Assembly: GCA_030625085.1 (NCBI GenBank)
Contig: DAOURK010000040.1
Location: 1-32,825, forward strand
Source: Pseudomonadota bacterium
GTDB taxonomy: Bacteria > SZUA-182 > DTGQ01
Direction: 5' to 3'
Length of the DNA stretch: 32,825 bases
Below are positions 1-32,825 of the stretch, piece after piece; position 1 is the first letter of the stretch, and every line of letters begins with the position of its first letter. The notes beneath the pieces were generated by a model that had not been told where the DNA came from, did not search any database, and saw only the letters and a program-made list of their open reading frames with translations. The position numbers and the translations under genes were made by a program.

Positions 1-2
1 TG

Positions 3-30
3 TTGACAAAGGCCTATCTTGTGGTAGAAT
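3..30 (+). promoter_or_regulatory. Sigma70-like promoter for the panD operon
   Basis: A perfect -35 hexamer TTGACA at 3-8 is followed, after 16 bases, by TAGAAT at 25-30, one mismatch from the consensus -10. TGTGG precedes the -10. Transcription would start near base 37, giving a leader of about 30 bases before panD at 67. This is the best promoter match in the window. Confidence 0.7.
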
Positions 31-66
31 TTCAGGTGAATTTCAAGTGTTAATAAGAGCAATTAT

Positions 67-420
67 ATGTTAAGAACACTATATAAGTCGAAGATACATA
101 GAGCTACAGTTACTCAGGCTGAGCTAAACTATGAGGGAAGCATCACTGTTGATGTAGAGCTAATGGAGGCGGCAGATATTCTAGCGGGAGAGAGACTGGA
201 GGTTTTCAATCTGAACAATGGGGAAAGATTTGGTACTTATGCCATTGAGGGAGAAAGAAAATCAGGTATAATCTGTGTAAATGGAGCAGCAGCGAGGTTA
301 GCTCAAGTGGGCGACAAGGTAATAATTATCTCTTATGTTTTGCTTAATGATGAAGAGGCAAAAGGTCTAAAGTCCAAAGTTATTTTTGTAGATGAGAGAA
401 ATAGGCTAAGGAAGAAATGA
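67..420 (+). CDS. panD: Aspartate 1-decarboxylase (pyruvoyl-dependent)
   Basis: Converts L-aspartate to beta-alanine for pantothenate and coenzyme A synthesis in the cytoplasm. The 117-residue length is normal for PanD. The family's self-cleavage site is present as Gly24-Ser25 (NYEGSI), where Ser25 becomes the pyruvoyl cofactor. Lys9, Arg54 and Tyr58, expected in the active site, are also in place. The gene follows a strong promoter at 3-30 and its stop overlaps the start of def by four bases (ATGA), so the two are probably translationally coupled. Every arginine codon I read in it is AGA or AGG, unlike genes after base 1400. Confidence 0.95.
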
Positions 421-929
421 TAGAGAGTATGTCTGCTTACAGAATTAGAGAATACGGAGAGCCCATATTGAGAAAACAGTGCGTGCCAGTGGGTAGTGTA
501 GGGCTGAGAGAAAAGGAGATATTTGACATAATAGAACGTACTATGTATGAAGCTCAAGGCATTGGATTAGCCGCCTGCCAGGTAGGAATAGGCCGGCAGT
601 TAATGGTGGTAGATGTGGGGGGAGGATTGATAAAACTGGCTAATCCTTTAATTATGTTAAGAGAAGATGAAAGCGCTATAGAAGAAGGTTGTCTTTCTAT
701 CCCCGGGGTTACCATAAAGGTAAAGAGAGCAATGAGAGTATTGGTTCAGGGTCTGAATGAAGAGGGAAGGAGGACAAAGATAGAGGGAGAAGGTCTTCTT
801 GCTCATGCCCTTCAACATGAGGTCGATCATCTTTCCGGCATCTTAATAATTGATTATGCCAGTTCCCAGGAAAAAGACAGTTTCCAGAGTGAGTTAAGGG
901 AATTGGAGGAAAAAGCGAGGCTTAAGTGA
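417..929 (+). CDS. def: Peptide deformylase
   Basis: Removes the N-formyl group from nascent proteins, using a metal bound by one Cys and two His. All three family motifs are visible: GIGLAACQ at residues 48-55, EEGCLSIPG with metal ligand Cys92, and HEVDH at 134-138 with His134, Glu135 and His138. The 170-residue length is typical. The ATG at 417 overlaps the panD stop and has AGGAAG just upstream. A second ATG at 429 ([10 protein letters not shown]) would also give a complete enzyme. The C-terminal segment after HEVDH reads GILIIDYAS rather than the usual G-x-L-F-x-D-R, a mild divergence. Arginine codons are mostly AGA/AGG, as in panD. Confidence 0.95.
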
Positions 930-944
930 AAAGGGGGGAGTTAA

Positions 945-1175
945 ATGGCTAGAGCTTATTTAAAGATTGAAGTAGAGATGGGAAAGGAGAGAAGCGTAAG
1001 GGATGCTTTGCTCAAATTTGATGAGGTAAAGGGAGCAGAGCTAACCACAGGAGATCAGGATGTTTTAGCCTTAGTCGAGGCGGATAGTTTTGAGGATATT
1101 CTTCAGGTAGTTGTGGACAAATTACGCACTCTTAAAGGTATCAAGAATACGGTAACCGATTTGGTATTGGAATAA
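945..1175 (+). CDS. Stand-alone Lrp/AsnC ligand-binding (RAM) domain protein
   Basis: A 76-residue protein that looks like only the C-terminal effector-binding domain of Lrp/AsnC regulators: beta-alpha-beta-beta-alpha-beta pattern, an opening AYLKIEVEMGKE strand and turn, a central VKGAELTTGDQDVLALVEA stretch, and a closing helix and strand ending in TDLVLE. There is no helix-turn-helix. Small RAM-only proteins are known to assemble into rings and bind amino acids, but the role of this one is not evident. A strong ribosome site (AAGGGGGGAG) precedes the ATG. It is the third gene of the panD-def operon, 15 bases after def, and shares their AGA/AGG-rich codon use. Confidence 0.8.
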   Translation: MARAYLKIEVEMGKERSVRDALLKFDEVKGAELTTGDQDVLALVEADSFEDILQVVVDKLRTLKGIKNTVTDLVLE

Positions 1176-1179
1176 AGAA

Positions 1180-1280
1180 TCGTTGCTGGTTGCTCGTTGC
1201 TAGTCGCTAACATCTAGTTCGTATATCGTATGTCGTTTTTCTTGCTTTGCGAGCGACTAGCAATGAGCAACCAGCAACGA
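1180..1280. repeat. Long inverted repeat with 29-base arms (REP/MITE-like)
   Basis: The arm at 1180-1208 and the arm at 1252-1280 are reverse complements over 29 bases, with one difference that would still be a G-U pair in RNA. The 43-base loop holds a CGTATATCGTATG-like stretch. The arms are built from repeated GTTGCT/GTTGCTCGTTGC units. It begins five bases after the RAM-gene stop and ends nine bases before tRNA-Gln. It could act as a terminator-like structure, but its size and sequence look like a dispersed palindromic element. Confidence 0.85.
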
Positions 1281-1288
1281 CATAAAGA

Positions 1289-1360
1289 TGGGGCGTGGTG
1301 AAGCGGTAACACAGCGGACTTTGGATCCGTTATTCGGAGGTTCGAATCCTCCCGCCCCAG
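1289..1360 (+). tRNA. tRNA-Gln (anticodon TTG)
   Basis: A full cloverleaf can be drawn. The acceptor stem TGGGGCG (1289-1295) pairs with CGCCCCA (1353-1359). The D stem is GTG/CAC. The anticodon stem is GCGGA/TCCGT with loop CTTTGGA and anticodon TTG at 1321-1323. The T arm is GGAGG/CCTCC with loop TTCGAAT, and the discriminator is G1360. A 5'-U and a U-A first pair are typical of bacterial tRNA-Gln. The 3' CCA is not encoded. The gene sits directly before prs, a neighbourhood known from deltaproteobacteria. Confidence 0.95.
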
Positions 1361-1396
1361 TATTTTTAAAAAAATATTAACATATAAAAGAAATAA

Positions 1397-2338
1397 ATGA
1401 GCTTTGAATTAAAACTTATAGCAGGAAATTCGAATTTGCCCTTAGCCAAAGGAATTAGTAATTATTTAGGAGTTCCTTTGGTAGATGCAGTGGTATCAAA
1501 ATTTGCAGATGCAGAAGTATGTGTCCAAATTAATGGGAATGTTCGTGGTTCCGATTTATTTGTAATTCAATCAACCTGCCCCCCTGTTAATGATAATATA
1601 ATGGAATTACTGATCATTATTGACGCACTTCGCCGGGCCTCTGCCAGAAGGATTACCGCTGTAATACCTTACTATGGTTATGCGCGACAGGATCGAAAAG
1701 TCCAACCAAGGGCTCCGATTAGCGCAAAATTAGTGGCTGATTTGCTCAGCACCTCCGGCGCTAACAGAATCTTAACCTTAGATTTGCACGCAGGTCAAAT
1801 TCAAGGATTTTTTAATATCCCTGTGGATAATCTTTTTGCCACTCCAGTGTTAATTGAATACATTAAGGGTCTCAATTTATCTGATATAACTTTTGTTTCA
1901 CCAGACGCAGGCGGAGTAGAACGGACCCGCGCTTTTGCCAAGCAATTAAATGCGTCTTTGGCTATTATTGATAAAAGACGAGAGAGGGCTAATGAATCAG
2001 ACGTTATGAATATAATCGGAGATGTCGAGGGTGAAAATACCTTTATTGTCGATGATATTATTGACACTGGCGGCACCTTAATTAAAGCTGCTTCAGCCCT
2101 GGTTAAGGCAGGTGCAAAAAGTGTCTATTCGTGTTGCACTCATGCAGTTTTGTCCGGGAAAGCTATGGAGCGGATCAATTCATCAGATTTGAAAAAATTA
2201 GTGATTACGGATACTATCCCAACAAAAGAAAAAATACAAACTTCCAACAAGGTGGAAGTTCTTTCTGTGGCAGATTTAATCGGCGAGACTATTTATCGAA
2301 TCAATGTTGATAAATCCGTAAGCTCTCTTTTCATATAA
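1397..2338 (+). CDS. prs: Ribose-phosphate pyrophosphokinase (PRPP synthetase)
   Basis: Makes 5-phosphoribosyl 1-pyrophosphate from ribose 5-phosphate and ATP, feeding nucleotide, histidine and tryptophan synthesis. The protein has 313 residues, the normal size of class I enzymes. Visible signatures are PYYGYARQDRK near residues 91-101, the DLHAGQIQGFF segment with His131, SPDAGGVERTRAFA around 168-181, and the PRPP-binding loop VDDIIDTGGT at 218-227. The ribosome site before the ATG is weak (AAAAGAAAT). It lies 36 bases after tRNA-Gln and precedes rplY and pth, a commonly conserved gene order. Confidence 0.97.
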   Translation: MSFELKLIAGNSNLPLAKGISNYLGVPLVDAVVSKFADAEVCVQINGNVRGSDLFVIQSTCPPVNDNIMELLIIIDALRRASARRITAVIPYYGYARQDRKVQPRAPISAKLVADLLSTSGANRILTLDLHAGQIQGFFNIPVDNLFATPVLIEYIKGLNLSDITFVSPDAGGVERTRAFAKQLNASLAIIDKRRERANESDVMNIIGDVEGENTFIVDDIIDTGGTLIKAASALVKAGAKSVYSCCTHAVLSGKAMERINSSDLKKLVITDTIPTKEKIQTSNKVEVLSVADLIGETIYRINVDKSVSSLFI

Positions 2339-2395
2339 GATCCAATTCCAACCAAAAAACTTATCCGGTCGGTCCGCCTCCCATGGATAAAAAAA

Positions 2396-2427
2396 AAGGC
2401 TCCCCGGACATAAATACAGGGGGCCTT
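2396..2427. other. Hairpin after prs next to an A-tract
   Basis: AAGGCTCCC at 2396-2404 can pair with GGGGGCCTT at 2419-2427. An A-tract lies immediately to its left and no T-tract to its right, so if it terminates transcription it would do so on the minus strand. No minus-strand gene precedes it. Its function is unclear. Confidence 0.35.
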
Positions 2428-2454
2428 CAATAATCCAGCAGGCGTTTTCAGCAT

Positions 2455-2497
2455 TTAGCATTCAGCCGGCAAGGATTTTTTTAGGGCTGAGCGCTAA
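2455..2497 (+). promoter_or_regulatory. Possible stem-loop in the rplY leader
   Basis: TTAGCATTCAGCC at 2455-2467 is an imperfect inverted repeat of GGCTGAGCGCTAA at 2485-2497, with one mismatch and one G-U pair. The loop carries a T7 run. It ends 17 bases before the GGAGG of rplY. Ribosomal protein leaders, including that of rplY in enterobacteria, can be control targets, so a regulatory role is possible. It may equally be a small repeat. Confidence 0.3.
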
Positions 2498-2523
2498 TTT
2501 AATGTATTTTTATGGAGGTATAC

Positions 2524-3186
2524 ATGGCAGTTCAAATTAATATCAAAGCAAAAGTTCGAGATCAATATGGAAAGGGAGCTAACCGTAAATTACGCCAAAA
2601 AGGATTAACCCCTGCAATATTATACGGTAATCGAGAAAACGCTTTACCACTTTATTTTGATACCAATGAATTTAATAAAATGACTCATGGAGAATTACAT
2701 GAAAATACCATCTTCAATTTAAAAATTGAAGGCGATCCTACGAACAAAGATGAACCTATAATAGCTATTGTTAAAGAGGCACAATTCGAACCTATAACCG
2801 ATAAAATGGTTCATATTGACTTTTACGAAATGAAAACCGGCAAACCGGTTTCAATGGAAGTACCAATAGAAACTATTGGGCAGGCCATAGGAGTTAAAGT
2901 GAGTGGTGGAATTTTAGAGCATGTACAGCGACAAGTCTTAATTGAATGTCTTCCCCGGCTCATACCAGATACAATTAAAGTAGATATAACTAATTTGGAT
3001 GCAGGAGAGGCCATTCATATTCGAGATTTGCAAATTACTGAAGGCATTACTGTTCTAGAAGACCTGGAGAAGATTGTCCTTACTATTGTTCATGCTCCAA
3101 AAGCTGCCACTGAAATAACTCCTGAAGAAGAAGAGGTAGAAGAAAAGGCAGAGGAAAAGACTGAATCTCCTGAATCAAAAAAATGA
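2524..3186 (+). CDS. rplY: 50S ribosomal protein L25/TL5/CTC
   Basis: Binds 5S rRNA in the large ribosomal subunit. The 220-residue protein is the long (CTC/TL5) form. Residues 1-93 form the L25 5S-binding domain (KLRQKGLTPAILYGNREN, then VHIDFYEM), residues 100-185 the second beta domain (ETIGQAIGVKVSGGILEHV, DTIKVDITNLDAGEAIHI), and the end is a highly acidic tail rich in Glu and Lys. I chose ATG 2524 because GGAGG lies five bases upstream at 2514-2518. An in-frame ATG at 2512 would overlap that ribosome site and add four residues. The gene is flanked by prs and pth as in many bacteria. Confidence 0.95.
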   Translation: MAVQINIKAKVRDQYGKGANRKLRQKGLTPAILYGNRENALPLYFDTNEFNKMTHGELHENTIFNLKIEGDPTNKDEPIIAIVKEAQFEPITDKMVHIDFYEMKTGKPVSMEVPIETIGQAIGVKVSGGILEHVQRQVLIECLPRLIPDTIKVDITNLDAGEAIHIRDLQITEGITVLEDLEKIVLTIVHAPKAATEITPEEEEVEEKAEEKTESPESKK

Positions 3187-3349
3187 TTTTACCATGAAAA
3201 CGCATTTTGAAAAATAGACTTTACTAAAAAAGTCAATATTTTCATCCTCGGGGGTGGAAACTCGTTCATGAGCGTTTACTTCAGAATTCACAAATAAATT
3301 CTTGCCCCTTGATAAGATAGAGAGGTTAAGGTGGTTTTGAGGGATAAAA

Positions 3350-3925
3350 TTGAATCTTATAGTTGGGTTGGGGAATCCTGGTCATGGATATGCCCAAACC
3401 CGTCATAATATTGGCTTCCAATCTGTCGATGCAATTTCATCAAAAAATAAAATACAACTTCCCCATACAGATCTGCTGTGTCAATGGGGAAAAGGATTCA
3501 TTAATAGAAAGGAGGTACTGTTAGCCAAGCCACAAACCTATATGAATTTAAGTGGGAGGGCAATTCTTGCTCTCATTTCCAGCTTTCATCTAAGCCAGGA
3601 AGACCTTTTCGTTATTTATGATGATATGGATTTACCTCTTGGACGCCTAAGGATTAGGGAAGGGGGAGGAAGTGGTGGACATAGGGGCATGGAGTCTATA
3701 ATTCAGTGTTTGGAAACATCTCATTTTCCTCGCCTTCGAATCGGTATTGGCAGACCCGATGACTCGCAAAATTCCAAAGAATATGTTCTGACAAAATTTT
3801 TAAAAAAAGAACAGCCTATAGCCGCAAAAATTATTGAGATAGTAACTCAATGCATCGAAACAGTTCTTGTTCAAGGGACCCTGGAGGCCATGAACAAATT
3901 CAATAACGTGAATATTGAAGAATAA
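3350..3925 (+). CDS. pth: Peptidyl-tRNA hydrolase
   Basis: Releases tRNA from peptidyl-tRNA that has dropped off the ribosome. The 191-residue length fits. The N-terminal LIVGLGNPG is the family hallmark and justifies the TTG start at 3350, which has GAGGG six bases upstream. The catalytic base is His19 in TRHNIGF, PQTYMN carries Asn66, and the YDDMDLPLG segment contains Asp94. The GSGGHRGMESI loop has Arg112 where E. coli has Asn; variants with Arg at this place are, as far as I recall, not rare. Located between rplY and hppA. Confidence 0.95.
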   Translation: MNLIVGLGNPGHGYAQTRHNIGFQSVDAISSKNKIQLPHTDLLCQWGKGFINRKEVLLAKPQTYMNLSGRAILALISSFHLSQEDLFVIYDDMDLPLGRLRIREGGGSGGHRGMESIIQCLETSHFPRLRIGIGRPDDSQNSKEYVLTKFLKKEQPIAAKIIEIVTQCIETVLVQGTLEAMNKFNNVNIEE

Positions 3926-3974
3926 AAACTAAGAGGACACGTAAAACTATAACTTTAAATTAAGGAGGAGGCTT

Positions 3975-5984
3975 ATGCCACAGTGGGTTCTATATCCGCC
4001 TATTATCGGAGTTCTGGGCCTTATTTTTGCCTGGATTATTTATGCTTATGTAAAAAAGCAACCGGTAGGCACAAAGGTTATGGAGGAGATTTCCGAAGCC
4101 ATTCATGATGGCGCTATGGTATTTTTAAAGAAGGAATATTTATATCTGGTTTTGTTTATCGTTGTTGTTTTCCTTCTTCTATTCTGGAAAATTAATCCTG
4201 AGACAGCCATATGTTTTATAGCCGGAGCAATTTGTTCCATGCTGGCCGGATACTTCGGTATGTCTGCGGCCACACGAGCCAATGTCCGCACTTCACAAGC
4301 AGCGGACTCTGAGGGACAAGGGAAAGCCTTAAGTGTTGCCTTTTCAGGCGGAGCTGTAATGGGCCTATCAGTAGCCAGCCTCGGAATTATTGGCGTTGGG
4401 GGATTCTTTGCCATCTTCGGTAAAAATGTATCCCAGATTTCCTATATCAATGGATTTGCCATGGGTGCCAGCTCTATTGCTTTGTTTGCCAGAATGGGCG
4501 GGGGAATTTATACAAAAACGGCAGATGTAGGCGCAGACCTTGTAGGAAAGGTGGAAGCCGGAATCCCCGAAGATGATCCGCGAAATCCGGCTACTATTGC
4601 CGATAATGTGGGTGACTGCGTTGGAGATACTGCTGGGATGGGAGCTGATATCTTTGAATCTTATGTCGGATCTATCATAGCTACCATTGCTATTGCCGCC
4701 ACCGCCGCCACGATCCCCGCTGCAAATCGTCTCTCCTGGATGGCTTATCCGATCCTGGTGGTTTCGGTTGGACTTTTGGCTTCACTTATCGGCATTTTAT
4801 CCATGAAGGTTTTACAGAATTTCAATCCGGCAGCCGCCCTGCGTAATTCAACCTATATTAGCGCAACTTTGATGATTATCGGCGCTTACTTCTTAGCCGT
4901 CTGGTTAAAATTACCCTTGGGTGTGTTTTGGGCAGTTTTTTCCGGATGTATCGCCGGAATTCTCATTGGGCTTTTGACTGAATACTATACCTCAGGTAAA
5001 ATCATTGTAAAAATTGCCGAATCCTGCAAAACTGGCCCGGCCACGAATATAATTACCGGCATGGCTGTAGGTTTGGAAAGTACCGCCTTGCCGGTCTTGG
5101 CTATTTGTGGAGCTATCTTTGCCGCCTTTAAAGCTGCAGCTCCCCAAGGGCTATATGGAATCGGAATCTCCGGAGTCGGTATGTTGGCTACTGTAGGAAT
5201 TACCATGTCTGTAGATGCTTACGGACCTATTGCTGACAACGCCGGGGGAATCTCGGAGATGGCCGGTCTGGGGCCGGCAACGCGTAAAATTACCGACGGC
5301 CTGGACGCACTGGGAAATACAACTGCTGCTATCGGCAAAGGATTTGCCATTGGTTCAGCCGCTTTAACGGCTTTGGCTTTATTTTCCGCTTATTCCCAGG
5401 CAATAAGCGCCAAAATGGGAACACCCTTTACCATTAATCTTACCAACCCCTATGTTATCATTGGTATGTTTATTGGCGGTATTATCCCCTTCATTGTGGC
5501 CGCTTTAACTATGACGGCTGTTGGAGAGGCCGCCTTTGAAATGGTAGAAGAAGTACGACGCCAATTTCGTGAGATTAAAGGTTTATTAGAGGGAAAAGCC
5601 AAACCGGACACAGCTAAATGTATAGCTATTAGCACCAATGCCGCCTTAAAACGAATGGTCCTGCCGGGCCTTATAACGGTCATTGTTCCGGTAATAGTTG
5701 GTTTTACCATGGGACCGGAAGCGCTGGGCGGATTATTAGCCGGCACTACCTTAACCGGTGTCTTGCTCGCCTTGATGATGGCTAATGCCGGCGGGGCATG
5801 GGATAACGCCAAAAAATATATCGAGGGAGGTCATCTGGGCGGCAAGGGATCAGATCCCCATAAAGCTGCCGTAGTAGGCGACACTGTTGGTGATCCTTTT
5901 AAAGATACCTCCGGGCCGACCATGAACATTCTCATTAAGCTTGTTTCAGTGGTTTCCTTGGTAATTGCGCCACTATTGCTTTAA
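3975..5984 (+). CDS. hppA: Membrane-bound ion-pumping pyrophosphatase, Na+-type signature
   Basis: Couples hydrolysis of pyrophosphate to ion export across the inner membrane. The 669-residue, roughly 16-helix protein carries the family PPi-binding sequences: [13 protein letters not shown] (184-196), [19 protein letters not shown] (200-218) and [14 protein letters not shown] near the C terminus. Ala451 and Gly454 in GNTTAAIG, where K+-independent enzymes have Lys and Thr, indicate the K+-dependent class. Glu228 in [10 protein letters not shown] sits at the position used by Na+-translocating enzymes, whereas plant and K+-independent H+ pumps carry the Glu one helical turn later. I therefore infer a K+-dependent Na+ (or Na+/H+) pump. 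AAGGAGGAGG precedes the ATG. Its last 12 bases overlap the convergent CorC-like gene. Confidence 0.95.
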
Positions 5985-7232
5985 GGGTTTAATTTCGATC
6001 TTGGAAATTTTTTGCTCGTGCATGGAATAAACAGTGAATTGATGCCCCTCATATGAAATGAATTCTCCTCGAGAGGGGACATGACCCAGCTTGCTCATAA
6101 TCAATCCTGAGAGGGTTTGAAATTCATCATGAGAAATATTGATATGTAAATATTTATTAATCTCCCTGATGGAAGCATCACCATTAATGATAAGGCTTCC
6201 ATCAGGGAGATATTCAATCCAATCCTCTTCCAGATCGGATTCATCAAAAATATCTCCTACAATCTCCTCTAATACATCTTCTAAGGTTACCAACCCTTCT
6301 ATCCCGCCATATTCATCAATAACCAGGGCTAAATGAGTCTTTCTTTTTCTAAAATCTGCTAAAAGAGATAATACTTTTTTAGATTCAGGAATAAAAAAAG
6401 GTGAATTCATGATCTTTTCTAAAGAAAAGGTTTCCGATTTTTGCCGCCCATCTAATAGATCACGACTATGAATTATACCTATAATATTATCAATTCGTTT
6501 TTGGTAAACAGGAAAACGAGATAAGCCCGAGCGGCCGATTAGGTGAATAATCTCGTCATAAGAAGTATTTTCTTCAATACAAACCATATCAGTGCGAGGA
6601 ATCATGATTTCTTTTACCCATATATCAGCCAATTCAAAGATATTCAGCAACATCTTACGTTCTTCCTTCTCTACCACCCCTTCTTTTTCCCCAATGGTAA
6701 TAACAGCCTGAATCTCCTCTTCTGAAATAAGGGGCTTTTTTTTTATTTCTTTTGGAGAAATAAGGTGCAAAAGAATATCCGCTAAAAAAGTAATGGCGCG
6801 CACAAGAGGTCGTAAGTAACGCACACACCAAAGAATAGGCTTTGCTATAATAAATGACACTCTTTCAGGAGATTTGCCGGCATAAATTTTAGGAACTATT
6901 TCACAAAAAATCAGCAATATTATGGTCAAGGATATAGTGGCGTATATGATTCCACTCTTTCCCCAAAGGGCTATGGCCAAAGCCGTAGCCACAGAGGCTG
7001 CGGCCACGTTGACAAAATTATTCCCCACCAAAATGGTATTGATTATTTCCTTCTTTTTCTTTAACAGCTCTTCGATCAATTGTGCTTGAGGGTGACGTTG
7101 GTGAGCTAAAAAAAGAATTCTGAGTCTGTTAAGAGACATTAAAGCTGCCTCAGACCCTGAAAAAAAAGAAGATAAGACCAAAAGAAACAACAATAAAATG
7201 AGTAATATTGGCCAGGAATATAATTGGCTCAA
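5973..7232 (-). CDS. CorC/HlyC (CNNM-like) family membrane protein with CBS domains
   Basis: A 419-residue protein with the standard three-part layout: DUF21 transmembrane domain (about 1-190, opening with [18 protein letters not shown]), a CBS pair (about 205-330, [12 protein letters not shown] and [20 protein letters not shown]), and a C-terminal CorC_HlyC domain (about 335-415). Members are linked to magnesium or cobalt export and adenine-nucleotide sensing; the hemolysin name is historical. The exact substrate here cannot be told. The start is TTG at 7232, upstream of the first helix, with AGGG about 13 bases before it; no better ATG exists before the SGSE motif. Its 3' end overlaps the convergent hppA by 12 bases. 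Confidence 0.9.
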
Positions 7233-7339
7233 AATAAAAATACCCTTTTTACATAAAGATTAATAAAATAGGAGCCTCTTAATCCTCAAATAGGAGACTT
7301 TTAGTCCTTTGAAGAAAATAGCTAAAATATTAGATAAAC

Positions 7340-7472
7340 AATATATGACTCTGTTGATTTAGTACAAAATTGAGTATTTTTTGCGAAAAGAGCACTCATA
7401 ACATCTTGTTTTTATTAAACTACAATTTTGGTAATTTTATAAAATCATAGTAAATCAACTGAGTCATATATT
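7340..7472. repeat. MITE-like element with 22-base terminal inverted repeats
   Basis: AATATATGACTC followed by TGTTGATTTA at 7340-7361 is the reverse complement of 7451-7472 at 21 of 22 positions. The 89-base interior is AT-rich and has no open frame of note. The total of 133 bp with near-perfect terminal repeats is the form of a non-autonomous miniature element. I see no clear target duplication. A long cruciform or a bidirectional transcript structure is the alternative. Confidence 0.6.
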
Positions 7473-7577
7473 CCACAAATATTAAAACATATTTTCTGAT
7501 TTAAGGCAATGACTTGAAAATTCAGTCGGCAATTCACATTATAAAAATATGAAAAATAAAGGATGGTCGGCAAAAAG

Positions 7578-7601
7578 GCGTTGGGGTTTAAACCCCCACG
7601 C
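7578..7601. repeat. 24-base near-perfect palindrome centred on TTTAAA
   Basis: GCGTTGGGGTTT at 7578-7589 and AAACCCCCACGC at 7590-7601 are reverse complements except at one position. The palindrome has no loop, so it resembles a dimeric protein-binding site or a palindromic repeat more than an RNA terminator. No neighbouring gene is closer than 300 bases. Confidence 0.5.
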
Positions 7602-7765
7602 ATCACCACCACCCTTGACAGTAGTTTCAACTAAGAATAAAAATGGCCGTTGAAAATTAAAATGTGTATTTACACATATCGCCTTATGATGTATATTGAA
7701 TCTCTATATTGTAAAACACTAAATTCAGGGATAAATCTCTAAATAACACAAAGAAATCGCTATTT

Positions 7766-7826
7766 CAGGTTATAAAAAACCGGTAGGGCCTATATTATTA
7801 ACCTGACCCTGAGGGCCAGGATTTTT
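7766..7826 (+). promoter_or_regulatory. Attenuator-like mutually exclusive hairpins upstream of ogt
   Basis: CAGGTTA at 7766-7772 can pair with TAACCTG at 7799-7805. The last four bases of that second arm are also the start of a stem CCTG-a-CCC/GGG-c-CAGG (7802-7820), which is followed by A and five T (7822-7826), the form of an intrinsic terminator. The two structures cannot coexist, the arrangement expected for an antiterminator/terminator switch. It lies about 90 bases before ogt. I recognise no known riboswitch or T-box. Confidence 0.3.
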
Positions 7827-7867
7827 ATGATTAATTAAAATACAAAGTACATCCTAACCAATATTAT

Positions 7868-7911
7868 GCAGCGCAGAGCTTTAGCCCTGCCAAAATAAAA
7901 CAAAATGCAGG
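7868..7911. repeat. Truncated copy of the GCAGGGCTTTAGCCCTGC palindromic repeat
   Basis: 7868-7896 matches the reverse complement of the right arm of the element at 12477-12548 (12522-12550) at 28 of 29 positions. After a short spacer, AAAATGCAGG (7902-7911) matches the beginning of the opposite arm and then stops, two bases before the ogt ATG. The element therefore abuts the gene start and has lost its second arm. Confidence 0.75.
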
Positions 7912-7912
7912 T

Positions 7913-8473
7913 ATGGTTCCAATAAATATTTCCAAGACGGCAAAAGTGCTTATTGAAACTACTGCCAATGGAATAAAGCAAATCCAGCTTTCGCCTTGGT
8001 CCGAGGAGCAACTTTCTCAATTAAAAATCTTTAAAATTGAAATTTATCTCCAAGGAAAACCCTTTTTCTATGAAAAGTTACGAAAGGATTTGAACACTTA
8101 TTTCTCTGGCCGACAGGTTATCTTTTCATATCCAATTGATTGGCATGATATAACGCCTTTTACACAAAAAGTGCTGAAACTGGCTCAATTGATTCCATGG
8201 GGCAAAATTGAAACCTATGGGCGGCTAAGCACAAAGCTAGCAATTAAAAGCAGCCCACGAGCTGTGGGGGCAGCCTTGGGGAGAAATCCCGTACCAATTG
8301 TTATCCCATGTCACCGAGTTCAAAAAAAAACCGGTGCTCTTGGGGGCTTCTCTTCGGGGATCGGGTGGAAAAAAAAATTACTGAGTCTGGAAAATGGGAC
8401 TGCCCCAGAAACCCACATTGAATTTCGGGAGATAAAACAAGTAAATAGAAACTTTTTAAAAAGTATGGGTTAA
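7913..8473 (+). CDS. ogt: Methylated-DNA--[protein]-cysteine S-methyltransferase
   Basis: Suicidal repair of O6-alkylguanine in DNA by transfer of the alkyl group to an active-site Cys. The 186-residue protein has the N-terminal ribonuclease-like domain (1-80) and the C-terminal domain with IPWGKIETYG (94-103), the arginine finger in SSPRAVGAALGRNP (Arg116), and the active site IPCHRV with Cys133. The end (after 160) is a short non-conserved tail. The ATG at 7913 is only one base from the AGG of the preceding repeat, so the ribosome site is unusual; no other in-frame start nearby looks better. The upstream leader may form an attenuator-like structure. Confidence 0.93.
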   Translation: MVPINISKTAKVLIETTANGIKQIQLSPWSEEQLSQLKIFKIEIYLQGKPFFYEKLRKDLNTYFSGRQVIFSYPIDWHDITPFTQKVLKLAQLIPWGKIETYGRLSTKLAIKSSPRAVGAALGRNPVPIVIPCHRVQKKTGALGGFSSGIGWKKKLLSLENGTAPETHIEFREIKQVNRNFLKSMG

Positions 8474-8537
8474 TGTTATAAGGACATTAATCTATCATAT
8501 GTATTCCAACTTATAAAAAATTTAAAAATCCATTAGC

Positions 8538-8619
8538 TTTGTCATTTCGAGCAAAGCAAGAAATCTTATGGTATTGAAAAAAGAGTTTATTAATTTCTCC
8601 CTTTGTTCCGATTGACAAA
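8538..8619. repeat. Decayed GTCATTTCGAG-type inverted repeat
   Basis: The left arm at 8538-8568 (TTTGTCATTTCGAGCAAAGC and onward, ending AAATCTTA) closely matches the left arm of the element at 17649-17719. The right arm at 8592-8619 is its imperfect reverse complement, with several substitutions. It fills most of the gap between ogt and dtd. Repeats opening with TTGTCATTTCGAG are common in many bacterial genomes. Confidence 0.7.
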
Positions 8620-8635
8620 AAAAATTTCATACAGA

Positions 8636-8651
8636 CACCTAGATTTAGGTG
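8636..8651 (+). promoter_or_regulatory. Hairpin overlapping the dtd ribosome-binding site
   Basis: CACCTA at 8636-8641 pairs perfectly with TAGGTG at 8646-8651 around a 4-base loop. The 3' arm contains the only purine-rich ribosome site (AGGTGGG) ahead of the dtd ATG at 8665, so the stem could lower translation. Small and unsupported otherwise. Confidence 0.3.
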
Positions 8652-8664
8652 GGACGTTTTTAAT

Positions 8665-9102
8665 ATGAAAGTAGTCATTCAAAGAGTATCAAAGGCTTCC
8701 GTAACCATTGAAGGCAGGACAATCGGAAAAATCGGCCTTGGTATGGTTGTTCTGATCGGCTTTTCCAAAACAGATTCAGCCGAGGATATCCCCTTTATGG
8801 TGGATAAAATCTTACATTTACGAATATTTGAAGACAACCAACAAAAAATGAATAAGGCTTTACTCGATGTTGGTGGTGAAATTTTACTGATTTCCCAATT
8901 TACCTTACTGGGAGATACACGTAAAGGCCGCCGGCCGAATTTTATGAATGCTGCGCCACCAGACGTCGCTCAAAAACTTTACCAAAAATTTATTCAAGAG
9001 TTTCAAAATCGCAAGGTGCCGGTTCAAACAGGCCAATTTCAAGCCTATATGCAGGTTTTGATCAACAATGACGGCCCGGTTACTTTAATTTTAGAAAAAT
9101 AG
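8665..9102 (+). CDS. dtd: D-aminoacyl-tRNA deacylase
   Basis: Hydrolyses D-amino acids (and glycine mischarged on tRNA-Ala) from tRNA. The 145-residue length is exact for DTD1. Both active-site signatures are present: SQFTL at residues 77-81 and the Gly-Pro motif NNDGPVT at 134-140. The N terminus MKVVIQRVSKASV is typical. The ATG is preceded at 12-14 bases by AGGTGGG lying in a small hairpin. The next gene, a glyoxalase II-like hydrolase, starts 57 bases downstream on the same strand. Confidence 0.96.
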   Translation: MKVVIQRVSKASVTIEGRTIGKIGLGMVVLIGFSKTDSAEDIPFMVDKILHLRIFEDNQQKMNKALLDVGGEILLISQFTLLGDTRKGRRPNFMNAAPPDVAQKLYQKFIQEFQNRKVPVQTGQFQAYMQVLINNDGPVTLILEK

Positions 9103-9159
9103 ACTATCTTTTTAACCATTTTTGACAGTGAAAAACCAGAAATAAGGGAGTTGTATACT

Positions 9160-9795
9160 ATGCATGATATAGTTCTCGAAAGACTTATTGTTGGCCCCTT
9201 TTCGGTAAATTGTTATCTTTTGGGCTGCTCAAAATCTCAAAAAATGGCAGTAATTGATCCCGGAGGCGAAATAGATACAATCTGGCAAAAAATTCAAAGG
9301 ATTGGGTATTCTTTTGAATATATTATCAATACCCATGGACATCCTGATCATACAGCCGGCAATATGGAGCTTAAACAAAAATCACAGGCAAAAATCCTGG
9401 CCCATCCCGATGATGTCGCTATGATGACCAACAAAGAAAATTTGCTTTCCTCAATACTCTTTGAAGCTAAACCCTCTCCCCCCCCGGATCAGTTAATCAC
9501 TGAAGGACAAGTTATCACCTTGGGGGACATTAGCTTAAAAGTGTTGCATACCCCCGGGCATAGTCCTGGAGGAATATGTTTGCTGTCCGGAGACATTATC
9601 TTCACAGGAGATACTCTATTTGCCGATGGAATCGGCAGAACTGATTTCCCCGGAGGCAATTATACTCAATTGATCTCTAGTATCAAAAACAAACTCTATA
9701 CCCTTGATGATCAACTGCGCATTTTACCCGGTCACGGTGAAGAATCTACCCTGGGGAAAGAAAAACGAAATAATCCCTTTGTACGGGCTGATTAA
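9160..9795 (+). CDS. Metallo-beta-lactamase-fold hydrolase (glyoxalase II-like)
   Basis: A 211-residue stand-alone MBL-fold protein of the short glyoxalase II-like group. Metal ligands are visible: THGHPDH (His59, His61, Asp63, His64), TPGHS (His134), FTGDTLF (Asp151) and LPGHGEES (His192). Such proteins hydrolyse thioesters, but the substrate of this subgroup is generally unknown and it lacks the long C-terminal glutathione-binding domain of true glyoxalase II. ATG 9160 is preferred because AAGGGAG lies nine bases upstream; a TTG at 9151 directly abuts that site. It is five bases before xerD, probably in one transcript. Confidence 0.9.
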   Translation: MHDIVLERLIVGPFSVNCYLLGCSKSQKMAVIDPGGEIDTIWQKIQRIGYSFEYIINTHGHPDHTAGNMELKQKSQAKILAHPDDVAMMTNKENLLSSILFEAKPSPPPDQLITEGQVITLGDISLKVLHTPGHSPGGICLLSGDIIFTGDTLFADGIGRTDFPGGNYTQLISSIKNKLYTLDDQLRILPGHGEESTLGKEKRNNPFVRAD

Positions 9796-9800
9796 ATCAT

Positions 9801-10685
9801 ATGAAAACCGATGTAAAATTATTTCTTAATCATTTACTTATTGAAAAAGGTTTAGCGGATAATACTATTATTTCTTACCGCAGAGATCTACAAACATTAG
9901 TGCAGTTTTTAGCTGATAGGGACATTAATAACTTTAAACAGGTCAAAAAAAAAGACATCATGGACCACCTGTTTACCCTAAAAAATCGTGGAATTTCTGC
10001 AAGAAGCCACTCTCGACATTTGGTGAGTATTCGACAATTATATAAATTTTTAATATTGGAAGGTAGGGCGCAGGAAGACCCTACCTCAAATATTTCATTT
10101 CCTAAAACATGGCAAAGATTGCCTCATGTTCTAAATTATTCCCAAGTGGAAGCTTTATTAGCCCAACCGGATGAAAGCCCTTTGGGGATTAGAGATAAGA
10201 CAATGTTAGAAGTTTTATATGCAACAGGGCTTCGGGTGTCAGAATTAATCAACTTAACTATTAATGCTGTTAATTTAGAAGCAGGATTTCTCCTTTGTCT
10301 GGGAAAAGGCTCTAAAGAAAGGATGGTCCCTATTGGATCATCAGCGAGAAAAAACCTCCAAAAATATTATAATGGCCCCCGGCAGCAACTTTTAAACCTA
10401 AAGCGAAGTAAGTTTCTCTTTATTAATAAATTTGGAAATAAATTGTCCAGACAAGGATTTTGGAAAATAATAAAACGATATGCAGTTGAGGCCGGGATTG
10501 AACAAAAAATCTCCCCTCACACCCTGCGTCATTCCTTTGCCACCCATCTATTGGAAAACGGAGCGGACCTAAGATCCGTCCAGGCTATGCTGGGACATGT
10601 CAATATCGCAACTACCCAAATATATACCCATGTATCTATGGATAAAATAAAAAAATTATATTTCAAACATCACCCGAGGGCTTAA
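9801..10685 (+). CDS. xerD: Tyrosine recombinase XerD
   Basis: Site-specific recombinase that resolves chromosome dimers at dif. The 294-residue protein has an N-terminal SAM-like core-binding domain (1-95) and a catalytic domain with all active residues visible: Arg145 (ATGLRVSEL), Lys169 (LGKGSKER), His240 and Arg243 (SPHTLRHSFATHLLENGAD), His266 (LGH) and Tyr275 (QIYTHV). PKTWQRLPHVLNYSQVEALL and the C-terminal HPRA favour XerD over XerC. It follows the MBL-fold gene by five bases. Its last 23 bases overlap the convergent glycosyltransferase gene, but the XerD end itself looks complete. Confidence 0.92.
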   Translation: MKTDVKLFLNHLLIEKGLADNTIISYRRDLQTLVQFLADRDINNFKQVKKKDIMDHLFTLKNRGISARSHSRHLVSIRQLYKFLILEGRAQEDPTSNISFPKTWQRLPHVLNYSQVEALLAQPDESPLGIRDKTMLEVLYATGLRVSELINLTINAVNLEAGFLLCLGKGSKERMVPIGSSARKNLQKYYNGPRQQLLNLKRSKFLFINKFGNKLSRQGFWKIIKRYAVEAGIEQKISPHTLRHSFATHLLENGADLRSVQAMLGHVNIATTQIYTHVSMDKIKKLYFKHHPRA

Positions 10686-11673
10686 TCGCGGAAAGGGAGT
10701 AATATTCATCAAACCTTTTTATAAGCTCTCTATCAGAAATTAAAGAAACTTTCTTCTCCTCTTTTCGTTTCCTCATAATTTCAGGAAGTCGTTTTAATGC
10801 ACCAGAAAGCCCAATATAAAAAGTCCTCCTAAAGGTGAAAAGATTAATACAAAGAAAAAATATATGGTTTAGTATCAAAGATCGGTCATGAATATTCTTC
10901 CAGATAAAAATATTCCTGTTCCTGATAGAAATGGCCCTGATTTTATAAGCAGTTGACACCTTCTTAATACTTACCGATATCTGGTGATATGCCCTGCACC
11001 TCCTTTCATAAATAACCTTCCAACCCCTTTTAAGAGCCCTGTAGGCAAGGTCGACGTCCTCAAAGATAAAGGGTGAATAAAGTTCATCGAAACCTCCAAG
11101 ATCCCTCACCTTTTCTGCACTCGCAAAAAAAAAGGCACCTTGAACACTCATGGAAGGATAAGGGGGCTGAAGTCTTTGCATCTCTATAAAATCATCGAAG
11201 AGGTTCTCTGTTATTCTATAGTGCCCTCGCTTCCAAACTGCCCTCCTTATACCGTCAATCTGCCTATCGGTTCCGTAGGCAAATGCACGTACAGTTACCC
11301 CGAATAATTCAGAATCATCAAAATGATCGTTGAAATATCCAAAAAAATCCTCTTCCAAGGCAACATCATTATTAAGAAAGAAGAGGACCTCACCCTTTGC
11401 ATGATTAATTCCTATGTTGCATGTTGCTGAAAACCCCCTGTTGACGGATTGTTTGTAAAAGCTGATACCTCCATGACTGGATACAAAATGCTTAATCACT
11501 GCGGCACTTTCATCCACAGAGCAGTCATCTACTATGATTATCTCCCATTCTCCTGAATAATTTTGTGCTGCCCTGATAACAGAAGGAAGGAATTTTTCTA
11601 TAAGTTTCTCCCCGTTATAGTTTGGTATGATTATACTTAAGCTTCTATATCTCATATTTTTAGTTTCCTGCAT
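10663..11673 (-). CDS. Family 2 glycosyltransferase
   Basis: A 336-residue GT-A enzyme transferring a sugar from a nucleotide donor; acceptor unknown. It shows SLSIIIPNYNGE (11-22), IIIVDDCS (45-52), the DXD-equivalent FFLNNDV (Asp103) and FEDVDLAYRALKRGWKV with the probable catalytic acidic residues at 205-208. The C-terminal third has hydrophobic stretches (NHIFFLCINLFTFRR) that could touch the membrane. A second ATG at 11655 has GCAGGA upstream and is a plausible alternative start. It is a lone glycosyltransferase between xerD and the DUF502 gene, with AGA/AGG/ATA-rich codons, and its 3' end reads into xerD by 23 bases. This suggests acquisition independent of its neighbours. Confidence 0.88.
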   Translation of the reverse strand: MQETKNMRYRSLSIIIPNYNGEKLIEKFLPSVIRAAQNYSGEWEIIIVDDCSVDESAAVIKHFVSSHGGISFYKQSVNRGFSATCNIGINHAKGEVLFFLNNDVALEEDFFGYFNDHFDDSELFGVTVRAFAYGTDRQIDGIRRAVWKRGHYRITENLFDDFIEMQRLQPPYPSMSVQGAFFFASAEKVRDLGGFDELYSPFIFEDVDLAYRALKRGWKVIYERRCRAYHQISVSIKKVSTAYKIRAISIRNRNIFIWKNIHDRSLILNHIFFLCINLFTFRRTFYIGLSGALKRLPEIMRKRKEEKKVSLISDRELIKRFDEYYSLSAIKPSGDV

Positions 11674-11737
11674 TGAGCAATTCCGTATCCTGAATTCCTG
11701 CCACGTGGCGCTTAATTATATAAAAAAAGGAATGAGT

Positions 11738-12397
11738 TTAGTCTTGTGAACTGCTTTTGAGGCGATCCGGATAATGAGGAACAACCATTCCCCCTGATAC
11801 GACAAGCTTAATGCCGTCTTCAACGGTCATGGATAAGGGAATTAATTCATCATGAGGGACCATAATGAGTACTCCTGAAGTAGGATTGGGCGTGGTGGGA
11901 ACAAAAATGTTGACTACCTCTTTTTGCGTTACATTCTGGATCTCACCTCTAGCTTCAGAGGTAATAAATCCTACGGTATAAATTCCCTTTCGAGGATATT
12001 CCACGAGAACAACCTGCTGGAAATATTTTCGATTGCCTTTTGAAAAAGACTCCATAATCTGCTTTGAAGCGTAATAGATATTCCATACCAGGGGCACCTT
12101 ACTTAAAATTTTTTCTCCCAGGATTACCAATTTTTTCCCTATTACATTGGAAACAATTAAACCAAGAAAAAATGAAAGGATAATGATAAAACTGAGGCCC
12201 AATAGCCCCGGCAGGTGATAACCAATTAGCTGGGGCAGGCCAATCAATCGTAAAACAGCAGCTACCGGACGAGCAAGAACTCCTTCAAATATATTGAAGA
12301 TAAGGATTAAAAAAAAGATCGTAATAAAAATTGGTAAAATAACCAAAAATCCGGTAAAAAAAATATTCCTGATCTTTCGGTGGATATTTTCAGCCAT
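11738..12397 (-). CDS. DUF502 family membrane protein
   Basis: A 219-residue inner-membrane protein with two predicted transmembrane helices (about 11-36 and 64-88) followed by a soluble domain. The segments SKVPLVWNIYYASKQ and VNIFVPTTPNPTSGVLIMVP are the recognisable signature of DUF502, related to plant COV proteins. Its function is unknown. The start codon follows a good AAGGAGG (12414-12420) at an unusually long spacing of 16 bases, with a 15-base palindrome (12396-12410) between them. It is downstream of gspF on the same strand, after 318 bases of repeats. Confidence 0.88.
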   Translation of the reverse strand: MAENIHRKIRNIFFTGFLVILPIFITIFFLILIFNIFEGVLARPVAAVLRLIGLPQLIGYHLPGLLGLSFIIILSFFLGLIVSNVIGKKLVILGEKILSKVPLVWNIYYASKQIMESFSKGNRKYFQQVVLVEYPRKGIYTVGFITSEARGEIQNVTQKEVVNIFVPTTPNPTSGVLIMVPHDELIPLSMTVEDGIKLVVSGGMVVPHYPDRLKSSSQD

Positions 12398-12476
12398 AGA
12401 AAGTTTCTATCCGCCTCCTTATTTTTCTATTTATCTCTGTTAACGTAATTTTATAAAAAATTATCCAAACAGGAGT

Positions 12477-12548
12477 AGCGCAGGGCTTTAGCCCTGCATT
12501 TTGGAAAATCTCTAGACTTTCATTTTGGCAGGGCTAAAGCCCTGCGCT
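12477..12548. repeat. GCAGGGCTTTAGCCCTGC double-palindrome element
   Basis: Perfect 21-base inverted repeats at 12477-12497 and 12528-12548. Each arm is itself a hairpin (GCAGGGCT-TT-AGCCCTGC), so the element can fold as two small stems or one long stem. ATTTTGG or CATTTTGG flanks the inner sides. A truncated copy is at 7868-7911. Palindromes of this sequence type are widespread in bacterial genomes as REP-like elements. Confidence 0.85.
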
Positions 12549-12600
12549 GCAGTATAAAACTTACTAGCTAAAAAAATAACCCTATTAAATAATTTGAATC

Positions 12601-12705
12601 TTGATGGTCTCGTAAAAAGTCCTAAATTAACTGGTTTAGCTATTATAACTATTTGATTTTATTAGATAGTATTTTTATAAATTCGACTTTTTACGATTGC
12701 ATCAA
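12601..12705. repeat. Inverted-repeat element with TCGTAAAAAGTC arms
   Basis: The arm at 12601-12621 (TTGATGGTCTCGTAAAAAGT plus C) and the arm at 12685-12705 are reverse complements at 18 of 21 positions. The mismatches form one internal block of three. The interior is 63 bases, AT-rich and non-coding. It ends 10 bases before the gspF stop codon. The TCGTAAAAAGTC core is a motif I associate with intergenic repeats in deltaproteobacterial genomes. Confidence 0.7.
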
Positions 12706-12715
12706 TCTTTAAACC

Positions 12716-13933
12716 TTAAATCATTTGATTCATTTCAAATATGGGTAATAAAATAGATACTACAATAAAAGCGACAATAACTCCCATTAATAAAATGATG
12801 GCCGGCTCAAGAATGGAAGTTAACCCGTTTATCGTCATATCTACTTCATTCTCATAGCTTTCAGCAATATTACCCAGCATCTCTTCCAATTGCCCGCTTT
12901 TTTCCCCAATGGCAATCATGTCCGTCACCATCGTAGGAAATACCCCGGCCCTTTTTAAGGGGACGGCCAAATCTTCTCCCTCCCTAATGCAATGGCGGGC
13001 ATCTTCCACTGCTCCGGCTAATAACCGATTGGTGAGAACCTCCTTAACAATAGACAAAGAATCCAAAATAGGGATGCCGCTGCCAACAAGTGTCCTCAGG
13101 GTTTGAGCGAAACGAGCAGTATCGATTTTGCGAATAAGTTCGCCTAAAATCGGGGTTTTCAGTAAGGTTTTATCAATAAATAACCCTCCTGAAGCTGTAT
13201 TTTTATACTTTCGAAAAGCTAAGATAACCAGGGCAATGATAAAGAGCAGAGGCACCCAAAATAGTTTTAAAAACTCACTTGTTCGGATGAGAATGAGGGT
13301 AGCCAAGGGTAAGGTTTGCTGCATTTCAACAAAAATATTCATGATGGTAGGGATTACAAACATCATCAAAAAAACTATTACAGCAATACCAATAGCCACC
13401 ATAAATATAGGATAAGCCATGGTTGACCAAATTTTATTCCTCTGTCGATTCTTTTTTTCCAGGTAGTCGGCTAAGCGAGCCAACACCTGGTCCAAGGCCC
13501 CACTGGCCTCTCCGGCCAGTACCATTTGTATATACAATCGGGAAAACAAGCGAGGATGTTCTGAAAGTGCTTTGGAAAAAGGCATACCACTTTTTACCTT
13601 TTCACGAATTTCAATAAAAATTTTTTTCACATGGGGAGTATCAATTTGGTCAATCAGGGTAGACAGCGCCTGCATGAGCGGCAAGCCGGCCTTGAGGAGG
13701 GTCCCTAATTGTCTGGTTAAAAGTGCTACCTCCTTTGTTTTGATTTTTTGTTTGAACAGATTGAACAGCTCGATCTTTGAGATTCGTTTCGAAACAGAGG
13801 TGGATTGCAAATCAAATGGATAAATATTGTCCCGGCGCAGCTTTAATCGTGCATCTTGGACAGTATCCGCGTCAATTAATCCCTTTATGGATTTACCCTG
13901 CAAATTAAAAGCTCGGTATTCAAAAATGGCCAT
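12716..13933 (-). CDS. gspF: Type II secretion system inner-membrane platform protein GspF
   Basis: Polytopic platform protein that couples the GspE ATPase to pseudopilus assembly. The 405-residue length is standard. It opens with the family motif FEYRAFNLQGKSIKGLIDAD, followed by two T2SSF repeats (about 70-190 and 272-394). The family glycine/glutamate pattern is visible in LGTLLKAGLPLMQAL, LAGEASGALD, LVGSGIPILDSL and AIGEKSGQLEEML. Three hydrophobic segments lie near 170-195, 218-240 and 373-400. It starts one base after the gspE stop, so the two are surely co-transcribed. Confidence 0.93.
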   Translation of the reverse strand: MAIFEYRAFNLQGKSIKGLIDADTVQDARLKLRRDNIYPFDLQSTSVSKRISKIELFNLFKQKIKTKEVALLTRQLGTLLKAGLPLMQALSTLIDQIDTPHVKKIFIEIREKVKSGMPFSKALSEHPRLFSRLYIQMVLAGEASGALDQVLARLADYLEKKNRQRNKIWSTMAYPIFMVAIGIAVIVFLMMFVIPTIMNIFVEMQQTLPLATLILIRTSEFLKLFWVPLLFIIALVILAFRKYKNTASGGLFIDKTLLKTPILGELIRKIDTARFAQTLRTLVGSGIPILDSLSIVKEVLTNRLLAGAVEDARHCIREGEDLAVPLKRAGVFPTMVTDMIAIGEKSGQLEEMLGNIAESYENEVDMTINGLTSILEPAIILLMGVIVAFIVVSILLPIFEMNQMI

Positions 13934-13934
13934 T

Positions 13935-15641
13935 TTATAAAATATCTTCTTGGGTCACTCGAAGAACTTCTTCGATAGAGGTCATTCCTTGGATCACCTT
14001 GGCGGCCCCATCTTGACGTAAAGAAGTCATTCCCCGCTTTAAGCAAATTTTTTTGATTGAACCGGCTTCGGCTCGCTTCATAATAGCCGTGCATACATCA
14101 TCATCAATAGCCAATAACTCATAGATACCGGTACGGCCATGATACCCTGATTGTAAACAATAAGGGCAACCACTGTTGATATAGACAACCCCTTCCGGGA
14201 GGTCTTGCACAGTCAGACCGATTTTCTCAAGTGAAATCGGGTCAGGTTTGACCGCCTCTTTGCATTTAGGGCACAGGAGACGAACCAATCGCTGAGCTAA
14301 AATAGCAATAACAGAAGAAGCAACCAGATAAGGTTCAACTCCCATATCATGTAATCTGGTTATGGCCCCGGCGGAATCATTGGTATGAAGGGTACTAAAA
14401 ACAAGATGCCCGGTGAGGGAGGCTTGGATGGCTATCTCAGCAGTTTCGAGGTCCCGAATTTCGCCAACCATAATTACATCCGGGTCCTGGCGCAGAATAG
14501 AACGTAATCCGTTAGAAAAGGTTAAATTGATTTTCGGCTTTACCTGTATCTGGGCAATCCCCTCCAATTGATATTCAATCGGGTCCTCAACAGTAATAAT
14601 ATTTTTATCTGAAAAATTTATCTTACTTAAGCCGGTATAAAGCGTTGTGGTTTTTCCGCTACCAGTGGGGCCGGTAACCAGGATAATCCCGTGGGAATAA
14701 TTGATAAATGAGGAAAAATCTTCAAGGGCCTTCTGCGAAAAACCCAAATCCTGCAGAGTTAAAATGGTAGAATTTTTATCCAATAGTCGCATCACCACCC
14801 TCTCCCCAAAGGCTGTAGGAATGGTGGAAACCCTGATATCAACCTCGCGGTCGGCCAATTTAATTTTCATACGTCCATCTTGGGGAAGACGTTTTTCGGC
14901 AATGTTCATTTTGGACATAATCTTAATTCTAGAGATGATGGCTGTTTGATATTTTTTAGGAGGAGTCAAAGTATCGTAAAGTATTCCGTCAATCCGGTAA
15001 CGAACACGCAATTCTCTTTCAAAGGGTTCAACATGTACATCACTAGCCCGGTCCTTGACGGCCTGAACTAAAATGAGGTTTACCAATTTAATAATCGGGG
15101 CATCATTGGCCATGTCCAGGATGTCCCGCTCCTCTTCTCCGATATCAGCCAGCAACCCGGGGTCTTCCATATCCAGATCTTTGACCATTTTTTCAGCGGA
15201 TTCCGGGACCTGATGATAGATAAAATGAATGGCTTCCAGAATCGTATCCTCAGTACATATGACCAGTTCCACTTCCTGGTTGCATAAAAGGTGAACATCA
15301 TCCAAAAGATGAATCTGTAAAGGATCGGAAACGGCTACCCTGAGTTGACCATTTTTCTGAGCAAAGGGGACCAGTTTGTATTGTTTGCAAAATTGGAAGG
15401 GAATTTTTTGAATAATATCCTTATCCAGTTGAAAATCAATTTTTTGCTCAAAGGGAAGGCCAAACTTAAGACTAATTCCTCTCAACATTTCCAATTCGGT
15501 TAAGTGGCCTAACTGAACTAAAATTTTGCCCAGTTTTCCCCCTTTTGTCTTTTGAATGGCGAGCGCTTCAGATAAGGCCTTCTCATTGATAAGGTTTTGA
15601 TCAAGGAGAATATTTCCCAAGTTTTTTTTGATCAGTCCCAT
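13935..15641 (-). CDS. gspE: Type II secretion system ATPase GspE
   Basis: Cytoplasmic hexameric ATPase that powers T2SS pseudopilus extension. In 568 residues it shows an N-terminal MshEN-like/N1E region (1-150), Walker A GPTGSGKT (324-331), an Asp box (ITVEDPIEYQ), a Walker B segment in RQDPDVIMVGEIRD (384-397), a His box (STLHTNDSAGA), and the tetracysteine zinc site CPKC (457-460) with CPYC (492-495). The N terminus contains two LGxxL-type repeats resembling the c-di-GMP-binding MshEN motif, but the leading Arg of the first is replaced by Asn, so binding is doubtful. It begins five bases after the gspD stop. Confidence 0.94.
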   Translation of the reverse strand: MGLIKKNLGNILLDQNLINEKALSEALAIQKTKGGKLGKILVQLGHLTELEMLRGISLKFGLPFEQKIDFQLDKDIIQKIPFQFCKQYKLVPFAQKNGQLRVAVSDPLQIHLLDDVHLLCNQEVELVICTEDTILEAIHFIYHQVPESAEKMVKDLDMEDPGLLADIGEEERDILDMANDAPIIKLVNLILVQAVKDRASDVHVEPFERELRVRYRIDGILYDTLTPPKKYQTAIISRIKIMSKMNIAEKRLPQDGRMKIKLADREVDIRVSTIPTAFGERVVMRLLDKNSTILTLQDLGFSQKALEDFSSFINYSHGIILVTGPTGSGKTTTLYTGLSKINFSDKNIITVEDPIEYQLEGIAQIQVKPKINLTFSNGLRSILRQDPDVIMVGEIRDLETAEIAIQASLTGHLVFSTLHTNDSAGAITRLHDMGVEPYLVASSVIAILAQRLVRLLCPKCKEAVKPDPISLEKIGLTVQDLPEGVVYINSGCPYCLQSGYHGRTGIYELLAIDDDVCTAIMKRAEAGSIKKICLKRGMTSLRQDGAAKVIQGMTSIEEVLRVTQEDIL

Positions 15642-15646
15642 GGTGT

Positions 15647-17602
15647 TTACTTGGATTCTGTCCCTTCAATTTGGTATTGCTTCTCTTGGTCCCTTAATTT
15701 GTTTTTCTTCTCAACAGTAAAAATATTAATATCCTCAGGATTTTTTATAATATGGGGAGTGATAAATATCTGAAGATTAGTTTTCTCTCCATCCTTATGT
15801 GTAGATCTAAAAGCCCAACCAAGAAGGGGAATAGACCCGAGGCAGGGGACGCGTTGTGAGGTTTCAATACTGTCATCTCGAATCATACCGCCCAGGACTG
15901 CGGTTTGACCGTCTTTGAGCATCACTGTAGTTCTGGCCTGGCGAGTAGTGGTTCTTGGTGTCTGGCCGGAAGGAGTTTCCATAAAAGATATTACTTTTTT
16001 TATTTCCTGATAAATCTCCAGTTTGATATAACCATCCGGGTTAATGTGGGGGGTAAGGCGCAAGGTAAGTCCCACATTTTTATAATTAGTGGAATAAGAA
16101 ATATTGCCATTAATTACATCTCTGGTCGATATAGGGACCTCTTCGCCGACAATAATCTCCGCCTCTTCATTGTCTGTGGTTAAAATGTGAGGAGTGGAAA
16201 GAATGTTCACATCCCCGTCCTGCTGATAAGCGGCAATCAAGGCGGCCAGATTGGGAAAAGAAATACCACCCATCTCTATAAATCCCTTGGTGAGTCCGAT
16301 AAACATCCCACTCACCTGAGGGGCTAAGGGGTTTGACATAATAGCGTTTATTTCACCAAAATTTGTCCCCCCAAAGGGAATAATACTTCCCCCCTCTGAA
16401 ATTTCTCGCATGGCCCGCCACTCTACTCCCAAATCCCGGGATTTATTATAACTTACCTCGGCTATCAAGGCCTCCACCAGCACCTGAGGACGCATAATAT
16501 CCAATTTTTGGATTACTCGCTCCAGGACTTTATAATTTTCCGGAGAAGCGGTAATGATCAAAGAATTCGTGGCTTTATCCGCCACCACAGTGGGGGGAAT
16601 TGCCGATTTCGCATCTTTGCCCTTTTTGGCTAACGTCTTGGTCATAATTTGTGCCAACACCTTGGCCATATCTTCTGCTTTTGAATTCTTTAAAAAATAT
16701 ACATGAATATCATCTTTATCTTTAGGAGTAGGCATATCAAGTTCCTGTATAAGCTTCCGCACCTCTTGCAATAGTTCCAGCCCTGCCACAATAATAATAG
16801 AGTCGGTTCTCTCATCAGGGATAATTTTAAGTTTAATCCCGCCCTGCGCCATACTTTTTTTACTTTTACCGTGGCGACTCGTTTTTCCTCCAAAAATCGT
16901 CTGTAACTGTTTGGCCAGCACATCAACCCGGGCATACTGAATGTGAATAATTGAAATCACAGCCTCCCCTTTTTCTACATCAATTTGTTTAATGATCTTC
17001 ATCAACCGATTGATGTTTGAGACCCGTTCTGTCAAAATCAACATATTGGTGGGAAGATAACTTAAAATTTTGCTCTGTCGAGAGATTAAGGGATGTAAAA
17101 TGGCCTTGACCTTATCAGCTTCAGCATATTTAAGGGCAATAATTTGAGTGACCATGCTGTCATCATAATTTTCCCCCAATCCGGAAAAATCCCCGCTAAT
17201 AGTCTCCAGGTTTTTGCTGGCAGCATGACTTTCAGGAATAATCTTGGTAATATTTCCTGAAGTGACAGCGGTATATCCATTTACTTCCAAAATTGATTCA
17301 AAAATCGCATAAGCATCTTTAACCCGTATTTCCATTGGGGAAATCACGGTGACTTTTCCTTTTACCCGATCATCCAGAATAAAATTTTTTCCTGTTAACT
17401 CGCTCATAAACTTAATAACCAGACGAATATCAACATTATCAAAATCCATGGTTATCTTTTCACTGCCGGTTTTTTTTGTAAGAATTTGTTTCTTAAGCTG
17501 CTGGACCAAAGGCGACTTTTTTTGTGCCCATCCGGACCCAACGAAACAAGGTATAATTGCTAAAATCAAAAATAGCCATGCCATAATCTTTTTAATTTTC
17601 AT
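15647..17602 (-). CDS. gspD: Type II secretion system secretin GspD
   Basis: Outer-membrane channel of the T2SS. The 651-residue precursor has a Sec signal peptide (Lys-rich start, hydrophobic core, probable cleavage after GWA at residue 26) and no lipobox. It continues with N0 (about 48-122), three N1-N3 repeats (about 150-375) and the secretin barrel (about 400-620), including VGEEVPISTRD, VGLTLRLTPHI and the secretin hallmark VPCLGSIPLLGWAF (585-598). No long C-terminal pilotin-binding S domain is obvious. GGAG lies nine bases before the ATG. A 283-base gap with repeats separates it from gspC upstream. Confidence 0.94.
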   Translation of the reverse strand: MKIKKIMAWLFLILAIIPCFVGSGWAQKKSPLVQQLKKQILTKKTGSEKITMDFDNVDIRLVIKFMSELTGKNFILDDRVKGKVTVISPMEIRVKDAYAIFESILEVNGYTAVTSGNITKIIPESHAASKNLETISGDFSGLGENYDDSMVTQIIALKYAEADKVKAILHPLISRQSKILSYLPTNMLILTERVSNINRLMKIIKQIDVEKGEAVISIIHIQYARVDVLAKQLQTIFGGKTSRHGKSKKSMAQGGIKLKIIPDERTDSIIIVAGLELLQEVRKLIQELDMPTPKDKDDIHVYFLKNSKAEDMAKVLAQIMTKTLAKKGKDAKSAIPPTVVADKATNSLIITASPENYKVLERVIQKLDIMRPQVLVEALIAEVSYNKSRDLGVEWRAMREISEGGSIIPFGGTNFGEINAIMSNPLAPQVSGMFIGLTKGFIEMGGISFPNLAALIAAYQQDGDVNILSTPHILTTDNEEAEIIVGEEVPISTRDVINGNISYSTNYKNVGLTLRLTPHINPDGYIKLEIYQEIKKVISFMETPSGQTPRTTTRQARTTVMLKDGQTAVLGGMIRDDSIETSQRVPCLGSIPLLGWAFRSTHKDGEKTNLQIFITPHIIKNPEDINIFTVEKKNKLRDQEKQYQIEGTESK

Positions 17603-17648
17603 TGAAAAATACTCCTATCCCCCGGCAATCATTCACTTCCCCCTCCTT

Positions 17649-17719
17649 TTTTGTCATTTCGAGAGCAGCGAGAAATCTTATACGCTTAAGATCTCTCACC
17701 TTCGTTCGAGATGACAAAA
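17649..17719. repeat. GTCATTTCGAG-type inverted repeat within the gsp cluster
   Basis: The arm at 17649-17680 (TTTTGTCATTTCGAGAGCAG onward to AAATCTTA) is an imperfect inverted repeat of 17686-17719 (TTAAGATCTCTCACCTTCGT onward to ATGACAAAA). The loop is five bases, so the transcript could form a long hairpin. The decayed copy at 8538-8619 belongs to the same family. It lies between gspC and gspD and could affect read-through from gspC to the rest of the operon. Confidence 0.8.
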
Positions 17720-17816
17720 GAGGGACCTGAACGGTTCTATCCGCAGCTCATAAATCGGCATAAATATTTATCTAAAAATCCCAACCATCCCCTTTTTGTT
17801 GAGAGGGGAAACCTTA

Positions 17817-17835
17817 AATTACGAATTACGAATTA
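17817..17835. repeat. Short tandem repeat AATTACG
   Basis: AATTACG is repeated about 2.7 times between gspD and gspC, next to a small CCCCT/AGGGG hairpin (17789-17808) and the CGGCCGG motif at 17841. Tandem tracts of this type often accompany intergenic repeats. No function is evident. Confidence 0.5.
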
Positions 17836-17840
17836 GTAAT

Positions 17841-17856
17841 CGGCCGGCAAGCCGCA
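17841..17856. repeat. CGGCCGGYAAGCCGCA motif, copy 1
   Basis: CGGCCGGCAAGCCGCA differs at one of 16 positions from the copy at 18965-18980. It can form a CGGC/GCCG stem with a CGGCAA loop and is followed by an A-tract. The two copies bracket gspC. Confidence 0.6.
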
Positions 17857-17885
17857 AAAAAAATATCGATTACTATACCATCAAA

Positions 17886-18830
17886 TTAGCGAATATCATA
17901 ATTCAAGGTTATAGGTTGATTTTGTCTTTCAAGCAAAACCCGAACATTGGCTTCATTTTTAAATTTCTGATAAGCGGCAAAGGCTTTCTCCGGGCTATTT
18001 ACCAGCTCACCATTAACCTCTTTGATAAGGTCGCCCGGCATGACCCCCAATTTATCAAAAAATCCTCCCTGCTTTACATGGGAAATTTGAAACCCATCCG
18101 GTTGGTCAAGTTTTCCTTTTGTAAAATGAGGAATGATCCGAACCTGGGTTAGCAATTGACTGGCATTGTCAATAGCCCGGGTGACTTCCTCCCTGTCCAG
18201 TTCCCAACGATACCGGGAGACACGATCCCCCAATTCTCCAAGGTCAAAACGAGCGGAACCGCTTCCTTTTGATTGTATCTGCTTAGATTGCTTTGAGGGT
18301 GAACGTGAGGCTAACTTTTCATCTTGACTTGGAAGAAAAAGTCCTGCTTCAAAAGCCAGCAACATTTCTTCTTTCCCGCCGTGATCTAAAATAACCTTAT
18401 TGCGATAAATTTTTTTAACAAACGCATCTTCAGTAACTGCATCTCCCTCTTGATAAATATCCTGTTTTTTGGTTTTCAGGTTTAAGATGATTGCTTTGGA
18501 AGAGATAATGTTTCCCACTACAGTCCCCAACAATTTTAATTTTAATTCAGTCAAAGGCTTTACCGGCGAGGGGGACGGCTCCAGAGGCTTCTGCCCTTGT
18601 TCTTTTTTATCTAAGTCGGCTGTCTGAAAAAGGTCCCGTTCATTTATGACTCTATAGCTGGAATAACTACTTCTTGAGTCAGTTGATATAGGTTGGGAAT
18701 CTAAGGTAACTTCAAGGTCTGCCAATGTTTCCAGTTTTGTACCGACCTTGGTTACCAAAAGTTCAGCAGCTAAAAAAGAATTGACAGTCATTAACAAGAA
18801 GGCAAAAATCCAAAATAATCTTTTACCCAT
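17886..18830 (-). CDS. gspC: Type II secretion system inner-membrane protein GspC
   Basis: Bitopic inner-membrane protein linking the secretin to the inner-membrane platform. In 314 residues it has a short cytoplasmic start, one transmembrane helix (about 4-22) and a linker. The homology-region (HR) domain spans about 60-165 (RVINERDLFQ, LKLLGTVVGN, YQEGDAVTEDAFVKKIYRNK). After a variable linker comes a C-terminal PDZ domain, about 230-312 (FFDKLGVMPGDLIKEVNGEL). It heads the gsp genes on the minus strand, but 283 bases of repeats separate it from gspD. No strong ribosome site is visible before the ATG at 18830. The HR plus PDZ form is the classical one. Confidence 0.9.
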   Translation of the reverse strand: MGKRLFWIFAFLLMTVNSFLAAELLVTKVGTKLETLADLEVTLDSQPISTDSRSSYSSYRVINERDLFQTADLDKKEQGQKPLEPSPSPVKPLTELKLKLLGTVVGNIISSKAIILNLKTKKQDIYQEGDAVTEDAFVKKIYRNKVILDHGGKEEMLLAFEAGLFLPSQDEKLASRSPSKQSKQIQSKGSGSARFDLGELGDRVSRYRWELDREEVTRAIDNASQLLTQVRIIPHFTKGKLDQPDGFQISHVKQGGFFDKLGVMPGDLIKEVNGELVNSPEKAFAAYQKFKNEANVRVLLERQNQPITLNYDIR

Positions 18831-18928
18831 AAGCTAAAGACATTTCTCACTAAAAAGTCTCCTCCCTTAAAACTTCTGAGAGGAGTTCACATTAAATTGC
18901 ATTATGTTAGGTCCCTGCTGGAGTTTAT

Positions 18929-18945
18929 CCCGCATCCAATGCGGG
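18929..18945. repeat. CCCGCAT-CCA-ATGCGGG hairpin
   Basis: A perfect 7-base stem with a 3-base loop. TTATCC (18925-18930) and GGATAA (18950-18955) can extend the structure across a bulge. It resembles the dispersed GC-rich palindromes that sit in intergenic DNA of many bacteria; no T-run follows it on either strand. Confidence 0.55.
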
Positions 18946-18964
18946 GCAAGGATAACAACGAAAG

Positions 18965-18980
18965 CGGCCGGTAAGCCGCA
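18965..18980. repeat. CGGCCGGYAAGCCGCA motif, copy 2
   Basis: CGGCCGGTAAGCCGCA matches the copy at 17841-17856 at 15 of 16 positions. With the preceding G it forms a GCGGC/GCCGC stem. It is followed by ATAAATAAAAT, AT-rich but not a clean T-run on the plus strand. Confidence 0.6.
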
Positions 18981-19094
18981 TAAATAAAATGAAAGTTCCT
19001 ATATAATAATTATCGGCCATTAATGGGATATTGATCCTTTAATATACAGTTATTGAAAAAATCTGTCAACCTGCTTCTTTAAGGTTTCTTATCC

Positions 19095-19121
19095 TTGACA
19101 ATTGACAAGAATTTTTATAAA
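19095..19121 (+). promoter_or_regulatory. Candidate promoter for pheA-hisC
   Basis: TTGACA at 19095-19100 is followed by TATAAA at 19116-19121 with a 15-base spacer, shorter than ideal. A second TTGACA at 19102-19107 overlaps the spacer but lacks a good -10 at normal distance. It is about 85 bases before the pheA start. Confidence 0.4.
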
Positions 19122-19206
19122 GTCATTTCAATAAATTATTATTTTATCCCTCCCTTTTAAAGAGGTATGGAGCGAAAAAGCAGATAAAATAGTTTGAGGA
19201 AATACT

Positions 19207-20283
19207 TTGAAATTAACAAAATTACGAGAACAAATCGACAAAATTGATGAACAAATTTTAGATTTACTGAATGCACGGACTGAAGTTGTTAAAGAAGTCG
19301 GAAAATCCAAAGCCAAAAACAGCCTAAACTATTATGACCCGACGCGGGAAGAAAAAATTCTCACCAGATTGCAGCAAATCAATAAAGGGCCTTTCCCCAA
19401 CGCCTCTATTATAGCAGTGTTCCGGGAAATTATTTCCGCATCTTTGTCCTTGGAAAAACCCATGAAAATTGCTTACCTGGGACCTGATGCGACTTTTACT
19501 CATATTGCAGCTTTAAAAAAATTCGGCTTTGCCGCTTCATTGACTCCTATGATCGGCCTTAAACAAGTATTCTCTGCGGTTGAACGAGATAGGGCTGATT
19601 ATGGTGTTGTGCCCTTGGAAAATTCTATTGAAGGGGTAGCCAGCCATACGTTGGATCTATTTATTGATTCGGAACTTAAAATTTTCACAGAGATTATTTT
19701 CAATATCAAACATGATCTTATTGGCCTTCACTCTGACCCTGCCAAAATTAAAAAAATCTATGCCCACCCCCATTCTATTTTTCAATGTAGTGAGTGGCTG
19801 CGAAAACATTGGTCAGACAAGTCTATTCTCGAAGTTTCCAGTACTTCTCAGGGTGTAAAGTTAGTTCATCAAGACCCGACTGCCGCCCTGATCGCAGAGG
19901 AAACTATTGGGGGTTTATATCAACTGCATACAGTGTACAAAAGGATTGAAGATAACACTCGCAATTTCGCCAGGTTTCTGGTACTAAAAAAGAATTGGAG
20001 TCCTCCTACCAATAATGATCAGACCTCCATTCTCTTTTCCATGAAAAATAAAGTAGGGGCTCTCTCTTTGCTTTTGCAGCCCTTTGTAAATCAAAAAATA
20101 AACCTTCAGAGAATTGAATCTCGCCCTATTCCCAACCGACCATGGGAATCAGTATTTTTGGTAGACTTTGACGGTCATGTACACGAAGATCGAGTGACCC
20201 AGGCTTTAGAGGAGCTAAAAACTCATTGTGATTTTTTCAAAATTCTGGGTTCATATCCGAAAAGCAAACTCTCTATTGGGTAA
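19207..20283 (+). CDS. pheA: Bifunctional chorismate mutase / prephenate dehydratase
   Basis: Converts chorismate to prephenate and then phenylpyruvate for phenylalanine synthesis. The 358 residues comprise an AroQ chorismate mutase domain (1-85; LREQIDKIDEQILDLLNAR), a prephenate dehydratase domain (about 87-262; AYLGPDATFTH, VVPLENSIEGV) and a C-terminal ACT domain (about 272-350). The ACT domain has GALS and ESRP (304-307), the pair linked to phenylalanine feedback. The dehydratase TRF motif reads ARF here (NFARF, 253-257), with Ala255 where the essential Thr normally stands. The start is TTG at 19207 with GAGGAAA about seven bases upstream. hisC follows 11 bases after the stop. Confidence 0.93.
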   Translation: MKLTKLREQIDKIDEQILDLLNARTEVVKEVGKSKAKNSLNYYDPTREEKILTRLQQINKGPFPNASIIAVFREIISASLSLEKPMKIAYLGPDATFTHIAALKKFGFAASLTPMIGLKQVFSAVERDRADYGVVPLENSIEGVASHTLDLFIDSELKIFTEIIFNIKHDLIGLHSDPAKIKKIYAHPHSIFQCSEWLRKHWSDKSILEVSSTSQGVKLVHQDPTAALIAEETIGGLYQLHTVYKRIEDNTRNFARFLVLKKNWSPPTNNDQTSILFSMKNKVGALSLLLQPFVNQKINLQRIESRPIPNRPWESVFLVDFDGHVHEDRVTQALEELKTHCDFFKILGSYPKSKLSIG

Positions 20284-20294
20284 GGATACATAAA

Positions 20295-21386
20295 ATGAAA
20301 AATTTAGTTCAAAACAATATTCTTCACCTTAAGCCTTATATTCCGGGGAAACCTATTACTGAAGTCCAAAGGGAACTGGCTTTGGAGGAAGTAACTAAGT
20401 TAGCTTCCAATGAAAATCCTTGCGGCCCTTCACCAAAAGCAATACAGGCCATTCAAGAAGCCCTGCCGGAGATTCATCGATATCCTGATGGAAGCGGTTT
20501 TTATCTAAAAAAATCCCTAGAGCAAAAATTGAAAATCAATGCTGATCAAATTATCCTGGGAAACGGCACGAATGAAATTTTAGAAATTGCTGTTCGGACC
20601 TTTCTCTCCCCTGGAGATGAAACCATTAGCGGCATGCCAGCCTTTATTATCTATTATATATTAACCCAGGCTGCCAATGGAAAAAACGTGCAGATACCTT
20701 TAAAAAACTACACCCACGATCTAGATGCCATGGCTGCCGCAATTACCCCCCAAACAAAACTTATTTTTATTGCCAATCCCAATAATCCTACAGGCACTAT
20801 GGTAGGTAAGGAACAAATGGTCAAATTTCTTCAAAAGGTATCGAAAAATATTGTTGTAATTATTGATGAAGCTTACTATGAGTATGTGGAAGATGACAAT
20901 TTCCCTGATACCCTCTCTTACTTGAAGGATAATCCCTCACAGCCAATTTTGATTATGCGTACCTTTTCAAAAATGTATGGCTTGGCCGGTTTGCGCATAG
21001 GATATGGAATTGGCCCTGCTGATTTGATTTCCTTAATGAACCGGGTCCGGCAGCCCTTTAATGTTAACACCTTAGCACTAACAGCCGCCCAAGCGGCCTT
21101 GGAAGATGAAGAACATCTGAGTCGAAGCCGGCGGATTAACGCTTCCGGTTATCAATATCTTTGCCGGGAATTCAAGCGAATGAAATTGTCGAATATTCCT
21201 TCCTATGCTAATTTCATTTTGGTGGATGTAGGCCGGGACGCAAAAATATTCAGCGATCAATTATTACGGGAAGGGGTCATTGTTCGTCCCATGAGTGGAT
21301 ATGGTCTTACCACTTCAGTGCGGATCACCATCGGTTTGAAAGAGGAAAACCTAAAATTGATTCAAGCCATGGAAAAGGTTCTCTAA
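20295..21386 (+). CDS. hisC: Histidinol-phosphate aminotransferase family (possible aromatic aminotransferase)
   Basis: A PLP-dependent class I/II aminotransferase of 363 residues, normal for HisC. Signatures include ASNENPCGPSPKA (37-49), LGNGTNEIL, ANPNNPTGT (160-168), IDEAYYEY (190-197), the PLP lysine in TFSKMYGLAGLRIGYG (Lys226) and SVRITIG (Arg343). HisC transfers an amino group in histidine synthesis, but many HisC proteins also act on phenylpyruvate. The 11-base gap to pheA suggests this one may complete phenylalanine synthesis. The sequence alone does not decide between the two. Confidence 0.88.
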   Translation: MKNLVQNNILHLKPYIPGKPITEVQRELALEEVTKLASNENPCGPSPKAIQAIQEALPEIHRYPDGSGFYLKKSLEQKLKINADQIILGNGTNEILEIAVRTFLSPGDETISGMPAFIIYYILTQAANGKNVQIPLKNYTHDLDAMAAAITPQTKLIFIANPNNPTGTMVGKEQMVKFLQKVSKNIVVIIDEAYYEYVEDDNFPDTLSYLKDNPSQPILIMRTFSKMYGLAGLRIGYGIGPADLISLMNRVRQPFNVNTLALTAAQAALEDEEHLSRSRRINASGYQYLCREFKRMKLSNIPSYANFILVDVGRDAKIFSDQLLREGVIVRPMSGYGLTTSVRITIGLKEENLKLIQAMEKVL

Positions 21387-21482
21387 AATTTCCCATTATT
21401 TTACTACCTTTCATCGTCTAATAAAAATTAGATATCATATAGATTTTTAGATGCTCAAGGATAAAATAAGGAAAAAGAATAA

Positions 21483-22961
21483 GTGCTCAATCAAAACAAA
21501 TTGGAACATATTTTCCCCCAATTTTCCCAACAAAAAATCTTGGTGATAGGGGACCTTATCTTAGATGAATATTTATGGGGAGAGGTAGGACGTATCTCTC
21601 CTGAAGCCCCGGTGCAAGTGGTTGATGTTCGGAAAGAATTTGTAACCTTAGGTGGGGCCGGCAATGTTGCTGCCAATCTTATAAGCCTTGGTGGACAAGT
21701 TCAGGTGTGTAGCGTCATAGGTCAAGATTCAAATGGGGATGCTGTCTTGGATGAATTGAGTCGTCTGGGGCTTTCGACCGAAGGCATTTTTAAGGCCCCA
21801 AATCGCCCCACTACCAAAAAAAGCCGGGTTTTAGCAGCCAATCAACAAGTGCTTCGTATTGACCGAGAAACCCGTTACCCTATTGAGACAACATGGGGAA
21901 AAAAAATAATAAATTACCTGACCCAATCAAAGGCGGAATATGCGGGCATTATTCTTTCCGACTATCAAAAGGGAATATTCACAGAAAAATTGCTAAAAAA
22001 AATAATTGAGCTGGCGAAAAACCATGAGAAACCTATATTTATAGATCCTAAAGGAGCATCCTTTCAAAAATATCGGGGAGCAAATTATATCACGCCAAAC
22101 CGAAAAGAGGTAGCTCAGGCAACCGGAATAGCCTTACATACTGAAAAAGAAATCCAAAAGGCGGGAGAGAAGCTGTTACAGGAATTGGCCCTGGACGGTG
22201 TTATCGTTACTCGAGGCAAAGAGGGGATCTCTCTTTTCCAACGGGATTACCCCCCGATAAATCTTACTACCCGGGCAAAAGAAGTCTATGACGTATCAGG
22301 AGCCGGAGATACGGTAATAGCGTCCTTGACGCTTGGATATCTGGCAGGTTTACCCTTGGACGAGGCTGCCGAATTGGCTAATCTGGCCGCAGGCATTGTG
22401 GTAGGGAAGGTTGGAACAGCGACGGTAACTATGGACGAAATTTTAGCTTATGGATATAATCGTTCTCCATTAAAACAAAAAATGAAAACCTTACCGGAAT
22501 TGCAAAATTGTATATCACGTCATCGATTACAGGGGCAACGGACTGTTTTTACCAATGGATGTTTTGATCTTTTACATGTGGGGCATATCAAATTACTGCA
22601 GGAAGCTAAAAATTTGGGGGATATTTTAATTGTGGCCATTAATGACGATGCCTCAGTAAAACGTCTCAAAGGACCAAGCCGCCCCTGCATGACCCAGGAT
22701 GAGAGGGCCCAAGTTCTTTCAGCCTTGAATTGTGTTGATTATGTAATTATTTTTCCAGAAGATACGCCAGAAGAATTAATCAAAAGCTTACAGCCTGAAG
22801 TATTGGTGAAAGGCGCTGATTATCGAAAAAATCAGGTTGTGGGCCGCGAGATAGTTGAAGGATATGGGGGCACTGTTAAATTGGTGAACCTTGAAAAAAA
22901 TATTTCCACCAGTAATTTAATCGCCAAGATTGTTAACACCCATCGGGTTGAGGGAAATTAG
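21483..22961 (+). CDS. hldE: Bifunctional heptose-7-phosphate kinase / heptose-1-phosphate adenylyltransferase
   Basis: Makes ADP-D-glycero-beta-D-manno-heptose for the LPS inner core. The 492-residue fusion has a PfkB/ribokinase-type kinase domain (1-325) with VIGDLILDEYLWGEVGRISP, GGAGNVAANL and the anion-hole motif DVSGAGDT (270-277). The nucleotidyltransferase domain (350-492) has TNGCFDLLHVGH (357-368) and GRE-IVEGYGG followed by STSNLIAKI. The start is GTG at 21483 with AAGGAA nearby. Upstream GmhA and downstream GmhB/HldD are not in the window. The msbA start lies two bases after its stop, so heptose supply and lipid A export are co-transcribed. Confidence 0.95.
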   Translation: MLNQNKLEHIFPQFSQQKILVIGDLILDEYLWGEVGRISPEAPVQVVDVRKEFVTLGGAGNVAANLISLGGQVQVCSVIGQDSNGDAVLDELSRLGLSTEGIFKAPNRPTTKKSRVLAANQQVLRIDRETRYPIETTWGKKIINYLTQSKAEYAGIILSDYQKGIFTEKLLKKIIELAKNHEKPIFIDPKGASFQKYRGANYITPNRKEVAQATGIALHTEKEIQKAGEKLLQELALDGVIVTRGKEGISLFQRDYPPINLTTRAKEVYDVSGAGDTVIASLTLGYLAGLPLDEAAELANLAAGIVVGKVGTATVTMDEILAYGYNRSPLKQKMKTLPELQNCISRHRLQGQRTVFTNGCFDLLHVGHIKLLQEAKNLGDILIVAINDDASVKRLKGPSRPCMTQDERAQVLSALNCVDYVIIFPEDTPEELIKSLQPEVLVKGADYRKNQVVGREIVEGYGGTVKLVNLEKNISTSNLIAKIVNTHRVEGN

Positions 22962-22963
22962 TC

Positions 22964-24742
22964 ATGGAGATGTATAAACGACTGCTCAAATTTGTGAAAC
23001 CTTACAGGAAAAGAATGGCCCTGGCCATATTATTTATGACTTTCACTGCTGTGCTGAATTCCGGAATTGCCTATTTGGTCAAGCCGCTATTGGATGACAT
23101 CTTTGTTAACAAACGCTGGCTCATACTTAAGTTTTTGCCCGTCTTTTTAATAGTTCTTTATTTATTAAAGGCGGCTTTCACCTATGCCCAAAATTATTTT
23201 ATGATCTATATTGGAGAAAATGTAGTCATAAACTTACGTATTGAATTATTCGCTCATATTCATTCCCTCTCAATGGATTTTTTTACCAAGAGATCTACTG
23301 GCATGATCATGGCCCGAATTAACAGTGATGTAGGCCTAGTTCAGCAGGCCATTACCCGGGCCATAGCGGATTTGTTCCGCTCCCCCTTAAATATCATAGG
23401 ATATTTAGCTGTTATGTTTTATTGCAGTTGGCAGTGGTCGCTTATGGCCGTTGTGATATTGCCCTTTGTAGCTCTTTTAATTGCCAAATTGGGAATGAAG
23501 CTCCGGCGTATTACTTCAAAAATACAAGAAAAAGTAGCCGACTTAACTATTATCCTTCACGAAACCATATCAGGCGCACTCATTGTTAAAGCCTTTGCCA
23601 TGGAAGAGCGAGAGGTTGAGCGATACAGGCAGGAAAATCGACAATTTTTTAATGAAGCAATGAGGGCCGGCCGTGTTGTGGCGCTTTCTTCACCCTTGAT
23701 GGAAGTCCTCGCATCCATAGGTATTGCCATTGTCATCTGGTTTGGGGGATCTCAGGTTATTGCCGGAAAATCCACGCCAGGGAATTTTTTTGCCTTCCTC
23801 ACTGCCTTGCTTATGATGTACGGGCCTATTAAGAAATTAACTGCTGTTAATAATACCACACAACAAGGTATTGCCGGCTCGGTGAGAATTTTTGAATTTT
23901 TGGATGCCAAGCCTAGCGTCAAAGAAGCAAAAGATGCCATAGAAATGCCTCCATTTAATAGAAGTATCGAATTAAGCAATGTATCCTTTAAATACGAAGA
24001 AAAAATGGTATTGCAAGACATAAACCTTTGCGTGAAAAAAGGAGAAATTATTGCTATTGTAGGGGTCAGTGGTGCAGGTAAAACTACCCTGTGTAATCTC
24101 CTGCCACGATTTTACGATGCCACTTCCGGCAACATTTTTATCGATGGACAGGATATTAAAAACCTTACCATAAGCTCTTTGCGACGACAAATTGGCATCG
24201 TTACCCAGGAAACCATATTATTTAATGATACCATTAAAAACAACCTCACTTATGGAAAGCCGGATGCCCCTGAAGAAGAAATTATTCAAGCAGCCAAGGC
24301 GGCCATGGCTCATGAATTTATCTGTCAGATCCCAGGGGAATATAATGCTCATATCGGCGAAAGAGGAACAAAACTTTCAGGCGGACAAAAGCAACGCATG
24401 GCTATTGCCCGCGCTATTCTCAAAAATCCACCCATTTTAATTCTCGATGAAGCAACCTCTTCACTGGATTCTAAATCAGAAGCACTGGTTCAAAAAGCCC
24501 TGGAAAATCTTATGCAAAACCGAACAACCTTCATTATTGCTCATCGATTATCTACTGTGCGGGGAGCGCATAAAATTATTGTGCTTCATCATGGAAGAAT
24601 AAAAGAATTTGGAACTCATACAGACCTCTTGGCCAAAAAGGGAATTTACGCATACCTCTACAATACGCAATTTGAAATTGAAACTGAAAGCGACGATTCA
24701 TGTTTGGGGGAAATGATTGGTGCAAAAGGCTTTACCTCCTAA
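22964..24742 (+). CDS. msbA: Lipid A/LPS-precursor exporter, ABC transporter MsbA-like
   Basis: Homodimeric half-transporter that flips lipid A-core across the inner membrane. The 592 residues comprise a six-helix transmembrane domain (about 15-315) fused to an ATPase domain. Walker A is GVSGAGKTT (367-375), the Q-loop is VTQETILF, the signature is LSGGQKQR (471-478), Walker B is ILILDEA (491-497), and the switch His is in AHRLST (His527). GAGGGAA in the hldE end provides the ribosome site; ATG 22970 is an alternative start two codons in. Linkage to hldE supports MsbA over a generic multidrug exporter. A short acidic tail follows the ATPase. Confidence 0.88.
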   Translation: MEMYKRLLKFVKPYRKRMALAILFMTFTAVLNSGIAYLVKPLLDDIFVNKRWLILKFLPVFLIVLYLLKAAFTYAQNYFMIYIGENVVINLRIELFAHIHSLSMDFFTKRSTGMIMARINSDVGLVQQAITRAIADLFRSPLNIIGYLAVMFYCSWQWSLMAVVILPFVALLIAKLGMKLRRITSKIQEKVADLTIILHETISGALIVKAFAMEEREVERYRQENRQFFNEAMRAGRVVALSSPLMEVLASIGIAIVIWFGGSQVIAGKSTPGNFFAFLTALLMMYGPIKKLTAVNNTTQQGIAGSVRIFEFLDAKPSVKEAKDAIEMPPFNRSIELSNVSFKYEEKMVLQDINLCVKKGEIIAIVGVSGAGKTTLCNLLPRFYDATSGNIFIDGQDIKNLTISSLRRQIGIVTQETILFNDTIKNNLTYGKPDAPEEEIIQAAKAAMAHEFICQIPGEYNAHIGERGTKLSGGQKQRMAIARAILKNPPILILDEATSSLDSKSEALVQKALENLMQNRTTFIIAHRLSTVRGAHKIIVLHHGRIKEFGTHTDLLAKKGIYAYLYNTQFEIETESDDSCLGEMIGAKGFTS

Positions 24743-24813
24743 CCAAATAAAGCCTTCTTAATTCTGTTTGTGGTTTTATTCCTGGTTAATCGCACAAAAA
24801 AAATGAGGCGGGT

Positions 24814-25629
24814 ATGAAATTAAAAGAATTTTTTTATATTCTCGGAATCAAACCAAAAGTTAAACAATGGGGATACAAAATCAAAAATTTCCAATTATCC
24901 CAATATGGCGCTGTTGAGTATGCTCAATGGCTCCACCCTTCAGAGGCAGAAAATAAAATAGAAGAAAATGTTTTGAAAGGATTGAGTTCATTCCTTGATA
25001 CAGGAGATTTTTGTATAGATATAGGTGCTCATACTGGGGATACGACCATACCAATAGCTTTATGTGTTGGCAAAACCGGCTGCGTTTTGGCTTTAGAGCC
25101 AAACAAGTTTGTTTATCCGGTTTTGAAAAAAAATGCAAACCTTAACATCGAGAAAACAAATATCATTCCTCTTATGGTTGCAGCAGCAGAGCAAGATGGC
25201 ACAATGGAATTTGAATACTCGGACTCCGGCTTCTGTAATGGAGGCTTACACAAGCAAATAAGCAAATGGAAACATGGCCATGCTTTTAAGCTTGAAGTGG
25301 TATGCGTCAACCTTTCAAAAATATTAAGAAAAGATTATCATGAACAATTAAAAAGGCTTAAATTTATAAAAATAGATACTGAGGGTTATGATTTATTTGT
25401 TATTAAATCGTTGAATGATCTTGTGAATAAATTTCACCCATATATGAAGGTTGAAATATATAAACACACTACTTGTGAATATAGAGAAGAATTATTTGAC
25501 CTATTATCGAGTAAAGGCTATAGCCTCTACAAAGTAAAAAATGATAGTAATTTGATGCAATATGAAATCACAAAAAATGACCTGATGAGCTGGAAACATT
25601 ATGATATTTTTTGTGTGCCTCAAAAGTAG
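24814..25629 (+). CDS. FkbM family methyltransferase
   Basis: A 271-residue S-adenosylmethionine-dependent methyltransferase. The FkbM pattern is clear: the AdoMet-binding CIDIGAHTGDTTIPIALCVG (67-86), LALEPNKFVYPVLKKNANLN (acidic end of strand 2), and FIKIDTEGYDLFVIKSL (about 185-201). Family members O-methylate sugars or polyketides, and in clusters like this one they usually decorate surface glycans. It is 71 bases after msbA but with lower GC content, and marks the left edge of the AT-rich polysaccharide region. GAGGCGGGT precedes the ATG closely. Confidence 0.88.
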   Translation: MKLKEFFYILGIKPKVKQWGYKIKNFQLSQYGAVEYAQWLHPSEAENKIEENVLKGLSSFLDTGDFCIDIGAHTGDTTIPIALCVGKTGCVLALEPNKFVYPVLKKNANLNIEKTNIIPLMVAAAEQDGTMEFEYSDSGFCNGGLHKQISKWKHGHAFKLEVVCVNLSKILRKDYHEQLKRLKFIKIDTEGYDLFVIKSLNDLVNKFHPYMKVEIYKHTTCEYREELFDLLSSKGYSLYKVKNDSNLMQYEITKNDLMSWKHYDIFCVPQK

Positions 25630-25843
25630 ATCAATTTACTTTTATCTTGATAACCCCTATACAAAAATTGAAAAGGAGATCTGGAAATATCAAATAATTA
25701 TAACTGTAGTATTCAAGACAGTCGGTATACTCATATAGCGCCTAATCCAAATTCAGGGAAATGAATTAAGGGGCATTTCTCAAACAGCAAAATATGGCTC
25801 TATCCCTCTACTGTCACCTTCCCAAATCTTTTTTGATAACCAG

Positions 25844-26734
25844 TTAGCCAAAATTAGAAGTATTCCTTCCATATTCAACCCTAAATTTTTGGGAAATGAA
25901 TACAACTGAATTATATAAAAAATATTTTAATAATTCGCCCTTTTCTCGATAGGATAAATAACGTTTATATTCAGCCTCATCTATAATATAAGGGATGTCA
26001 TCTATGGAATAAAACTTCTCATGCACTGCTATTTTGGTGGGCAGACCGAGAGATTTTAAATAATCTATAATATCTTTACCAAAATCAGTATATACTAAAC
26101 TACCAGTTTCTTTTAATGGGTCTAAATGATATACAGGCGGCATAGAAAAGATGTTCTTACTTCCATCTTTCTTAACTCTTACTAAACTTTTTCTACCCTC
26201 ATGGAAAGGGATAGTGAAAATGTGGTAGCCATCATATTTTAAAACCCTTTTTATTTCTGTAAAACCTTTACTTGGGTTTTTTATATGCTCAAAAACATCC
26301 TGAGTGATGATAATGTCGAAAAAATTATCGGGAAAGCTCAAATCTTCTATATCTTCGCATCTTATACCATCCTCGTTTAGCGAACCTAGTGGAATGTTAT
26401 CAAAAAATTCTGAACATATGTATTTTGGCAAATTACTTAAATAGCTATGAATGGGGCCGACCGCTTGTGTTTCATATATAACAAACTTCTTCAGGTAAGC
26501 CATTGCAGAAGAAAGAGAAAATGTGGTATCGTTATTTACATAAGTCATTAAAATAACCTTTGCTAAATCTCTATTCCTCCTGGTTCCTTTACATATGGGG
26601 CACTTACTCTCTCTGAGGCTAGATCCCTTTTCTATTTGAAAATCAACTTGGTTCCCACATATAGAACATTTTCGCCGCCCATGGATATAATCATCATCCT
26701 TGTTCTTGAAAATAGAAAATAATCTACTTAACAT
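25844..26734 (-). CDS. Class I SAM methyltransferase with N-terminal zinc-ribbon-like CxxC pair
   Basis: A 296-residue protein. Residues 20-50 carry two CxxC pairs (Cys23/Cys26 and Cys45/Cys48), likely a zinc ribbon. The methyltransferase core follows, seen as NEDGIRCEDIEDLSFPDN, FDIIITQDVFEHIKNPSKG and IKRVLKYDGYHIFTIPF; the canonical glycine-rich loop is degenerate. The later YHLDPLKETGSLVYTDFG resembles YHGDPVTSKGCLCFAHFG of the gene at 29709, so the two are relatives. I chose ATG 26734 with GGGGAAG upstream; a TTG at 26857 in the same frame would add 41 residues but lacks a ribosome site. The acceptor is unknown, presumably a surface glycan. It converges with the FkbM gene across 214 non-coding bases. 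Confidence 0.8.
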   Translation of the reverse strand: MLSRLFSIFKNKDDDYIHGRRKCSICGNQVDFQIEKGSSLRESKCPICKGTRRNRDLAKVILMTYVNNDTTFSLSSAMAYLKKFVIYETQAVGPIHSYLSNLPKYICSEFFDNIPLGSLNEDGIRCEDIEDLSFPDNFFDIIITQDVFEHIKNPSKGFTEIKRVLKYDGYHIFTIPFHEGRKSLVRVKKDGSKNIFSMPPVYHLDPLKETGSLVYTDFGKDIIDYLKSLGLPTKIAVHEKFYSIDDIPYIIDEAEYKRYLSYREKGELLKYFLYNSVVFISQKFRVEYGRNTSNFG

Positions 26735-27091
26735 ATAGAATTGGCTTCCCCATATCAAAATAAGTTTTGAATAAAACGCAAATAACAAACAAAAAGGAAA
26801 TGGCTTCTTGGTTGACTTGATTCTTTCGAACTTCGCATGATATAAATTCCAGGACAAGAATAAGGATATATGAAATCATCTGACACTGCAACCGCACAAC
26901 CTCAATGAATACAATACCACAAAAAAATTAATGACTTAATTAGTATAATTTGATATTCTTATAATTTATGGAAAATTTTACATTGTCATTATACAAAATT
27001 CTTATTGTTAATCAACTGTTTTTAAAATAATTTTTTTGATCTTTTCAACATCTTGTTATTATTACTATATTAACAAAAGGAAAACATAAAA
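26735..27091. other. Very AT-rich divergent intergenic region
   Basis: Between the minus-strand methyltransferase and the plus-strand fusion gene. The part next to the methyltransferase could be an in-frame N-terminal extension of it from a TTG at 26857. The rest (26858-27091) is very AT-rich with no coding signal. It presumably holds divergent promoters, but with this composition I cannot single out hexamers. AAAAGGAAAA lies just before the ATG at 27092. Confidence 0.5.
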
Positions 27092-29692
27092 ATGGAATTT
27101 ACAGGTGAACGAATAATTCCTGATATCCCTCAATGGGAACATTTATATCTTGAACATTTTTATCGATACCTATTTGCAAAAGAATTTATAAAAGATAAAA
27201 TAGTCTTGGATGTAGCTAGTGGTACAGGTTATGGTTCTGGATATTTAAAAGATAACAAAGCAAAAGCAGTCATTGGAGCAGATATTAATTTTGAGGCGGT
27301 GAGTTATTCGAAAAAAAATTTTCAGCATGCACTCTATTTACAAGCAGACGCTATTCAATTGCCCTTTAGAGATGACTTCTTTGATGCAGTAGTCTCTTTC
27401 GAAACAATAGAGCATTTGAGAGAATATAAAAAATTTTTGTATGAAATAAAACGTGTTTTAAAAAAGACAGGCCTTTTACTAATATCTTCTCCAAATAAAT
27501 TAAATTATCATGGAGGCGATGCCGGTGGGAAAAATCGATTCCATTTCAAAGAATTATATCTAGAAGAATTTTCCAATCTTTTAAACCAACACTTTTCAAC
27601 TATCGAAATATATGGCCAACATTGTACGAAATTACATAAAGATTATAGCAATAAAGATTACAAACCAAAATTAAAAGATATATTAATAAATAAAGAAAAA
27701 ATTGAAAAAGCAAATTTTTTTATCTCTTTATGCGCTGACTGCGAGATAAAAATGACTCCTGAAATACAGGTTTCGATTATAATTCCTATCTTTAATTGTT
27801 TTTCTTACACTAAGCAATGTATAGAAAAAATCTTACCGGAGTTAAACTATAACACAGAAATAATTGTCATTAATGATGCCTCAAAAGAAGATAAAATTTA
27901 TGATTATTTAAACTCTATACAAAATAAAGTTAAAGTTATTCATAATAAAAAGAATAATGGTTTTTTAAAATCCTGCAATAAAGGAGCAAAGCTTGCTCAA
28001 GGCAAATATCTCTTATTTTTAAATAATGATACAATCCCTCAGGAAAATTGGCTTGAGAACTTGGTTGAAATCGTTGAAAAAAATGAAAAAATTGGTGCAG
28101 TTGGTGCAAAACTCATATATCCTGATGGTATATTACAAGAAGCAGGAGCCATAATTTTTAATGATGGCTCGGGTTATAACTATGGGAGAAATGATGACCA
28201 AAATAAGTATGAATATAACTATGTAAGAGAAGTTGACTATTGCTCTGGTGCCTGTCTATTAGTTAGAAAGGATGTGTTCAAAAAAATAGGTGGCTTTGAT
28301 GAAAAATTTTCACCTGCTTTTTATGAGGATACTGATTTATGTTTTTCTATCAGAAAACTAGGGTACAAAGTTATGTATCAGCCAAAAAGCAAGGTGATTC
28401 ATTTTGAGGGCGCTTCTTGTGGCAGAGATTTAACATCTGGAATTAAAAAATATCAAGAAATAAATAAAACTAAATTTGTTGAAAAATGGAAAAAGGAATT
28501 AATACATCAATACCCTCATGATAAAAAAAATGTTAGCTTAGCTGCTGATCGCCAAAAAGGCAAAAAGATACTCTTTTTTTATCCTCATCTGCCTTCCTAC
28601 GATAGGGACTCAGGGGCTTTTAGATTATTTAATATTTTAAAAATCTTAATAAATGAAGGACATCGTATCGCCCTCCTGTCAGATAATCAAATGCTAGAAG
28701 GTGAAAAAAGATATAAAGAAAAAATGGAAGAATTGGGAATAATGGTTATTAAAATTCCCGAGTTTAAAAAAGGAAACTTCATTTCAACAAGAACGTTACA
28801 AAGAAAAAGATTTATTAAAAATTTATATTTATCTCACGATATTTTATGGTTTGTTCATTACCATATGGCTTATAAGTATCTGGATTCACGAAAAAAATAT
28901 GCTAAAAATGTGCGTTATATAACTGATAGTGTTGATTTACATTTTTTAAGAGAGCAAAGGGAGTCTGAACTGTTAAATGATAAAAATAAGGTTAAAAAAA
29001 TAACAAGGACTAAGAAAAAAGAACTCTCTGTATTTAAAAAATCTGACATTGTTATTGCTATTACTGAAAAGGAAAAACAAATTATTAATAAAGAATGCCC
29101 TGATATCAGGGTTGAAGTAATAACGAACATACACCCAATAATAAAAAATCATAAAAATTTTAATGGCAGAGAGAATCTTCTATTTATTGGAGGGTATTTA
29201 CATTGTCCAAATTCTAATGCAGTTAAATATTTCGTTAGTGAAATTTTCCCTTTAATTAGAACCAAAATTAAAAATATTACATTTTATGTTGTAGGAGGAG
29301 AGTATCCTAACCATTTTATAGATAAATACTCCAACAAGAATATCTCTTTCACCGGACCGGTGAATAGCACACAGGTATATCTACAAAAATGTAAAGTATT
29401 AGTTGCCCCGCTTCGGTATGGCGCGGGTATGAAAGGCAAGGTTGGTGAAGCAATGTCTTCTGGGATTCCGGTTGTCACAACTTCAATAGGCGCTGAGGGG
29501 ATGGGATTAATTGATGGAGAAAATATCCTGATTGCCGACACCCCTGAAGAATTTACCGACAAAGTGGCCATTATTTATCATGATAAAGATTTATGGAATA
29601 AAATTTCCATAAACGGTAAAAAGTATATTGAAACTCATTTTTCTCCGGAAATAGTCGGCAAATCAATTAAAAAAATGATTGATTTTGAATAA
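27092..29692 (+). CDS. Three-domain fusion: SAM methyltransferase, GT2 and GT4 glycosyltransferase
   Basis: An 866-residue protein with three enzyme modules. Residues 1-215 form a class I methyltransferase: VLDVASGTGYGSGYL (38-52), DAIQLPFRDDFFDAVVSFET, IKRVLKKTGLLLISSPN. Residues 226-450 are a GT2 domain: VSIIIPIFN, IIVINDAS, LFLNNDT with Asp313, YCSGACLLVRK and YEDTDLCFSIRKLGYKV. Residues 490-866 are a GT-B (GT4-type) domain: ILFFYPHLPSYDRDSGAFR, LLFIGGYLHCPNSNAVKYF, and the donor-binding VAPLRYGAGMKGKVGEAMSS (771-790, Glu786). No signal peptide or membrane segment is evident. It probably adds two sugars and a methyl group to a surface polysaccharide; substrates are unknown. The reading frame is continuous, so it is a true fusion. 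Confidence 0.88.
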   Translation: MEFTGERIIPDIPQWEHLYLEHFYRYLFAKEFIKDKIVLDVASGTGYGSGYLKDNKAKAVIGADINFEAVSYSKKNFQHALYLQADAIQLPFRDDFFDAVVSFETIEHLREYKKFLYEIKRVLKKTGLLLISSPNKLNYHGGDAGGKNRFHFKELYLEEFSNLLNQHFSTIEIYGQHCTKLHKDYSNKDYKPKLKDILINKEKIEKANFFISLCADCEIKMTPEIQVSIIIPIFNCFSYTKQCIEKILPELNYNTEIIVINDASKEDKIYDYLNSIQNKVKVIHNKKNNGFLKSCNKGAKLAQGKYLLFLNNDTIPQENWLENLVEIVEKNEKIGAVGAKLIYPDGILQEAGAIIFNDGSGYNYGRNDDQNKYEYNYVREVDYCSGACLLVRKDVFKKIGGFDEKFSPAFYEDTDLCFSIRKLGYKVMYQPKSKVIHFEGASCGRDLTSGIKKYQEINKTKFVEKWKKELIHQYPHDKKNVSLAADRQKGKKILFFYPHLPSYDRDSGAFRLFNILKILINEGHRIALLSDNQMLEGEKRYKEKMEELGIMVIKIPEFKKGNFISTRTLQRKRFIKNLYLSHDILWFVHYHMAYKYLDSRKKYAKNVRYITDSVDLHFLREQRESELLNDKNKVKKITRTKKKELSVFKKSDIVIAITEKEKQIINKECPDIRVEVITNIHPIIKNHKNFNGRENLLFIGGYLHCPNSNAVKYFVSEIFPLIRTKIKNITFYVVGGEYPNHFIDKYSNKNISFTGPVNSTQVYLQKCKVLVAPLRYGAGMKGKVGEAMSSGIPVVTTSIGAEGMGLIDGENILIADTPEEFTDKVAIIYHDKDLWNKISINGKKYIETHFSPEIVGKSIKKMIDFE

Positions 29693-29708
29693 ATTTTTAT
29701 TAGCCAAT

Positions 29709-30551
29709 CTATTTGTATGCAACAAAAAGGATTTGTTCACTTCCTAAATACCCAAAATCCATAGCCCAAAACAAAACGGCATAAGCATCAGAAAAACCCG
29801 ATTCCCTTATTTGTCTAAGCATTTCCCAGCCAAAATGAGCGAAACATAAGCACCCTTTTGAAGTTACAGGGTCTCCATGATATTCGGGCTCTAACAAATG
29901 TTTAATCGATCCATCAGATTTCCTTTGTGCACGAATGATGTTTTGTTCTGAATTGCGATTAAATGGTACAGACCAAAGCATCTTGCCACGAGGCTTTAAA
30001 ATTCGGTGACATTCCTTAAAGGCCCTCTGGTGATCTGGAAAATGTTCGAAGCAATCAAATGACAAAACATGATCTACTGTTTCGTCATCTAAGCTCAGAT
30101 GGGTTAAATCTTCATTGCGAATCCCTTTTTCATTCATATCTCCCAGATTCACTTTAGCTCCCAAATATTCACTGCCGATAATATTCCGATATCTTTCACT
30201 GAGAAAGGAATATAGTGGGGTTACTTGTTCCGTTATATAGATAATGTTACTTGGGTAAGCCATTAATTCAATATCAAAAAGGTGTAAGCTTCCCCTTAAT
30301 CTATTATTGAGTTTAGTAAGGGGACAAATAATTGTCTCACGCCAATTTATACTGCTCCCATCGGGGCATCGATAATCAATGTAAAATTTGACGCATCTCC
30401 CTGCAGGATAAGAAAACCCATGAAAGAAAATTTTTTTCTTTTTCTTTGGTAAAATTTGATTCTCCACTGTCTGGTAGTGTAAGTATTCTTCTGCCATCTT
30501 CTGTGTATGTATGACATATTCACTGTAACTTCTTATTCTAAATAGTTTCAT
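29709..30551 (-). CDS. Class I SAM-dependent methyltransferase
   Basis: A 280-residue protein whose C-terminal half is a methyltransferase: ATG-proximal region without known motif, then GSEYLGAKVNLGDMNEKGIRN, LTHLSLDDETVDHVLSFDCF, EHFPDHQRAFKECHRILK, PRGKMLWSVPF, and EPEYHGDPV with FAHFGWEMLRQIRESGF. The N-terminal part has CP-x-C-free, zinc-less sequence, unlike its relative at 25844. The target is unknown, likely a glycan. ATG 30551 is preferred over an in-frame TTG at 30590, which has no ribosome site. It converges on the fusion gene with 16 bases between the stops. Confidence 0.8.
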   Translation of the reverse strand: MKLFRIRSYSEYVIHTQKMAEEYLHYQTVENQILPKKKKKIFFHGFSYPAGRCVKFYIDYRCPDGSSINWRETIICPLTKLNNRLRGSLHLFDIELMAYPSNIIYITEQVTPLYSFLSERYRNIIGSEYLGAKVNLGDMNEKGIRNEDLTHLSLDDETVDHVLSFDCFEHFPDHQRAFKECHRILKPRGKMLWSVPFNRNSEQNIIRAQRKSDGSIKHLLEPEYHGDPVTSKGCLCFAHFGWEMLRQIRESGFSDAYAVLFWAMDFGYLGSEQILFVAYK

Positions 30552-30657
30552 TTCCTTAAAATACCTTAAAAAAGTTCCCCAATATTGCAAAGAGTTAAAA
30601 ATTTAGTGCAGAACATATCAGCCCTTTGTGAGCCCTCTAGCTCATCAATCCTTATAA

Positions 30658-32334
30658 TTAAAAAATATATTTATTAATTTTAACGCAAAAATAAGGTTGT
30701 TCATCAGAAAAATTAGGGTTATAAAATTGATCACACCCCTTACCCCTATTCCACTTTTGCAGCATATATATCCGTTCACTATTAATTAAACTTTTAAATT
30801 TTTTTTCCCTTGAAGCCGCTTCATAATGATAAAGAACGCTGTGAGGGCTATAGATATTATAATACCCCTTTCTTAACAGCTTAAAACAAAAATCAATATC
30901 ATTAAAATCATTAGCTAAAGATTCGGTAAGTCCTCCTACCTTGTGAAATTTTTCTTTTGCAATCATCAAACAAGCTCCAGTGACCCAGCTATATTCTCTT
31001 GTTAAATTATTATACTCTTTATAGCCTCCCTTATATGCGCGCAGAAATCTATTTACATGGTAATGTTTCATTACAATGCCCGCATGTTGTATTTTATGGT
31101 TTGGGTATAGAAGCTTTGCACCAACTGCTCCCACTTCCGGGATTTGAGCTAATCCTAAAAGACTTTCCATCCAATCGGGAGTAAGCACTTTTGTATCATT
31201 ATTCAATAAGATTAGATACTTCCCTTCTGCCGCATGAGCCCCCATATTATTTAATTTTGAATAATTAAAATCAATACCCACCTTTATTATTCTGTGTTTT
31301 GTATTGTTTAAATATTTTAAGGACTCTTCATCTTTGCTTCCATTATCAATAAGTATGATCTCGTAATTTTCATAACTTGACTTTGTCTCAATACTTTTAA
31401 TACATGCCCTTAATAATGAAATTTTATCTCTAAAAGGAATAATAATTGATATCTTAGGATGCCCCTTAGGATAAAATTTTAATAAATTAAATCCTTTTAC
31501 TTTATAATCTAAAATTTTTGCATTTAGCTTCCGCGCTTTAATTTCCTGTTGAATTGTTTCCGTTGTAGGAGTATTTTTCAATGTATTAGCATGGTGCCAA
31601 TGCCTGTGGTATAATACATCAGCGATTCTCACCGACTTTGCTCTATTTCTCATAACTTTTAAAACTAATTTATAAATTGATACCTGATTTATTTTTTTCA
31701 AAGAGCTAATTTCCCGAATGACTTGATCTGTTAATTTTAGGCATAAAAAGGCATTCATATAGTTATGACTAAATAATAATAAGGGAGCATATTGTGGTTT
31801 AAAATAGGGAGTTATTCTTAGTCCAAATCTATTTAAAACATCCTCATCGCTGTAAATCAAGTCTATACTATCATCACCCTGAATTGTTTTAGTAATGCAG
31901 CTAAGTGCATAATTAGCTATTAGATCACCTTGCTCGATAAAACAAATATGCGAATAATTTTTATCAAGTTCGGAAATCAAATCATCAATATTGCTATTTA
32001 TTAAAAAAAGCCGGTAATTATTATAAGTTTGATTTTTCAAACATTCTAATATCTTATAATAGGCCTTTTTTTTCAATTCTTTTTCATAAAAATAAATAAT
32101 AGCAAATTTTATATCAGAGGATTTTCTCTTGGAAGAATTATTGATTCTATAATATTTTTTTGAATTATTATATTTCCAAAATGAATATCTAATAATACCA
32201 TCGTTTTTTAGACGTTTATCTAATGCATGAACTAAATATTTTTGTAAGCTAACTCTGCTAGACCTTAAATCGCCCCTTAGAGTATTTTTTAAGAAATGGG
32301 CCATTATCAATGGAACCTGTTTTAATTTAGGCAT
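30658..32334 (-). CDS. Family 2 glycosyltransferase with two GT-A-like halves
   Basis: About 558 residues from ATG 32334 (a GTG at 32349 would add five). Numbered from that GTG, the first half (80-260) looks like a degenerate GT-A domain that keeps the DXD-like LIYSDEDVLN (164-173) and YFKPQYAP. The second half (298-530) is a full GT2 domain: ISIIIPFRDKISLLRACIKS, IILIDNGS, LILLNNDTKV (Asp385), VGAVGAKLLYP, WVTGACLMI and DFNDIDFCFKLLRKGYYN. This layout is common among O-antigen rhamnosyl- and galactosyltransferase-like proteins. Its GT2 half resembles the GT2 module of the fusion at 27092. Donor and acceptor are unknown. Confidence 0.85.
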   Translation of the reverse strand: MPKLKQVPLIMAHFLKNTLRGDLRSSRVSLQKYLVHALDKRLKNDGIIRYSFWKYNNSKKYYRINNSSKRKSSDIKFAIIYFYEKELKKKAYYKILECLKNQTYNNYRLFLINSNIDDLISELDKNYSHICFIEQGDLIANYALSCITKTIQGDDSIDLIYSDEDVLNRFGLRITPYFKPQYAPLLLFSHNYMNAFLCLKLTDQVIREISSLKKINQVSIYKLVLKVMRNRAKSVRIADVLYHRHWHHANTLKNTPTTETIQQEIKARKLNAKILDYKVKGFNLLKFYPKGHPKISIIIPFRDKISLLRACIKSIETKSSYENYEIILIDNGSKDEESLKYLNNTKHRIIKVGIDFNYSKLNNMGAHAAEGKYLILLNNDTKVLTPDWMESLLGLAQIPEVGAVGAKLLYPNHKIQHAGIVMKHYHVNRFLRAYKGGYKEYNNLTREYSWVTGACLMIAKEKFHKVGGLTESLANDFNDIDFCFKLLRKGYYNIYSPHSVLYHYEAASREKKFKSLINSERIYMLQKWNRGKGCDQFYNPNFSDEQPYFCVKINKYIF

Positions 32335-32349
32335 TTTCTCGCCACTCAC

Positions 32350-32690
32350 TTGGTTATAAACACTAAAAAATATTTTGTTCTACTCACTCCCTTTAAATAC
32401 TTACCAAACATTGCCCTATACCAAGTCTGGTTTTAAATTAGGCTATCATAATAAACCTAATCATGCCATAACTAAACTTGAGAAATCAATACTAAATAAA
32501 TATCCAACCCGTGACATTAATTTTACAAAATATGGATCTCACAATGTGAATACCCTGGGATTCTTTTTATCCAATTTTCCACTGATTTTTAATTAATTAT
32601 TGTGAGTTCTTTTAAAAATCCTATAGATATTTCGTTTAACTCCTCAGCATGCTTGATTCTCTTTTTATCTATTACTGTATCTGTATATAA
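32350..32690. other. AT-rich intergenic region before the IS element
   Basis: Nothing is recognisable in 32350-32588. A 73-codon open frame on the plus strand (32375-32596) resembles no family and has no ribosome site, so I do not call it. The right part (32589-32690) may be the tail of a minus-strand gene cut by the IS. Confidence 0.5.
32589..32690 (-). pseudogene. Possible C-terminal remnant of a gene interrupted by the IS
   Basis: Read on the minus strand from the IS boundary, about 33 codons are open and end at TAA (32589-32591). The peptide contains DKKRIKHAEELNEISIGFLK, an amphipathic, soluble-protein-like helix similar in style to the last helix of many cytosolic enzymes. No family can be assigned from so little sequence, and an open stretch of this length could arise by chance in AT-rich DNA. 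Confidence 0.3.
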
Positions 32691-32825
32691 TGGACTGGAT
32701 TTTTCGGACCAGTAGTTAAGATGCATTTAAGATGCTAGAATGACCAAAAGGAGGTTCGGGAATGCGAAAGAATTTCAGTCCGGAATTTATGGCCAAGGTA
32801 GCTTTGGCAGCAATCAAAGAGGAGA
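32691..32825 (+). mobile_element. Left end of an IS3-family insertion sequence (cut by window end)
   Basis: The stretch starting TGGACTGGATTTTTCGGACC has the TG opening of an IS3-type terminal repeat and lies 71 bases before an OrfA start, the normal distance. The exact end is an estimate because the right terminus is outside the window. It borders the AT-rich polysaccharide region. Confidence 0.6.
32762..32825 (+). CDS. IS3-family transposase OrfA, N-terminal fragment
   Basis: The first 21 codons read MRKNFSPEFMAKVALAAIKE plus a further Glu, matching the typical start of IS3-family OrfA (M-R-K-x-F-S-x-E-F-K-A-K-V-A-L-E-A-I), the beginning of its helix-turn-helix domain. AAGGAGG seven bases upstream of the ATG is a strong ribosome site. 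The gene runs off the window end, so neither its intactness nor an OrfB partner can be judged. Confidence 0.8.
   Translation, partial: MRKNFSPEFMAKVALAAIKEE

Follow-up and report, generated by a model that had tools for sequence, protein, structure and literature searches.

A methyltransferase joined directly to a GT2-GT4 glycosyltransferase pair: a compact, ruler-less candidate for a trifunctional surface-glycan enzyme of known type

A protein that carries a methyltransferase (MT) and two different glycosyltransferase modules in one chain raises the question of what the three modules do together: do they build and methylate a single glycan, and does the methyl group end its growth? Such a protein, P0001, is encoded in the stretch of 32,825 nucleotides analysed here (the window), at positions 27092-29692 on the plus strand, as a single ATG-initiated frame of 866 amino acids with no internal stop. 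An earlier note, made from the sequence alone, had read the frame as a fusion of MT, GT-A and GT-B modules, and this is borne out by Pfam, whose matches run from a methyltransferase through a GT2 to a GT4-type domain, and by an AlphaFold model of the full chain (mean pLDDT 84.8, pTM 0.74, 34 alignment rows). In the NCBIfam scan, none of the best 25 of 55 families reached its cut-off. The possibility that one module lacks its fold, raised in the same note, is not the case: all three folds were recovered by Pfam and model matches, confirming three intact domains of different folds in one chain. As the genome assembly is split into 247 contigs, the fusion might have been created by misassembly or a frameshift; the frame is unbroken, however, and complete plasmids, independently sequenced, carry the same MT-GT2-GT4 order, so that we reject this explanation as hardly credible.

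The first module, a class I SAM-dependent methyltransferase, spans residues 1 to about 218 (27092-27745, plus strand), with a Pfam Methyltransf_11 match at residues 39-131 (3.8e-21). Modelled alone it reached only moderate confidence (pLDDT 66.8), and this model superimposes on 1ve3 (Z 19.4, 171 residues, rmsd 2.6) and on the methyltransferase CgnL, 7pd7 (Z 17.5, 169 residues, rmsd 3.3). The VLDVASGTG signature lies at residues 38-46, and the SAM-site residues D40, G44, G46, D64 and D98 are invariant in two alignments of six MTs each. The module is 38-44% identical to MTs from other loci, and its last strand, conserved across 17 aligned MTs of the subfamily, corresponds to ANFFISLCAD at residues 207-216.

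The second module, of GT-A fold, covers about residues 226-470 (27767-28501, plus strand). Pfam Glycos_transf_2 (PF00535) matches residues 228-400 (2.3e-30), the model of the full chain shows a GT-A type domain from about residue 227, and Foldseek matches of this part include GalNAc-T2 and the chondroitin polymerase K4CP; the GT-A assignment is based on Pfam and Foldseek, as the VIA-align rows of the full chain span the GT-B part only. All 34 aligned GT2-GT4 rows retain N311-N312-D313, of which D313 sits in LNNDT, and E412-D413. The module has what is expected of CAZy family GT2, a GT-A type domain with D-x-D type and catalytic acidic motifs.

The third module is a complete GT-B domain at residues 489-866 (28556-29689, plus strand). 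Pfam Glyco_trans_1_4 matches residues 695-831 (2.9e-24); the N-terminal half of the domain has no Pfam match, yet is folded confidently in the AlphaFold model. Residues 490-866 align with 6kih, a GT-B enzyme of solved structure (Z 33.1, 343 residues, rmsd 2.9), and the GT-B part also matches TarM, 4x7r (Z 32.9, 346 residues, rmsd 2.8). The module thus has the GT-B fold expected of CAZy family GT4, of which it is a putative member. The EX7E motif is imperfect: its first position, which we take to be residue 778, holds Ala, and its second is Glu786. Position 778 is Ala in 32 of 34 rows and Gly in the other two; the column of Glu786, read in 31 of the 34 rows, holds Gln 14 times, Glu 11 times, His three times, Met twice and Ser once. 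GT4 members vary at this motif, and the GT-B fold assignment stands unaffected. Because its column is often Gln and position 778 is Ala or Gly, Glu786 is, judged by the alignment, a weak signature rather than a family-defining one. Of the three signatures named in the earlier note, VLDVASGTG and Asp313 therefore hold well, and Glu786, although present, carries little weight.

Is this domain order peculiar to P0001? The genome collection yielded nothing when searched with the single P0001 sequence; a search with alignment A1 gave the working set, in which at least 575 of 593 candidate stretches hold GT2-GT4 relatives. The best 80 of these at least 575 relatives, with five plasmid loci, make up a set of 85 loci, all of which have GT2 followed by GT4 by custom module profiles, in a single frame or, as in L052 with its broken genes, in several. 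By profiles and Pfam, an MT lies directly N-terminal to GT2-GT4 in six of these loci: L050 (Pseudodesulfovibrio), L051 (Gluconobacter), L053 (Allorhizobium), L055, L104, and L078, which carries an additional GT2 after these three. L062 has MT and GT2-GT4 inside a much longer chain with other modules. Among plasmids, 4 of 455 matching records have one place spanning at least 80% of the query. With the P0001 MT alone as query, 50 of 386 genomes gave matches at E <= 1e-20, and an MT search centred on G216 returned matches already given by that search. The neighbourhoods taken for 16 of these 50 genomes contain two further MT-GT2-GT4 chains, L202 and L201 (the GT4 part of the latter seen by Pfam), together with an MT-GT2-GT2 chain (L203), the MT-GT2 chains L205 and L216, and a GT2-MT chain (L206). 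The search for other genomes with this order, which the earlier note had proposed, thus found eight other loci (L050, L051, L053, L055, L104, L201, L202 and L078); a viral search gave 23 loci, none of those listed matching across all three modules. The GT2-GT4 pair is widespread and the domain order is not unique to P0001, and the build, an MT with two different sugar transferases in one chain, is rare but recurring.

An MT of this subfamily can also have a gene of its own, with a GT2-GT4 gene (L087, L092) or a GT2-GT4-GT2 gene (L208, L210, L212) following immediately downstream; this placement argues that the domains share one pathway. Activity on record was seen neither for P0001 nor for its GT2-GT4 relatives, and the MT domain could in principle be inactive, or act on a substrate other than a glycan. 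With the SAM-site residues invariant in both alignments and the MT found repeatedly beside GT2-GT4, we regard this as very improbable.

In a tree of 90 GT2-GT4 rows, L050, L051 and L053 form one group (support 99) and P0001 pairs elsewhere, with L068 (support 96). According to the starred branches the fused state must have been gained or lost at least twice, and the fusion therefore probably arose or disappeared repeatedly. Given the long branches and the skewed composition of P0001 in the tree, its pairing with L068 is a lead. In L068, from a planctomycete, an MT of the P0001 subfamily is fused to a sulfatase domain (residues 320-631; gene at L068:1493-3727, plus strand), directly upstream of a separate GT2-GT4 gene.

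What sets P0001 apart from these relatives is mainly the absence of a rod-like spacer that many of them carry. From the last MT strand to the GT2 module there are 9 residues (217-225; 27740-27766, plus strand), compared with 180-751 in the six fused relatives whose last MT strand could be located (L050 343, L051 277, L053 751, L202 181, L201 180, L203 180). In L078 (MT-GT2-GT4-GT2) and L216 (MT-GT2) the spacing also looks short, judged by eye. The P0001 model has no long helix at the junction, only short low-confidence helices at 174-222, with low pLDDT at 174-200 and 209-222. By a crude heptad measure of coiled coils, devised for this analysis and tested against 50 shuffles, the linkers of 6 out of 11 fused proteins score above all shuffles, as do the tails of 5 out of 9 MTs encoded by their own gene, and P0001 (0 coiled-coil-like residues) and 5 of 6 GT4 controls score zero. 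L092 scores 0 as well, and for the L050 linker the score was reached by 17 of 50 shuffles, although it is visibly an 18-residue repeat. In L050:5798-9427 the MT-GT2 linker is a near-perfect array of such repeats; Pfam labels part of it Bactofilin, probably spuriously. A coiled-coil-like stretch C-terminal to the MT is thus present in many relatives, and P0001 is a direct MT-GT2 splice without a spacer.

The combination of activities has published precedents. WsaE of Geobacillus stearothermophilus, which acts on the S-layer glycan, is reported to make two rhamnosyl linkages and to add a 2-O-methyl cap (PMC2943079); like P0001 it carries, by description, an MT at the N-terminus and two GT domains in the same chain, and its gene adjoins wzm and wzt, whereas that of P0001 does not. 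A064R of chlorovirus PBCV-1 adds, with three domains, two rhamnoses and, on the terminal one, a 2-O-methyl group (PMC7019647); by that description it shares with P0001 the presence of two sugar-transfer domains and a methylation domain in one chain, but it comes from an algal virus and has the order GT-GT-MT, in contrast to MT-GT2-GT4. O7 ORF6 of Klebsiella pneumoniae is an MT-kinase-coiled coil-GT2-GT2 protein (PMC11231755), similar to P0001 by description in its N-terminal MT and two C-terminal GT domains. It differs in having two GT2 domains instead of a GT2 and a GT4, and in the kinase and coiled coil between MT and GTs, for neither of which the 9-residue junction of P0001 leaves room. According to the authors of the Klebsiella work, an extended coiled coil with the terminator at its distal end is the characteristic marker of the termination strategy (PMC11231755); P0001 has no extended coiled coil that would part a terminator from the GT modules.

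One of the MT-(spacer)-GT2-GT4 proteins is WP_162291212.1 of Pseudodesulfovibrio profundus (the L050 protein), which has the same three modules in the same order and is 38% identical over the alignment; it has 343 residues from MT to GT2, against 9 in P0001, and is annotated merely as a glycosyltransferase. Searches of the open-licence literature found no characterised MT-GT2-GT4 enzyme, and in the literature searched we found no description of a GT2-GT4 pair joined with this MT, or of the direct splice. The earlier note had allowed that the domain order might already be common and characterised. This is half the case: the order turns up in further taxa, and biochemical work has characterised orders closely similar to it. 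Two sugars and a methyl group from one chain are not a new idea, and P0001 is best seen as a compact form, without a ruler, of an already known type of trifunctional surface-glycan enzyme.

On balance we consider it the probable reading, by analogy, that P0001 is a trifunctional surface-glycan enzyme, functionally like WsaE or A064R and without a ruler. The three intact folds, the conserved catalytic motifs, the recurrence of the MT with GT2-GT4, the presence of an MT in every GT2-GT4 locus flanked by Wzm and Wzt, the published precedents and the low-GC setting among MT and GT2 genes support it; the replacement of Glu786 in most relatives, a Wzt_C found only on another contig, the small share of strong-MT loci with flanking Wzm and Wzt, and the lack of a visible operon partner speak against it. 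P0001 would be located in the cytoplasm, where GT2 and GT4 would extend a growing oligosaccharide, probably one carried on a lipid, by two sugars in different linkages. At the family level GT2 enzymes are inverting and GT4 enzymes retaining, and the two steps of P0001 would be expected to follow suit. The N-terminal MT would then O-methylate, with SAM, a sugar placed by P0001 itself, most likely the newest one, at the non-reducing end. The methyl group may mark each short product or stop growth stochastically; no long-chain measuring would be expected, because the coiled-coil spacer is absent. It is an inference that the three domains are all active and work on one glycan, that this glycan belongs to the cell surface and that the MT targets its terminal sugar.

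The proposal that the chain adds two sugars and a methyl mark is therefore sound, by analogy with WsaE, A064R and O7 ORF6, and the chain-length capping also suggested in the earlier note has less support: the coiled-coil marker is replaced by a 9-residue splice, and no Wzm or Wzt was found in the window ORFs scanned. Ruler-type polymerase-terminator proteins are exemplified by WbdD and O7 ORF6; two glycosyltransferases with a sugar O-methyltransferase suits P0001 better than a ruler-based chain-length terminator of this type. Capping by P0001 is plausible, and since the marker of ruler-based capping is absent, in-chain or stochastic methylation is a serious alternative. The MT might, for instance, decorate the chain internally, leaving an O-methyl sugar in each repeat unit while growth goes on. 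A direct splice without a coiled coil would suit methylation coupled to each transfer, and the spacing judged short in L078 and L216 fits as well; in WsaE and A064R, however, the methyl group is reported to sit on the terminal sugar or act as a cap (PMC2943079, PMC7019647), and we think internal decoration possible but rather unlikely.

In its genomic surroundings, P0001 comes after genes for HldE (heptose activation), an MsbA-like exporter and an FkbM methyltransferase, and stands alone on the plus strand between minus-strand genes, with no visible operon partner. Other MT and GT2 genes lie around it. Two methyltransferase-like proteins flank it (25844-26857 and 29709-30590, both minus strand), both matching Pfam Methyltransf_11 only in the second half of the profile, from position 46 on; their SAM-binding half looks degenerate or divergent. 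In a 563-aa protein (30658-32349, minus strand) Pfam places a GT2 domain at 301-471, and the N-terminal stretch of about 295 residues has no Pfam match at 0.01. GC content is about 29% at P0001, against 35-47% in 2-kb steps before position 24000. Past the MsbA-like gene (24800-32825) it falls from about 40% to 29-34%, and such drops are common in horizontally acquired polysaccharide loci.

The Pfam scan of 20 window ORFs found no Wzm or Wzt; the contig ends at 32825, which cuts the 3' side. The genome holds eight Wzy_C matches, and its only Wzt_C match lies beside a Wzm on contig C92, not on the contig of P0001. In the set of 85 GT2-GT4 loci, Pfam finds Wzm together with Wzt in the flank of L060, L087, L092 and L104, and these four all carry an MT gene or a fused MT; a strong MT is present in nine loci of the set, of which only L087 and L092 have such a flank. 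P0001 might still be a true chain-length terminator, with the ruler supplied in trans by another coiled-coil protein and export by the C92 Wzm/Wzt, the one Wzm-Wzt_C pair of the genome. Related MTs do occur beside Wzm/Wzt in cyanobacteria and in L104 and, by BLAST, in L203 and L207. The P0001 gene, however, lies outside the Wzm-Wzt_C cluster, and in the Klebsiella systems it is the terminator that occupies the distal end of the coiled coil (PMC11231755), making a ruler in trans quite improbable.

The trifunctional, ruler-less reading has a bolder form, in which methylation is tied to each transfer cycle: the MT would read the sugar just placed by the GT2 to which it is spliced, and then either stop growth stochastically or write one methyl per repeat. 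We hold this to be unlikely as it stands. Apart from the ruler question, P0001 is one more module shuffle in a shuffle-prone group. Placing a chain-terminating methyltransferase on a coiled-coil ruler is an established means of controlling O-polysaccharide length; if methylation were indeed coupled to the transfer cycle, one polypeptide would set the length or pattern of a glycan without such a ruler, and P0001, L078 and L216 would form a compact class. The natural series from MT-coiled coil-GT2-GT4, through a separate MT with GT2-GT4, to the direct splice offers a way to probe what the ruler contributes.
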